The notes beneath the pieces are model-generated. The model did no database searches and was not told where the DNA came from. It saw nothing but the letters and a program-made list of their open reading frames with translations. The position numbers and the translations under genes were made by a program. From a virus: a DNA stretch of 49,623 nucleotides. Positions 1-49,623 of the stretch are shown in pieces. The DNA is taken from IMG/VR virus record IMGVR_UViG_3300042934_001137, positions 1 to 49,623 of that record; one strand, 5' to 3'. Positions within the stretch are counted from its first letter, which is position 1. Each line of letters begins with the position of its first letter.

Positions 1-503
1 CTTACCGGATCAAATCCCACAGTTTCTGGAGGTACAAAGTTCAAGCATATGTTTACTGGCTCCTGACCGTCTAGTAATGCTTCCTTCACATCGTGTGTAG
101 TATTCCAATAACGTTCACGCATAGACAGACTTGAATCTAGTGCAATCTCTGGGTTACGCGTTTTGCAATAATAATGATCATCCTTATCCCAGATTTTATA
201 CCGTATTGAATCAAGACCATGCCATGCAAACCACCAGTCAAACATTTCTGGCGTAACTCCCGGCATAGGAGTATAATTTGCTATCATTATTCCATTATCC
301 TTCAATCGATACCATCCGAATTCTCCAGCCAAATATCCCTCATCAAATAACCGGTTCATTTCTGTTGGCATTATTGCATCTGAAGGATCAAATGTCCCCT
401 CCATAATCTGGTGAAATTTTTCTTTAGGTACAGGTTCAATATCCATCTGAAGGTATTTGTATAAAGGAGAATTTTTCTCCTCTTCTGTCAATATTAAAGC
501 CAT
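1..503 (-). CDS. PhlG/phloretin-hydrolase-like C-C hydrolase, copy A (C-terminus beyond window)
   Basis: The first 167 residues are present; the gene runs off the left edge. ATG at 503 follows AAAGGAG. The block MPGVTPEMFDWWFAWHG is typical of the 2,4-diacetylphloroglucinol hydrolase (PhlG) and phloretin hydrolase family, zinc enzymes that hydrolyse the C-C bond between an acyl group and a polyhydroxylated ring. H110 and E141 are 31 residues apart, the same spacing as zinc ligands His129 and Glu160 recalled for PhlG, so the visible half of the metal site looks intact. It is the last visible gene of the operon and lies 25 bp after the MFS gene. A paralogue sits at 4712-5533. The substrate is unknown. 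Confidence 0.8.
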   Translation of the reverse strand, partial: MALILTEEEKNSPLYKYLQMDIEPVPKEKFHQIMEGTFDPSDAIMPTEMNRLFDEGYLAGEFGWYRLKDNGIMIANYTPMPGVTPEMFDWWFAWHGLDSIRYKIWDKDDHYYCKTRNPEIALDSSLSMRERYWNTTHDVKEALLDGQEPVNICLNFVPPETVGFDPV

Positions 504-528
504 AAACAATCTCCTTTCTCTAGAAAAC

Positions 529-1767
529 TTACGGAATCTTTTTCGCAAAAACCCAACAGAATCCACCTATTGCCATTCCTACGCACAGCATGTAAATTGC
601 TACTTCATAGCCAAAATATTGTAATACATAACCTAATCCAATTCCTCCTATTACTGCACCAAGCTGACTTACTGTATTCCTGAAGGAGTTTACAATAGGT
701 ATATCTGCAGGCACTTCTGCAATATCAGGTGCACAGGCAGAGCTCATACCTGCTACAGAACGAGGAAGTGTCCCAAACACAACCACATAAATCATGATTG
801 CTCCGATAGGCAAATAGAGCAAAAGAAGCAATGCAAGAATTCCTGAAAAGAAGGATAGGATTGCCAGTTTTCTTTTTGTTTTAAACTTATCAGATAACCA
901 TCCAAATGCCAACATAGCTCCGATTCCTATAAGACTGGTATATCCATAGGTAACTGCTGCTTGATCAGGTTTCATACCACGCATAATTAGGTATTGAATT
1001 ACATATGCACTAAAGGATACAATTGCAATATTGAAGAATATCAGTGCCACAGCTACAAGCCAATTAGACGAGTTTTTGTAAACATTCAACGTCTGTTCTC
1101 TTGTAGGCTTTACACTGCTGGCAGTTCCACTTACTTTAACAGTGGAAGGAACAGCAATAAGCCATACAATCAGACAAACCGCCTGTAATATAATTATTGT
1201 TATAAATACATACTGAAATGAATTTCCCCTTGTCAGCATCATCCAAGTGGCAACATTGGTATGAATTACTTGTCCTAGCATTCCCAGTGTAACCAAGAAG
1301 CTCATCCAGAAACCAATACGTTTGGGCTGTACAAGATTGGCAGTCAAACTATAACCGATTATAGCCATAAAACCGTAGCCACCGCCCTCTAGCATACGTC
1401 CTATTACAAACAAAATATAATTTGAAGTAACCACCTGAATAACAGAACCACCTAGTAATAATACAAAACTAAGAAGCATGCTCCACTTACACGGAATTTT
1501 ACGAATCAAAAAACCCACAGGAACAGTAAAAAGAATTACGAACCAATTCTGTGCAGTGTTCAAATATCCATAAGCACTGACTTTTATATTAAAATAGCTC
1601 TGAATTGCTGCCTGCATGGGCAATAGTTTAAACATGCTAAAGCCCAGTACAAACATACAAAATATAATAGCGAATAGGATGAAATTAACCCTCATTGGAC
1701 TTAGGTTGGTGGATTCCTTTGTTGCATCGGTTATGTTTGGTATACTTTTATTTGTTGTATTAATCAT
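529..1767 (-). CDS. MFS transporter
   Basis: A 412-residue protein with about twelve hydrophobic segments and an N-terminal cytoplasmic stretch of about 25 residues. The loop after TM2 (around residues 85-95, GFLIRKIPCKWSM) and the GWLSDKFKTKRK loop near the middle are the usual major-facilitator signature positions. The ATG follows AGGGGTGTAATATT. It lies between the nitronate-monooxygenase-like gene and PhlG-like copy A in one operon, so it probably imports the operon's substrate or exports a product. Its general look fits the carboxylate/aromatic-acid MFS groups, but specificity cannot be read. Confidence 0.85.
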   Translation of the reverse strand: MINTTNKSIPNITDATKESTNLSPMRVNFILFAIIFCMFVLGFSMFKLLPMQAAIQSYFNIKVSAYGYLNTAQNWFVILFTVPVGFLIRKIPCKWSMLLSFVLLLGGSVIQVVTSNYILFVIGRMLEGGGYGFMAIIGYSLTANLVQPKRIGFWMSFLVTLGMLGQVIHTNVATWMMLTRGNSFQYVFITIIILQAVCLIVWLIAVPSTVKVSGTASSVKPTREQTLNVYKNSSNWLVAVALIFFNIAIVSFSAYVIQYLIMRGMKPDQAAVTYGYTSLIGIGAMLAFGWLSDKFKTKRKLAILSFFSGILALLLLLYLPIGAIMIYVVVFGTLPRSVAGMSSACAPDIAEVPADIPIVNSFRNTVSQLGAVIGGIGLGYVLQYFGYEVAIYMLCVGMAIGGFCWVFAKKIP

Positions 1768-1784
1768 AATATTACACCCCTACT

Positions 1785-2759
1785 CTAGAATAATTGATAG
1801 GATTTCTTCAGCCATTCTTGCCACTCGTCACAAAAATCAACTACCAGTTCCTTTACTGGTTTTATTCTATGAATAAGTCCAACAACCTGACCACCCAAAA
1901 CCGCTCCGTTTTCTTCAACTTCACCTTCCATAGAAGCTATACGTAGTGAACCTTCTGCATTCTTGCGTACCAACTCTGCAGCCTCTGCCGTAGGATGTTC
2001 TGCCTCAATCTTCAGCAGACGCTCTGCCAACTTGTTTCGAATCTGCCAACTAGGTTCTCCTGTAGAAGCACCGCACGCAACTATATCTCTATCGATAGCA
2101 TTTACAATTGCTTTCTTAACATTTATATGTACTGGGCACTCATTAGTTGCCATAAAAGCAGTTCCCATTTCAATTCCCTCTGCTCCTAATACTGTGCATG
2201 CTGCTGCCTGCCTTGGTATTCCAATGCCTCCGGATGCTACCACCGGTATTGAAGTCACTGCCTCCGTAACCTCTGCTAAGAGTACCCGTGCACTTACCTT
2301 TGTACAGTGTCCTCCACCCTCCATACCTTTTGTAATAATAACGTCTGCGCCAGCCTTTTCTGCCACAAGTGCATCTTCTAGATAATTAATCTTGGCAATA
2401 ATTTTGCAACCTGCAGCATGAAATCTGCCGTAGTACTCTTTTGCTATATCATAATCAAGAAGATTCAGGCTATCAATATAAACCACTGGAATTTTACCTT
2501 CAATAATTGCTTCAGTTCCAATTTCAAGCTGTGGTCCTGGATCCAAAAATAGATTTGCTGCAAAAGGTTTATCAGTCATGGAACGCACTGCCTGAGCTTG
2601 GCCTATGATAACATCCTTTGGCATAAACCCACTTCCTAAAACCCCAAGACCACCTGCTTCGGACACTGCTGCTACCAATGGAGCCATGGACGTCCATGCC
2701 ATTGCTCCCTGAATAATTGGATACTTAATTCCTAATACCTCACACACTCTATTTGCCAT
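1785..2759 (-). CDS. FMN-dependent nitronate monooxygenase / FabK-like oxidoreductase
   Basis: A 324-residue TIM-barrel flavoprotein. The N-terminal IKYPIIQGAMAW, the central GMEGGGHCT, and the ASGGIG...LGAEGIEMGTAF phosphate-binding region are classic for the 2-nitropropane dioxygenase/FabK family. I chose the ATG at 2759 because GGAGG lies nine bases upstream; an ATG at 2777 overlaps the previous stop codon and that same Shine-Dalgarno site. In this family the enzyme is either a nitronate oxidase or an enoyl reductase. Next to an Fe-S flavoprotein and PhlG-like hydrolases in an anaerobe, reduction of an enone or aromatic double bond is the more likely job (inference). Confidence 0.8.
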   Translation of the reverse strand: MANRVCEVLGIKYPIIQGAMAWTSMAPLVAAVSEAGGLGVLGSGFMPKDVIIGQAQAVRSMTDKPFAANLFLDPGPQLEIGTEAIIEGKIPVVYIDSLNLLDYDIAKEYYGRFHAAGCKIIAKINYLEDALVAEKAGADVIITKGMEGGGHCTKVSARVLLAEVTEAVTSIPVVASGGIGIPRQAAACTVLGAEGIEMGTAFMATNECPVHINVKKAIVNAIDRDIVACGASTGEPSWQIRNKLAERLLKIEAEHPTAEAAELVRKNAEGSLRIASMEGEVEENGAVLGGQVVGLIHRIKPVKELVVDFCDEWQEWLKKSYQLF

Positions 2760-2776
2760 ATTTATCATCCTCCGCA

Positions 2777-4435
2777 TTAAAATCTAGGTGGTTGAACATC
2801 GTATTGTTCAATAGGTACATCTTCTGTATCTAATACCATATTACCGTCTATATTTTTTACAATAATCCATTTTAACCAGTTTTCATTATCCATAAGTGGA
2901 TAGTCTTCTCTAAGAAACCATCCTCTAGACTCTTTACGCATGGAAGCTGCTTTTAGCTGCATCTCTGCACATAATACCATGGCCTCTGCCTCATGGCAGG
3001 ATAATAACCCATGATAATCATCTGCTTTCATTTTACTTACCATCTCTTTTATTGTATCAAGCTTACGTAATGCAATGTTCAGGCGGTTCTGAGACATATA
3101 AATACTGTTTTCTACCGGACACAGTAATTTTTGTACTTCATCGATAACATCTATTGCAGTAATTCCTTCTTCACATAATAATGGTGCATATGCATTGTAT
3201 TTACATTTATTCACCTGGTCCTGATTAACCGTAGGTGCTTCTGCTTTTATAACATAATCAGCTACTGCCTCACCACTGATAATACCAGCAAAAACAGCAT
3301 TTAAAATTCCCGAACCACGATTACGTCCTGGAGGTGCCGGCACCGCTCCCGGCGAAGCAGAACCACAGTAGCATACATCCCCTGCAGCATACATACCTTC
3401 AATGGTGCTTTGCATGTCCTCTCCAACTTTAACAGGCGATTGTTCGCCGACAAGCCCTGGTATTACTTCGCATTCTGGGTCAAGGCCCTCTGCTTTTCCA
3501 TGATCTGCCTTCCAAAATGGTACTCCATATGGGCGTTCCCAGATACTCATCAAACCGTTTCCATTATCATCTATCTTAAGATAAATCGGACCTTTCCCTG
3601 CAGACATTTGTTCATACCATTCACGAACAGCAGTTGCACTGATATCTGCCTCTGGAAAACGACGGAAGTTTTTTGTAATATTCTCTCCCAAAGCGTTGTA
3701 CATCTTATTTTCGCCAAATACAACTTCTTGATGACTATGTACTTTATAAAACTGAGCAAAATTTCCGAACTCAGGATTTCGCATCTGAGCACCTGCACGA
3801 TACGCTGCTGCAATACCATCTCCTCTTCCACTGCTCCACATAGGTGCAATACGATAATTCTGGCTTCCAGTTGCAAGAACCACACCTTTGGCCATAATGG
3901 TATAAAACGTACCATCCAGTATGCTATAACCTACAGCACCTGCAATTCTCTCCTGATTTGTCAACAAATCAGAAATAGTAACCTTGTCCATAATTTTTAT
4001 GCCTAGTTTTTCTGCCTTTCTTCGCATCTGTATAGTAATATTCAAATCTACACCAATAATATAAGTCATCGGACCTGTTGGAATTCTCTTCTTAGGAATC
4101 GTTACTCCCCATGACTCTAAACGATCAATCATTTCATTGTTCATAGCCACATACTTTTTCAAGAGATTTTGATTACCTAAATAACAACCTACAGCATGTG
4201 CATGATATTCTGTAAATATCTCTGGTGTAGTGTTTTTCAAGTCAAAATATTGCAGTACACCACCGCCCTTATTTGCCTTTCCACCATATCCGGCAGTTTG
4301 CTTCTCTACAATTAATATTTCTGCTTCCGGATTCTTCTCCTTGGCAGATATTGCTGCTGTTAATCCAGCAATTCCACCACCAACTATAAGGATATCTACG
4401 AACTGTTTGATTTCTTCCAATTGCAACTGTCCCAT
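2777..4435 (-). CDS. AprA/fumarate-reductase-like FAD oxidoreductase
   Basis: A 552-residue flavoprotein. The FAD dinucleotide motif GGGIAG is at residues 19-24. A second FAD block is near AAGDVCYCGSASPGAV, and a C-terminal helical domain follows, as in the alpha subunits of adenylylsulfate reductase and succinate/fumarate reductases. The ferredoxin gene ends only 16 bp upstream, mirroring the AprA-AprB pairing, so the two probably form a complex in which the ferredoxin passes electrons to the flavin. The ATG is preceded by GGGGGAGG. The gene is not simply aprA: no sulfate-reduction genes are nearby and the partner ferredoxin is short. The substrate is unknown. Confidence 0.75.
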   Translation of the reverse strand: MGQLQLEEIKQFVDILIVGGGIAGLTAAISAKEKNPEAEILIVEKQTAGYGGKANKGGGVLQYFDLKNTTPEIFTEYHAHAVGCYLGNQNLLKKYVAMNNEMIDRLESWGVTIPKKRIPTGPMTYIIGVDLNITIQMRRKAEKLGIKIMDKVTISDLLTNQERIAGAVGYSILDGTFYTIMAKGVVLATGSQNYRIAPMWSSGRGDGIAAAYRAGAQMRNPEFGNFAQFYKVHSHQEVVFGENKMYNALGENITKNFRRFPEADISATAVREWYEQMSAGKGPIYLKIDDNGNGLMSIWERPYGVPFWKADHGKAEGLDPECEVIPGLVGEQSPVKVGEDMQSTIEGMYAAGDVCYCGSASPGAVPAPPGRNRGSGILNAVFAGIISGEAVADYVIKAEAPTVNQDQVNKCKYNAYAPLLCEEGITAIDVIDEVQKLLCPVENSIYMSQNRLNIALRKLDTIKEMVSKMKADDYHGLLSCHEAEAMVLCAEMQLKAASMRKESRGWFLREDYPLMDNENWLKWIIVKNIDGNMVLDTEDVPIEQYDVQPPRF

Positions 4436-4451
4436 ATATCTTCCTCCCCCA

Positions 4452-4697
4452 TTATCGATATCTATCGAAGCTCTGTCTAAAACTCTGACTACTAAAATCA
4501 GGAATTACCTCAATACATCCCTTTTTGCATGACACCTCGCAGTAATTGCAATGTTCACAGTCCTCCACATATTTGAAGATAGGCTGCCTTTTTTCGTCAT
4601 CCCATCTAATTACATCTATAAAGCAAGCTTTATAACATAATTTGCAACCAACACAGTTTTCAGGATTAAAATTAATTTTATGATTTGTATTAATCAA
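4452..4697 (-). CDS. 2x[4Fe-4S] ferredoxin, electron partner of the flavoprotein
   Basis: An 81-residue protein read from a TTG start with a GGGGGGG run seven bases upstream; no ATG serves this frame. Cysteines at 15, 18, 21, 25 and at 47, 50, 53, 57, with an extra C61, give two CxxCxxCxxxC sets, enough for two [4Fe-4S] clusters. The size and the position just before an AprA-like flavoprotein resemble the cluster half of AprB-type subunits. It is translated between PhlG-like copy B (14 bp upstream) and the flavoprotein (16 bp downstream), which supports a shared operon and complex. Confidence 0.82.
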   Translation of the reverse strand: MINTNHKINFNPENCVGCKLCYKACFIDVIRWDDEKRQPIFKYVEDCEHCNYCEVSCKKGCIEVIPDFSSQSFRQSFDRYR

Positions 4698-4711
4698 TAT
4701 TGGTCCCCCCC

Positions 4712-5533
4712 TTAAAAATTTTCTTTTTCTTCTACATATAGCTGCGGAAGAATGGCTGCAAGATTGGTCCATTCCTTCATATTCTGAATCAATGTTCCCA
4801 TAGGCAACATAGGAGGCATGCGGAAACCGTCTGGTAACTCCTTGTAATCCTTTCCATAACGAACAGTCCATCCAAGCCAATATCTCGTTCTTACTTCTAC
4901 TCCACCCTCTACATCACGCACCATGTGACATACCAAGTAGTCCGGCTTTGCAAATGGTGGATTTCCCTTTCCATATCCTCTTGCACACACCATTGTAGAA
5001 CAATATTCTGTTCCTATTTTATCCATATCAAAGCCTAAATCTGCCGGGCATTTAAAGTTCAAAAATTCCGCCTCCGGACCAATCTCACTTTTTTTCACAA
5101 CAATCTGTGTGGTATCCCAATATTTTTCACTATAATTAAGTTTTGGATCTCTCACTTTGTCCATCTGCATCGTAACAGCCTGAATATGATCTTCCGGATT
5201 GCTGATTACATAGCGAAGCGGATCTAGGCCTCTCCATGCAAACCACCAGTCAATCATCTCAGCAGTTACCCCTGGCATATAATTTAAATCTGAGACATAT
5301 CCGGTTCCATCAGGTAGAACGCAATATCCAATTTCCTCATCAAAATATCCTGGGTCAAAGAGCCGATTTCGCTGTGCAAATAACAACGTTTTCATGAGAT
5401 TCATGGGTCCTCCAAATACTTTCCCCATTTTTTCAGGTGCAACAGATGCCATATCCATAAGGTAATACTTGTAATAGGATTTTTGTTTGTCATCTTCTGT
5501 AACAGGTACTTTTGGTTTTGTCATTTTTTCCAT
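4712..5533 (-). CDS. PhlG/phloretin-hydrolase-like protein, copy B, with altered metal site
   Basis: A full-length 273-residue member of the DAPG/phloretin hydrolase family, with MPGVTAEMIDWWFAW at 86-100 and EDHIQAV at 114-120. H116 and E254 match two of the four zinc ligands recalled for PhlG. The position matching Glu160 is K147 (W139 plus 8, as judged from copy A) and the position matching His270 is Q250, in QNMKE. The aromatic-pocket WH of copy A is WR here (R101). It may bind metal differently, use another chemistry, or be a non-catalytic partner of copy A. It is first in the operon after the LysR gene. Confidence 0.75.
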   Translation of the reverse strand: MEKMTKPKVPVTEDDKQKSYYKYYLMDMASVAPEKMGKVFGGPMNLMKTLLFAQRNRLFDPGYFDEEIGYCVLPDGTGYVSDLNYMPGVTAEMIDWWFAWRGLDPLRYVISNPEDHIQAVTMQMDKVRDPKLNYSEKYWDTTQIVVKKSEIGPEAEFLNFKCPADLGFDMDKIGTEYCSTMVCARGYGKGNPPFAKPDYLVCHMVRDVEGGVEVRTRYWLGWTVRYGKDYKELPDGFRMPPMLPMGTLIQNMKEWTNLAAILPQLYVEEKENF

Positions 5534-5558
5534 AAAAAAAACACCATCTCACTTTCTC

Positions 5559-5581
5559 TTGATATAATCACAATATATCAA
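5559..5581. promoter_or_regulatory. candidate LysR operator
   Basis: A perfect 8-bp inverted repeat, TTGATATA-N7-TATATCAA, lies in the 78-bp gap between the LysR gene and PhlG-like copy B, about 25 bp before the copy B start. It contains the T-N11-A pattern typical of LysR-type sites, which suggests that the regulator controls the operon from here. Confidence 0.5.
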
Positions 5582-5611
5582 AGGAAATTAAGTTGGTGAA
5601 ATGCTAATAAT

Positions 5612-6496
5612 TTATGAAGTCATAACTTCATCTAATATAGAATAAAACAACGCAATGGCAGGATTATAATTTTCCTTGTTCCAGACCAAAGTATACCCAA
5701 TATCATGCAAATCCTTCACTTTTATAAAATCTACATGTTTACTATCCTTCATGTAATGTTCTTTACTATTTCCTGCTAATCCTAGTCCAATTTCCACCCA
5801 AAGCATCTTTGTTTCGTAGTCAGGCGCCATCCTTGTCTTAGGTTCAAATCCATCTTGACGGCATGCTTCTACAAATAACGTATTAATTTCCGGTGCATCC
5901 TTAGACAATAAGAAAACTTCATCTTGAAAATCCTTCAATTCATATGTTTTTTCCTTATCACATTTTAATCTTGCCGGTACGGCTAAATAACTTTCTACAC
6001 TATAAACAAATTGATACAATAAATTTTCCCGATTTTTTATTGTAACATCAGAAGAAAAACAGACATCACTTTTCCCTTTCTCCACACTATCTAAAAGCTC
6101 AGCTAAAGTGCAACTTTTCAAAATTACCTCAACCTGAGGATACCGTCTCCTAAATTCATGAATCAGGCTGACAGTCTTACTATCCATGCACCATCCACTC
6201 AGGATACTTATTATCAGTTGCCCTTCTTCCCCCCTGTTGATACTCTTTGCATGATTCAAAAGCTCCATATACTCTTCTTCCATTTTCTTTAGACCATTAT
6301 ACATGGCAAGTCCTGCAGGTGTAACACGCAATCCATTTTGCTTACTGCGCCAGAACAAAGGAAATCCAAATTCACTCTCCAGCGTGGCAATATTTCTACT
6401 AAATGCGGGCTGCGTAATATGTATTTTTTGTGCAGCGCTGGTAAAACTCAAGGTTTCCACAGCTGCAACAAAACATTCATATAGCATGTTTGTCAT
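5612..6496 (-). CDS. LysR-family transcriptional regulator
   Basis: A 294-residue protein. The N-terminal winged helix-turn-helix (about residues 1-60, with FTSAAQKIHITQPAFSRNIATLE) is standard LysR, followed by a periplasmic-binding-like effector domain. I chose the ATG at 6496 because GGGGGAG lies five bases upstream; an upstream in-frame ATG at 6520 lacks a good site. It reads the same way as the catabolic operon and lies just upstream, so it is probably the local activator responding to the operon's substrate. It may be co-transcribed at a basal level. Confidence 0.88.
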   Translation of the reverse strand: MTNMLYECFVAAVETLSFTSAAQKIHITQPAFSRNIATLESEFGFPLFWRSKQNGLRVTPAGLAMYNGLKKMEEEYMELLNHAKSINRGEEGQLIISILSGWCMDSKTVSLIHEFRRRYPQVEVILKSCTLAELLDSVEKGKSDVCFSSDVTIKNRENLLYQFVYSVESYLAVPARLKCDKEKTYELKDFQDEVFLLSKDAPEINTLFVEACRQDGFEPKTRMAPDYETKMLWVEIGLGLAGNSKEHYMKDSKHVDFIKVKDLHDIGYTLVWNKENYNPAIALFYSILDEVMTS

Positions 6497-6672
6497 GATA
6501 ACTCCCCCTGTTTTTCTCACTTTTTTATGCTAATCATTAATTTTCTACTTTTTATTATAGCTATAAATGAGCGAATTCTCAAACAAATTCTACCATATAA
6601 AATTCAAATTAAGTTATCATTAACAGCAAGGGTACCTGGTACCAGGGAGAATAAACTCTTAAAACGCCTCTT

Positions 6673-8628
6673 TTAAATTTTTTTTGAAATTGTTTTAATT
6701 TTAGCCCCTTTTGGAAGCGCACCAATAGCAACCTTTTCCCAGGTCGTTCCTGTTACGGGCTCCAGGACAGCTATTGCTCCTCGGTCATCCTTAGTTCGGA
6801 TTAATCTGCCACAGCCTTGCTTTAGCTTCAAGCCCATTTCAGGATAATCTACCACTGTAAGAGGATCCATTCCCTCTTCCTCTGCTTCTTTACGCCGTAC
6901 TTCAATCAAAGGGTCCAAAGATGGAAAGGGAAGCTGCCAAATTACAACAAGAGTTAACGACTCACCAGGTACGTCAATTCCCTCCCAAAAATGAGCACCA
7001 ACCAGAACGGAGGACTCTTCTTCCCGAAACCTTCTAACAAGGTATCCCCGCTCACCCTTATCCTCCCACAAAACTTCAAAAGGCAATTGATAGTTACTAA
7101 GCTCTTTTCTGATTTTCCTGACTTCATTTAAGGAGTTGGCAAGCACCAGAGCACTCCCTTCATTTTCTTTTAGTAAGGCTGCCAACTGTTCAACTTTACC
7201 AATAAACTTAGCATCACGGGAATCCTCTGACGATGGTTCTAGCAAATAAACAACAACTTTTTCCTCAATATCAAAGGGGCTTCCAGCAGTAGCCCTGGAT
7301 GGTTCCTTTAAGCCAAGAGTTCTAATAAAGTAACTAAAGTCACCCTCATTACTTAGTGTTCCGGAAGTAAACACCACTGGTATTTTCTTCTGAAACAAGT
7401 ATTTGTCCAGCAGCTTGTTCAGATTACGTGGAACTACCCAAAAGTTGCCACTAGCTCTATCTACCCAAGTAATAGCATCTCTGCTTTTATTCCTGCCAAA
7501 CCTGTCTAAAGCCATAATTGATCTTTCTATTTGAATTTCAAAGGTATGCAGCGTGCTTGCTGGCAGGGCTTCTATGTACAGCTCTTCCTCAATTTGTATC
7601 TCTAACAATAAGCTTTCTAATGCCTTATGAAAAGTATTAGCTTTATTAAGTAGTTCATCATCTATATTAACCGACATGCGCTCCGATTGCTCATCGTCAA
7701 TTATACACTTATTAAGTGTTCCAAAAAAAATAGAAGAGACCTTTTCCAAGGCAGCTGCAATTGAAACTAATGATATTCTTGCATCCTGGATTTCTTCTAT
7801 TTGAAGGATAATATTATCTATATCCTCCTTATCAATATGCCTTCCTGCCCTCATAGCTGCCGGCAACATGACTTTATGTCCTTCATCGAAAATGACTAAC
7901 GAGTAATCCGGAAGGATAGGCATCTTACCATCTGCAATTCGGTCCTCACGTGTCCACAAATCCTCAAAAAAGATTCCATGATCAGCAATAATTAAATCTC
8001 TAGCAGGCCTGTAATGTTCCCTTGCCTTAACAAGCTTGCAAAAACCGCTTCTAGGACAGGTTTCACAGGGCATAGATTCATCCCATCCCAATTGTTTCCA
8101 CTCACGATCCGATATATGCGGCATTTCTGAGCGTTCACCTTTTTCAGTAGTCAATAACCATTGATTAATTTCATCAGAGGCTGTAGTATCACCAAACACT
8201 CCTCCGGTTCCACTGACTCTCTCGTCACATACATACTGACGAGGATCCTTCGCCATTCGGGCATCTACCTCTAAGTCCAATATACGTGAAAGTGTCTTAA
8301 TATCGCCCTCGGGCCCTGCCAGCTGTTCCTGTAACGCTGTTGATGCACAGGCAATCACTGCAGGTTTACCAGTAAAACGGGCATAGGCAATTGCTGTGAG
8401 CAAGTAGGCAAAGGTCTTGCCTGTACCCACCTCAGCTTCAGCAAGATGCACTTGTTTTTCGCAAACTGCATTCGCAAGTTGAAAAGCAGTATATATTTGT
8501 TCCTCACGGACCTCATATCCGTGTTCCGGAAGAATATCGTAAAAAACATCACCAATCCAGTCCGTCAATTTAGTCGTAAACTCTTCTTTTGTTTTATAGT
8601 CAAAAGGTACCTTTATTCTTGTGTCCAT
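6673..8628 (-). CDS. DinG/XPD-family ATP-dependent DNA helicase
   Basis: A 651-residue superfamily 2 helicase. Walker A (AEVGTGKT) is at 65-72, the DEGH box is at 248-251, and C134, C188, C191 and C197 form the four-cysteine [4Fe-4S] insertion of the XPD/DinG family. The C-terminal helicase motif LKQGCGRLIRTKDDRG is clear. The second of two adjacent ATGs fits the AGGAGAG site better. DinG proteins unwind 5'-to-3' DNA structures such as R-loops and forks. It is a chromosomal gene that originally followed the tRNA-Arg terminator before the prophage arrived. Confidence 0.88.
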   Translation of the reverse strand: MDTRIKVPFDYKTKEEFTTKLTDWIGDVFYDILPEHGYEVREEQIYTAFQLANAVCEKQVHLAEAEVGTGKTFAYLLTAIAYARFTGKPAVIACASTALQEQLAGPEGDIKTLSRILDLEVDARMAKDPRQYVCDERVSGTGGVFGDTTASDEINQWLLTTEKGERSEMPHISDREWKQLGWDESMPCETCPRSGFCKLVKAREHYRPARDLIIADHGIFFEDLWTREDRIADGKMPILPDYSLVIFDEGHKVMLPAAMRAGRHIDKEDIDNIILQIEEIQDARISLVSIAAALEKVSSIFFGTLNKCIIDDEQSERMSVNIDDELLNKANTFHKALESLLLEIQIEEELYIEALPASTLHTFEIQIERSIMALDRFGRNKSRDAITWVDRASGNFWVVPRNLNKLLDKYLFQKKIPVVFTSGTLSNEGDFSYFIRTLGLKEPSRATAGSPFDIEEKVVVYLLEPSSEDSRDAKFIGKVEQLAALLKENEGSALVLANSLNEVRKIRKELSNYQLPFEVLWEDKGERGYLVRRFREEESSVLVGAHFWEGIDVPGESLTLVVIWQLPFPSLDPLIEVRRKEAEEEGMDPLTVVDYPEMGLKLKQGCGRLIRTKDDRGAIAVLEPVTGTTWEKVAIGALPKGAKIKTISKKI

Positions 8629-8831
8629 CATTACTCTCCTTCATCAAGCTATGAAAGTCATAAAAAATATTATGTGAAGTATAAATACACCATATACCCA
8701 GAAATCGCAAAAACTTGCTGCGACTATCTCTATTAACCGCTATATATTAAATATTTGAAGTATCAAACTTAACTTTCCTTGTTTAAGACTATGGTTTTCT
8801 TATATCTAAATGAAAATGTTATTTGGCATAT

Positions 8832-8860
8832 AAAAAAGACCTTCCTAAATTGGGAAAGCC
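8832..8860 (-). terminator. ancestral terminator of the tRNA operon
   Basis: An 8-bp stem (two G-T pairs) with a 7-base loop is followed by TTTTTT on the minus strand. It sits 16 bp beyond attL, where the tRNA-Arg transcript would have ended before integration; it is now cut off from the tRNA genes by the whole prophage. Confidence 0.65.
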
Positions 8861-8875
8861 TTAAATTTATATACC

Positions 8876-8920
8876 TTGGTGCGCCTGACAGGAGTCGAAC
8901 CTGCGACCATTGGATTCGAA
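8876..8920. repeat. left attachment site, 45-bp direct repeat
   Basis: These 45 bp are identical to 49093-49137 and cover the tRNA-Arg(TCG) 3' half from the anticodon loop through CCA. To the right of base 8920 the sequence no longer matches tRNA, so this copy is a tRNA fragment. The repeat marks one end of the integrated element. Confidence 0.92.
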
Positions 8921-9021
8921 AAGGCGAAACCTGTTAAGCTATATAAACCTCTAAAGCTATTGATATCACTAAATCCTATCACTAAATTACCCTACCAATA
9001 TATATATTAATATATAACTTA

Positions 9022-9042
9022 TGTGTTAAAAATGTGTTAAAA
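9022..9042. promoter_or_regulatory. left paired integrase arm-type site (candidate)
   Basis: Two copies of TGTGTTAAAA start 11 bp apart, about 100 bp inside attL. The same pair with the same spacing and orientation is at 49021-49041, inside the right end, which is what arm-binding sites of a tyrosine integrase with an N-terminal arm domain would look like. Confidence 0.55.
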
Positions 9043-9142
9043 ATAGTAATCCCTTTAGTACATTACAATTGGTCCATTTTGAGGTGCAAAAATGAACTTA
9101 TCAATGAAATCCGCAGATAAATTCGCACACAAATTCACAAGA

Positions 9143-9171
9143 AAAAGGAAGGCGATAATTGTCTTCCTTTT
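9143..9171. terminator. bidirectional hairpin terminator
   Basis: A perfect 9-bp stem, AAAAGGAAG/CTTCCTTTT, with an 11-base loop; both strands end in T-rich sequence. It lies just after the 9214-9414 gene and closes the leftward prophage transcripts before attL. Confidence 0.65.
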
Positions 9172-9213
9172 GTTCGTCGTATATGAAAATTACGCACCGA
9201 TTAGTATTGGATT

Positions 9214-9414
9214 CTAATCTCTTTGCTTTAGTATATAACCGATTGCCGCAATTGAAAGTAAGAGAATTATTATGTATGTCAGTTGTTTAATCCCAAAATC
9301 CATATCACCTATGTTAGTTATATCAATATTTCTGGCAATTAATAAAATTACTATAGATGCAACCAAGATTATAGTTGATGGTGGTTTTTTGTGATTTTTC
9401 TTCCTATTTTTCAA
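9214..9414 (-). CDS. small two-TM membrane protein
   Basis: A 66-residue protein. I chose TTG at 9414 because GGAGG lies eight bases upstream; the longer open frame to 9486 has no ribosome site. A basic N-terminus (KNRKKNHKK) is followed by two hydrophobic segments at about 14-26 and 45-61. It lies inside an inverted-repeat segment and is the last gene before attL, a usual place for accessory prophage genes. I do not recognise a family. Confidence 0.5.
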   Translation of the reverse strand: MKNRKKNHKKPPSTIILVASIVILLIARNIDITNIGDMDFGIKQLTYIIILLLSIAAIGYILKQRD

Positions 9415-9537
9415 TATTATATCCTCCAGAAATAGTGCGTCATATTTTACAATTCCGAACCAAATTAGCATACGACCATTATACAATATATTTCTTTAAA
9501 TATATACTTTAACAATAAAATTTGCACCTCAAAACGG

Positions 9538-9563
9538 AACCCGTTGAGTAAATTAACAGGGTT
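9538..9563 (-). terminator. weak hairpin after the SOS operon
   Basis: AACCC/GGGTT plus GTT/AAC with one bulged base lies just after the 9553-9927 stop codon; on the minus strand it is followed by CCGTTTTG. It is a modest terminator and overlaps the right arm of the inverted repeat. Confidence 0.35.
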
Positions 9564-9927
9564 TATTATTTATATTTAATTTAACTAGATAGCTATGCTC
9601 TTTACATAAAAGCTTGTAATCTTTTCTAAGTATATCTATAACTACTATTTCTCTGGAATCTAAGTCATATGTAATAACATACTTTTCATTCTTTAAATTC
9701 GCTTTTTCTCTTAATCGATCTAGTGTAGACGAAAGATTTTCATGCCACTCTCGATTATATTGCATTAACCATGAAGTTTTAAGTTTATCAGATATGTCCT
9801 TTATATTATAAATCTGATGAACTGTTGCATTTCTCCTGCCAAAAGCTTCACCTATCTCATAAAACTCATTAAGGAGACTTATTGTTATTGGTATCTTATA
9901 TAACTTACTACAGTTTATCTCTATCAT
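9553..9927 (-). CDS. hypothetical prophage protein in SOS-promoted operon
   Basis: A 124-residue soluble, charged protein with AGGAG before the ATG. No motif is recognised: the middle is rich in K, E and R and looks helical, and the C-terminus has a beta-type stretch (YVITYDLDSREIVVIDILRK). It is the third gene after the SOS-type promoter at 10469-10497 and lies 10 bp from the LexA-domain gene, so it is probably co-induced with it. Confidence 0.65.
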   Translation of the reverse strand: MIEINCSKLYKIPITISLLNEFYEIGEAFGRRNATVHQIYNIKDISDKLKTSWLMQYNREWHENLSSTLDRLREKANLKNEKYVITYDLDSREIVVIDILRKDYKLLCKEHSYLVKLNINNKPC

Positions 9928-9937
9928 AATAACACTC

Positions 9938-10159
9938 CTAAAAAGTTTTTAATATCTGTATAGTCCGCGGCATACCTTCCTGCCATGTAATGTATCCTTT
10001 GTCTTTTAGTCTTTTAAGGTAACCATGCATTGTTGAAGTTGATTTTAAACCAAATAAGTTCATTAATTCTCTGTTAGTCGGTGATATCCTCTTTTCATCT
10101 ATGTAGTTACATATAATTTTCAATAAGTTCCTTTGCTTTTGTGTTAAATTATCTTCCAT
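9938..10159 (-). CDS. stand-alone LexA-type winged-helix DNA-binding protein
   Basis: A 73-residue protein that is essentially the N-terminal DNA-binding domain of LexA (LTQKQRNLLKIICNYI, SPTNRELMNLFGLKSTSTMHGYLKRLKDKGYI) with no protease or dimerisation domain. Without the self-cleavage domain it cannot sense RecA directly; it could compete with host LexA or act as a small repressor. It is the second gene of an operon whose promoter carries an SOS box, so it may feed back on the SOS response (inference). Confidence 0.75.
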   Translation of the reverse strand: MEDNLTQKQRNLLKIICNYIDEKRISPTNRELMNLFGLKSTSTMHGYLKRLKDKGYITWQEGMPRTIQILKTF

Positions 10160-10174
10160 CTGAATCCCCCCAAA

Positions 10175-10438
10175 TCACATCTTCCATAAAATCCATTTAC
10201 ATGTCTTTAGCTCGTACTTAAGCTCAAAAACCTTTTGTATGCCACCAATCACACTCTGACATTTGAATATAAGCATATCATTACCTGCGAGTCTTTCCTT
10301 GTCTAGTGTAAGCACTCTATCAACCTTGATTACAGCTTCAGTTTCATCATCAGCAGCAATCTTAAAACGTACTGGATGAGGAATACCCGTCTTTTCAAAC
10401 CAACAAACCATGTCCACAGCTACCGCTAAAATCTTCAT
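10175..10438 (-). CDS. conserved small protein, first gene of SOS-promoted operon
   Basis: An 87-residue protein. I chose the ATG at 10438 (MKILAVAVDMVCWFEKTG) because AGGTG lies upstream and the promoter -10 lies only 31 bp before it; longer starts would run through the promoter. The pattern (PHPVRFKI, KVDRVLTLDKERLAGNDMLIFKCQSVI, KYELKTCKWILWKM) looks like a small clostridial beta-rich family that I cannot name. The strong SOS-type promoter suggests a role during DNA damage or prophage induction. Confidence 0.7.
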   Translation of the reverse strand: MKILAVAVDMVCWFEKTGIPHPVRFKIAADDETEAVIKVDRVLTLDKERLAGNDMLIFKCQSVIGGIQKVFELKYELKTCKWILWKM

Positions 10439-10468
10439 GACTACACCTACCATAAATTTCTTAATTAT

Positions 10469-10497
10469 ATTATAATGAACATACGTTCGCATGTCAA
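10469..10497 (-). promoter_or_regulatory. sigma-A promoter with embedded LexA/SOS box
   Basis: TTGACA (10492-10497) and TATAAT (10469-10474) are separated by exactly 17 bp, both consensus. The spacer holds CGAACGTATGTTC (10477-10489), a match to the Gram-positive LexA box CGAACRNRYGTTC. LexA bound here would block the promoter directly. Confidence 0.85.
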
Positions 10498-10501
10498 GCA
10501 A

Positions 10502-10523
10502 AAAAAGAAAAGAGCCTAAGCTC
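10502..10523 (-). terminator. terminator of the DUF4359 gene
   Basis: A GAGC/GCTC stem overlaps the stop codon of the 10516-10845 gene, followed by TTTTCTTTTTT on the minus strand. It separates that gene from the SOS promoter, which starts within the same T tract. Confidence 0.5.
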
Positions 10524-10845
10524 CTTGCTTCTTATCATCATCAGGTTTCTCGTCACTGCTTAAAGGTATAAAGTTGTTGAATATACCTAATACCTTCATC
10601 TTTTCATCACGAAAGGTAGTTTCATAAATACTGAATACAACATAGTTTTTACTCTGAGTTGAATTCTGAATAAACGGTCCAGTAACTAAAGATAGTAACC
10701 CTTTCTCAAATGTATTAGTACTTTCTTCAGTTGCCTTTTCTTGTATCCAGCTAACATAACTATCTTTCTTTGGGTTAGTTAGCAGTGCCGCAGCTAAAGC
10801 AAATATCAAAGTCAGTATGAATACGTTTCTAAATTTGAAATTCAT
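10516..10845 (-). CDS. DUF4359-like exported/membrane-anchored protein
   Basis: A 109-residue protein with an N-terminal hydrophobic signal (residues 6-22, VFILTLIFALAAALLT) followed by NPKKDSYVSWIQEKATEE, the typical start of DUF4359 proteins. No lipobox cysteine is seen. It lies beyond the lysis genes as an isolated gene with its own terminator, a common place for lysogenic-conversion genes. Function unknown. Confidence 0.65.
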   Translation of the reverse strand: MNFKFRNVFILTLIFALAAALLTNPKKDSYVSWIQEKATEESTNTFEKGLLSLVTGPFIQNSTQSKNYVVFSIYETTFRDEKMKVLGIFNNFIPLSSDEKPDDDKKQGA

Positions 10846-11036
10846 GTATACACTTCCTTATTATCTATCGTATCTTAATTATGAGCACTTGTATAAACTT
10901 CTATTCAATAAGAGCTTATTCTTTCTACGTTATCATGATAAAATTCATACTTTGATTCAAGTAATTTGAATTTTAAAAACATTTTTTCAGTTATGAATCA
11001 CAGCCCAATTGCCTTAAAATCATTCGAAAATAGAAA

Positions 11037-11066
11037 AAGCCTAGAAGGATTTCTCCCTCTAGGCTT
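11037..11066 (-). terminator. terminator after the lysis genes
   Basis: A 9-bp perfect stem, AAGCCTAGA/TCTAGGCTT, with a TTTTTCTATTTTC tail on the minus strand, 30 bp after the endolysin stop. It probably ends the late transcript. Between it and 10846 I see no gene. Confidence 0.75.
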
Positions 11067-11095
11067 GCAATATTATTGACACTCTGCATTTTCAA

Positions 11096-11860
11096 CTATA
11101 AATTCCTTGCATAGTCCGCATTAGTAAACATTTGATATTCTTCAATTCTTCTATTCAGTAGACCTTGTAGTGTTTTCCCTCCAGCTTTAGACCATGCTGT
11201 AAAGTTATCCTTAAGGCTGACGTCCCTTACGCCACTTATAACCCTTTTATATAGTGAACTTTCTAAAAGAGCACCTACTCCACAGTTATAAGCAAAGGAG
11301 CATAACGCATCAAATTGGTTTTGAGTTAAGGTAACTCCCTTTGAGTCTAGGTCAACTTTAATTTGTTTAGCCATAGCATTAATCTCTTCTTTTAGAAATT
11401 CCGTAGCTTGTGCCTCTGTAATTGTGCCTAAAGCTACAAATTCCTTTTTAGTAGTACCATAACCTATAGTTTTGACACTTACAGCATCATAATAAGCATT
11501 AGCTCTAAAGCCCTCATAGCTCTTTACGAAGTCAACTAGCTTGTTCGATACTGAACTGGGATTCTCTAATAAAGCACCGTAGGCATCAAAGCTAAAAGCT
11601 TGGCCATCTATGACAGAGCTGCAGTTAACCAGCATTTCTCCATCCGCACCTAAATAGTACCACTTGTTATTATCCTTGAGCCAGCCAATTTTTATTATTC
11701 CGTTGCTCTCAAGGTAATACCATTTTCCATTGTCCTGAATCCATCCTGTTGCCATAGCTCCATTAGGTTTAAAGTAATACCACTTCTCGTCAACTTTCTG
11801 CCAGCCTTTTAATAACTCGCCTGTTTCTTCATTTTCTAAGCACCATTGCCATTTAGACAT
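11096..11860 (-). CDS. endolysin: N-terminal cell-wall-binding repeats plus GH24 lysozyme
   Basis: A 254-residue protein. Residues about 20-80 hold three choline-binding-type repeats (GWxxxxxKWYYxxxxG). Residues about 105-254 are a phage-type lysozyme: E116, D125 and T131 have exactly the 9- and 15-residue spacing of the T4 lysozyme E11-D20-T26 catalytic set. It hydrolyses the MurNAc-GlcNAc bond. The binding domain in front of the catalytic domain is the reverse of many Gram-positive endolysins. It lies 15 bp after the holin gene. The ATG at 11860 is preferred over an upstream GTG because GGGG lies eight bases before it. Confidence 0.9.
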   Translation of the reverse strand: MSKWQWCLENEETGELLKGWQKVDEKWYYFKPNGAMATGWIQDNGKWYYLESNGIIKIGWLKDNNKWYYLGADGEMLVNCSSVIDGQAFSFDAYGALLENPSSVSNKLVDFVKSYEGFRANAYYDAVSVKTIGYGTTKKEFVALGTITEAQATEFLKEEINAMAKQIKVDLDSKGVTLTQNQFDALCSFAYNCGVGALLESSLYKRVISGVRDVSLKDNFTAWSKAGGKTLQGLLNRRIEEYQMFTNADYARNL

Positions 11861-11875
11861 AATATTCACCCCGCA

Positions 11876-12307
11876 TTATTTTATGCTGCCACTAGTTTTC
11901 TGCGAATCTGTAGGATTGCTTTTATCCTTCAATTGGGCCAATACTGTAAGTAATTTATCTGGTACCGGAAGCCCTATCTTTGCAGCATTTTCAATTAAAC
12001 TTATTCCCTCGTTAGCAATATAGAAATAACATACAAGTGTTCTAAACACCCAAGAGCCACTATTAAGCAGCCTGTCTAAGGATACAGCTACAATTAGTAC
12101 TACTAGGATAGTAAACTTCTTAAGAAGACCCTTGAAGCCCACTGCAGAGCTTAGAGTTTTATTAACCACTCCTCCAAGAAATCCTGTAATATAGTCCAAT
12201 ACCATAAAGAGAATGAGAACTCCAATGGCAGTATCCCATGCCCCAAACAAAGCAGTAAAGCAAGTTCCTAGAGCTGCGATCACAGCATTTAATGTTTCTT
12301 TTTTCAT
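11876..12307 (-). CDS. phage holin (TcdE/Phi_LC3-like, holin_4_1 family)
   Basis: A 143-residue protein with three to four hydrophobic segments (about 8-24, 27-47, 67-77, 85-101) and a polar lysine-rich C-terminus. The pattern WDTAIGVLILFMVLDYITGFLGGVV...KTLSSAVGFKGLLKK is typical of the Gram-positive holin_4 family that includes TcdE. It makes the membrane lesions that let the endolysin reach the wall. It directly precedes the endolysin gene. Confidence 0.9.
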   Translation of the reverse strand: MKKETLNAVIAALGTCFTALFGAWDTAIGVLILFMVLDYITGFLGGVVNKTLSSAVGFKGLLKKFTILVVLIVAVSLDRLLNSGSWVFRTLVCYFYIANEGISLIENAAKIGLPVPDKLLTVLAQLKDKSNPTDSQKTSGSIK

Positions 12308-12333
12308 TTAATACACCTCTCAATATTTAGAAA

Positions 12334-12356
12334 TAAAAAAGAGCTTCGGCAGCTCT
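12334..12356 (-). terminator. terminator between small gene and holin
   Basis: The stem AGAGCT/AGCTCT with a five-base loop is followed by TTTTTTATTT on the minus strand, upstream of the holin ATG. It probably separates lysis genes from the tail transcript and might need read-through or a separate lysis promoter. Confidence 0.6.
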
Positions 12357-12485
12357 CAAAATTCATATATTCATTTTTTATGATAGTTACAACCTATGTT
12401 CCAAAAACGACGTAAGTTTTGCTTGCATAGCTCAAAATTATACTTAATTTAACTGCTTACCAATTATAGATTAATAAGTAAATGA

Positions 12486-12737
12486 TTAATAAATGTACCT
12501 ATCATAATTTTTTTCCAATTCATACTTTACTTTTAGTTCTAAGTTTCTTTTACGCAGCTCATTTTTTATATTACTCTTAGTCAATTTTAAATCCTTATCA
12601 TCTCTATAATGCCAAAGTCTTCTGCAAATATATCCAACCATAATGTTAACTAAGTACTCATCTTCCAGATCACTAATTAATTTATCGCACCAATAATTAG
12701 GCCCATTTTTAAAATAAACTTCTATATCCTCATGCAA
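12486..12737 (-). CDS. hypothetical small protein between tail and lysis genes
   Basis: An 83-residue protein from TTG at 12737, chosen because AAGGGAG lies eight bases upstream. It is charged, lysine-rich and probably helical throughout (SNIKNELRKRNLELKVKYELEKNYDRYIY). It is flanked by terminators or non-coding DNA on both sides, so it looks like an individually acquired gene. No family recognised. Confidence 0.5.
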   Translation of the reverse strand: MHEDIEVYFKNGPNYWCDKLISDLEDEYLVNIMVGYICRRLWHYRDDKDLKLTKSNIKNELRKRNLELKVKYELEKNYDRYIY

Positions 12738-12937
12738 ACTAAACAACTCCCTTATAATATAATTAATGAATAATATTTTCGACAAGGAAGTTTGAATCCC
12801 TTTATTTTAACCAAAATATTAGATGATAATTTTAATTTATGATTAGTGTGAATAATATCCTGTTTCCAAGTACATCATTGATATTGTATTTCCCTAATTC
12901 AATTGCTATATCTATCCCCCTTTCATATAAAATGAAA

Positions 12938-12958
12938 AACACCCTATTAAAGAGTGTT
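12938..12958 (-). terminator. weak hairpin closing the tail operon
   Basis: AACAC/GTGTT plus one outer C-G pair and one mismatch, followed by TTTTTCATTTT on the minus strand, overlapping the end of the 12947-13087 gene. The 12738-12937 stretch holds nothing I can call. Confidence 0.4.
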
Positions 12959-13087
12959 CTCCGTATCTGGCTGAGGATTTAGCCTATCATGAACTTCTAT
13001 TTTATAAGCTTCAACCTTTATATCATCTTCTTTAATTAATCCTGTGCTGATTAGACTTATGAGCTTTTGGATATATAACTCATTCAT
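12947..13087 (-). CDS. 46-residue XkdX-like small phage protein
   Basis: ATG at 13087 follows AGGAGGGG at eight bases and overlaps the stop codon of the upstream gene by one base, so translation is coupled. The translation begins MNELYIQKLISLISTGLIKEDD. The pattern of a short helix, a TGLI turn and a second acidic part resembles the XkdX group often found after tail-fibre genes. Function unknown. Confidence 0.65.
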   Translation of the reverse strand: MNELYIQKLISLISTGLIKEDDIKVEAYKIEVHDRLNPQPDTENTL

Positions 13088-13284
13088 TATAAAATCCCCT
13101 CCTGCTTAAGAAGTAGAATATCTAGAGTGTTTTTTATATCTTGAATTCGCTCTTCTATAGAAGGTTGTAAATTAATAACATGAGTCTCTTCAGAAACAAT
13201 TCCGACTGTTATAATAACATTTTGACCACTTTCTGTAGTAATTTCGGTTATTATTTTGTTGTTCTCTATTCCAGCTTCTGGCAT
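13087..13284 (-). CDS. small tail-region protein
   Basis: A 65-residue protein with AGGGGGG before the ATG. The first half is beta-like (KIITEITTESGQNVIITVGIV) and the second half a predicted helix (IEERIQDIKNTLDILLLKQEG). It lies between the fibre-like genes and the XkdX-like gene in one operon. No family assigned. Confidence 0.65.
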   Translation of the reverse strand: MPEAGIENNKIITEITTESGQNVIITVGIVSEETHVINLQPSIEERIQDIKNTLDILLLKQEGIL

Positions 13285-13295
13285 ATATATCCCCC

Positions 13296-13679
13296 CTAAT
13301 TCAAAGCTATTGAAGCAATAGCAGTTGCAGTAGTAGTAGCATAAGATAAACTCTCATCACTTGAACTTGCATAATACCCAACGGCTTGTGGACTAAGTTC
13401 AATTTTGAAACTTGAATTGAATTTAAAATTAGAACTAAGCGAACCGCTTGTCATCACATTAAACACTGGCTGTACCACCCCATCGACAGTAATTTTGCAA
13501 GGTACAGTAACTGATGTCCTGGCATTAGTTATATTAAAGAGTAATCCTATACAACTGCCGGAACCTGAGACGTTTAAAGCAGTTTTATAAGTTGCAACTC
13601 CCGTTGTATCCGAAACCGAACCAACATATAAAGAGGACGGCTTTGATATACTTGGAGTAATTAATTTATTTACCCCCAT
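13296..13679 (-). CDS. beta-rich tail-fibre/appendage protein
   Basis: A 127-residue protein from ATG at 13679, with GGAGG nine bases upstream. It is rich in Ser, Thr, Val and Ala with no long helices, ending YATTTATAIASIALN. Position and composition suggest a receptor-binding or decoration component at the tail tip. It follows the 13681-13986 gene with a one-base gap. Confidence 0.6.
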   Translation of the reverse strand: MGVNKLITPSISKPSSLYVGSVSDTTGVATYKTALNVSGSGSCIGLLFNITNARTSVTVPCKITVDGVVQPVFNVMTSGSLSSNFKFNSSFKIELSPQAVGYYASSSDESLSYATTTATAIASIALN

Positions 13680-13680
13680 C

Positions 13681-13986
13681 TTATACCACCTCCACTCCAC
13701 TTAAGAATAGATTTATAGCGTTTGAAGTTGTTTGAACTGCTGTTATTGTATCTCCTGCAGCAAGTATCAGTGATAAGTCTATAGTAACCGTATCATTGGC
13801 TGCCACTGAGTAAGAACTTATTATGTTTTTGCCTCCCGTAGCAACAGTAATAACAGCATTGGAAGATGTTGTATTGCACATAACAATATTCTTTACTATT
13901 GTTGTTGTACTTGCCGGTACTGTATAAATTGTGGCGCTTGATGTTCCTGGAGTACCAACATAAATCTTTTTAGGTGTATTAGCCAA
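13681..13986 (-). CDS. small beta-sandwich tail appendage protein
   Basis: A 101-residue protein, MANTPKKIYVGTPGTSSATIYTVPASTTTIVKN. The opening IYVGTPG...TIYTVP and the alternating hydrophobic pattern match small phage surface proteins predicted as jelly-roll or beta-sandwich folds. It is probably part of the host-contact structure together with the 13296 and 13988 products. Confidence 0.6.
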   Translation of the reverse strand: MANTPKKIYVGTPGTSSATIYTVPASTTTIVKNIVMCNTTSSNAVITVATGGKNIISSYSVAANDTVTIDLSLILAAGDTITAVQTTSNAINLFLSGVEVV

Positions 13987-13987
13987 G

Positions 13988-14209
13988 TTAAACCCCTCCC
14001 ATCCAATAGAGTATTTCTATATCTTTTTGTTTAGCCGTCATATTTGCCAAGTCAGTCTCAATTCCGTTTAATGCTGCAGCATTTACTGGTGTACCTGTTT
14101 CAATTATCGCACCTGGTGCTGGTATTAAAGTCACTGTACCGTCTGAATTGTTTTGAATAGTAAAAGTTCTTGGTTTTTCAACTATCCTATCTTTCCAAAT
14201 TCTAGCCAT
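13988..14209 (-). CDS. short tail-fibre-like protein (MARIWKDRIVEKP family)
   Basis: A 73-residue protein from ATG at 14209, with GGAGG upstream. MARIWKDRIVEKPRTFTIQN, then DGTVTLIPAPG and GTPVNAAALNGIE, is a common N-terminal fibre-attachment sequence in Firmicutes phages, usually on long tail fibres. Here it is a separate short protein, so it may be an adaptor that joins the following appendage proteins. Its ATG overlaps the stop of the 14209-14832 gene. Confidence 0.7.
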   Translation of the reverse strand: MARIWKDRIVEKPRTFTIQNNSDGTVTLIPAPGAIIETGTPVNAAALNGIETDLANMTAKQKDIEILYWMGGV

Positions 14210-14832
14210 TAATATAAACCTCCCTCCCACTCAGCTCCACAGCTGAATGTTCCGCTGTATATTAAGTTCTCTTTTGCAATTACAGCTAATGAATAAAGAA
14301 TCTGAAGATTATTCTCCAGCCTGTTAGCATCTCTGAAATCAAACTTTATACCTACCGACCACAACTTTTTATTCTGCCAACCTGTAGGTGTGATAAAGCT
14401 ATTTTTTATGATATCAATATTAGCTTCAACTCTATTTATACTTGGTATAAAATCTATGCTGCTTTCATCTCTATCAGTTTTTGCATTTAACTCAGGCACA
14501 CTATAATTCATAGTTCTTAGAAACTCAGCAATAAATTGAGTATCTGCTTCAACTCTGTTAAAATCCTCTGCGCTGTAATAATCTTCACTTGTCCAATTAA
14601 GCTTAAGGGGAATTAACCCCTCAAGCTTAAATAGCACAGTGTTGTAATTGGTTGAAGTTCCTAAGTTGTTGTAAGCTGTGATAGATATTGCATACTTCCC
14701 ATTAACTGACTTCTCAACAGTGGCTGTCCAAGTGTTCTCTACTGTAAGAATGAATGTTGCTTCAATTCCATTAACTGTTCCATAGACATAGCTTATGTCT
14801 GAGGTTAGTCTAACTGATACTTGCTCATTCAT
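14209..14832 (-). CDS. baseplate/tail-tip protein with N-terminal Ig-like part
   Basis: A 207-residue protein. Residues about 1-70 look like a beta-sandwich (VRLTSDISYVYGTVNG, TVENTWTATVEKSVNGKYAISITAYNNLG). The rest is a helical baseplate-type domain with a repeated FNRVEAD/INRVEAN pattern. The C-terminus NLIYSGTFSCGAEWEGG is echoed at the end of the 57-residue protein encoded at 15770-15943. It overlaps both neighbouring genes by one base. Confidence 0.65.
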   Translation of the reverse strand: MNEQVSVRLTSDISYVYGTVNGIEATFILTVENTWTATVEKSVNGKYAISITAYNNLGTSTNYNTVLFKLEGLIPLKLNWTSEDYYSAEDFNRVEADTQFIAEFLRTMNYSVPELNAKTDRDESSIDFIPSINRVEANIDIIKNSFITPTGWQNKKLWSVGIKFDFRDANRLENNLQILYSLAVIAKENLIYSGTFSCGAEWEGGLY

Positions 14833-15755
14833 TAGCCTGTCACCGTTACTGAGATCAGCACTGTTGCTCCTGCATCCGCAGGATTCGGAGTTATGCTTAC
14901 AGCTGATATATTTGGAACACTTGTATCAAGAGTCACCGTTAAAGTTACTGTTGTAGTTCTTCCTGCAGCATCAGTAGTTGTAACAACAATGGTGTTAGTT
15001 CCTTCAGCAAGTGTAATCGCCTTTGAGAAGTTTCCGCTAGTAACTGTCACAGCTCCCTGGTCAACATTGTTTAGTTTTATAGTAACTGATACAGGACTTG
15101 AGGTTGCATCATTTGTTGTACCCTGAACAACTACAGAAGCATTATTTGTTATAAGATTATTTGCTGGACTAGTAACATTTAAAATCGGTGGAACTGTATC
15201 TACTGTGTATGATCTGTTTAATTGCGTTGCTGCATTACCATCAAAGTCCTTAACATTGATAGTGACTGTATGAGCTCCATCACTAAGAGCTGTCTGCGGT
15301 GTATATGTGCAGTCATAACCATTTGTTACTGCAGTGCAAACCAAACCTGCAGTTCCGTTAACTATTGAAGCGCCTCCATCAATTTTTAAGGCTAAGGTAG
15401 ATAGATCTATTCCTGAACCGCCAGGTTCATCTCGTATTTGGAACACTATAGGCTGCTTAGAATTTGTGACATAGGCTCCTGCTCCTGGTGAAGTCATGCC
15501 TATAGTTGGAGCAACCTTTTCTTTGACAATTAATTTTAAACTAGCGCCAAGAGTTGCATCAGCATCATTAACTGTTTTCTTAGTTCCTGCAGTATTTGTT
15601 GCTTCAACCGTTACAGGATAGTAATGTCCTGCATTGACATTATAAGAAGTTGTATTCGGAGCTGTTATGTTTTTTTCATACTTGCCTGTTGATCCATTAT
15701 AAACAAGGTCATAATAAGTACCATTTATCAGCACTCTTACTGTGCTTATTGCCAT
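14832..15755 (-). CDS. multi-domain Ig-like phage surface protein
   Basis: A 307-residue protein made of three to four tandem Ig-like beta-sandwich domains (about 1-85, 86-190, 191-285). Recognisable units are GTYYDLVYNGSTGKYEKNI, SGIDLSTLALKIDGG and NNASVVVQGTTNDATSSPVSV followed by AEGTNTIVVTTTDAAGRTTT. Ig-like modules on phage tails usually help weak binding to surface glycans. The last residues, SAVSITPNPADAGATVLISV, resemble the N-terminus of the short protein encoded upstream at 15770-15943. It overlaps the downstream gene by one base. Confidence 0.75.
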   Translation of the reverse strand: MAISTVRVLINGTYYDLVYNGSTGKYEKNITAPNTTSYNVNAGHYYPVTVEATNTAGTKKTVNDADATLGASLKLIVKEKVAPTIGMTSPGAGAYVTNSKQPIVFQIRDEPGGSGIDLSTLALKIDGGASIVNGTAGLVCTAVTNGYDCTYTPQTALSDGAHTVTINVKDFDGNAATQLNRSYTVDTVPPILNVTSPANNLITNNASVVVQGTTNDATSSPVSVTIKLNNVDQGAVTVTSGNFSKAITLAEGTNTIVVTTTDAAGRTTTVTLTVTLDTSVPNISAVSITPNPADAGATVLISVTVTG

Positions 15756-15769
15756 TTAAACTCTCCTTC

Positions 15770-15943
15770 CTAAATCTCGCCATCTTCACCGCATGCGAAA
15801 GTTCCGCTATAAATTAAAATAGGTTCCAGAACAACTTCTACTTCCGAAACGCTAATAGCAATGAAAAAGGCTGTATTTGCATTTACTGGATTTGGGGTAA
15901 TTGTAACACTATTTATCTGCGGTTTTAAAATGCTAACCGGCAA
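15770..15943 (-). CDS. 57-residue tail protein joining two motifs of its neighbours
   Basis: Read from TTG at 15943, about ten bases after AAGGGGG, overlapping the previous stop by 11 bp. INSVTITPNPVNANTAFF resembles the C-terminus of the 14832-15755 product; EPILIYSGTFACGEDGEI resembles the C-terminus of the 14209-14832 product. It may represent the ancestral short baseplate gene, from which the two longer neighbours acquired these ends, or a duplication relic. An AAGGAGAG site for the next gene follows its stop codon. Confidence 0.6.
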   Translation of the reverse strand: MPVSILKPQINSVTITPNPVNANTAFFIAISVSEVEVVLEPILIYSGTFACGEDGEI

Positions 15944-17516
15944 TGTTAGTCAACCCCCTTGCTTCTGTCTTCGCACTAAGGTAGCCCTGGTATGTCAATT
16001 CATTTTTAGTCACTATAGCATTTTTATTTTGTTTATAGCCATCTTGGATTTTAACTATGTCGTTTAGTTCATGTGCTGGATTGCCCCTCCAGTTTGATGT
16101 GTATATAGCTCTGTAATTCTTTTGTTTTATTATCCAAGCAGCAACATTAACAGCTTGATACTCCTCGTTAATAAGTGTGTTTTTCTCAAGCTTTAAAACC
16201 TCACCAATAGATACATCTGAGTTGTTAATGCTTACAGTTGACTTAGTGGAAAGGTCAGTAAAGTAAGTTACCTCAACAGATTTTACAATCTTATCTAAAG
16301 CAATCTGAGGCTCTTTATAAGCATTGTCTAGGTCAATAGTATCAACTGAGGTATTTAAATTAGGGTAACTTGATTTTAAAATTATCTTATTTCCCCTAGA
16401 TACAAATATATTGCAGCATCCTGCTATCGCTATCATCTGGAGCACGGTTTTGCAATTAGCCTTTTCTACTAATGCGCTTGTGCTTATTCCATGAAGGGAT
16501 TCATCTATTTCATAGTTTTTTATCCCACATATAGTAAATACATCTACTGCTAATTGATAGAGGTTATAATCAGCCTTAGGAACTAAGTTTTCATAATCAA
16601 AACTGCTCATCAAATCTAAATTAGTCCTGGCTGTAAATGTTGCTGTTAGTGAGCCTTCATCACTTGTCCAATCTAACAGCAAATAATCACCAAGCTGAAT
16701 GTATTCTGTTGATGATTCAGTTTCAACTCCTAGCTCTGCAATAACTTGCTGCCTTTGCTGAAGAAACTTATAAAAACCTTGAGGATTTAAAATATTAAAC
16801 TCTCTGTTTAAATTATCTACAGTGAACTTAAACTCTGCACTTGGAAGTGTGCCGGTTGTTAGATCTAATTCTTCTATAAGTGATAACTTAATCAAATTAT
16901 CATCCTGGTACACTCTTACAACTCCAAAATCAACCTCAAGTATTCTGCACCTTCTATTGCCCTTGCACCATTTCTTTACAGTTATATCAATTCTCCTGTA
17001 TTGGTATAATTGCCCTACTGGTGTGCATTGAACTAAGGTATTTTCTGTGACATCAACTGAAGTTATAACCGCATTATTTTCATCATAGGCAGTTATTGTA
17101 AAGTCTGTAGCATATTCATTACTTAGCACATCAAAAGTTATTGTAAGTCCCATGGATGAATGATTAGAGTTAAAATTAAAAGTAACTGTTTCATATGGAT
17201 TAAAAACTCCATTTTCATCGCATAAGGCATTGCTGCAGAAACCCAATTCTTTGTTAGCTGATAAATTGTCATCAGGGAAAGAAAAGCTACCATCAAGCTT
17301 GAATCTATTAGGCTCCCACGTTGCTAGATAGTAACTCTGCTCTCTCTTCTTATTTATTAGTTGCTGTTTATCACTTATGGAAGATTCCTGCGTTGTTGAT
17401 ATGCTGCTTACATCTCCTGCGGCTGTGGTATCTGATATATCAAAGGTTACACGTGCCTTTGCAGTACGGATAGGTGCATATACAGCAGCCTTATATTCGT
17501 TACTTACTGGGTACAT
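15933..17516 (-). CDS. phage tail/baseplate hub-type protein
   Basis: A 527-residue protein from ATG at 17516 (AGGTG upstream). MYPVSNEYKAAVYAPIRTAKARVTF and the later mixed beta regions fit the tail-associated baseplate proteins encoded after the distal-tail gene in Firmicutes siphophages; a C-terminal region with an oligosaccharide-binding-like beta pattern (ELNDIVKIQDGYKQ) is also usual in tail hubs. It probably forms the tail tip that supports the host-recognition proteins encoded downstream. Confidence 0.75.
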   Translation of the reverse strand: MYPVSNEYKAAVYAPIRTAKARVTFDISDTTAAGDVSSISTTQESSISDKQQLINKKREQSYYLATWEPNRFKLDGSFSFPDDNLSANKELGFCSNALCDENGVFNPYETVTFNFNSNHSSMGLTITFDVLSNEYATDFTITAYDENNAVITSVDVTENTLVQCTPVGQLYQYRRIDITVKKWCKGNRRCRILEVDFGVVRVYQDDNLIKLSLIEELDLTTGTLPSAEFKFTVDNLNREFNILNPQGFYKFLQQRQQVIAELGVETESSTEYIQLGDYLLLDWTSDEGSLTATFTARTNLDLMSSFDYENLVPKADYNLYQLAVDVFTICGIKNYEIDESLHGISTSALVEKANCKTVLQMIAIAGCCNIFVSRGNKIILKSSYPNLNTSVDTIDLDNAYKEPQIALDKIVKSVEVTYFTDLSTKSTVSINNSDVSIGEVLKLEKNTLINEEYQAVNVAAWIIKQKNYRAIYTSNWRGNPAHELNDIVKIQDGYKQNKNAIVTKNELTYQGYLSAKTEARGLTNIAG

Positions 17517-17525
17517 TATATACAC

Positions 17526-17876
17526 CTACCTTTCTACAAGATTAAACTTGATCTCTTTATACCGTGGCATAGAATCCACAAAGTCAAGCATACCGCAATT
17601 TCTATCACCGCAATAAAAAGTTCCTGTCTTGGTTGCCCCCTCTTGTGGGTCAATATACTCTACAGAAAAAAATACAGCTGATACCGAGTTTAATACTTGG
17701 CTTAATGCATCTTTGCTCAAAAGCTTCCATGACAATTCAATCTTTCTTTTAGTTGCTATACGCTCAATGATCATGGTTCCATTAGCATTTCTTTCAGCTT
17801 TGCTTATATCTTGTATTCCAACAGAATAATCCGAAGGTGTAGGAATTGCTACACCATTAATTTTAATTAAAGACAA
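17526..17876 (-). CDS. distal-tail-type protein (DUF6711-like)
   Basis: A 116-residue protein, MSLIKINGVAIPTPSDYSVGIQDISKAERNANGTMI, a pattern recalled for DUF6711 tail proteins that stand between the tape measure and tail-hub genes. It contains GTFYCGDRNCGM, with two cysteines that may bind a metal or form a disulfide. It probably forms the ring that joins the tail tube to the hub. Confidence 0.7.
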   Translation of the reverse strand: MSLIKINGVAIPTPSDYSVGIQDISKAERNANGTMIIERIATKRKIELSWKLLSKDALSQVLNSVSAVFFSVEYIDPQEGATKTGTFYCGDRNCGMLDFVDSMPRYKEIKFNLVER

Positions 17877-17888
17877 TTGCTACACCTC

Positions 17889-20426
17889 CTATGTTGTAGT
17901 GACAACAGAAACACCCATACGTGCAAGTTCGGATTGTATATAAGGCCTTATAAGCCTTGCAAATGTTGTGCCATCAAGCTGCATAATAGCGTCACTTTTA
18001 TTGTTGCTATTATTTGAGTTAAATTGATTTGAAGCCATCATAGCACTTCCAAAAGCTGAAGCTATCATATCCTGAAGCTTATCAAGTGGAGATACTACTT
18101 CTTTTCCTCCTGGATTATCACCTATCATGGCTAGTGTCGGGCCATTTGTTATTCCGCCTTTTGCAAGTTTAGGAATGCTTGCTATGCTAATCCCGAAAGA
18201 TTTACCTCCTACTCCCGGTATCCAATCAGGCAGGCTGAAATGTATGCTGTTTAATCCTCGTATTACAGCATTTATAGCATCAATAATATAATTTAAAGGT
18301 ACTTTTACTAGTCCTACCAAGCTATCAAATATACCACCAAATATATCCCTAACGCCTTCCCAAGCCTTTTTCCAGTTGCCAGTAAACACTCCAACTATAA
18401 AGTCAACAATACCACCAAATATTTTAAATAAGGCTTTAATTTGATCAGCTATTCCTGCGACCATGGAACCAAATAAATCAACTAAAAGATTTACTACAAA
18501 AGCAACTTTAGGGCCAAGGTCTACTATCATATAATCTATTAGAGGTTTAATGAATCCATTGTATAATTCTAAGGCTCCATTAACACATTTCATAATAAAT
18601 TCACCTATTTGAGCAACCAACTTGCTCAGATGTTCAGTCCATAGCCAACTTAACATTTCAAGTGCTGGCTGAATTATAGGGTTTATTATGTTATCCCAAA
18701 TTAACTGAAATGTTTCTTGTGCCCCTTGTATAAAACCTCTTATATTATTAATTAAGTCATTTCCGTACTTGTCCCATAAATTTTTAATAATTTCTAATAC
18801 ATCTACTACTATCTTTTTAATTAAATCTAGCCCAGGCTTAACTATATTCCATGCATTATCTAGTGTAGATTGTAGCAACTTTAGTATATCATTTAGTATT
18901 TTGCCTATACCAACGAATAAGTCTGCTAAAACAGGAAGGATATAAGTTTTAAAGGCTACTCCTATAGGAGCTAAGAAACTATTTATTATATAGCTAAATA
19001 TAGGTTTTAAGGTGTCATTTACAAAGCTATTTAATGTGTTTGATATATCTGTCCAAACTGCATTAATGTTATTCCTAAAATCTTCATTGGTTTGATATAA
19101 GTAAATAAAACTAGCTATTAATCCACCTATAACCATTGAAGCTATTCCAATAGGTGTCAATAATGCAGAAAGAGCAACTCCTATTCCTGTAATTACTTCA
19201 GGTATAGTTGACAAGAATGTTAAAGCTTTAAATGTTGCAAACGCTCCAACAATTCCACCAACAGCCGATATTATCAACTCTTTATTAGCATTTATGGTAT
19301 CAGTAATGCCTTTTATTTTAGCCTTAACACTTTCCGCCATCGCCTGAATCTCTGCACTTATCTCTGGAGCATTGGTTTCAAAGTTTATTCCCATAGGCTC
19401 ATTTGCTGCGCCTATAGCAGAAGTATCTATCCCTGCACCAGCGCCACCGCTATCGGAATTATCAGCTAAGTTGTTTACTTCATCAAACCCGGCAAGTGCT
19501 CCCTTAGCTGCTTTACCTGCATCCTGGTATGAGTCGCCAAGGTCACTAACAGCATTAGCTTGCTGAGAAGTTGCTTTTGTTTGAGCTTGCTGCTGACCTT
19601 TTCCGAATAAAGCCTGAGAAAACTGAGCAAATATAGATGTTATTCTAACTAGAGCATTAGCTAAAGTTTGCAGAAGTGGCAATACTATATTGGCTATAGG
19701 CATAAAAGCATTTCCTAGATTTATTTTTACATCTCTCAATGTCTTTCCTAAGGCGGCAACTCTTCCAGCGTAGGTAGCTGTGTATTTGGCTGCATCCCCT
19801 ACTTGCCATTGAGTTTCTTGCATTATGCCATTTACTTCTGCTTGTATTTTTTCTTGCTGTGTTAGGTCATTTCTGCTTTTGCCTAATTTTTTAGCGTATT
19901 CATCCCACATTTTAGCTACATTCTTAGTAACACCAGCATTATCTACAAGTACGCTATTTTCATTTTTTAGACCTTCTGTAGCACTCTTGACTGCTTCACC
20001 AAGACTTAAACCACTTTGCCTACCAAAAGCCGCAGCATCTTTTAATCTATTCATTGTGTTCTTTATCTGCTCGTCATCATAACCTCTAGCAGCTAAGTTT
20101 TTATAAGCAGTAACCGCATCTGTAAGGGGCACAAGTCCGTCATTTATATAGTCTTGTATAAATTTATTAGCATTTATGAAACTTCTTCCTTGTCCCTCAA
20201 GGATGCTTTGCAATCCCATCATAGCGCCTTCAAGTTCAGATGTGGAATCTAAGCTATCTTTTATTAATTTACCCGCACCTAGTCCTGCTAACGTTATTTT
20301 TATGCCTTTCATTATTTTAGAAACATTAGACTGGAAACCTGACATAGTTTTTTGCGTCTTAGCCATTTCCTTCTGTATACCTGAGAAGTCGGCTCCACCT
20401 CTGATAAGTAAATTCTTAGTTGCCAA
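17889..20426 (-). CDS. tail tape measure protein
   Basis: An 845-residue protein, the longest gene in the prophage. The N-terminal 250 residues are the TP901-like tape-measure region (GLGAGKLIKDSLDSTSELEGAMMGL, AARGYDDEQIKNTMNRLKDAAAFGRQSGLSLGEAVKSA). Several hydrophobic segments occupy about 370-450, and long amphipathic helices with repeated NxxW patterns follow. It sets tail length and is ejected with the DNA. It follows the chaperone frameshift product and precedes the distal-tail gene, the canonical order. Confidence 0.93.
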   Translation of the reverse strand: MATKNLLIRGGADFSGIQKEMAKTQKTMSGFQSNVSKIMKGIKITLAGLGAGKLIKDSLDSTSELEGAMMGLQSILEGQGRSFINANKFIQDYINDGLVPLTDAVTAYKNLAARGYDDEQIKNTMNRLKDAAAFGRQSGLSLGEAVKSATEGLKNENSVLVDNAGVTKNVAKMWDEYAKKLGKSRNDLTQQEKIQAEVNGIMQETQWQVGDAAKYTATYAGRVAALGKTLRDVKINLGNAFMPIANIVLPLLQTLANALVRITSIFAQFSQALFGKGQQQAQTKATSQQANAVSDLGDSYQDAGKAAKGALAGFDEVNNLADNSDSGGAGAGIDTSAIGAANEPMGINFETNAPEISAEIQAMAESVKAKIKGITDTINANKELIISAVGGIVGAFATFKALTFLSTIPEVITGIGVALSALLTPIGIASMVIGGLIASFIYLYQTNEDFRNNINAVWTDISNTLNSFVNDTLKPIFSYIINSFLAPIGVAFKTYILPVLADLFVGIGKILNDILKLLQSTLDNAWNIVKPGLDLIKKIVVDVLEIIKNLWDKYGNDLINNIRGFIQGAQETFQLIWDNIINPIIQPALEMLSWLWTEHLSKLVAQIGEFIMKCVNGALELYNGFIKPLIDYMIVDLGPKVAFVVNLLVDLFGSMVAGIADQIKALFKIFGGIVDFIVGVFTGNWKKAWEGVRDIFGGIFDSLVGLVKVPLNYIIDAINAVIRGLNSIHFSLPDWIPGVGGKSFGISIASIPKLAKGGITNGPTLAMIGDNPGGKEVVSPLDKLQDMIASAFGSAMMASNQFNSNNSNNKSDAIMQLDGTTFARLIRPYIQSELARMGVSVVTTT

Positions 20427-20771
20427 TTATTCCACCTCCCCTCCAAATAATGCGTTTAACATCTTAATTCTCTTAAGCATTTGTTCATCTGTCATAGGCT
20501 CCTTGGGTTTATTGTCTTCTAAGATTTCCTTTAACGGCTTTGGATGGCTGCTCTTTTTACCTAACCATTGAATGGTCCACATGGCGTTTATATATGCTAG
20601 GGTAACTTTTTCCTTAGACTCCTCTTCTTTTTTCTTTGCATAAGCTTTAATCACATGTGTAAGTTCAAAAGGAGTCAGTTCCCAAAACTCTAATGGAGAT
20701 ATACCACAAAGGGTAGCGGTTTCAAGGCTTTCTATAATAGAAAATTCCTTGTCATCGCTACCCTCTACTTG
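20427..20771 (-). CDS. tail assembly chaperone, frameshift-encoded second part (gpT-like)
   Basis: The frame is open for 114 codons from the slippery site to the stop but has no ribosome-binding site of its own; the first alternative start codon lies deep inside. Translation in the -1 frame after A_AAA_AAC begins QVEGSDDKEFSIIESLETA and runs through ISPLEFWELTPFELTHVIKAYAKKKEEE, typical of the second chaperone half. Joined to the first 100 residues of the 20765-21070 product it makes a 214-residue protein that should recruit tail-tube subunits to the tape measure. Confidence 0.82.
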   Translation of the reverse strand, partial: QVEGSDDKEFSIIESLETATLCGISPLEFWELTPFELTHVIKAYAKKKEEESKEKVTLAYINAMWTIQWLGKKSSHPKPLKEILEDNKPKEPMTDEQMLKRIKMLNALFGGEVE

Positions 20772-20777
20772 TTTTTT
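20711..20777 (-). promoter_or_regulatory. programmed -1 ribosomal frameshift signal
   Basis: The heptamer A AAA AAC (20771-20777) is in the correct phase of the upstream chaperone frame, two codons before its TAG. Seven bases after it begins a stem GGGTAGCG (20756-20763) that pairs perfectly with CGCTACCC (20711-20718), with an inner hairpin TTTCTA-TTA-TAGAAA. Slippery site, spacer and stem fit the known lambda G/GT-type signal. Confidence 0.85.
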
Positions 20778-21070
20778 TCTTCTCCCTTTGAACCTCCGCC
20801 AAATGCATCATTCATAGCCTCTCCCATATTTTGCATTACGTCTTGTAAATTCCCGTGCTCATCAATTAGATCCATAACCTTATCAGGAGTTAAATCTTTG
20901 TCCTCATGTGCTAACCCAGCCCATACAATAGTTGCAGTTTCTTCCATAGTTAAATTTTCAAAATCAACTTTAGCTATTGGCTTTTTAAACTGTTTTTCAA
21001 TTATGCTTATAGCTTTCATCCCGTATCTAAAATTCCTAACTTTATCTAACTTTACTGGTACATAACTCAT
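20765..21070 (-). CDS. tail assembly chaperone, first part (gpG-like)
   Basis: A 101-residue protein starting MSYVPVKLDKVRNFRYGMKAISIIEKQ and ending GGGSKGEEKNK. The core (FENLTMEETATIVWAGLAHEDKDLTPDKVMDLIDEHG) is a common Firmicutes tail chaperone pattern. AAGGAGGAACGAAT precedes the ATG. Most ribosomes stop at TAG; a fraction shift at the A-rich site to make the long form. Confidence 0.85.
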   Translation of the reverse strand: MSYVPVKLDKVRNFRYGMKAISIIEKQFKKPIAKVDFENLTMEETATIVWAGLAHEDKDLTPDKVMDLIDEHGNLQDVMQNMGEAMNDAFGGGSKGEEKNK

Positions 21071-21092
21071 ATTCGTTCCTCCTTAAAATAAA

Positions 21093-21114
21093 AGCTAGGG
21101 AAATATCCCTAGCT
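21093..21114 (-). terminator. internal terminator between tail-tube and chaperone genes
   Basis: A perfect 8-bp stem, AGCTAGGG/CCCTAGCT, with a six-base loop is followed by TTTTATTTT on the minus strand. It comes right after the tandem TAG TAG stop of the major tail gene and before the chaperone ribosome site, so it could lower transcript levels of downstream genes compared with the abundant tail-tube gene. Confidence 0.7.
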
Positions 21115-21115
21115 A

Positions 21116-21823
21116 CTAAGCTGTCTTAACAACAACTACCTCATAAACTTTTTGTGTTTTTCCGATTTCATTAGCTAATATAGTAAGCTTTTTAGATCCT
21201 ATTGCACTCATTGGTATAGCTGCACTAGCTGAGCCGCTTACTAAGTTTTGTGAAAATGCACCATCAATATACAATGCTAGATTATGATTCGCGGCTGTCG
21301 CTGTTAACGTTACTGAAGTTGCTGTAACCCCACTAAATGCATATGAATATATTCCATTAGCAAATGAAGGAGTCAGAACTCCACCAGCGCCAGTTAATGC
21401 TAATGCGGTTAATCCAGCGCTTGGAGTTAGCCCTAAGGAAGGTTTTCCACTTACCTTTATTGTAGCTTCAAAACTTATATTATCCTCCAATTCAACTCCG
21501 GTAGAAAACCCGGTAACTATGCCCTTAAAGTTCCAGGATGCACCTAATGCAGCGGGAAATAATATTGAAAAGTCTAATAAAGAATCATCATTGAACGCTG
21601 TATAAAGTGCATTTTGACCATTTGTGTCACTTGGATTAAAGTATCCACTTATTGGTACTTCCCCAGCATCCTTGAGCCCTGCGGCAAACGATCTCCACCC
21701 ATCACTATCAAGAGTTGTGTTTTCTATAGTATCTTTACTAAGTTGCAAGCCTCCTATACTTGTTAAATCGGCTATGCTATTCGCTCCAATTTTTAATTTT
21801 GTTCCTAAACTTGATTGAGACAT
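21116..21823 (-). CDS. major tail tube protein with C-terminal Ig/cadherin-like domain
   Basis: A 235-residue protein. Residues 1-130 are a tail-tube domain (LGTKLKIGANSIADLTSIGGLQLSKDTIENTTLDSDGW, ISFEATIKVSGKP). Residues about 135-235 form a cadherin-like beta-sandwich (LTALALTGAGGVLTPSFANGIYSYAFSGV, SKKLTILANEIGKTQKVYEVVV) that would project from the tube surface. It would polymerise into the tube around the tape measure. The gene order (tail completion genes upstream, chaperone downstream) confirms the role. Confidence 0.85.
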   Translation of the reverse strand: MSQSSLGTKLKIGANSIADLTSIGGLQLSKDTIENTTLDSDGWRSFAAGLKDAGEVPISGYFNPSDTNGQNALYTAFNDDSLLDFSILFPAALGASWNFKGIVTGFSTGVELEDNISFEATIKVSGKPSLGLTPSAGLTALALTGAGGVLTPSFANGIYSYAFSGVTATSVTLTATAANHNLALYIDGAFSQNLVSGSASAAIPMSAIGSKKLTILANEIGKTQKVYEVVVVKTA

Positions 21824-21825
21824 CT

Positions 21826-22206
21826 CTATTCCTCCTTGTATTTAATCTTGAAAGGTATTAAACCTCTTTGTAGTTTTAATTCTGGTTCATATGTCTCTGT
21901 TGTTTCATCCATAGTTAGATCCTGCACATATAAACCTTCTTGGCCTATATTTCTTAAAGGGAATGTAATAACTAACTCTTCTACTTTTTTAGTTATATTT
22001 TTCATCTGATCATATGAATTGCATAAAACATTTAGCATTACATAACATTCTCTGTCCTTTGTTATGCCGTTTAGGTCTTTTCCTGGTCTTTTCCTAGTCA
22101 TATAGACTAAGTATGGAGCCTTTTCTCCTTCTGGAGCATTGGTAGGGTATATTTTATTGTTTATTTCAGGAATTTTATTTAATTCATCCCTTAATGCCTT
22201 CTCCAA
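21826..22206 (-). CDS. tail completion / tail terminator protein
   Basis: A 126-residue protein, MEKALRDELNKIPEINNKIYPTNAPEGEKAPYLVYM, which matches the small DUF3168/tail-terminator group: an N-terminal helix, IYP followed by a Pro-rich turn, and beta strands. It lies between the HK97 gp10-like gene and the tail tube gene, the standard position of the protein that caps the tail end. Confidence 0.75.
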   Translation of the reverse strand: MEKALRDELNKIPEINNKIYPTNAPEGEKAPYLVYMTRKRPGKDLNGITKDRECYVMLNVLCNSYDQMKNITKKVEELVITFPLRNIGQEGLYVQDLTMDETTETYEPELKLQRGLIPFKIKYKEE

Positions 22207-22656
22207 CTATCTCCCCTCCAATGCCTTATCAATTTGCTTGCTCATCTCATCTACAATCTTTTTTTCTATAGCAACTTTATTGCCCTCTAAAGCCTTTTTT
22301 AAGAAGTGGTAGCCTGGAATATAGCGCCCGTTCTTTGCAAAAAATCCGTATTCCATAGAAGCAGGATAATATCCAATTACTTTTCCTCCTTGGTTTTTCT
22401 TCTGAAACACATCATTTTTAGCCCTATCGAAAACTACCTGGTACACTTTTTTACCTTTAACCTTAGCTTTTTCACCAAGTAGTTTCATACCACCCTTAAG
22501 CTCTCCAGTATCTACTGGGGCATTTTGCTTAGCACTTTTAAAGGCTATATTCATTCCTTTCCTAGCTGCAGGAGTTACACATTTTTGCGGAACTTGGCCT
22601 AATTTTTTAATAGACTTTTCAAGTTCTTTCATTCCCTCAATTTTATACTTGGCCAT
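22207..22656 (-). CDS. HK97 gp10-like head-tail joining protein
   Basis: A 149-residue protein from ATG at 22656; a TTG six bases further upstream is also possible. GMKELEKSIKKLGQVPQKCVTPAARKGMNIAFKSAKQNAPVDTGELKGGM is the recognisable HK97 gp10 signature (APVDTGxL). It helps join the tail to the head connector. Its start overlaps the end of the 22643-22783 gene by 14 bp. Confidence 0.85.
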   Translation of the reverse strand: MAKYKIEGMKELEKSIKKLGQVPQKCVTPAARKGMNIAFKSAKQNAPVDTGELKGGMKLLGEKAKVKGKKVYQVVFDRAKNDVFQKKNQGGKVIGYYPASMEYGFFAKNGRYIPGYHFLKKALEGNKVAIEKKIVDEMSKQIDKALEGR

Positions 22657-22783
22657 CTTCAACAGCTTCTTTCTCTATAGGTAATTCCATAACCTTGCAT
22701 AAAGATTTAAATATACAGCTTCCTTTATCTTTATCATAATAAAAGCACTTACAATCTTTATGACATGTATTATAGTTAACCAT
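22643..22783 (-). CDS. 46-residue cysteine-rich connector-region protein
   Basis: ATG at 22783 follows AAGGAG at eight bases and overlaps the preceding stop by one base. Cysteines at 7, 11, 13, 23 and 29 (MVNYNTCHKDCKCFYY...GSCIFKSLCKV) could bind zinc or an Fe-S cluster. It is tightly packed between the head-closure and gp10-like genes, so it is a real translated gene. Function unknown. Confidence 0.7.
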   Translation of the reverse strand: MVNYNTCHKDCKCFYYDKDKGSCIFKSLCKVMELPIEKEAVEDGQV

Positions 22784-23115
22784 TAAATCAACTCCTTGCA
22801 CATGATCTGCAACTCTACATTCCTTTCCTGAAAGTTAATTATAGATATAATAGAAAAAAGCCTCTCTCCAAATTTAACTCTCATGTTTGGCGATAAGCCT
22901 TTCTTATATCTAATATTAACTTTATGGGAAACTTCAGAATTTACAGTTTCAGCTGCATAAAATTCTTTACCGCTTATAGGGTATATTGCCGCTTTAGTAG
23001 TAAAAACCTCTGACCAGATTTCAGTAGGTTCTCCGTAGTTATTTTGAGTGTTCTCGAGTTTTTGAAATATTATTTTATGTCTTAATTCACCTGGATTAAT
23101 TGAATACCTAGTCAC
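22783..23115 (-). CDS. head closure / head-tail adaptor protein (SPP1 gp16-like)
   Basis: A 110-residue beta-barrel type protein. MTRYSINPGELRHKIIFQKLENTQNNYGEPTEIWSEVFTTKAAIYPISGKEFYAAE is the standard pattern of the head-tail adaptor family (LRHxI.FQ, YGE...W, A.I.P..G.E). It closes the connector after DNA packaging. Confidence 0.88.
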   Translation of the reverse strand: MTRYSINPGELRHKIIFQKLENTQNNYGEPTEIWSEVFTTKAAIYPISGKEFYAAETVNSEVSHKVNIRYKKGLSPNMRVKFGERLFSIISIINFQERNVELQIMCKELI

Positions 23116-23126
23116 TGCTGCACCTC

Positions 23127-23423
23127 CTATAATAGATTAACAGAGTGCATACCTAGTATCGTATCAACTACTTTATTAAGATTATTTTTATCTACATAAA
23201 GCGTCTTATTATCGTACATATCCTGGACCAAAATATATACCACAATTACAAACTCCTCATGTGAGTCTATTTCCTCTGCAGTAAGCCCTGTATATGACTT
23301 AATAAAAGCTTTAGCTACGCTAATAAGTGTATCTAAATTATTTTTGTCAGAATTGGTTAGGTCCAAATATTCAAGTACTATATAATCAGCAATTTCTTTG
23401 TTTGTTATCTCGCTTACTTTCAT
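23127..23423 (-). CDS. head-tail connector protein (HK97 gp6-like)
   Basis: A 98-residue mostly helical protein (NLDTLISVAKAFIKSYTGLTAEEIDSHEEFVIVVYILVQDMYDNKTLYV), a classic gp6/DNA-packaging adaptor pattern with the conserved helix ending in D-M-Y-x-N. It forms a ring on the portal. It overlaps the preceding gene by 38 bp in another frame. Confidence 0.85.
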   Translation of the reverse strand: MKVSEITNKEIADYIVLEYLDLTNSDKNNLDTLISVAKAFIKSYTGLTAEEIDSHEEFVIVVYILVQDMYDNKTLYVDKNNLNKVVDTILGMHSVNLL

Positions 23424-23583
23424 TGGAGTTCACATCCTTTTTATCAAGCTTTTCTGCTTTAACCTCTTCTATGTAATTAGCTTGAAGAAGGTCTTTGAGT
23501 ATAGCTTTATCACTACACTCTTTTACCTCTCCTTTATACATAGAAAAAGCACCAGAGAAGCTTACTAGTGCTTTAGCTTTCAT
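23386..23583 (-). CDS. small head protein between capsid and connector genes
   Basis: A 65-residue protein. KAKALVSFSGAFSMYKGEVKECSDKAILKDLLQANYIEEV is a frequent small SH3-like sequence after HK97-type capsid genes in Clostridia phages. The lysine-rich tail lies in the overlap with the connector gene. It may decorate the head or assist connector assembly. Confidence 0.7.
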   Translation of the reverse strand: MKAKALVSFSGAFSMYKGEVKECSDKAILKDLLQANYIEEVKAEKLDKKDVNSNESKRDNKQRNC

Positions 23584-23596
23584 GCTCTACCTCCTC

Positions 23597-24766
23597 TTAA
23601 GAAGCTTTCATAACCAGTTTTGAAATTTTCTGAGCATTTTCAACTTTTGCATCAATTTCCATCCATGCTACTACACCAATAGCGTGTTGGGTAGCATATT
23701 TTTCTCTCAGTACCTCCACGGAAACATCTTCTGAAACTTTAGTTGCTAAACCACTCATATCACCGTAGAAAATAACAGTTTTTCCAGCTGCCATTGTGGA
23801 AATGTTATTTGTTGTATAAACGTCCTTGCCGAGCAGTGTATAGCCCCACTTAGCATTGAAGTCCTTCTGCAGTAAATATGTACCATCTCCGTCTTTAAGC
23901 TTGCGGATAGCCTTTCTGGTTGCTCTGTTCATAATCCAGATAGCTCCGTCCTGGAATTCATCTGGTACTTCTTCTTGCACATCGATTAATTCATCAGCAA
24001 CAATTACTGTTGCACTCGCAGCTGTAATGATCTGGGTAACACCTGTTAAGCCAGCAATTTTATTCGTGGTTCCGTTTAATAACTCGTTTTCAACCCACTT
24101 TTTTGCTGCCTCTGCAACCTTCTTAATTACGAAGTCAACTAATGCAAAGTTTGAATTGTTTAACAGCTTCTTGGAAACCTTTGTTAATGCACCTGCAAGG
24201 AATCCAGATAATGAAATGCTTGTAAATTTACCAGCCTTGGATTCGAGATCAACAAACTCATCTGCATACGCCATCGTAATCTGCTGAGTAGTTTCATCGT
24301 AGTAAGGAATGGATAATGTACCACCTACGTTGTAACGAGTTGACAACTCGAAAATCGGGCAAATATCATATACTTTTTCAATGATTTTATTAGCAATGCT
24401 TGATGGAAGAACTGCTCCATTGTCTCCTGTTGTAAAATTAACATCTGCTCTTTGCTCAACTACACCTCTTATATAGTTTGCAAAAGCTCTTTCTTCTAGT
24501 TCTGCTCTTGTTTCTTCTTTCTTTTTAGTATCTACCACATTAAGATTTAATGTTCTGGCTCTTTCCTCTGCCTTTATAGTTGCATCAATTCCAGCAATCT
24601 CCTTTTCAAGTGCAGTGAATTTCGCTATTTCCTCTGTGTTCATGGCCCTTGTTTCAGCCTTGGCTGCATCAAGTATAGTTTGCATTTCTGCCGCTTTGTC
24701 ATTTCTTTGCTCAACTAAGCCCTTTGAATTTGCTCTGTATTCTGCTATTCTTTTTCTTTTTAACAT
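23597..24766 (-). CDS. major capsid protein, HK97 fold, with N-terminal scaffold
   Basis: A 389-residue protein. Residues 1-100 are a charged coiled-coil delta/scaffold domain; the fold begins near FTTGDNGAVLPSSIANKIIEK, followed by the P-domain and A-domain (IWIMNRATRKAIRKLKDGDGTYLLQ, GKDVYTTNNIS, VIFYGDMSG). The protease encoded just upstream should remove the scaffold during maturation. There is no sign of truncation. Confidence 0.93.
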   Translation of the reverse strand: MLKRKRIAEYRANSKGLVEQRNDKAAEMQTILDAAKAETRAMNTEEIAKFTALEKEIAGIDATIKAEERARTLNLNVVDTKKKEETRAELEERAFANYIRGVVEQRADVNFTTGDNGAVLPSSIANKIIEKVYDICPIFELSTRYNVGGTLSIPYYDETTQQITMAYADEFVDLESKAGKFTSISLSGFLAGALTKVSKKLLNNSNFALVDFVIKKVAEAAKKWVENELLNGTTNKIAGLTGVTQIITAASATVIVADELIDVQEEVPDEFQDGAIWIMNRATRKAIRKLKDGDGTYLLQKDFNAKWGYTLLGKDVYTTNNISTMAAGKTVIFYGDMSGLATKVSEDVSVEVLREKYATQHAIGVVAWMEIDAKVENAQKISKLVMKAS

Positions 24767-24800
24767 TTTTTTCTCTCCTTTTTATATAAAAATAAGCCAG

Positions 24801-25394
24801 CTATTTGCTGACTTTTAATTTTGCTATTCTTTTTTCAAACTCTGAATAATCAATAGATGTCTTTGAGGTTTCGTCAACAACAACTGCTCTGAATTCATTG
24901 CTTCTTTGCTCTGAGACAAGTTCCTTATCGGCTCTTTGCTCGATAGAGGTACCAGTATAACAAGGAGACATTCTATCATCTATGATAGATACCTCGAATA
25001 TATCTAAGTCTTGAATATGTCTTCTAGGAATATCCCCAGCTCTTTCTTCTGGCTTTTCCTTGTTAACAAACATGCCAAAAGACCATCCTTTAAGCTTCTT
25101 TTCTTTAGCTTTTTGGATTACTTCTGCGTCATTTACTGTACATACAGCCCTAAGACCTATATTGTCCTCGAAAAGTTGAAGATTACCTTCTTTTGTAGAA
25201 CCTAATTTTCTATCTTTGTTATGATTTAAAAGTAAGTCAACATTTTCTGCCCTTTCTAAGGCCTTTTCAAATGCTCTCGGCTCAATTTGCTCAACGCATT
25301 TACCTATTGCTGTTATTATGGGCTTTGAATCACGTCCTACAGCATTAACATATCCGTCAAGAAGAACACTGTCATTCCTTATCTCAATTCTCAT
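24801..25394 (-). CDS. HK97-family prohead protease
   Basis: A 197-residue protein from ATG at 25394 (AAGGGGG upstream; an in-frame GTG nine bases earlier lies within the ribosome site). H58 in LLLNHNKDRKLG and S105 in GWSFGM are the expected catalytic His and Ser of the U35/herpesvirus-assemblin-like fold. It cleaves the capsid scaffold. It overlaps the portal gene's stop by 11 bp. Confidence 0.9.
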   Translation of the reverse strand: MRIEIRNDSVLLDGYVNAVGRDSKPIITAIGKCVEQIEPRAFEKALERAENVDLLLNHNKDRKLGSTKEGNLQLFEDNIGLRAVCTVNDAEVIQKAKEKKLKGWSFGMFVNKEKPEERAGDIPRRHIQDLDIFEVSIIDDRMSPCYTGTSIEQRADKELVSEQRSNEFRAVVVDETSKTSIDYSEFEKRIAKLKVSK

Positions 25395-26613
25395 TATTCT
25401 CACCCCCTTTCAAGCCATTAATATTTGTAGTTTGATTAGTATTAGGAGTATAAATCGTCTTTGTTTTTACATCATAAAGAACTGAGTCAAGTCCAAGTTT
25501 AATCCAATTTAATCCTAGGGCTGGTAAGTCCTCCATAAACCTAACCTCGTCTATTTGCATAAAATTAGCATCAATTGCTGTCCTGTATGCTTCAAATCTC
25601 TCTTTTATATCGCCTTTTAGCATTTCTTTAGTATCAAAAGCCCAATAAAAAGAGTCTTTTTCTTTTTCAAGAAGAAAGTCTCTATTTAATGCGCATTCAA
25701 TAGCTTTAAGTGCTGGCATAACTCCCATTTTGAACCCATTAGCATATTCTTTGGATGATGCTGTTCCATTTATGATATTTACAGGAATAAGGAATAACTT
25801 ACATATTTCGCCTGAGTTAGATTCCTTATTCTCATTAAGCTGCATTTCAACAGAAGTATTAGAAGCTTCTTGAAACTCAAGTCCTTCATTAAGAACTGCA
25901 ACATTTTCACTATTGTTGCTATAAAGGTTTCTCCATGCTTCCTTTAGTTTATCTATTGCATCTTGTGTTAATTTTCTAGGAGACTTTAAGAAACCTTTCT
26001 TATTGCCACCTTTCTTAACGAGAGTTTCTTCATAGACTAACGAATTATAAGCTACGCTAAGAATTAAGCTATTTTCATCTATAATGCTTATACCCTGAGC
26101 GCCATCTTTTGAATTCCTAAGTAATTTTATAAAATCAAATGATTTATAAATGTTACCATTTACTAAAATAGAGTAATCCTTAAAGATAGGGTCCGTATTT
26201 TTATTTATTGAAATATGATTATCTTCTACATAATGAAGCCCTTTATAAACATTTCTGTCTTTTCTTATATAGGCATATCCACCTTTACCTAGAAAATAAT
26301 CTGCAACCATAGCTCTCCAAAACTGTACAGCATCCAAAGTATCTCCAGTCTCATTGTTTAGAAGTGTAGTTCTTATATCGTCCTTTACTTCTATGGCCTT
26401 CCCGTTTTCTTGCTTGTATAATTTAACAGGCAACATGGATACTGTATCGGCTATAAAATTAATACACCCTTTAACAGAAGGAATATTTAGTGCTTGATCT
26501 CTTGTTATAGGAGTTGAGCCTAAAAGCGCTTTTAATAAAAAATCATCCGCAGTGTCTGGAGTTCCAGTTGTGTCAAATGCTCTCTGTTCTTTTTTCTTTT
26601 TAAACCATCCCAA
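25384..26613 (-). CDS. portal protein, HK97 family
   Basis: A 409-residue protein from TTG at 26613, chosen because GAGGAGG lies eight bases upstream and the longer frame would overlap the terminase stop. Typical features: LLGSTPITRDQALNIPSVKGCINFIADTVSMLPVKLY near the N-terminus, then WRAMVADYFLGKGGYAYI and the conserved WIKLGL-type end. It forms the dodecameric DNA gate of the head. Confidence 0.9.
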   Translation of the reverse strand: MGWFKKKKEQRAFDTTGTPDTADDFLLKALLGSTPITRDQALNIPSVKGCINFIADTVSMLPVKLYKQENGKAIEVKDDIRTTLLNNETGDTLDAVQFWRAMVADYFLGKGGYAYIRKDRNVYKGLHYVEDNHISINKNTDPIFKDYSILVNGNIYKSFDFIKLLRNSKDGAQGISIIDENSLILSVAYNSLVYEETLVKKGGNKKGFLKSPRKLTQDAIDKLKEAWRNLYSNNSENVAVLNEGLEFQEASNTSVEMQLNENKESNSGEICKLFLIPVNIINGTASSKEYANGFKMGVMPALKAIECALNRDFLLEKEKDSFYWAFDTKEMLKGDIKERFEAYRTAIDANFMQIDEVRFMEDLPALGLNWIKLGLDSVLYDVKTKTIYTPNTNQTTNINGLKGGENNEN

Positions 26614-26629
26614 AGTATTCACCTCCTCT

Positions 26630-28324
26630 CTATATAACTTGCGCTCCAAAATCGTCTATTCCATATAACATATCTTGCTGCAATAAATAAACCGCATTGA
26701 TAGTTGATACAACCATATCAACCTTCCCTGCGGATTTCTTTTTATTAACATATTTATTTAGGTTTGTATCTTCTGTACAACGTGCATTTTGGAAGTTTAT
26801 TTCTAGCATTAAGTTTTCTTCATATTGGAATAGTTTTTTGAGTATATATTCTTTTAAGAGTTTTGTAGGCATGTGTAATACACTTGAATGTTGCTTAATT
26901 TCAACACACTCATATCCTGCTGCTTCAAGCTTTTGCACTGTACTAATCGCATTATACCGGTCATATCCTATTTGCATTATCTCAACACCATGTTTTTCTT
27001 CAAGTTCAAGTATAAAACTTTCAACAAATCCGTAGTCAATTACCTCATCTCCACATTCAAAGCAAACTCCTTGTTTTATTAGTTTGTTATAGTCAACATT
27101 TTCTTTCTTGCTTTTAATGTCCTTTTTATCCTTTGGGATAAAGCCCCATACTTTTGCATATATCTTTCCATCATGCTCTGTAACCATAGCAACTGAAGTA
27201 TTATCATCAGATTGTGATAAATCCAAGCCTAAATATACTCTTTTCCCCTTCCAAAAGGACAAATCCTCTCGAATTTTACATTCTCTAACCTTGGTTATCT
27301 CTATATATCCTTCTACTCCAAGACCCTTATATTTGATATTATTATGCTTGCAAAGGTAGTTTTCCCTCTTATTTTCATAGAGAATTGCCATGGTACGCAT
27401 ATCTTTTATAGCCTGAAAAATATATTCATGAGCTACAGCTACAGGATTACTTTGATAGATAACTAAATCATCATGCTGCCATTTATCTTGAAGAAGAAAT
27501 TCATCATCAGGCTCATATAATAACGCAAACCTTCGTTTATTATCCATAAGACCATCTAATGTCTTTTTAGAAATATCTATCTCATCTATCATAGCGTTGT
27601 TATCATTAGGATATTGAGTGCTGATTACTATTCCAAGTTTATTAAATAGAGTTATCTGAGAAGATCTCATTGCTTCTATAGGGTAACTGTCCATCGCCCC
27701 GGCTTCATCAGCAAGGAAAGCATTAGCTAGCTTACCATCCATTCTATCTTCACTATATGCCAAAGGCACATATTCACTATCTGTTAATAAGCACCTTATT
27801 TCACTTCTAAGCACTTTAAAAACATCATCATCTGCTAGCAGTGGACTAACCTTTATAATCTTTCTTATGGCTATCTTTAACTCGCTAGAAAGTTTTAGAT
27901 CCGGAGCAACTGAAAAGAAACGAGAAAAAGGCTTATCTGTAAGCAAAAGAAGTATAAAAATAACAGCACTATTGAAAGTCTTAAAATTTTTTCGACTTAT
28001 CTCCAATACTGCTGTTTGATAATACCTTATATCCTTATTTTCATCATTTTTTAATTTAGTGCAAAGTGTAGCTGTTATTAATAACTGAGAATAATCTTCT
28101 AAACCTTCATCCATCGGGCACATTAAGTCTGGATGAACCATTAACTTAAGAATATTATATATCTTGTCATATTCTTTTTCGTCTACATAAGCCTCTTCAT
28201 TTTCTCCATTAGCAATATCCAACCAAGCCTTAGCTTGCTTTTTTACATACCTAGGTACCTTTTGATTAGGTTCAATTATGCACCATTCAGCATATTTGTA
28301 TGCCTTACTATTATTGATTTCCAT
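26630..28324 (-). CDS. terminase large subunit
   Basis: A 564-residue protein. The ATPase has a deviant Walker A, SRKNFKT, at 110-116 and Walker B plus catalytic acid, ADEAGA, at 205-210. The RNase H-like nuclease begins at YLGLDLSQSDD, with D368 as the first metal ligand. It packages and cuts the concatemer. It overlaps the small subunit gene by 14 bp. Confidence 0.92.
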   Translation of the reverse strand: MEINNSKAYKYAEWCIIEPNQKVPRYVKKQAKAWLDIANGENEEAYVDEKEYDKIYNILKLMVHPDLMCPMDEGLEDYSQLLITATLCTKLKNDENKDIRYYQTAVLEISRKNFKTFNSAVIFILLLLTDKPFSRFFSVAPDLKLSSELKIAIRKIIKVSPLLADDDVFKVLRSEIRCLLTDSEYVPLAYSEDRMDGKLANAFLADEAGAMDSYPIEAMRSSQITLFNKLGIVISTQYPNDNNAMIDEIDISKKTLDGLMDNKRRFALLYEPDDEFLLQDKWQHDDLVIYQSNPVAVAHEYIFQAIKDMRTMAILYENKRENYLCKHNNIKYKGLGVEGYIEITKVRECKIREDLSFWKGKRVYLGLDLSQSDDNTSVAMVTEHDGKIYAKVWGFIPKDKKDIKSKKENVDYNKLIKQGVCFECGDEVIDYGFVESFILELEEKHGVEIMQIGYDRYNAISTVQKLEAAGYECVEIKQHSSVLHMPTKLLKEYILKKLFQYEENLMLEINFQNARCTEDTNLNKYVNKKKSAGKVDMVVSTINAVYLLQQDMLYGIDDFGAQVI

Positions 28325-28886
28325 TTATCGCCCTTAACAACTTTTCTTTATTTGACTGGGTATCAACTTTCTTAGGTATGCTTCTTAATGCTGCTGCTAC
28401 TGTCATTATATTTTCTTTTTCAATGTCTAAGAGCATTTTTCTTTTAGATTGTACTTGCTTATCCAGCTCTATCATTGCTGCAGATAAGTCAGCCATATTT
28501 CTACTAAATTTTCTTAGCTCCTTTGCCCTTTCCTCAATTTCTAATGAATCTATCAAATCTTCAAAAGTTTCCTTTAACTGCCCAATTAGATTGTAAATTT
28601 GCTCTCTTTTCTCTTCAAAATCTTTGCATTCAGCATATATTAAGCAGTACCTATTAATTACACCCTCATAAATAGCATCGTTTTTCTCTATGTTTTTCAG
28701 CAGCTTATTTATCCTTTGAAACTCTTTATGAGCAATAGGATTTTCTTTTACTTCCGGACGCTCTCTTATGGCTACACCAGTAGCTAGAGCGGATTCTCCT
28801 TTTTCTCTTTGCTTTAACTCTTCTTTAGTTCTATGAGATTTTTTTTCACTCTTTAAGACTGAAAATGGTTTAGGTGGTGTAGGCAT
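28311..28886 (-). CDS. terminase small subunit, P27 family-like
   Basis: A 191-residue protein with a proline/lysine-rich N-terminus followed by a helical core (NPIAHKEFQRINKLLKNIEKNDAIYEGVINRYCLIYAECKDF) like P27-type small subunits. It should bind DNA near the packaging start. It lies directly beside the candidate cos region and upstream of the large subunit. Confidence 0.8.
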   Translation of the reverse strand: MPTPPKPFSVLKSEKKSHRTKEELKQREKGESALATGVAIRERPEVKENPIAHKEFQRINKLLKNIEKNDAIYEGVINRYCLIYAECKDFEEKREQIYNLIGQLKETFEDLIDSLEIEERAKELRKFSRNMADLSAAMIELDKQVQSKRKMLLDIEKENIMTVAAALRSIPKKVDTQSNKEKLLRAINGNQ

Positions 28887-29016
28887 AATTAAGTCTCCTT
28901 TCTTAAAAGTACTTTTTAAAAGTTGATGTGGGAATATTTTATCTTCTTATATGGGTACGTGGTGTTCTTGGGCCTATGTTTTTCATGTGTACCCCCTGGG
29001 GGATGCCCGAAATATT
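28887..29016. other. candidate cos region between HNH and terminase genes
   Basis: This 130-bp non-coding stretch holds CCCCCTGGGGG (28992-29002), the only strongly GC-rich palindrome nearby, followed by ATGCCCG. In HNH-containing cos phages the cohesive-end site normally lies between the HNH gene and terS, as here. The exact nick positions cannot be read. Confidence 0.5.
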
Positions 29017-29412
29017 TTATATTTCTTCCTCGTACTTCTTTTCCTGCTCATTGATAATATCTATAATTACTTTTCTTGGAATCTCTCCACTCTCTGCCAT
29101 TTCGTGATGACTTTCGCATAAGGTTAAGAGGTTTTCATTATCTAATCTCTTATCAAAATCTTCTTCAAGAGGTATAGCATGATGTACTTCTAAATCATCA
29201 TAGTTGTATTGCTTCGATGTATTATATAACTTACGAATACATATCTGGCATAAGTGCAAGTCTCTATCCTTTATCTCTTCTCTCTTTCCTTGCCATGCTT
29301 TAGTCCATCTAAACTTATCCTTGTCATTACCTTGCTTTCTTCTTTGAGGTTTCTTTCCACAATCAAGTTTACTATCATGTATTCTATTACAATACTTACA
29401 ACTCTTAAGCAT
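29017..29412 (-). CDS. HNH endonuclease next to terminase
   Basis: A 131-residue protein. Zinc-ligand pairs CKYC (N-terminal) and CQIC are present; the HNH motif is LEVHHAIPLEED...NENLLTLCESHHEMAE. HNH proteins adjacent to HK97-type terminases are required partners for cos cleavage in characterised phages. Its position just before the candidate cos site supports this role rather than a free homing nuclease. Confidence 0.88.
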   Translation of the reverse strand: MLKSCKYCNRIHDSKLDCGKKPQRRKQGNDKDKFRWTKAWQGKREEIKDRDLHLCQICIRKLYNTSKQYNYDDLEVHHAIPLEEDFDKRLDNENLLTLCESHHEMAESGEIPRKVIIDIINEQEKKYEEEI

Positions 29413-29540
29413 AATCTCACCTCACCTACCCTAATTGGTTATTCGTTTTAATTTGAGCATAAAAAAAGAACCCCTTTTGAAGAGCTCTTCAGAAATTTAA
29501 ATATTAATGTATTTTGATTAGAATGTGTTAACTATAATTC

Positions 29541-30119
29541 TTATTTAAGTTCTTCTTGATATATTAAAAATATTCTTTTTAACACAATTAGTAAATTAAA
29601 AATAAATAAAAATAGTAGCGAATACACAAGTGTTGTAACAATAATACTTTTTGATCCCGCTAACATGTATGCAAATGTTAGGATCAGTAGAACAACTGCT
29701 ACAATTATCTCAAACATAATAGTATAGTATGTTTCTTTTAATAATTCTTTTAATATCCTTATTTTTGCACCGTCACTTTTATTTCTTGATTCTATCTTCC
29801 CCTTCAGGTCAATAACCAGAGCAAGCAAAGTGAATAACATAGAAGTAAATATTGAAAGGATAACTGTTATGTTTTCGATAATGTCTTTGTCAGCTAACTT
29901 AATTTTACATATTGATGCCCCGATTATAAACGGAACAATAAAATATATGAAAAAGGGCACTATTAGAATTTTATTTGTCTTTTGGTTTCTAAAATTTCCT
30001 ATATGCTTCTCGACGATATCAAAAATGTTAATATAATCAATCTTAAAGACATATTTAGAGATTATTAATATCCCAATAGATATGCCTATCCAGAGGATAG
30101 GATTTGTAAATTTGTCCAT
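29541..30119 (-). CDS. multi-TM membrane protein, RexB-like partner of the upstream gene
   Basis: A 192-residue protein with five predicted membrane helices (about 7-25, 51-70, 82-105, 131-155, 158-182) and a basic cytoplasmic loop in the middle. It lies 14 bp after the 30134-31078 gene and shares its promoter. The pair resembles lambda rexA-rexB in layout: a soluble sensor followed by an ion-channel-like membrane protein. No direct sequence similarity to RexB can be claimed from memory, so the function is inferred from context. Confidence 0.5.
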   Translation of the reverse strand: MDKFTNPILWIGISIGILIISKYVFKIDYINIFDIVEKHIGNFRNQKTNKILIVPFFIYFIVPFIIGASICKIKLADKDIIENITVILSIFTSMLFTLLALVIDLKGKIESRNKSDGAKIRILKELLKETYYTIMFEIIVAVVLLILTFAYMLAGSKSIIVTTLVYSLLFLFIFNLLIVLKRIFLIYQEELK

Positions 30120-30133
30120 GCAGTATCACCTAC

Positions 30134-31078
30134 TTAAATAAGCCCCATATCATTTAAATAATCTAATGCCGTTTCTAATAAAACTGGTGTTATGCTTTCT
30201 TCTGTTGGTTGACCGTTGATTAAATCCAGATTATCTGTAATGTCTTCATTTACTATAATTTTATCAATATTACTTAAATTTATGGTTTTATTCTTTCTTC
30301 CCATTTTGAAATCTAGCTTAATATTATCATAGTCAAAATCGGCTATTTCTATAACATTGTTTATTGCTCTTTGTCCCGTTAAGCATTGAGTTATTTCCAT
30401 TCTCTTTCTATCTACAAATCCTAGTGGTTTATGGATGGTGTATTCTTCAAAAGCCTCCTCTACCCCATTGTTCAAACCAAGCTGTCTTGCCCGATCAGCG
30501 GGTATATTATATCTTATGAATCTAATCTTCTGTAGTATTCCATATTGTAGAAATCTTGTAATGTATGGTACTGGGGTTATACTTCCAATGGATAATCTAT
30601 ACTCATTATTTGTTCTATTAAGATATTCTTCTAGACAGTTATTGAATATTGACTTTATTCCAAAGACACCAGTTGTTTGCAAAATAAGAATACCTTTAGT
30701 AGATGGCACTATAGGCATGCAGAAACAGAAATAAAAAGGCATAACTTCTGCATCATCTTCAGTCTTATTATAGTTAACTGCTCCTGTATTTGTATTAACT
30801 ATTTCAGATGAATACCCATATGCACCGGTTTTTACCTTTCCTATTGCGTATCTAAAAAGTTCTATATTATCTCGTTCATATACTTGAATGTTATAGTTCT
30901 CTACCTTGAAAACTTTTTCTAAATCTTCGTTGTTAACATAATCTCCACCATACTCATTTGCGAAATTTCTAAATAAATCCATGAAATTTCCTTCTCTTAA
31001 TGCATTAAGTATTAGATTATCATTCTCTCCTTTGTTCTGAAGACTTAGGCCATAAACAGAAACCCCGATAGATGCCAC
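30134..31078 (-). CDS. RexA-like soluble protein of a two-gene accessory module
   Basis: A 314-residue protein from GTG at 31078, with GGGGG eight bases before it; no ATG has a site. The block MPFYFCFCMP...GILILQTTGVFG...NNCLEEYL has the same layout as the core of lambda RexA (a hydrophobic strand, a Gly-rich turn, T-x-FG, then a helix). The C-terminal half has a DNA-binding-like charged region (FKMGRKNKTINLSNIDKI). It has its own promoter (31126-31154), so it should be expressed in the lysogen. Alternative: another abortive-infection family. Confidence 0.5.
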   Translation of the reverse strand: MASIGVSVYGLSLQNKGENDNLILNALREGNFMDLFRNFANEYGGDYVNNEDLEKVFKVENYNIQVYERDNIELFRYAIGKVKTGAYGYSSEIVNTNTGAVNYNKTEDDAEVMPFYFCFCMPIVPSTKGILILQTTGVFGIKSIFNNCLEEYLNRTNNEYRLSIGSITPVPYITRFLQYGILQKIRFIRYNIPADRARQLGLNNGVEEAFEEYTIHKPLGFVDRKRMEITQCLTGQRAINNVIEIADFDYDNIKLDFKMGRKNKTINLSNIDKIIVNEDITDNLDLINGQPTEESITPVLLETALDYLNDMGLI

Positions 31079-31125
31079 AATAAATTCCCCCTTTTTTTCT
31101 ATACAAATCATGTAATATATCATCA

Positions 31126-31154
31126 ATTCTACATAGAATGCAAAATCCCTTCAA
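31126..31154 (-). promoter_or_regulatory. promoter of the RexAB-like module
   Basis: TTGAAG (31149-31154) and TAGAAT (31126-31131) are exactly 17 bp apart, 48 bp before the GTG start of the first gene. It sits behind a terminator, so the module can be expressed independently of phage late transcription. Confidence 0.6.
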
Positions 31155-31187
31155 GCATTTTACATTTTTCGGCTTTTTTGTTTATAA

Positions 31188-31220
31188 AAGAAGACATTTG
31201 CACTCCGGAAATGCCTTCTT
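31188..31220 (-). terminator. terminator of the tandem-repeat protein gene
   Basis: A 12-bp stem (one G-T pair on the minus strand) with a nine-base loop, AAGAAGGCATTT/AAATGTCTTCTT, lies 60 bp after the 31280-31714 stop. The T-tract is weak (TTTTATAAAC). Confidence 0.5.
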
Positions 31221-31279
31221 AAAAACTGGGGGATAATATTTATAGTATTACACACTATCGTCTTGAATCTATTATAAAA

Positions 31280-31714
31280 TTATTTGATTCTAATAACTGG
31301 AAGCTTATTTTCTATTCCATCCACTTTCATCATATATTTATATCCATCATTATATATTAGAATTCTAGGATTGTATGCATAATGATATAAGTAATTATAT
31401 TGTGATTGTTTCCACACTTGACCATTTTGAAGCTTAAATATTGTATCTCCCCTCCATCCATTAAATTCACTAACTATTATACTCTCAAAATAATTGTCTA
31501 CTTTTCTTACAACTACGTATTCATCCATGTCTTCCAACTGTAGATAATAATTTATATTGTCAGTATAAATTTTTACTTCCGGCCGATAACTGTAATTATA
31601 ATTATATTTATATTCAGCCTGTATCCATATTTGCCCATTGTCAAGTTTAAATAGCATCTCTTCATTATATCCATATGAAGCATCATTAATAGTTGAAGTA
31701 GCTATTAATCTCAT
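31280..31714 (-). CDS. tandem beta-repeat protein (two SH3-like units)
   Basis: A 144-residue protein from ATG at 31714 (GAGGTGAGGG upstream). Two homologous units: FKLDNGQIWIQAEYKYNYNY at about 23-42, and FKLQNGQVWKQSQYNYLYHY near 91-110, each followed by a Pro and an IY strand. It is strongly tyrosine-rich. The repeat suggests a duplicated small barrel that binds a ligand or partner. It stands alone between the RexAB-like pair and dam. Unknown function. Confidence 0.6.
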   Translation of the reverse strand: MRLIATSTINDASYGYNEEMLFKLDNGQIWIQAEYKYNYNYSYRPEVKIYTDNINYYLQLEDMDEYVVVRKVDNYFESIIVSEFNGWRGDTIFKLQNGQVWKQSQYNYLYHYAYNPRILIYNDGYKYMMKVDGIENKLPVIRIK

Positions 31715-31800
31715 AACCCTCACCTCTCTTTACATAATAATTTCTATGCAAAGTTGAGGTTTCCTGCCAATGTCGAACTTTATTTCTGGAGCTCTTCAAC

Positions 31801-32556
31801 TTAATAGTTGGTAATAATCAATTCTCTATATCTACCCCTAGCATGCTTTTCTCTACTTACTGAATAATTAACTTCAACTTCTTTAAAATTATAATCTTTA
31901 TACCATTCTCTAATTTTTTCATGGTCATTAATCGTTAAAAGAAATTTACCATTTAAACATTTCAACTTATCTCTTAATAAAAGATGTTCTCTTTCTCCAA
32001 ACTCATTACCATACCCAGTTAGCTCATAGTATGGAGGATCTACAAAGAAGAAGCTGTGATTTCTATCATATTTGTCTATTATCTTTTCAAAGCTTAAATT
32101 CTCAACATATGTATTTCTTAGCCTTTCTTTAAGCTCACCTAAAGTATTCTTATAATAAATTTGTGGTTTGGGTTTAGATGTAGTACCATAACCATAGTCT
32201 TTTCCTTTAGCTGCAAAACTTTGAGATATTAAATATAAAAACCTCACAGCTCTATTGATTTCTGTGAGGTTTTCTACACTATAGTTTTTGTATTCTTCAA
32301 AAATATCTCTTCCTGAGAACTCATATTCAAGCATTCTTTCTATCTCTGGCGCATGGTATTTAATCATTCTAAATAAATTGATAAGTTCTTTATCAATATC
32401 ATTGATTACTTCAACTTTTGAAATTTCTTTACCAAAGTATACCCAGCCAGCACCAAAGAATAATTCAACATAACACGTGTGGTCAGGTATCATTTCAATT
32501 ATTGCTTTTCTTAATTTTGACTTGCCTCCCATTCTTGGGATTGGTGGATTTAACAT
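31801..32556 (-). CDS. dam: DNA adenine methylase (Dam, D12 class)
   Basis: A 251-residue protein. PRMGGKSKLRK (7-17) is the SAM-binding motif I region, YVELFFGAG (29-37) and the catalytic DPPY (173-176) are standard for D12-class N6-adenine methyltransferases. The DPPY is followed by a normal C-terminal region, so the enzyme looks intact. No cognate restriction gene is directly adjacent; an McrB-like protein lies about 1.4 kb upstream. A phage Dam can protect DNA from restriction or alter gene control. The unusual 5' leader is listed separately. The symbol names the enzyme class, not proven orthology. Confidence 0.88.
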   Translation of the reverse strand: MLNPPIPRMGGKSKLRKAIIEMIPDHTCYVELFFGAGWVYFGKEISKVEVINDIDKELINLFRMIKYHAPEIERMLEYEFSGRDIFEEYKNYSVENLTEINRAVRFLYLISQSFAAKGKDYGYGTTSKPKPQIYYKNTLGELKERLRNTYVENLSFEKIIDKYDRNHSFFFVDPPYYELTGYGNEFGEREHLLLRDKLKCLNGKFLLTINDHEKIREWYKDYNFKEVEVNYSVSREKHARGRYRELIITNY

Positions 32557-32593
32557 ATTATCACTTCCTTTATTTTGATGTGGATTATAAGCT

Positions 32594-32613
32594 CACACCG
32601 CCCGTCACATCAT
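32594..32613 (+). other. 16S rRNA decoding-region-like sequence in the dam leader
   Basis: The + strand reads CACACCGCCCGTCACA, identical over 16 bases to the universally conserved 16S rRNA segment near positions 1390-1407, and 19 of 20 bases match if extended to 32613 (T for C at 32610). On the dam sense strand it is complementary to 16S rRNA. It is far richer in G+C than its surroundings. Confidence 0.6.
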
Positions 32614-32629
32614 TCAAAGGAAAATAAAA

Positions 32630-32650
32630 AAGCGTTCATTATGAACGCTT
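32630..32650 (-). terminator. terminator of the 32668-33765 gene
   Basis: A 9-bp perfect stem, AAGCGTTCA/TGAACGCTT, with a three-base loop is followed by TTTTTTATTTT on the minus strand, just after the stop codon. Confidence 0.82.
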
Positions 32651-32667
32651 AATCATCTAAGTTACGC

Positions 32668-33765
32668 TTATAGATTTAAATTTTTATCATTTTCTTTATT
32701 CAGTTTAATAAGTCGTTTTTTCTTTGGCCCTAATTTATTATTTATTTCTATAACGTCAATATTTAATATTTTCTCTTTAGGAATATACCAATATTTATAT
32801 TTATTGCTATCATATACAAGATAAAAGTCATCATATTTCCAAAGTATCTTTCCAGAAAGGTACTCATTATTCAGTTGTATATATGTATATGGTATAGATT
32901 TTATTCTTATTAATGTTATTATAAAGCTATAGCAAATGAATCCTAAAATATAGAACAATAATAAAGGAATGAATAGAGATATAACAAAATCAGTTATAAG
33001 TCGTATAGCAGCTTGTTTAGAAGATTCGCCTATCTGTGTACCATTAACCTTGAAAAGAATACTATTATTATTCGCAATCTCAATATCTTCTGCTACTGGC
33101 ACATACATCTTTTTATTTTTTAGATACAACACGTAATATTTGTTCAATAGTCCATTATTGGGTTGTAGTTTATCATCTGCAACAATTATATTACTATACT
33201 CAATTTGAAGACTGTCACCATAATTAATAGAATCAATATCCTTATAAATGAGAGTTGAGATACTTTTTCCATCTCTATATAATTTAATTTCATAATTGCT
33301 GTAATCTAATTTAAACAAATTTGCCATTGCTATTATAGTTAGATACATTGAAATAACACATAAAACAATGCATAAACCTATAACTATATATGTCATTATC
33401 ATATCGCATCCGTTAATTATTTTACCTATTATAACATTAATTTTTCCTTTGTAATTGTAGATCAAGAAAGTAATTATGGCAAATAAAATAGCTCTTTCCC
33501 TTCCATAGTTAACATAATTAATCAAATCATTAGCATCCGTTTGTATTTGATTAAAAACAATATGAATAAATATAAGAGCATACAATATTATTACTGCATA
33601 TACTAAAATATTTACGGCTACCTGAAACTTAGTATGTTTCTTAATGCCGAAAGCAAATATCAAAACTAGATGATCATAAAACATATCTAACAAGAATGAA
33701 CTTGGTACAATTATTATTGCTGTAAGTGTTGTTATGGCAGCTAAAAAATTGCTAAACGTACTCAT
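32668..33765 (-). CDS. multi-TM accessory membrane protein
   Basis: A 365-residue protein with about five membrane segments (about 7-25, 30-40, 48-68, 120-150, 255-290) and two soluble parts, a beta-rich region between residues 155 and 245 and a charged C-terminal tail. It has its own terminator and lies between dam and the McrB-N-like gene. A run of ten G on the coding strand is the Shine-Dalgarno site. No family recognised; a defence or surface-exclusion role is possible from position only. Confidence 0.6.
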   Translation of the reverse strand: MSTFSNFLAAITTLTAIIIVPSSFLLDMFYDHLVLIFAFGIKKHTKFQVAVNILVYAVIILYALIFIHIVFNQIQTDANDLINYVNYGRERAILFAIITFLIYNYKGKINVIIGKIINGCDMIMTYIVIGLCIVLCVISMYLTIIAMANLFKLDYSNYEIKLYRDGKSISTLIYKDIDSINYGDSLQIEYSNIIVADDKLQPNNGLLNKYYVLYLKNKKMYVPVAEDIEIANNNSILFKVNGTQIGESSKQAAIRLITDFVISLFIPLLLFYILGFICYSFIITLIRIKSIPYTYIQLNNEYLSGKILWKYDDFYLVYDSNKYKYWYIPKEKILNIDVIEINNKLGPKKKRLIKLNKENDKNLNL

Positions 33766-33770
33766 AATCT

Positions 33771-33780
33771 CCCCCCCCCC
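33771..33780 (-). repeat. G10 homopolymer in the ribosome-binding site
   Basis: Ten consecutive C on the + strand (G on the coding strand) end five bases before the ATG of the 32668-33765 gene. Length changes by slippage would alter ribosome-site spacing. Confidence 0.75.
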
Positions 33781-33838
33781 AAGTTAAATTATTCGACACA
33801 AATTCTTTTTTCCCTTTTATTTCAATTAAAATATAAAA

Positions 33839-33861
33839 AAGCACCCAACATGTGAGTGCTT
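33839..33861 (-). terminator. terminator of the McrB-N/DUF3883 gene
   Basis: A 9-bp stem (one G-T pair) with a five-base loop is followed by TTTTTTATATTTT on the minus strand. The 33862-33999 stretch between it and the stop codon holds nothing I can call. Confidence 0.72.
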
Positions 33862-33999
33862 TCCGTTGCTGCTGCCACACAGTTTGTAGTCCCCTGCCGG
33901 CAATTCAACCTAATTATTCATAATATCATTTTACTACTTAAGACTGGACAGGGCTAGGACATAAATTTGACAATCTTTGGACATAGTAAATATACCTTT

Positions 34000-35220
34000 T
34001 TATTTTCCATCTGATGTAGTTTGAACTACACCAGAAGCTACAAACTGCTTAGGAATTAAATTTAATTTATCAGATAAGTCGCCCTCCAAAATGTACAACT
34101 TCCCAGTCAAGTGCTCCTTATCAAATTCGAAAACTCTATACAAGTAATAATTTAATTTTTTTACTTTTGAGAATTTAAGTTCTTTAGCTGAGATCATAAA
34201 AGGTGTTGATTTATCGCCAGTTGTAGTTTTTACTTCAATATATTTTTCTGTTCCATCTGTATTAAACGATAAAATATCGTAACCCGCTCCATCCCCGTTA
34301 TCCTTAGAAACATGTTTAACATTCTTCGCTAGTTTATCTAGCTTATTTGAAATTAGATATTCTCTTTCGTATTTTAGAACCATTAATTCACCAGCATAAC
34401 CCAGCTTTCTCTGATTTTTGGCCTTTTTTAAGAAATCAATATGCTTCGGATTAAAATCATTGCTAACATCTTCATTACCTGAGAAACTCAATGGTGGTCC
34501 TTCTATATTTAATTTTGATTTGTTTTCTATGTCCGGGATTGTATCATCTATATTATTTTCTTCATCAGAATCATTTAACAAACCCAAATCATAATTAATA
34601 ATTAGAGAATTGTTAGTTTTTTCTACTGAATTATCTTTAAGTTTGCCCTTTAATTCTCTATAAACACTTAATAGATTTCTCAAGTCTCCTATAAGTATCG
34701 TATCATTAGGAAGATTTGCAGTTTCATAAAATTTTCCACAAATATGTCCTAGCTCATATCCCTTAGCTAAATCAGAACTTTTACTAATACCTTTTAGGTG
34801 AATTGGATCAAACGAAAAATCTGTCAGTGTCGAAGATAAAATACTTTTCCAGCTATTTGTAACAGCCTGAATCTTCTTTTTTCCTTTTTTTGCACCATAC
34901 TTTTCCTTAAAGTATGTCCATCCTTGATTTAATGATATATATACTCCACTCATATCTCCACAAAAAAGATATACTATGTAATAACCTTGAGTTGCTGTAT
35001 TAGTTATATCCTTATCAAACAAAGCAATCCAAGGTATATCAGCCCAATTTCCTTGACCTGCAGATCCTTTGAGAATAAATCGGTTCAAATCAATACTTGC
35101 TTTGCTTTCAATATTTTGAATAGCAGTTGCTCTTATATAATCGGCTATACTATTCCCATTAAAATTAGTCGATTTTGCACTAAAGTAATTGTTTAATATA
35201 TGACTCAATGTTTGTTTCAT
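34000..35220 (-). CDS. type IV restriction-like protein: McrB N-terminal (DUF3578) plus DUF3883 nuclease-like domain
   Basis: A 406-residue protein from ATG at 35220 (GGGGAG upstream). Residues about 40-190 are a DUF3578/McrB N-terminal-type domain (GSAGQGNWADIPWIALFDKDI, GYYIVYLFCGDMSGVYISLNQGW), known in McrB-like enzymes to read modified DNA. Residues about 270-390 are a DUF3883-type PD-(D/E)xK region with E278, D315 in GYDILSF and EVK at 329-331. There is no GTPase or AAA+ domain. An extended -10 promoter (TGATATAAT at 35274-35282) lies about 55 bp upstream. Likely a stand-alone modification-dependent nuclease. Confidence 0.72.
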   Translation of the reverse strand: MKQTLSHILNNYFSAKSTNFNGNSIADYIRATAIQNIESKASIDLNRFILKGSAGQGNWADIPWIALFDKDITNTATQGYYIVYLFCGDMSGVYISLNQGWTYFKEKYGAKKGKKKIQAVTNSWKSILSSTLTDFSFDPIHLKGISKSSDLAKGYELGHICGKFYETANLPNDTILIGDLRNLLSVYRELKGKLKDNSVEKTNNSLIINYDLGLLNDSDEENNIDDTIPDIENKSKLNIEGPPLSFSGNEDVSNDFNPKHIDFLKKAKNQRKLGYAGELMVLKYEREYLISNKLDKLAKNVKHVSKDNGDGAGYDILSFNTDGTEKYIEVKTTTGDKSTPFMISAKELKFSKVKKLNYYLYRVFEFDKEHLTGKLYILEGDLSDKLNLIPKQFVASGVVQTTSDGK

Positions 35221-35464
35221 AAAACTACTCCCCATTTTCATCCTTTAAAATAACAATCAGCTTTCTTATGGTAATTATATCATATTATCACATACATAAA
35301 GGTGTTTTATATTAACTTTCATTATTATTAATTTAGGTTGTAAATTAACATTTATAGGCTCATCTCTAATTTAATACTAAACTTGGCAGATCTGGGCATC
35401 ATCTTGCACTCTTCAGAATATATATCTTCGAATTACTACATAATATTACATTTTTAGAATAAAA

Positions 35465-35493
35465 TTGACTGGCAATATTTTTCTATATATAAT
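35465..35493 (+). promoter_or_regulatory. promoter of the zinc-ribbon gene
   Basis: TTGACT and TATAAT with a 17-bp spacer lie 27 bp before the ATG at 35520. The rest of the 35242-35464 gap has no gene; its left end carries the divergent promoter of the restriction-like gene. Confidence 0.75.
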
Positions 35494-35519
35494 TATTTTA
35501 TATAGAAGGGGTGATATAG

Positions 35520-35816
35520 ATGGCTTTAATTTCATGTCCTGAATGTGGCCGTTCAGTAAGCGATCAGGCTGATTCATGTCCCCAGTGTGGACGACCTGTT
35601 GGAAAGTCCAAAAATGTATATATTACTAATGCGAAAAAAGGTAAAGGTAAAAAATTAATTGGGGGGCTTTTGTTGATTCTATCCACTATTATGAGTGCTG
35701 CTAATACCGGTGCTAGTACTAGTTCAGGTCTATCGGCTTTTATTGGACTTATGTTTATTGCTGGAATTATTTTATTAATTTATGGAAAGATAGAACATTG
35801 GTGGCATTGGAGATAA
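35520..35816 (+). CDS. zinc-ribbon membrane protein (rightward accessory gene)
   Basis: A 98-residue protein with an N-terminal zinc ribbon (CPECG...CPQCG, cysteines at 6, 9, 20, 23), a lysine-rich linker and two hydrophobic segments (about 46-60 and 68-88). GAAGGGGTGAT precedes the ATG. It has its own promoter and terminator and reads against all neighbours, so it is probably expressed in the lysogen. Zinc-ribbon/TM proteins of this kind are common and of unknown function. Confidence 0.75.
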   Translation: MALISCPECGRSVSDQADSCPQCGRPVGKSKNVYITNAKKGKGKKLIGGLLLILSTIMSAANTGASTSSGLSAFIGLMFIAGIILLIYGKIEHWWHWR

Positions 35817-35830
35817 CTTTGACTACAGTA

Positions 35831-35856
35831 AAAAGAGACAACTTAATGTCTCTTTT
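35831..35856. terminator. bidirectional terminator
   Basis: A perfect 10-bp stem, AAAAGAGACA/TGTCTCTTTT, with a six-base loop and T-runs on both strands. It ends both the rightward zinc-ribbon gene and the leftward late-regulator transcript. Confidence 0.85.
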
Positions 35857-35859
35857 TTA

Positions 35860-36375
35860 TTAACTATATTTCACTCCATCAATTCCAAAAAGTAAAATGC
35901 TTAACTCATCAATCATCTCATTTATCCATCTTCTTGCTGTTCTCTCATTACAATTCAATCTCTCTGATATTACCTCATAAGTAATTTCATCTATATAGAA
36001 GTTTTTAAGCGCTTGATATTTTTCTAGTGAGCACAGCTTAACTTGTTTTTCCTTAAGTATTTCTAGTGCCATATCAATATGAGCTATCATAATCAGAGTC
36101 TTACTTTTACTTCTCTTTATTGAAAGTATATATAATTCATCTCTTTTAATATCCCCTAAATCTATTAAATCACTCTCAAGTTGAGTTACATCTGCAATTG
36201 CATTTTCAACATGCTGCTTCAAATCATTATAGTGAGCTAATAGTAATTTAGTATTATGAAACACTTTCTTCCTTTGCTCCTGTCTTTTCTCCTTATCAAA
36301 TTCCTTAATAGCTTCCTTAGCACTTTCTTTAGCTGCCTTACTTATAGTTTCCTCTATACTCATTTTAGCCTTCAT
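35860..36375 (-). CDS. late-gene regulator, ArpU/sigma-region-4-like
   Basis: A 171-residue protein. The N-terminal half is a charged coiled coil (ETISKAAKESAKEAIKEFDKEKRQEQRKK). The C-terminal YEVISERLNCNERTARRWINEMIDELSILLFG is a sigma-70 region-4-like helix-turn-helix, as in ArpU/RinA-type phage regulators that switch on packaging and structural genes. It is last in the early operon, and the late genes start across the accessory island. Its ATG overlaps the preceding stop. Confidence 0.72.
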   Translation of the reverse strand: MKAKMSIEETISKAAKESAKEAIKEFDKEKRQEQRKKVFHNTKLLLAHYNDLKQHVENAIADVTQLESDLIDLGDIKRDELYILSIKRSKSKTLIMIAHIDMALEILKEKQVKLCSLEKYQALKNFYIDEITYEVISERLNCNERTARRWINEMIDELSILLFGIDGVKYS

Positions 36376-36716
36376 TCCTTACTCTCCTTTGTTACCCTAA
36401 TGTTTTGTTCTGATTTAAAGCTATCAATAAACTTTTGAGACATAGCAATCACCTGAATTGCTTCTGTAGCAACTAATTTTGCATACTGATTCAACATCAG
36501 TATTGATTCCTCTGGGTATTCATCACGTCTTGTAGCTCCCCAGACACTTTTCAACCTTCGTTCAACTCTATCTAACTCTTCTCTTGTTTCCCAAACTTCC
36601 TCAAGCATAACAGCATAACCTTCATGCATAGAATTAAATTTAATACCGTTCTCTATATTTGCTCTCTCCAACTCCAAGGTTGAAAGTATTTCTACACCTG
36701 CTAATATTTCTCTCAA
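36372..36716 (-). CDS. hypothetical early phage protein
   Basis: A 114-residue helical protein from TTG at 36716 (GGAGG eight bases before). GIKFNSMHEGYAVMLEEVWETREELDRVERRLKSVW resembles small phage proteins with a MazG-like helical layout, but I see no E-x-x-E-x-x-D-type metal site. It is co-transcribed with the HNHc-like protein and the late regulator. No firm family. Confidence 0.65.
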   Translation of the reverse strand: MREILAGVEILSTLELERANIENGIKFNSMHEGYAVMLEEVWETREELDRVERRLKSVWGATRRDEYPEESILMLNQYAKLVATEAIQVIAMSQKFIDSFKSEQNIRVTKESKE

Positions 36717-36719
36717 CTT

Positions 36720-37310
36720 CTATTCCTCCTTAACTTTTATTCCATATACTTTATACAGTTTTTTAATCTCTATAAGCCCTTTAATCTTAGCCTCATCATG
36801 ATGCTTATTACAGAGGCTTATCTTGTTACTATTGCTTAAGCTATATACGACTCCTAGCTTTCCACAGACACAACAAAGCGATTTTTTTATGCAAATGTAT
36901 AAATACTTGTCTATATCGTCTGTGTGCTCAATAGCTGCCTCTGATAACGGTATATCATTATCAATACAGAAGTCTATCAAGTAGCTTATAAACTCTCTGG
37001 CGATTTCTATGTTGCAATCTGATAAGCTGAAAGGTTCTATCCCTGTCTCATAACAGAAAGCCAGCGTTAATAAGTGTCTTGCATACTCTGCATCATAGCC
37101 TGTATAGAGTGAGAAGTCTTTTATTGTAGCAAATATTTTCTTGCGCTGCTCTGCTGTAATTAACTTACCATCGTCTAGTCTTAGTTCTCCCTGAAGTTTT
37201 CCATTAGTTGAATATCTTAGTATTTCCTTCTTAGTTGCGGTTGTGGCAACCTGGAGGATTGTCTTATTATTAAGCTCTTTTATTTCTAACACTTGTATAG
37301 ACTGCAACAT
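36720..37310 (-). CDS. putative HNHc nuclease (HNHc_6-type) early phage protein
   Basis: A 196-residue protein. The first 100 residues (TILQVATTATKKEILRYSTNGKLQGELRLDDGKLITAEQRKKIFATIKDF) match proteins placed next to recombination genes in Firmicutes phages; the C-terminal CCVCGKLG...LCNKHHDEAKIKG is a zinc-bound HNH-like site. It may process recombination intermediates along with RecU. Confidence 0.72.
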   Translation of the reverse strand: MLQSIQVLEIKELNNKTILQVATTATKKEILRYSTNGKLQGELRLDDGKLITAEQRKKIFATIKDFSLYTGYDAEYARHLLTLAFCYETGIEPFSLSDCNIEIAREFISYLIDFCIDNDIPLSEAAIEHTDDIDKYLYICIKKSLCCVCGKLGVVYSLSNSNKISLCNKHHDEAKIKGLIEIKKLYKVYGIKVKEE

Positions 37311-37350
37311 TTGTTTCAGTTTATCAGCTCCTTCGTTTTATAAATAAAAA

Positions 37351-37382
37351 TACCGTAAAATTCATTTCTGAATAATACGGTA
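37351..37382 (-). terminator. terminator of boxA cassette 1
   Basis: On the minus strand TACCGTATTATTCA-GAAA-TGAATTTTACGGTA folds into a long hairpin (7-bp outer stem, a two-base mismatch, and an inner stem with a GAAA loop), followed by TTTTTATTT. Its 5' arm is complementary over 16 bases to the boxA-linked sequence upstream of the same gene (38410-38425). Confidence 0.78.
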
Positions 37383-37402
37383 TTTTATAAAGTTATTTAT
37401 TT

Positions 37403-38293
37403 TTATAAGTCTAGATAAAAATACAGCCATCCATATTTTTTAGAAAAATCTATCTGATTTTTAATATCTTTTGCGGACAGATACAAAGCATATGGGTTGG
37501 GTATTGGTAAAGGTATATTACTGGCTATTCCGTTAATAGATGATTTTATAGGGGCTGGTTTCAATAACTTCACAAACTCTATCATATCTTTTCTTGATAT
37601 TTCTTCAATAATTTCTCCTACAACCTTAGAATCATTCTGATTTAAAAAATCATTTAGAGATTTCATCTTCAGTCTAAAACTTTTCAAATAATGATGATTT
37701 CTAAGCTCAATTACTTTGTCCCATGAAAACTCGTCAATATCAGGTATTTTAAAGTTAATAATGTTGCTAAATAATTCATAGCCTTGATCCTGAAATGAAC
37801 ATTTAAACATTTTTTCCAATACAAGTTTTTCTCCTAGATTAGGAATTAGAAAAACATCTTGTGATTTTCTCAGCTCAGTCCAAGTCTCAATACCACTTAT
37901 AATTCCTGACATCGCAAATAAATCATCTCCAGGTAATCCAAAATTATATTCGTGTTGCAATTTATCATCAACAATTTGCTTGGTAGCCAACAATAACCTT
38001 TTATCCTCGGTCTTTTCAGGAGAATAAAAATAGTATTTCCAAGTGTCTAAATAGTTATTTAATGGAATAATAACTTTATTTAATTCTTGGATTGTGTCAT
38101 GACTTAACTCTTTAATTAAACCAAAATCTTCTATCTCTTCTTTTAAAATTTCTTTACTTTCATTTAATCCAGGGATTGTTTGAATTATTATATCATCAAA
38201 CCAAAGTGTAGCAATTTTACTACTTTGTGTAGAAAAATAAAAGTTATCTAATTGAAAACTATTTGCTGAAAAATATGCTTTTGTTCCACTCAT
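37403..38293 (-). CDS. accessory protein of boxA cassette 1
   Basis: A 296-residue soluble protein from ATG at 38293 (GGAGGG five bases before; longer starts lack a site). It begins MSGTKAYFSANSFQLDNFYF and is rich in Asn, Asp, Phe and Ile. No motif recognised. Its private promoter, terminator and location among tightly overlapped replication genes show it is an inserted gene, probably expressed by the lysogen. Defence or exclusion is a guess from context only. Confidence 0.7.
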   Translation of the reverse strand: MSGTKAYFSANSFQLDNFYFSTQSSKIATLWFDDIIIQTIPGLNESKEILKEEIEDFGLIKELSHDTIQELNKVIIPLNNYLDTWKYYFYSPEKTEDKRLLLATKQIVDDKLQHEYNFGLPGDDLFAMSGIISGIETWTELRKSQDVFLIPNLGEKLVLEKMFKCSFQDQGYELFSNIINFKIPDIDEFSWDKVIELRNHHYLKSFRLKMKSLNDFLNQNDSKVVGEIIEEISRKDMIEFVKLLKPAPIKSSINGIASNIPLPIPNPYALYLSAKDIKNQIDFSKKYGWLYFYLDL

Positions 38294-38347
38294 AAGACCC
38301 TCCATATTATATGGTATCATCAACCAAATTAGTTAACTATTATAAAA

Positions 38348-38370
38348 ATTATACCATACCTCAGGATTTT
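38348..38370 (-). promoter_or_regulatory. extended -10 promoter of cassette 1
   Basis: TATGGTATAAT has a perfect extended -10 (TGnTATAAT, -10 at 38348-38353), and TATGGTAT forms an inverted repeat with ATACCATA downstream, a possible operator. The -35 is weak. Confidence 0.55.
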
Positions 38371-38411
38371 ATATAATATATTAAGCCTATTCTAAGAATC
38401 ATTTTATTCAA

Positions 38412-38439
38412 TACCGTATTATTCAGTTTTCAAAGAACA
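38412..38439 (-). promoter_or_regulatory. boxA-like antitermination element upstream of cassette 1
   Basis: On the minus strand TGTTCTTTGAAAACT (38425-38439) matches the boxA sequence of Gram-positive rRNA leaders and spacers, followed at once by GAATAATACGGTA. It begins 11 bp after the stop of the 38450-38617 gene, within the early transcript. Confidence 0.65.
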
Positions 38440-38449
38440 TATACTTTAG

Positions 38450-38617
38450 TCAGATAACCACACAATCACTTTTAAGTATGTGGCTACCTTCCGTTTTCTT
38501 ATCCTTAACCTTTACTAAGTAATCCTTGTCTAACTCTTTAACTACATCCAAGACCTTGCCTATAGATCTATTCCACCATGCCCCTTCCTTGGAGCACTTA
38601 ATTACAATTATTTTCAC
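38450..38617 (-). CDS. 55-residue early phage protein
   Basis: From GTG at 38617, with GGAGGG five bases upstream; an overlapping ATG would stop at once. MKIIVIKCSKEGAWWNRSIG, then a KVKDKKTEGSHILKSDCVVI end, suggests a small beta-barrel (SH3/KOW-like). It lies between the 38628 gene and the boxA element. No known family. Confidence 0.65.
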   Translation of the reverse strand: MKIIVIKCSKEGAWWNRSIGKVLDVVKELDKDYLVKVKDKKTEGSHILKSDCVVI

Positions 38618-38627
38618 GTCATCCCTC

Positions 38628-39419
38628 CTAAGCGCATTTTATTAATCTTGTTACCCGGCTTCTATGTATTGCAGTTTCTCTTGTATTATTATCAAAAGAG
38701 ATATTAAGAGTCTCATTACCTGATCCGTATATATGAACAATTTCACCTTGTATTAATCTTTGGCCATGCTGAGCCTCGATAAAATCTCCAAGCTTTATAG
38801 CCTTTTGAATATCTTCAATGTTTGCTTCTACTGTACGATCCTGTCTATCCACTTCATCATTTTCATACACAGCTCTGCAGCCCTGGTATTCTAAAGTCCA
38901 TCCTATTGGATTGATGCTTATCACTTTATCAGGAAGCTGAACCTGAATTCTATCATCAGCTTTTCGCCTTATAACAATTCCCTCAGGATTTTCTTTAAGT
39001 ACTTCTTTAAGCTTCTCCTCCTGCATGTTATTAATAACGCTTTGGAAAAATTTATAATAAATTATCCTATCCATAAGAAGCACAGGCAGTTTCTTCCCTG
39101 AAGTAAATTCTTCTTTTCCTTGTTTATTTATATAGATAGTCTTATATCCTTCTTCATTAAACAGCTCTATCCCGATGCCTCCACCACAGTAATGGATTAT
39201 CCTTTCTAAGTTATTAAAGCCCTTATACTTGTCTATAACCTTTCCCTGCTTCTCTGTGTACGAATTGCCTATTTCCGTTACTTTTTGTTCAGTTTTTATG
39301 AACGAAACTGGCTTTTCTGTGACTTTCTTATGCTTTTCCGTCATTTCTATATCCCAAAACGTAATCTGGCCAGGAAGCATATATTCATGCTTATTGCTAT
39401 TACTCTTTTTACTTTTCAT
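38628..39419 (-). CDS. hypothetical early phage protein
   Basis: A 263-residue protein from ATG at 39419 (AAGGAG nine bases before). The N-terminus is low-complexity, with repeats of TEKxxKVTE (residues about 27-60), followed by a mixed domain ending in a beta-barrel-like region (GDFIEAQHGQRLIQGEIVHIYGSGNETLNISFDNNTRE). It lies next to RecU, which suggests a replication/recombination role. Confidence 0.6.
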   Translation of the reverse strand: MKSKKSNSNKHEYMLPGQITFWDIEMTEKHKKVTEKPVSFIKTEQKVTEIGNSYTEKQGKVIDKYKGFNNLERIIHYCGGGIGIELFNEEGYKTIYINKQGKEEFTSGKKLPVLLMDRIIYYKFFQSVINNMQEEKLKEVLKENPEGIVIRRKADDRIQVQLPDKVISINPIGWTLEYQGCRAVYENDEVDRQDRTVEANIEDIQKAIKLGDFIEAQHGQRLIQGEIVHIYGSGNETLNISFDNNTRETAIHRSRVTRLIKCA

Positions 39420-39436
39420 GAATAACAACTCCTTTC

Positions 39437-39913
39437 TTATAATTTATCTATAAGTATAGGTCCTAAATCATATCTGTATCTTACTCTCTTTTTCTCTGAT
39501 GGGATTTCTGTCCCATGCTCTATGCACCACTTAATAGGAATTGATTTTCTAGAAGTATTCTCTATAAAGTCTTTTAATGAAGAAGCTTCAACAGCATAGG
39601 TGCTTTGTATATCCTTAAAGTTAATCAGGAAGTATGGCTTTATTTTTTTATGACTAACTTTGGACATATCTTCTATTTGATTTTTCCTTATGCAGCTTAT
39701 AGGAAAGTTTGTCCCTGTATGAGATTTAAGCTCTAACAACAGCAACAAATCTCTTGCCATCACTATAAAGTCACATATATTACTTGAAGTAAATCTAGTA
39801 TTATCTCCACCTTGCCAGGTGCCAGCACTATCTCTTAGTCTATATACCCAACACCATTCAGGAAGAGATTTCTTTATATCTTCCTCAAACCTCTTTCCGG
39901 AATTACTTGGCAT
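39437..39913 (-). CDS. RecU-like Holliday junction resolvase
   Basis: A 158-residue protein. SGKRFEEDIKKSLPEWCWVYRLRD and FTSSNICDFIVMARDLLLLLELKSHTGTNFPI are RecU hallmarks; D48, E61 and K63 give the nuclease D-ExK core. It resolves recombination junctions made with the ERF protein. The gene overlaps the end of the HNH gene by 11 bp. Confidence 0.87.
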   Translation of the reverse strand: MPSNSGKRFEEDIKKSLPEWCWVYRLRDSAGTWQGGDNTRFTSSNICDFIVMARDLLLLLELKSHTGTNFPISCIRKNQIEDMSKVSHKKIKPYFLINFKDIQSTYAVEASSLKDFIENTSRKSIPIKWCIEHGTEIPSEKKRVRYRYDLGPILIDKL

Positions 39914-40268
39914 AAATCTTTCCTCCCATACACCTCATGACAATATCAATCCTAGAAAATCCTTTATCACCATTTGGATTTAACCTTTTTATGAACTTAT
40001 ATATACCTAGATCAGTTAAACCTAGAATTTCTTTAATCTCTGATGCTTTATAATAGTTTTGAGCGAAAGCTTTAAATAGCTGTGCTTGTAACTCAAGCTT
40101 GTACTTCATATCGGTGTCCCTATTTAGATGTGGCCCTTCATTTCCTTTGTGATGATCTATGCATAAAGACTTTTTATTTAGCTCTACATTAACCATATAA
40201 GAAGCTTTTGACCTAAAAACTATATGATGTTCCTCCGCTACCCTACCGCATATTTCACAATATTTCAT
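39903..40268 (-). CDS. HNH-type zinc protein with C-terminal helix-turn-helix
   Basis: A 121-residue protein. CEICG near the N-terminus, followed by EEHHIVFRS and CIDHH, is a compact HNH/zinc site; residues about 75-121 (KASEIKEILGLTDLGIYKFIKRLNP) look like a helix-turn-helix. It may cut DNA or bind it next to RecU action. It is translated from GAAGGAAGATG. Confidence 0.7.
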   Translation of the reverse strand: MKYCEICGRVAEEHHIVFRSKASYMVNVELNKKSLCIDHHKGNEGPHLNRDTDMKYKLELQAQLFKAFAQNYYKASEIKEILGLTDLGIYKFIKRLNPNGDKGFSRIDIVMRCMGGKIYAK

Positions 40269-40355
40269 TTAATCATCTTCCTTCATTTGATTTTCACTTG
40301 ATAAATTCAAGGTAAAACTATAGCCTTACGCCGTCCTAATCTTGAATTGCGACGT

Positions 40356-40391
40356 AAAAAAACCGCACTATCCATCTTTTGAATAATACGG
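40356..40391 (-). terminator. terminator of boxA cassette 2
   Basis: On the minus strand CCGTATTATTCA-loop-TGGATAGTGCGG pairs over 12 positions (three G-T) and ends in TTTTTTT. The 5' arm is complementary to the sequence beside the second boxA element (41046-41057). Confidence 0.82.
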
Positions 40392-40407
40392 CACCGAAAA
40401 ATACTAT

Positions 40408-40953
40408 TTAATTATAACTATAGAATGAACTAATTGCTTCCGACAGCTCTCTTTGTTCATTCTCAACCCTTTGCTGTTCAATATTGATTTCTGTAAGTCT
40501 AATGCTTGTTTCCTCTGCTGTTAAAAGCTCTTCTGGAACATACTTGTTTAAATTTCCACTTTCATCCCTACAAATTATTTCTGACTTTAGAATTTTGATT
40601 ACTACCATTTTTTTAGGCTTTTTCGAAGTTTTTTCTATTTTTAATATAACAATATCACCTTGCTGAAATTTGCTTATATTTTTATTAGAAGGATTCAATG
40701 CTTCTTCATAATCTCTCTTTAAAGTAGTGTACTTTTTAAACAATATAATTATGTTAATAATAGTCACTAATAAGATGATTATAAATAAAATGACAATAGG
40801 CAATCTTATTTTAAGTTCAACAGAATTTATCTGTTGAATAAAACTTGGCAAAACAGCAATAAATACAGTTATAACAGATGCAATTACAGATTTCACATTA
40901 TCTTTCATATAATCCCAAACAGATTCTTTTAATAAAGCACCAAACTTCTTCAT
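40408..40953 (-). CDS. membrane protein of boxA cassette 2
   Basis: A 181-residue protein with an amphipathic N-terminus, two hydrophobic helices (about 22-40 and 52-72), then a cytoplasmic beta/helical part (FQQGDIVILKIEKTSKKPKKMVVIKILKSEIICRDESG) and a C-terminal coiled coil. GAGG precedes the ATG. It has its own promoter and terminator, and is inserted between early genes. Superinfection exclusion or another lysogeny function is possible. Confidence 0.68.
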   Translation of the reverse strand: MKKFGALLKESVWDYMKDNVKSVIASVITVFIAVLPSFIQQINSVELKIRLPIVILFIIILLVTIINIIILFKKYTTLKRDYEEALNPSNKNISKFQQGDIVILKIEKTSKKPKKMVVIKILKSEIICRDESGNLNKYVPEELLTAEETSIRLTEINIEQQRVENEQRELSEAISSFYSYN

Positions 40954-40980
40954 AACATACCTCGCAACACAATAATTTAA

Positions 40981-41021
40981 TTTATACTTCCTTATATTTA
41001 GTATATCAAACTATATAGTTT
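40981..41021 (-). promoter_or_regulatory. promoter and palindrome of cassette 2
   Basis: TTGATA (41004-41009) and TATAAA (40981-40986) are 17 bp apart. AAACTATATAGTTT (41008-41021), a 14-bp palindrome, overlaps the upstream side of the -35 and could be an operator. Confidence 0.55.
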
Positions 41022-41043
41022 TGAGATAGAAATATTGTTAAGT

Positions 41044-41071
41044 TACCGTATTATTCAATTTTCAAAGAGCA
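41044..41071 (-). promoter_or_regulatory. boxA-like antitermination element upstream of cassette 2
   Basis: On the minus strand TGCTCTTTGAAAATTG (41056-41071) is a boxA-like sequence (the TGCTCTTT form as in enterobacterial boxA) followed by AATAATACGGTA, the same arrangement as at 38412-38439. Confidence 0.65.
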
Positions 41072-41112
41072 TTATCAGAAATATCAGTTTCTATAGTTAC
41101 TTCGCTTAATGT

Positions 41113-41220
41113 TCATATTCCATCACATTTCTTAATTTTTATTCCAGTAAGACTAAGATTGAATAACTGTTTCTTAATTTCATCTATACCACTTTTCCAG
41201 CCTTGTCCACATTTATACTT
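41113..41220 (-). pseudogene. fragment of a small early phage gene
   Basis: KYKCGQGWKSGIDEIKKQLFNLSLTGIKIKKCDGI can be read without a start codon. The CGxGW...IDEIKKQL pattern recalls a phage protein family that normally continues with a conserved KEKFGGL region, absent here. It ends 42 bp from the second boxA element, so it may have been cut when cassette 2 was inserted. Confidence 0.35.
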
Positions 41221-41221
41221 T

Positions 41222-41347
41222 CTACTCTAAAACTAAATGTCTTGCGATTCTCTCAAGCTTCTTCATTGCTTTTAGGTTTTGAATTATAACTGCATACGCT
41301 GCCACCAGCAATGCTAGTAAAATAATGATTATTATATTTTTTAACAT
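41222..41347 (-). CDS. 41-residue single-TM protein
   Basis: MLKNIIIIILLALLVAAYAVII is a membrane helix, then a short basic tail (KAMKKLERIARHLVLE). AAGGTGG lies five bases before the ATG, and the gene follows the DnaD-like gene without a real gap. Small membrane proteins of this type are frequent in early phage operons. Function unknown. Confidence 0.55.
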   Translation of the reverse strand: MLKNIIIIILLALLVAAYAVIIQNLKAMKKLERIARHLVLE

Positions 41348-41348
41348 G

Positions 41349-42233
41349 CTATCCACCTTCTCTAAGTTTTTTTAACATTTGTTTTGGATCTTCTGTAGGT
41401 TCCTCTACCGCACTATTTTCAAGAAGCTTCACTTCAAGTTCATCAAAATCATATGTTCTTTGCTCAAAATTATTAAAGTTACTAACTTTGGCACCTCTCT
41501 TATTACCTTGCTTATCATTCTTCATAGTAATTAATAGTTGGTCATACTTCTCTCTAAACTTCTTAGGACTTAATATATTTAAATGCCAGAAACTATCCGA
41601 TTGGCACCATGCTATAAGCTTCTTGACTTCTTCCAACTCTCTGTTATCAATCCTTAGTACCTTTTCGAATTCTTTAGCCCAGGTTTGAAAATTTGGCTCC
41701 TTAGCCTTATCATTATTCTTTTTAATATAATTAAATAGATAGGCAGCTAGTCGGTATTCGTTAGATTCCGACGTATATATAATATCTTTCTTATCATTCT
41801 TTGCATTCTTATCATTCTTGTTAGGTGTTACCTCTTTGTTACCTGATTGTTGGCTCTTTGTTAGTTCATTGTTAATGTCTTTGTTAGTATCTTCATCAAT
41901 ACCCTGATAAAGTGACCAATTTACAATGGTTATAAGCCTTCCTGTCTTTGTTGACTCGTCTGTTAGAAAATCATAATTTTTGAATTTTACGAGTGCACTT
42001 CTAACGTTTTGAACTGAAATGCCTTTACCGCACTTTTCACATATAGAGTCCAATGAGGTAACAAATTGTCCTGGAGCTGCTTTAAATTGCCTCCCCTTCC
42101 ACTCCCATTCTTTTCCTCGATGATTAGCCATTCCAAGCAGAGTTATTAATATAACCTTTTGCTCGGGAGTGGAATTTTGCCATATTGCTTTTTCAAATAA
42201 CTCTCTATGCAGTTTTATCCACCCTTGGCTCAT
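41349..42233 (-). CDS. DnaD-like replication initiator (replisome organiser)
   Basis: A 294-residue protein. WIKLHRELFEKAIWQNSTPEQKVILITLLGMANHR and the following winged-helix region match N-terminal phage replisome-organiser domains. After a KNDKNAKNDKK linker, residues about 160-240 contain a DnaD/DnaB2-like helical domain (YLFNYIKKNND, AWCQSDSFWHLNILSPKKFREKYDQLL). It should open the phage origin and recruit host helicase loaders. The linker region may hold the origin, but I see no clear iterons. Confidence 0.82.
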   Translation of the reverse strand: MSQGWIKLHRELFEKAIWQNSTPEQKVILITLLGMANHRGKEWEWKGRQFKAAPGQFVTSLDSICEKCGKGISVQNVRSALVKFKNYDFLTDESTKTGRLITIVNWSLYQGIDEDTNKDINNELTKSQQSGNKEVTPNKNDKNAKNDKKDIIYTSESNEYRLAAYLFNYIKKNNDKAKEPNFQTWAKEFEKVLRIDNRELEEVKKLIAWCQSDSFWHLNILSPKKFREKYDQLLITMKNDKQGNKRGAKVSNFNNFEQRTYDFDELEVKLLENSAVEEPTEDPKQMLKKLREGG

Positions 42234-42250
42234 GAAGTATCCTTTCTTAG

Positions 42251-42424
42251 TTAATTAACTTTTTCATAAAGCTTGTTTATCTTATCTCGAAGTTCATTGA
42301 ATTTAGTTTCATCAAGGGTTATTCTTAATTCATTGGTTTCGATACTATATTCCTGTGAAGAGTATTCAATCTCGAACTCTTCAACTGGACCTGTATAGTT
42401 AAGTTCTATTTGCCTTGACAGCAT
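42251..42424 (-). CDS. 57-residue early protein
   Basis: From ATG at 42424 with AGGAGGAG nine bases before it; overlaps the end of the DUF1351 gene by 26 bp. It is acidic with alternating strands (VEEFEIEYSSQEYSIETNELRITLDETKF) and a C-terminal helix. No family assigned. Confidence 0.6.
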   Translation of the reverse strand: MLSRQIELNYTGPVEEFEIEYSSQEYSIETNELRITLDETKFNELRDKINKLYEKVN

Positions 42425-43328
42425 CTGAAGACTCCTCCTTATGTTCACCCTTGCTTAAAACAGTATATGAGTAGTTGTTATCCCTCATATACTGCCCTAA
42501 TTGAGCAGTCTGTTCCTTAGTCCCTATAACTTTTAACTCAATAAAATAAAGTTTTTCTGCTTGAGGCCTTTTAATAGGCTCTTGCGTAATCTGCTGAGTC
42601 GGAACTTCAGGTTTAACCTCTGCTACAACTTCCGGCTTTATTTCCGCCTTAGGTATCTCTGCAGCTTTAATCTTCTCTGCAAGCTTGTTTATGCTGTCAA
42701 TTATGTAAGTTAAGGAAGTATTCATATTGATTAAATACTGAACATCAGCAAGTTTTATTGGGGTTTTAATAGTCTTGTTAGCGTTGTCTATGGTGGTTAG
42801 TATAACCTCCAGTGTTTGCTGTTCCCTAGCCTGCTCTTCCACTAAGAGAAAAGCCCTTTGTTCAATATCCTCTTTTATGCTTTTAAGGCTTGCTGTAAGG
42901 TTTAAATATTTATCAAGCACTGTTAACTTATCAGAATACTTTTCATTCAACTGGCGAGCCGCTATAGCTTCCTTAATGATATTTAAAGCGGCTTGTCTCT
43001 TTTCCTCACGCTTTTTATTATCAAAAATCGCTATACCGTCCTTTATTGGCTGCTCCGCTTTCTCAACCAAGGCTATTAATTCTTTACACTGATCTTCAAA
43101 TTCTGTTATAGGCCTGGATAACTCTCTCTTCTTGTCCTTCCTGTAGGTATCAATCTTGACCCTTATGCCTGCAAGTTCTTTCTGAGTAACCTTACAAGCC
43201 GATAAACTATCCTCAGTTACAATAATTCCTGTATATTGCTGCATTGTATCTGATAAAGCTCTTTTCATTTCGTCGAAATTAACCTGTATCACTGGCAACT
43301 GCTCTTGTTTAATTACAAAATCTAACAC
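42399..43328 (-). CDS. DUF1351-type phage recombination-associated protein
   Basis: A 309-residue protein from GTG (GGGGG upstream). The first 170 residues (VTEDSLSACKVTQKELAGIRVKIDTYRKDKKRELSRPITEFEDQCKELIALVEKAEQPI) match DUF1351, a coiled protein regularly next to single-strand annealing proteins. A Pro/Glu/Lys-rich linker (residues about 228-262) leads to a small C-terminal domain. It probably assists the ERF protein. Confidence 0.82.
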   Translation of the reverse strand: MLDFVIKQEQLPVIQVNFDEMKRALSDTMQQYTGIIVTEDSLSACKVTQKELAGIRVKIDTYRKDKKRELSRPITEFEDQCKELIALVEKAEQPIKDGIAIFDNKKREEKRQAALNIIKEAIAARQLNEKYSDKLTVLDKYLNLTASLKSIKEDIEQRAFLLVEEQAREQQTLEVILTTIDNANKTIKTPIKLADVQYLINMNTSLTYIIDSINKLAEKIKAAEIPKAEIKPEVVAEVKPEVPTQQITQEPIKRPQAEKLYFIELKVIGTKEQTAQLGQYMRDNNYSYTVLSKGEHKEESSDAVKANRT

Positions 43329-43340
43329 GTTTGTTTCCCC

Positions 43341-43952
43341 CTATATCCCTAAATCTATTTCTCTTGATTCAATATGTTCCTTTGGAACTTCTGAAAGCTT
43401 TTTCTGAAGTGTACTCATACATCTAACAAATAATCCGTTTGTAATGTCTTCTATCTTCTTAACCTTAAAATACTCTAAGAAGAGCTTCTCATCTGTATTT
43501 GTCTTCTTAATAAGTTGTTTTAAGGTTTCAACCTTTGCCAGGTCAATCTTTTTTCTCTCCAGTTCTGCTTCCGAATCTATTTCACCGTTGTTTATAATGT
43601 CTATTTCTGAAATTTCAAAGGCCATAACATACAGGTATCTTCTAGCAAAAGTTTGAGTACCTCCTATATTCTGCATAGCATTACATCCCTTTAATTGAGC
43701 TACCTCTATAGGTGTTGAAAATTCTATTTTCTCATCTATCTTTTCGGTATTTACTATAGTTAAGGTAGCTTGTTCAGTACCATAGCTAAATATCGCAGTA
43801 AGATGGTACTTGTCCATATATTCATTAATTTGCGGAAGAAAATCTCCAAGCTCATAATAGTTATAATTCGAGAATGTATTATGTCCTGACTTCTTATTTA
43901 TGCTCTTTTGAACATCCACTCTACATTTCTGCAGTTTTTGATATATATTCAT
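43341..43952 (-). CDS. ERF-family single-strand annealing protein
   Basis: A 203-residue protein. MNIYQKLQKCRVDVQKSINKKSGHNTFSNYNYYELGDFLPQINEYMDKYHL, then MQNIGGTQTFARRYLYVMAF, are clear ERF family signatures. It anneals single-stranded DNA during phage recombination and genome circularisation. It pairs functionally with the RecU-like resolvase and the DUF1351 protein. Confidence 0.9.
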   Translation of the reverse strand: MNIYQKLQKCRVDVQKSINKKSGHNTFSNYNYYELGDFLPQINEYMDKYHLTAIFSYGTEQATLTIVNTEKIDEKIEFSTPIEVAQLKGCNAMQNIGGTQTFARRYLYVMAFEISEIDIINNGEIDSEAELERKKIDLAKVETLKQLIKKTNTDEKLFLEYFKVKKIEDITNGLFVRCMSTLQKKLSEVPKEHIESREIDLGI

Positions 43953-44004
43953 CTCTTGATTAATCCTCCATCTTCATTTAAAATTAAATTGCAAGTTTAT
44001 TTTT

Positions 44005-44029
44005 GGGCTCTTCTGAGAGCCTCTTTTTT
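44005..44029 (+). terminator. rightward hairpin terminator inside the leftward early operon
   Basis: GGCTCT-TCTG-AGAGCC followed by TCTTTTTT on the + strand. All nearby genes read leftward, so it can only stop antisense transcripts. On the minus strand it has no T-run. Confidence 0.5.
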
Positions 44030-44186
44030 ATATCTGGTTAATTAACAAAATCAACACTGGGACTAGCAATATTGCTTCCCATCCCTTATCTAGTCTATTC
44101 TGTAGCTTTCTGAAACTTTTATAAGCTATATGAGAAACTACTGCTAAGCTGTAAACTGTCAGTACTATGCTACCTGCCTGTGTCAA
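44028..44186 (-). CDS. 52-residue two-TM protein
   Basis: From TTG at 44186, with GGAGG eight bases upstream. Two hydrophobic segments (SIVLTVYSLAVVSHIAY and GWEAILLVPVLILLI) flank a basic loop. Small membrane protein of unknown function, in the cluster of mini-genes between antirepressor and ERF genes. Confidence 0.6.
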   Translation of the reverse strand: MTQAGSIVLTVYSLAVVSHIAYKSFRKLQNRLDKGWEAILLVPVLILLINQI

Positions 44187-44191
44187 TTTTT

Positions 44192-44344
44192 CTACCTCCT
44201 TATATCCAACAACTTACCTGTCAATCTATGTTCAAATCCATATCCCTCAGCAGTCTTGCTTGCTCTTAGGTGGTCTTTGTGGTTAAATCCTTGTTTATTA
44301 AGAAACATCTTCTCTTCCCTTGTAAGCCGTCTACCTTGTTTCAA
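44192..44344 (-). CDS. 50-residue DUF6906-like protein
   Basis: From TTG at 44344, overlapping the stop of the Spo0E-like gene (ATTGA), so translation is coupled. MKQGRRLTREEKMFLNKQGFN...EHRLTGKLLDI resembles small phage proteins of the DUF6906 type (K-x-LT-x-x-x-K-x-x-L-x-x-x-G-x-N ... R-x-TGK). Function unknown. Confidence 0.65.
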   Translation of the reverse strand: MKQGRRLTREEKMFLNKQGFNHKDHLRASKTAEGYGFEHRLTGKLLDIRR

Positions 44345-44472
44345 TTTAATCCTTCCTTCATAGCTTTTACTATTTCCACATCTAACTCCTGGCTTTTAGC
44401 TATTGTTGAAGGATGAAGATTTCCGTAAAGGTCTATACATTCATTAAGTTCAGCTCTAAGCTTATCCAACAT
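44341..44472 (-). CDS. Spo0E-like mini-protein (aspartyl-phosphate phosphatase family)
   Basis: A 43-residue protein from ATG at 44472, with GGGGGAG seven bases upstream. LRAELNECIDLYG and SQELDVEIVKAM give the two-helix Spo0E pattern with the conserved SQELD. Family members dephosphorylate Spo0A~P or related response regulators and delay sporulation. A phage copy, expressed early, may keep the host from sporulating during lysis. Its small size is normal for the family. Confidence 0.68.
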   Translation of the reverse strand: MLDKLRAELNECIDLYGNLHPSTIAKSQELDVEIVKAMKEGLN

Positions 44473-44485
44473 AAAATCGCTCCCC

Positions 44486-45214
44486 CTATATAGTTAGTTG
44501 AGTATTTGCTATCTGAATATCTCTTAGAAGACCGCCGCTAGGTTTCCAACTTTTTATTAATTCTAATGCTCTATCAATATCTTTCTTCAAGGTGTCGTGA
44601 TAGGAAACTATATTGAAGTACTCTTTATAATCCTTCCATAGTGCTCTATAAACTCTGTTTCTTAACTCTTTGTCTATGTAAGCTGGCGATTCTGAGCCAA
44701 AGCATACTGTAACTACACGTTTGTCCACTGTTTTCTTGACTGTAACTGCTTGTCCATGTTCTATTACCATCTTATTTTCAATGTGATTAACTCTAGTTTC
44801 TATGCTATTAAGTTTTTCTTCGTGCTGCCCTAAAACCTCATACTGAAGTCTTAACTGATCCATAGGGGAAAGCTGCCTTGCTACTACCTCTTTTAGTTTT
44901 TCCTCACACCATATGAAGTACTTTCTAGCTTCCTTGCCTCTATCTGTCCTCTCAACCATGGAAATCTCCTTAGCCATATCCAAAGTTATTATGTATTCCT
45001 TACTTGGTCTGCCTCCTGAACTTTTCCCTAAAATTATGGTAAAGTCCTTATCCTGTACAAAGTCGTACTGTTCTATCCTTCCTTTTATCCAGTCGCTAAA
45101 ATCTTGTCCACTTCCAAGCCACTCATGAAGCTCCCTAGCATTCACCAGCTTGGTACCCTTCTCGTTTTTATAAACTGGAACTAATTCATTTGTTAAAAGT
45201 ACTAAATTATTCAA
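44486..45214 (-). CDS. phage antirepressor (AntA/AntB-type)
   Basis: A 242-residue protein from TTG (GGAGAGG upstream). Residues 8-95 (NEKGTKLVNARELHEWLGSGQDFSDWIKGRIEQYDF...TLDMAKEISMVERTDRGKEARKYFIWCEEKL) are an AntA/AntB domain; a coiled linker and an ORF6C-like C-terminus (VTVCFGSESPAYIDKELRNRVYRALWKDYKEYF) follow. It should counteract the repressor on induction, and is the first gene of the main early operon. Confidence 0.88.
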   Translation of the reverse strand: MNNLVLLTNELVPVYKNEKGTKLVNARELHEWLGSGQDFSDWIKGRIEQYDFVQDKDFTIILGKSSGGRPSKEYIITLDMAKEISMVERTDRGKEARKYFIWCEEKLKEVVARQLSPMDQLRLQYEVLGQHEEKLNSIETRVNHIENKMVIEHGQAVTVKKTVDKRVVTVCFGSESPAYIDKELRNRVYRALWKDYKEYFNIVSYHDTLKKDIDRALELIKSWKPSGGLLRDIQIANTQLTI

Positions 45215-45263
45215 TTAAATCCTCTCCTTTTGTATTTGACTTTCCCCTAGTGTCGATTACTTT

Positions 45264-45292
45264 TTGAAGGTATTCTCAATATCTTGTAGAAT
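45264..45292 (+). promoter_or_regulatory. promoter of the 45321 gene
   Basis: TTGAAG and TAGAAT with a 17-bp spacer, 28 bp before the ATG, read rightward away from the antirepressor gene. Confidence 0.6.
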
Positions 45293-45320
45293 ATTGTATT
45301 TGAAAGGGGGTGATTGTATT

Positions 45321-45725
45321 ATGTCTTTAAATATACGAGATACTTATAATATTCCAGCATTAAAACCCTTAGATATTCCTAACCTTAATATCCGGAATTA
45401 TCATCTTGCAGACTATCAACATGAAGTTATTATGGAGTCAATAAAAGACTTTGAAGATAGTTTAGATAACGATCATGAAGTCGCAATTCAACTAGCAAGT
45501 TTTGGTCAAAGTATTTTATTAAATGTAACTTCAATTGGATTCTCAAATCCTTCATTAATCCATTTTTATGGATATGTTAATGGTCAGTTTGCTGAACTTA
45601 TACAACATGTTAATCAACTTAGTTTTCTTCTGTTATCAACTAAAAAAGATGAGCCAACTCGTGAACCAAGACGTATAGGATTTATCAGCAAGAGCGAAGA
45701 CTTATCTGATTTTGATAATGAATAA
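45321..45725 (+). CDS. DUF6173-like accessory protein
   Basis: A 134-residue protein from ATG at 45321, with GGGGGTG ten bases upstream. HEVAIQLASFGQSILLNVTSIGFSNPSLIHFYGYVNGQFAELIQHVNQLSFLL matches a conserved small protein group I recall as DUF6173. It is read against the early operon with its own promoter, so it may be a lysogeny-expressed gene. Function unknown. Confidence 0.65.
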   Translation: MSLNIRDTYNIPALKPLDIPNLNIRNYHLADYQHEVIMESIKDFEDSLDNDHEVAIQLASFGQSILLNVTSIGFSNPSLIHFYGYVNGQFAELIQHVNQLSFLLLSTKKDEPTREPRRIGFISKSEDLSDFDNE

Positions 45726-45766
45726 TACATTTAGCTAAGTAATCTACGAGATCACTATTTACGTTA

Positions 45767-45874
45767 TCAATGGTAAAGTTTATATTCATTGTTTTTTTGC
45801 TGTGCTTGAACCTGTCCTTCAAGTGCAGCCACCCTTTTTTCTAAAGCTTCTATCTTTTTTAGAATTTCTTCCAT
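45767..45874 (-). CDS. 35-residue coiled-coil mini-protein
   Basis: MEEILKKIEALEKRVAALEGQVQAQQ is a near-perfect heptad coiled coil. AAAGGATGAAAAG precedes the ATG at 45874; ATG at 45883 (38 residues) is an alternative. It follows the Cro-like gene by about 25 bp and could dimerise with a regulator. Confidence 0.5.
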   Translation of the reverse strand: MEEILKKIEALEKRVAALEGQVQAQQKNNEYKLYH

Positions 45875-45899
45875 TCTTTTCATCCTTTCATGACTATTT

Positions 45900-46094
45900 T
45901 TAATTTATTAATTCATCTACACCTACATTTAATGCGTTAGCTATTTTTTTCAAGATATATATACTTGGGTTTGTTTGTTTGTTATTTACCAAGTCGTACA
46001 TATAAGCCATTGAAACGCCACTACTTTTCATAACCTTATAAATTGTAATTCCTTTTTTTTCAGCGATCCTTCTAATGTTATCTCCAACTGACAC
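45900..46094 (-). CDS. Cro-like XRE DNA-binding protein
   Basis: A 64-residue single helix-turn-helix domain (IRRIAEKKGITIYKVMKSSGVSMAYMYDLVNNKQTNPSIYILKKIANALNVGVDELIN) from GTG behind a G8 run. It is read opposite to the CI-like gene and within the early leftward region, so it probably plays the Cro part of the switch. Confidence 0.82.
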   Translation of the reverse strand: MSVGDNIRRIAEKKGITIYKVMKSSGVSMAYMYDLVNNKQTNPSIYILKKIANALNVGVDELIN

Positions 46095-46114
46095 ACTCTC
46101 CCCCCCCTTCTAGC

Positions 46115-46165
46115 CAAAATAAAAGAGCCCTGAATCATGTATACATTGATACATGTTCACGGCTC
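46115..46165 (-). terminator. long hairpin terminator after the zinc-ribbon mini-gene
   Basis: GAGCC/GGCTC, TGAA/TTCA and CATGTAT/ATACATG stack into one long hairpin (with small mismatches), followed by TTTTATTTT on the minus strand. Upstream of it (46166-46192) are several GAGCC-like repeats. Confidence 0.75.
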
Positions 46166-46189
46166 ACGCTCTGGCTCAGTGGCTCTGGC

Positions 46190-46333
46190 TTAGGCACTCT
46201 TTTTATGTATAATTTCAACTTCCTGATGGCATTTTTTACACCTTATATAAACTCCCTCAATGTCCTTTATTGGATTTATCATAAGTAGCTTTTGTTTACA
46301 TACTGGACATACATACCATATCTTTTCGTTCAT
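46190..46333 (-). CDS. 47-residue Com/KTR-like zinc-ribbon protein
   Basis: WYVCPVCKQKLL...IRCKKCHQEVEII has two CxxC pairs and resembles the small cysteine-rich KTR/Com proteins on mobile elements. AGAGG lies seven bases before the ATG at 46333. The following non-coding DNA holds GAGCC repeats and a long hairpin, which is also usual for this gene group. Possibly RNA-binding. Confidence 0.65.
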   Translation of the reverse strand: MNEKIWYVCPVCKQKLLMINPIKDIEGVYIRCKKCHQEVEIIHKKSA

Positions 46334-46454
46334 AACATTACCTCTCTTTTAAACATATGTTTTTACTCCTTTCATCACCTTTTGATTATTTAGTCGTATT
46401 TAATATTCAATTAAGTAAATGATATTTTTTCACTTTAGCTTTCAACTCCTTTTA

Positions 46455-46715
46455 TCAGATTATTATTCTTTTCTCTGATATTTCATTTAACCAGCTTACT
46501 AATTTATCTCTATTTATTAAAAACTTGTTACCATTTTTAAAACATGGAAAATTTGATTTTGGATTATGTGCTAGTTCAAGTAATTTGTCCCTTCCTATTC
46601 CAGAAAGCTTATTTGCTTCTTCAATAGTTAATGTCAGCTTTGGCTCTTTATCTAATTGCACCTCTTTGATAATTTCTTTTATTAATATTTTAAATTTTTC
46701 TTCAGATATCTCCAT
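46455..46715 (-). CDS. excisionase / MerR-like helix-turn-helix protein
   Basis: An 86-residue protein. A helical N-terminus leads to LTIEEANKLSGIGRDKLLELAHNPKSNFPCFKNGNKFLINRDKLVSWLNE, the winged-helix pattern of Tn916 Xis-type excisionases. It is the first leftward gene from the switch promoter (46759-46787). It should bias the integrase to excision on induction. Confidence 0.78.
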   Translation of the reverse strand: MEISEEKFKILIKEIIKEVQLDKEPKLTLTIEEANKLSGIGRDKLLELAHNPKSNFPCFKNGNKFLINRDKLVSWLNEISEKRIII

Positions 46716-46758
46716 ATTTTTTCTCCTTCCCTAAGTTTGTTTTTCTTGGTATGTTCTT

Positions 46759-46787
46759 ATTATATCTTTATATAGAAGTACATTCAA
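46759..46787 (-). promoter_or_regulatory. leftward switch promoter
   Basis: TTGAAT (46782-46787) and TATAAT (46759-46764) are 17 bp apart, directing transcription of the xis-like, zinc-ribbon and cro-like genes. An operator-like TATATCGTTATA (46794-46805) lies just upstream of the -35. Confidence 0.72.
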
Positions 46788-46858
46788 GTTTTATATATCG
46801 TTATAATAAAGCACTATATTAAATTAGCTTTCATTTGCTTTTATTTGCTTCCAAATCC

Positions 46859-46901
46859 TTGACATATATCGTTAATTAGATGTACTATTTAGATATAACG
46901 A
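46859..46901 (+). promoter_or_regulatory. repressor promoter with operator-like repeats
   Basis: TTGACA (46859-46864) and TACTAT (46883-46888) with an 18-bp spacer drive the CI-like gene. TATATCGTTAAT (46865-46876) lies in the spacer and an inverted TATAACGA (46894-46901) overlaps the transcription start; a third copy is beside the leftward promoter. Confidence 0.65.
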
Positions 46902-46919
46902 AGTAAGTAGGTGTAAACT

Positions 46920-47342
46920 ATGTTTAATAGAATTAGATTAATTGAAATCATGGATCAAAAAGGGATATCAGCTTATAAGCTTTGGAAACTATCTGGTGTC
47001 TCGCAATCTACGATAAGTGATATTTTAAACAAGGAAGATAAGAATCCAACTACAAAGACGCTACAAAAAATAGCAGATGCACTTAAGGTTTCTATAGATG
47101 AACTCTTTAAGGAAGATAGCACAGAAAACTCACATACCGAAAATAATGCAGAAATAAATTCATTAGAACTTATTCCAGAACATTTTGATGATGCAGAACC
47201 TGCTAGAACTTATGTGAAAAAACATAAAATTTTTGCTTCAGAAGGATTTAATGCAGACAAGTTAACAGATAAAGAAATACTAGATTTTGCAAATGCATTA
47301 CTAGAGCAAATGAGACTTGTAAGCTATAAATATAAAAAATAA
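46920..47342 (+). CDS. CI-like XRE repressor
   Basis: A 140-residue protein. Residues 1-62 are an XRE helix-turn-helix (MDQKGISAYKLWKLSGVSQSTISDILNKEDKNPTTKTLQKIADALKVSIDELF), followed by an acidic linker and a C-terminal helical region. There is no LexA-type protease domain; inactivation is more likely through the ImmA/IrrE-like protease encoded 11 bp downstream. Confidence 0.87.
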   Translation: MFNRIRLIEIMDQKGISAYKLWKLSGVSQSTISDILNKEDKNPTTKTLQKIADALKVSIDELFKEDSTENSHTENNAEINSLELIPEHFDDAEPARTYVKKHKIFASEGFNADKLTDKEILDFANALLEQMRLVSYKYKK

Positions 47343-47353
47343 CGGGGGCAACC

Positions 47354-47776
47354 ATGGGAGAAATTGACGAGATAGTCTTGGGGATTATGGAAACTTACGG
47401 TACTAATAATCCATATGAAATTTTAGATGCAATGGATATTTCTATAATAGAGGTTGATGATGATAATCCTATTTTACTAGGAAAAAATTCAGTCTTTATT
47501 GATACATTAAATACTGTTTTTATCAAAAATGAATTACATCAGAAGCACAAGATGTTTTATTTAAGACATGAACTAGGGCACATTATTTTGCATTTAGATG
47601 CTCATAATATATCTCTTCCTAAGGAAGATAAGCATGAAAAAGAAGCAGATTATTTTGCGTTGAAACTCTCTCAATTAGAATTTGATGAGATAATGATGTA
47701 TCAAATGACATATGAGCAAATAGCCAGCTGCCTTGAAGTTCCTATTAGAGCTTTAAAGCAATTGGTTAAAATATAG
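47354..47776 (+). CDS. ImmA/IrrE-family metallopeptidase
   Basis: A 140-residue protein with the zinc-peptidase motif HELGH at 72-76 and the third-ligand region EADYFA from 97. Known relatives (ImmA of ICEBs1) cleave the neighbouring repressor to trigger induction. It lies in an operon with the repressor and integrase. Confidence 0.9.
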   Translation: MGEIDEIVLGIMETYGTNNPYEILDAMDISIIEVDDDNPILLGKNSVFIDTLNTVFIKNELHQKHKMFYLRHELGHIILHLDAHNISLPKEDKHEKEADYFALKLSQLEFDEIMMYQMTYEQIASCLEVPIRALKQLVKI

Positions 47777-47799
47777 GCACTTTAAAATGAGGTGAAAGA

Positions 47800-48978
47800 A
47801 TGGCACGTAAAACCAATATAGAGATTAACGGCTCTGAATACTTTAGAGTTACAGCTTCTATCGGTCGCGATTCTAATGGTAAGCTAATAAGAAAACAATT
47901 TTATGGTGCTTCTAAAAAGGAAGCAGAAGCCAAAAGAGATGAATATCTAAATGGAATTAAAAATGGTCTTAATTTTGATTATAAAACTTTAACCTTTGGT
48001 CCATTAATTCATTCATGGTTGTTTGAAAAAATAAGAGTTTCAATAGAGATTAAACCGTCTACATTTCAGAGATATGAAGGTATCTACCGCAATTACATAA
48101 AAAGCAGTAAACTTTATGGATTAAAAATTAGTGATATTAAACCTATACAAATTCAACGGTACTATAATGAATTATACGAAAATGGCAAGGGCAGCAATCC
48201 AATAAAAACTTTAAATAAATTAATAAAAACATTCTTTAACTATGCTGTAGATGAAGGATACATATTAAAAAATCCTTGTTTAGGTAAAAAAATTATTATA
48301 CCTGGGAAAACAGATACTACAGATATTGATAGTGAAGATATTAAAATTTATACTGACGAAGAAATAAATCTTTTAAAAAACACACTAAAAAGTCATAGGC
48401 TAAAAGCTTGCATCTTACTTGCTCTTGGAACCGGCTTAAGACTAGGAGAATTGCTTGCTTTGGAATGGACCGATATATCTGATGATTATTCTGAATTGAA
48501 AGTCCAACGAAGTATAAAAGAAGTAAATATTATTTCTGCTGATGGCTCTAAAGAATATAAAACTATAATACAAACTCCTAAAACTAAAAATTCAATTCGT
48601 ACTGTACCTATCCCCTCAAACTTAATACCAATATTAACAGAGCATAGAATAAATCAAGAAAAAGAAAAAAATAAAGTTGGAAATTCATATATAGAAAGTA
48701 ATTTTGTTTTCACTACAGAATTAGGTAAAAATATTGATTCAAATAACTTAAGAAAAAGTTTTAAAAGAATATTAGATAAAGCAGGAATAGAACATAAAAA
48801 GTTTCACTCTTTAAGACATACCTACATCACCAAATTATTTGAAGCGGGTGTACCTTTAAAAACTGTTCAAATATTAGCAGGTCATGCAGATATATCTGTG
48901 ACAGCTAACATTTATACACATGTTATGCCAAAAGAAAAGATAATTGCTGTGGAAAAGTTGAACAAATTATTTGATTAA
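47800..48978 (+). CDS. int: tyrosine integrase with arm-binding domain
   Basis: A 392-residue protein. Residues 1-60 are an AP2-like arm-type DNA-binding domain; a SAM-like core-binding domain (about 63-165) follows; the catalytic set R214, K263 (probable), H336-x-x-R339, H362 and Y372 is complete. GAGGTGAAAGA precedes the ATG. It sits next to the right att site, and the paired TGTGTTAAAA sites at both ends are likely arm sites. Confidence 0.93.
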   Translation: MARKTNIEINGSEYFRVTASIGRDSNGKLIRKQFYGASKKEAEAKRDEYLNGIKNGLNFDYKTLTFGPLIHSWLFEKIRVSIEIKPSTFQRYEGIYRNYIKSSKLYGLKISDIKPIQIQRYYNELYENGKGSNPIKTLNKLIKTFFNYAVDEGYILKNPCLGKKIIIPGKTDTTDIDSEDIKIYTDEEINLLKNTLKSHRLKACILLALGTGLRLGELLALEWTDISDDYSELKVQRSIKEVNIISADGSKEYKTIIQTPKTKNSIRTVPIPSNLIPILTEHRINQEKEKNKVGNSYIESNFVFTTELGKNIDSNNLRKSFKRILDKAGIEHKKFHSLRHTYITKLFEAGVPLKTVQILAGHADISVTANIYTHVMPKEKIIAVEKLNKLFD

Positions 48979-49020
48979 TAAGCATAAGGATATTTATCGT
49001 TTTATTTTTTACTTTTCTAG

Positions 49021-49041
49021 TGTGTTAAAAGTGTGTTAAAA
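49021..49041. promoter_or_regulatory. right paired integrase arm-type site (candidate)
   Basis: Two TGTGTTAAAA units start 11 bp apart, 52 bp from the att core, identical to the left pair at 9022-9042. Confidence 0.55.
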
Positions 49042-49046
49042 TCAAA

Positions 49047-49084
49047 AAATATCAAAATTGGCAAACTTGCAAACTTTGATATTT
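49047..49084 (-). terminator. phage-borne terminator for the tRNA transcript
   Basis: A 10-bp perfect stem, AAATATCAAA/TTTGATATTT, is followed by TTTGATTTT on the minus strand, nine bases after the tRNA-Arg 3' end. It replaces the host terminator now separated at 8832-8860 and may also end the integrase mRNA. Confidence 0.7.
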
Positions 49085-49092
49085 CAATGCTT

Positions 49093-49137
49093 TTGGTGCG
49101 CCTGACAGGAGTCGAACCTGCGACCATTGGATTCGAA
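49093..49137. repeat. right attachment site, 45-bp direct repeat within tRNA-Arg
   Basis: Identical to 8876-8920. It forms the 3' part of the intact tRNA-Arg gene, from the anticodon loop through CCA, so integration left the tRNA functional. Confidence 0.92.
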
Positions 49138-49170
49138 GTCCACTACTCTATCCAGCTGAGCTACAGGCGC
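49094..49170 (-). tRNA. tRNA-Arg (TCG), integration target
   Basis: 77 nt including CCA. Acceptor GCGCCTG/CAGGCGC pairs fully, the T-loop is GTTCGACTC, and the anticodon loop is CTTCGAA (anticodon TCG). The 3' 45 bases are the att repeat. Confidence 0.92.
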
Positions 49171-49215
49171 ATAATATGTTATAAGCCCAAAATCAAAGAT
49201 TTTGGGCTTTATGTA

Positions 49216-49289
49216 TGGAGCGGGTGATGGGAATCGAACCCACACGACCAGCTTGGAAGGCTGGGATTCTACCATTGAACTACACCCGC
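49216..49289 (-). tRNA. tRNA-Gly (TCC)
   Basis: 74 nt with encoded CCA. Acceptor GCGGGTG/CACCCGC; anticodon loop CTTCCAA in a CAGC/GCTG stem. Confidence 0.94.
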
Positions 49290-49294
49290 AAATT

Positions 49295-49369
49295 TGGAGC
49301 GGAAAACGAGATTCGAACTCGCAACCTTCACCTTGGCAAGGTGACACTCTACCGTTGAGTCATTTCCGC
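49295..49369 (-). tRNA. tRNA-Gly (GCC)
   Basis: 75 nt with encoded CCA. Acceptor GCGGAAA/TTTCCGC (one wobble or mismatch allowed); anticodon loop TTGCCAA in a CACC/GGTG stem. Confidence 0.93.
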
Positions 49370-49373
49370 AAAT

Positions 49374-49457
49374 TGGTGCAGATGACAGGAATCGAACCTG
49401 CACGCCGTAGGCGCTAGATCCTAAGTCTAGTGCGTCTGCCAGTTCCGCCACATCTGC
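49374..49457 (-). tRNA. tRNA-Leu (TAG)
   Basis: 84 nt with a long variable arm and encoded CCA. Acceptor GCAGATG/CATCTGC; anticodon loop CTTAGGA. Confidence 0.94.
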
Positions 49458-49467
49458 ATATTTATTT

Positions 49468-49543
49468 TGGTGGCTCACCGGGGAATCGAACCCCGGACAC
49501 CATGATTAAAAGTCATGTGCTCTACCGACTGAGCTAGTGAACC
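49468..49543 (-). tRNA. tRNA-Lys (TTT)
   Basis: 76 nt with encoded CCA. Acceptor GGTTCAC/GTGAGCC with one G-T pair; anticodon loop CTTTTAA. Confidence 0.94.
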
Positions 49544-49546
49544 ATT

Positions 49547-49621
49547 TGGCAGGGATAGCAGGATTCGAACCTACGAATACCAGAGTCAAAGTCTGGTGCC
49601 TTACCGCTTGGCGATATCCCT
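49547..49621 (-). tRNA. tRNA-Gln (TTG)
   Basis: 75 nt with encoded CCA, complete up to two bases before the window end. Acceptor AGGGATA/TATCCCT; anticodon loop CTTTGAC. Confidence 0.92.
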
Positions 49622-49623
49622 AT

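What the first reader, a model, noticed from the sequence alone, without database searches (positions are those of the whole stretch)
37351..41071. Two accessory gene cassettes framed by boxA-like antitermination elements and matching terminators
Seen: upstream of each of two unrelated genes (37403-38293; 40408-40953) the sense strand has TGTTCTTTGAAAACT or TGCTCTTTGAAAATT followed by GAATAATACGGTA. Downstream of each lies a terminator whose 5' arm is the exact complement, CCGTATTATTCA. Each gene also has its own promoter. Known: this is the boxA sequence of Gram-positive rRNA operons, bound by NusB-NusE. Inference: early phage transcription is made termination-resistant at boxA and passes through the cassettes, while lysogenic transcription from the private promoters stops at the terminators. 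The long-range complement could also act as an antiterminator or a processing stalk like that around rRNA.
Basis: partly seen in the sequence, partly recalled or inferred. Interest (0 to 1): 0.82.

Follow-up and report, generated by a model that had tools for sequence, protein, structure and literature searches.

The report
Portable gene cassettes with built-in antiterminator
Two spare genes in this Clostridium-type phage sit in cassettes that also occur, with different genes, in many clostridial prophages and chromosomes; each carries at its start a ribosomal-RNA-type boxA plus a short RNA stretch that can pair with, and so probably switch off, the cassette's own terminator, which would let the gene sit inside a host operon without blocking it.

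Summary
Both window cassettes have the order boxA - R (TGAATAATACGGTA) - promoter - gene - R' (complement of R) as 5' arm of an intrinsic terminator. The same architecture occurs in about 100 distinct loci of clostridial prophages and Clostridium chromosomes, with very diverse, usually single genes, sometimes in arrays. R and R' covary (610/704 Watson-Crick pairs against 528 +/- 7 when permuted). Their mismatches are G.U rather than A.C (79:27), as expected of pairing in the sense RNA, and R:R' is more stable than the terminator hairpin in 98 of 103. The -10 element lies at fixed distances downstream of R, so own-promoter RNA lacks boxA and R. The boxA core equals that of rRNA operons in the same genomes. 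I conclude that read-through transcripts carry boxA-R, which is held at RNA polymerase, captures R' and prevents termination, while own-promoter transcripts terminate: a polarity-free cassette. Pairing and family are shown; antitermination and Nus binding are inferred. The 'phage, early versus lysogenic' framing is too narrow. How cassettes move is unknown: no recombinase or clean empty site was found. No earlier description turned up in the papers searchable here.

The parts
38425..38439 (-). cassette 1 boxA, TGTTCTTTGAAAACT
   Evidence: exact, unique with its twin in the window; core TCTTTGAAAAYT as in rRNA leaders of Clostridium genomes
38410..38425 (-). cassette 1 R element TGAATAATACGGTATT, abutting boxA
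   Evidence: 16/16 complementary to R'; covaries with R' across the family
38348..38356 (-). cassette 1 private promoter, extended -10 TGGTATAAT, downstream of R
   Evidence: family enrichment and fixed position
37403..38293 (-). cassette 1 gene, 296 aa from ATG (306 aa from TTG 38323), no Pfam, PHROG, PADLOC, NCBIfam or PDB match
   Evidence: one remote plasmid homologue (29% identity)
37369..37384 (-). cassette 1 R', terminator 5' arm AATACCGTATTATTCA
37346..37386 (-). cassette 1 intrinsic terminator (hairpin -14.9 kcal/mol plus T-run); 3' arm TGAATTTTACGG mismatched to R' where R is matched
41069..41116 (-). cassette 2 left flank (TGAACATTAAGCGAAGTAACTATAG...), resembles the left end of the dispersed cassette unit
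41057..41071 (-). cassette 2 boxA, TGCTCTTTGAAAATT
41042..41057 (-). cassette 2 R element TGAATAATACGGTAAC
41000..41008 (-). cassette 2 private promoter, extended -10 TGATATACT
40408..40953 (-). cassette 2 gene, 181 aa, no Pfam or PHROG match
40380..40395 (-). cassette 2 R', terminator 5' arm GGTGCCGTATTATTCA
40356..40397 (-). cassette 2 intrinsic terminator (hairpin -15.3 kcal/mol plus T7)
40342..40355 (-). cassette 2 right end ACGTCGCAATTCAA, inverted relative of the left flank

Best explanation
These are portable gene cassettes that carry a self-contained termination switch. (1) A transcript coming from an upstream gene of the surrounding operon contains boxA and the adjacent R. (2) boxA is bound by NusB-NusE and stays attached to the elongating polymerase, so R waits at the RNA exit channel while the gene is looped out. 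(3) When the terminator's 5' arm R' emerges, R pairs with it before the weaker terminator hairpin can form; the terminator fails and transcription continues into the downstream operon. (4) Transcripts from the cassette's own promoter start downstream of R, lack boxA-R, and stop at the terminator. A cassette is therefore expressed on its own yet is transparent to the operon it sits in. Shown here: the parts, their order, R:R' coevolution with the sense-RNA signature, promoter position, co-orientation, the different genes between conserved ends, and identity of the boxA core with rRNA boxA. Inferred: Nus binding, tethering, actual read-through, and mobility of the unit.
For: Terminators chosen without using R's variable bases still match R: 88 pairs, 610/704 Watson-Crick against 528 +/- 6.9 permuted, maximum 560 in 20000. 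Standard pairs 95% in register and 27-49% when slid 1-4 nt (that script later stopped with an error, the slide result had been printed). Mismatches G.U 79 against A.C 27, p=4e-7; unique pairs 60:23, p=6e-5; R:R' mean -19.9 against hairpin -13.9 kcal/mol, stronger in 98/103; own R' beats R' of other cassettes in the same genome, p=0.015 for Watson-Crick pairs. Cases where R and R' change together and the terminator 3' arm does not: L137 5257, L080, L109, L223. TGnTAnAAT lies between R and the gene in 68/102 (3 upstream, 8 shuffled), clustered at boxA +38/39 and +87/88; upstream genes co-oriented 78/96, downstream 86/94, cassette genes sense 91/93. rRNA boxA TCTTTGAAAATTAA lies 90-204 nt before 16S in the same genomes. 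The anchoring idea has a precedent: boxC beside boxA is proposed to be held at the exit channel and to pair with the 16S trailer (PMC10250234).
Against: No transcription data. boxA/Nus binding is inferred from sequence only. Intrinsic-terminator bypass by boxA without a phage protein is not established. Within a genome the own-versus-other preference is modest and not significant when wobble pairs count (p=0.1), because most cassettes share R. Some boxA-R sites have no detectable R' (7 of 57), and boxA sites in several other phages and plasmids have none, so boxA has other uses. Related sequences inflate the permutation z-score; the G.U bias and the within-genome test are the more robust controls.
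Confidence: 0.6

Rival explanations
1. R:R' forms in the read-through transcript mainly as a processing stalk (RNase III site) that frees the cassette mRNA, as the leader-trailer helix does for rRNA; any effect on termination is secondary.
For: Same anatomy as rRNA: boxA leader plus complementary trailer (PMC10250234); R:R' is a 13-16 bp helix; flanks outside boxA and the terminator are also partly complementary (the printed mean energies there are offset by one empty flank, so only the comparison, own lower than all 5000 permutations, is used).
Against: R' is exactly the 5' arm of the terminator rather than free spacer, so forming the stalk necessarily destroys the terminator; the helix is no longer than about 16 bp.
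Confidence: 0.15
2. R and R' are DNA elements: inverted ends or recombination/operator sites of a mobile cassette, with no RNA pairing role.
For: Cassette ends are dispersed repeats with sharp outer borders; outer ends are inverted relatives (CGACGTAA / TTACGTCG); arrays; genes swapped between conserved ends.
Against: R/R' lie inside the unit, beside boxA and inside a terminator; mismatches favour G.U over A.C on the sense strand, which a DNA site does not explain; promoter spacing from R is fixed. This can be true of the outer ends without being the reason for R:R'.
Confidence: 0.12
3. boxA acts alone: it makes polymerase processive through the cassette, and the R/R' match is a by-product of terminator duplication.
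For: boxA is exact; boxA also stands before Enterococcus plasmid operons and in Streptococcus phages without R'.
Against: R tracks R' rather than the terminator 3' arm; Nus/boxA without N is reported to act on Rho-dependent termination and RNA folding (PMC5725501).
Confidence: 0.08
4. Ordinary phage morons with standard terminators; resemblance of R and R' is chance or shared ancestry.
For: Moron-like: extra gene with own promoter and terminator in a phage operon.
Against: 50/57 against 0/57 with shuffled R; covariation; the same unit in chromosomes and arrays.
Confidence: 0.02

Closest known systems
rRNA operon boxA and leader-trailer helix (rrnTAC; Warner et al. 2023, PMC10250234)
   Same: boxA followed by a segment that pairs with a trailer hundreds of nucleotides downstream, with proposed anchoring of boxA at polymerase
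   Different: here the trailer segment is the 5' arm of an intrinsic terminator and the looped-out gene is a protein-coding cassette
Phage morons
   Same: extra gene with own promoter and terminator inserted between co-oriented phage genes
   Different: carries its own boxA-R antiterminator at the start; shared ends; also in chromosomes and arrays
Processive antitermination of mobile elements: conAn of pLS20 (PMC8955417) and canT of Tn916 (PMC11658703); HK022 put and EAR (as described there)
   Same: an RNA element lets transcription from one promoter pass terminators at which other transcripts stop; in pLS20 a weak internal promoter's transcripts stop at an internal terminator
   Different: those modify polymerase for many terminators; here one RNA segment is matched by sequence to one terminator, and no protein is encoded with it
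Transcription attenuators with antiterminator hairpins
   Same: competition between terminator 5' arm and an alternative partner
   Different: partner lies a median 762 nt upstream, beyond a whole gene, next to boxA; no ligand known
Integron gene cassettes
   Same: single diverse accessory genes with shared ends, tandem co-oriented arrays; cargo includes GNAT, DUF1697, CatA-like, FosX-like, isochorismatase and the integron-associated Cass2 family
   Different: own promoter and terminator in each unit; no integron integrase or attC site shown; found almost only in Clostridia and their phages

Membership tests
rRNA-type boxA | boxA core as in the host rRNA leaders | tested here: met
   TCTTTGAAAAYT in cassettes; TCTTTGAAAATTAA 90-204 nt upstream of 16S in C. 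tagluense and C. hydrogeniformans
rRNA-type boxA | bound by NusB-NusE | not testable with these tools
   needs a binding assay
antiterminator (RNA switch) | alternative pairing of the terminator 5' arm, conserved by covariation | tested here: met
antiterminator (RNA switch) | measured change in termination | not testable with these tools
   needs a transcription assay
phage moron | gene with own promoter and terminator, variably present between phage genes | tested here: met
   cassette 1 absent and cassette 2 replaced by another gene in the related phage L003; promoters
phage moron | confined to phages | tested here: not met
   solitary copies and arrays in Clostridium chromosomes
integron cassette | single diverse genes in co-oriented tandem arrays | tested here: met
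integron cassette | integron integrase and attC recombination site | not tested
   no integrase search was run; array junctions are imperfect palindromes but were not tested as attC
integron cassette | mostly promoterless, no terminator | tested here: not met
   fixed extended -10 and terminator in the unit
transposon or mobile insertion cassette | terminal inverted repeats plus target duplication and empty site | tested here: inconclusive
   outer ends are inverted relatives with sharp borders; joined-flank search found no empty site
conAn / canT / put antitermination | known conAn, canT or put RNA or protein present | not tested
   window scanned only against Rfam: tRNAs only

The most novel reading that the evidence does not exclude
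A previously undescribed class of clostridial mobile gene cassette, integron-like in cargo and arrays, in which every unit carries a boxA-anchored RNA antiterminator matched to its own terminator, so that it can enter any co-oriented operon, phage or chromosomal, without polar effects; Nus factors thereby act against intrinsic terminators through RNA capture rather than polymerase modification.
Probability: 0.45. Interest if true: 0.92.

Novelty: new variant of a known kind. Interest (0 to 1): 0.8.

Why it matters
It would explain how accessory genes with their own terminators can be inserted into essential operons without silencing what lies downstream. It would give boxA/Nus factors a role against intrinsic terminators by anchoring an RNA partner, and make the idea of boxA-tethered leader-trailer pairing testable on a small, non-essential reporter. 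It also points to a so far unrecognised gene-sharing system in Clostridia whose cargo includes CatA-like and FosX-like resistance families and an Abi_alpha-type defence family.

Tried and rejected
Clean empty site: joined flanks of six cassettes were prepared; the query as sent (2937 nt) held five of them, the last in part; searched in 17 genomes of the genus, no match from another genome spans a junction. Known RNA family: window has only tRNAs in Rfam at gathering level. Function of the two window genes: no Pfam or PHROG match; the 296-aa protein also has no PADLOC, NCBIfam or PDB match and only one remote plasmid homologue. Relatives of the 296-aa gene in viral contigs: none. 16S covariance search in the host genomes gave nothing, so rRNA boxA was verified by the 16S start motif instead. 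The first -10/-35 scoring was uninformative because it skipped sites close to R; replaced by the extended -10 test. The terminator check inside one search was faulty and is not used. Literature: no paper joining boxA with clostridial prophage cassettes among the papers held; subscription journals are mostly missing.
Full report
WHAT WAS CLAIMED.

CHECK IN THE WINDOW. The window is a 49,623-base virus record with a minus-strand early region (DnaD-like loader, RecU, HNH). The two boxA copies are the only exact ones, and TGAATAATACGG occurs only beside them and, inverted, in the two terminators. R:R' is 16/16 for cassette 1. Its terminator hairpin is imperfect exactly where R:R' is perfect (3' arm TGAATTTTACGG against R TGAATAATACGG). 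Energies: R:R' -20.5 and -18.5, hairpins -14.9 and -15.3 kcal/mol. An extended -10 lies between R and each gene, although a generic promoter scan of the region is no better than chance.

A FAMILY. A scan of IMG/VR for TCTTTGAAAAYTGAATAATAC gave 26 contigs; nearly all have the complement of R 490-1170 nt downstream, usually in a terminator. One scan of 84,980 species genomes gave 46 loci, almost all Clostridium, with a few Alkaliphilus, Tissierella, Hathewaya, Maledivibacter and Anaerosolibacter. Of 57 sites found by this pattern, which does not use R', 50 have at least 12/14 complementarity downstream against 0 with shuffled R; 11 of 48 have one upstream, plausibly from neighbouring cassettes, which I checked only in part. 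Sampling: 9 of 391 Clostridia genomes match a longer pattern, with no match to the reversed control; in an even draw of 398 genomes from the phylum only the centre genome does.

CARGO. Of 54 cassettes examined, nearly all hold one sense ORF, a few two. Among 54 cassette proteins (the two window genes included) there are 34 Pfam families, nearly all seen once; the 25 listed include Abi_alpha, DUF1697, chloramphenicol acetyltransferase, isochorismatase, HD, DJ-1/PfpI, PadR, Cass2, 2'-5' RNA ligase, AraC and GNAT. NCBIfam adds FosX and AlaX.

SWAPPING AND ARRAYS. In a related phage (L003) the site of window cassette 2 holds a cassette with a different gene (170 aa), and the site of cassette 1 has no cassette. 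In five related clostridial prophage loci the upstream flanks are 90-95% identical, boxA-R and the terminator are conserved, and the gene differs. Clostridium chromosomes hold solitary copies (C. tagluense) and co-oriented series: C. hydrogeniformans, C. tagluense contig 62, and C. mobile, where 10 boxA-type sites (one probably spurious) and 16 plus-strand terminators lie in about 66 kb. In the C. tagluense genus the left and right ends are dispersed repeats with sharp outer borders, and the outermost parts are inverted relatives.

RNA PAIRING. Terminators chosen only by TATTCA plus hairpin plus T-run: 88 pairs, eight free positions, 610/704 Watson-Crick against 528 +/- 6.9 when permuted, maximum 560 in 20,000. 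Register control: 95% standard pairs in register, 27-49% when slid. Larger set with no other boxA in between: 103 of 115 pair at 5 or more of 8 free positions; mismatches G.U 79 against A.C 27 (p=4e-7; unique 60:23), the signature of pairing in the sense RNA; R:R' stronger than the hairpin in 98 of 103; within genomes own R' beats other cassettes' R' (p=0.015 for Watson-Crick, p=0.1 with wobble). Because cassettes in one genome share most of R, the within-genome test has little power.

PROMOTER AND CONTEXT. TGnTAnAAT lies between R and the gene in 68 of 102, against 3 upstream and 8 shuffled, mostly at boxA +38/39 or +87/88. Own-promoter RNA should thus start after R. Flanking genes are co-oriented (78/96 upstream, 86/94 downstream). 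Since bacterial and phage genes tend to be co-oriented anyway, the binomial p-values overstate this point.

BOXA. In C. tagluense and C. hydrogeniformans TCTTTGAAAATTAAACAG lies 90-204 nt before the 16S start, so the cassette boxA core is that of the host's rRNA operons.

MECHANISM. Inferred: Nus-bound boxA keeps R at the exit channel, as proposed for boxC and the 16S trailer (PMC10250234); R captures R' and disables the terminator. Without such a tether a partner a median 762 nt away would be expected to compete poorly with a local hairpin (general knowledge, not computed). Own-promoter transcripts lack R and stop. The logic resembles pLS20, where transcripts from an internal promoter stop at a terminator that the main transcript passes (PMC8955417), but here one RNA is matched to one terminator.

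LIMITS. No expression data; Nus binding untested; recombination route unknown; no clean empty site; literature search limited to open papers.

Noticed in passing
window 49097-49621, minus strand: Six tRNA genes in a row at the window's end, next to ORFs at 46.9-49.0 kb on the other strand; may be the host tRNA cluster at the prophage attachment site or a phage tRNA cluster.
   Followed up: no
L089 3504, L091 3504 (Enterococcus faecium pZB18, Vagococcus plasmid); L084, L088 (Streptococcus and Bacillus phages): Exact boxA without a matched R' stands in plasmid regions before pilin-like genes and in phage regions, suggesting wider use of boxA in Firmicute mobile elements.
   Followed up: partly
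L027, L037, L048, L066: TTCTTTGAAAACTGAATAGGATA followed 280-560 nt downstream by TATCCTATTCAGTTTTTAGAGAG: an inverted copy that includes part of boxA itself, without an obvious terminator.
   Followed up: no
L003 5640-5990: Where window cassette 1 would be, L003 has a short insert flanked by CAACAAAAGTTTGTT / AACAAACTTTTGTTG inverted repeats.
   Followed up: no
L287 (C. tagluense contig 62), array junctions: Junctions ACGTCGYACTTCAAA-ACTATTGCTAGGCAAT-TTGAGAAAAGGYCGACGT form an imperfect palindrome that recalls an attC-like site.
   Followed up: no
L161, L197 (prophages), upstream of the cassettes: Paralogous small secreted proteins (about 100-110 aa, 'GIY' motif near the N-terminus) in a row on the opposite strand.
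   Followed up: no
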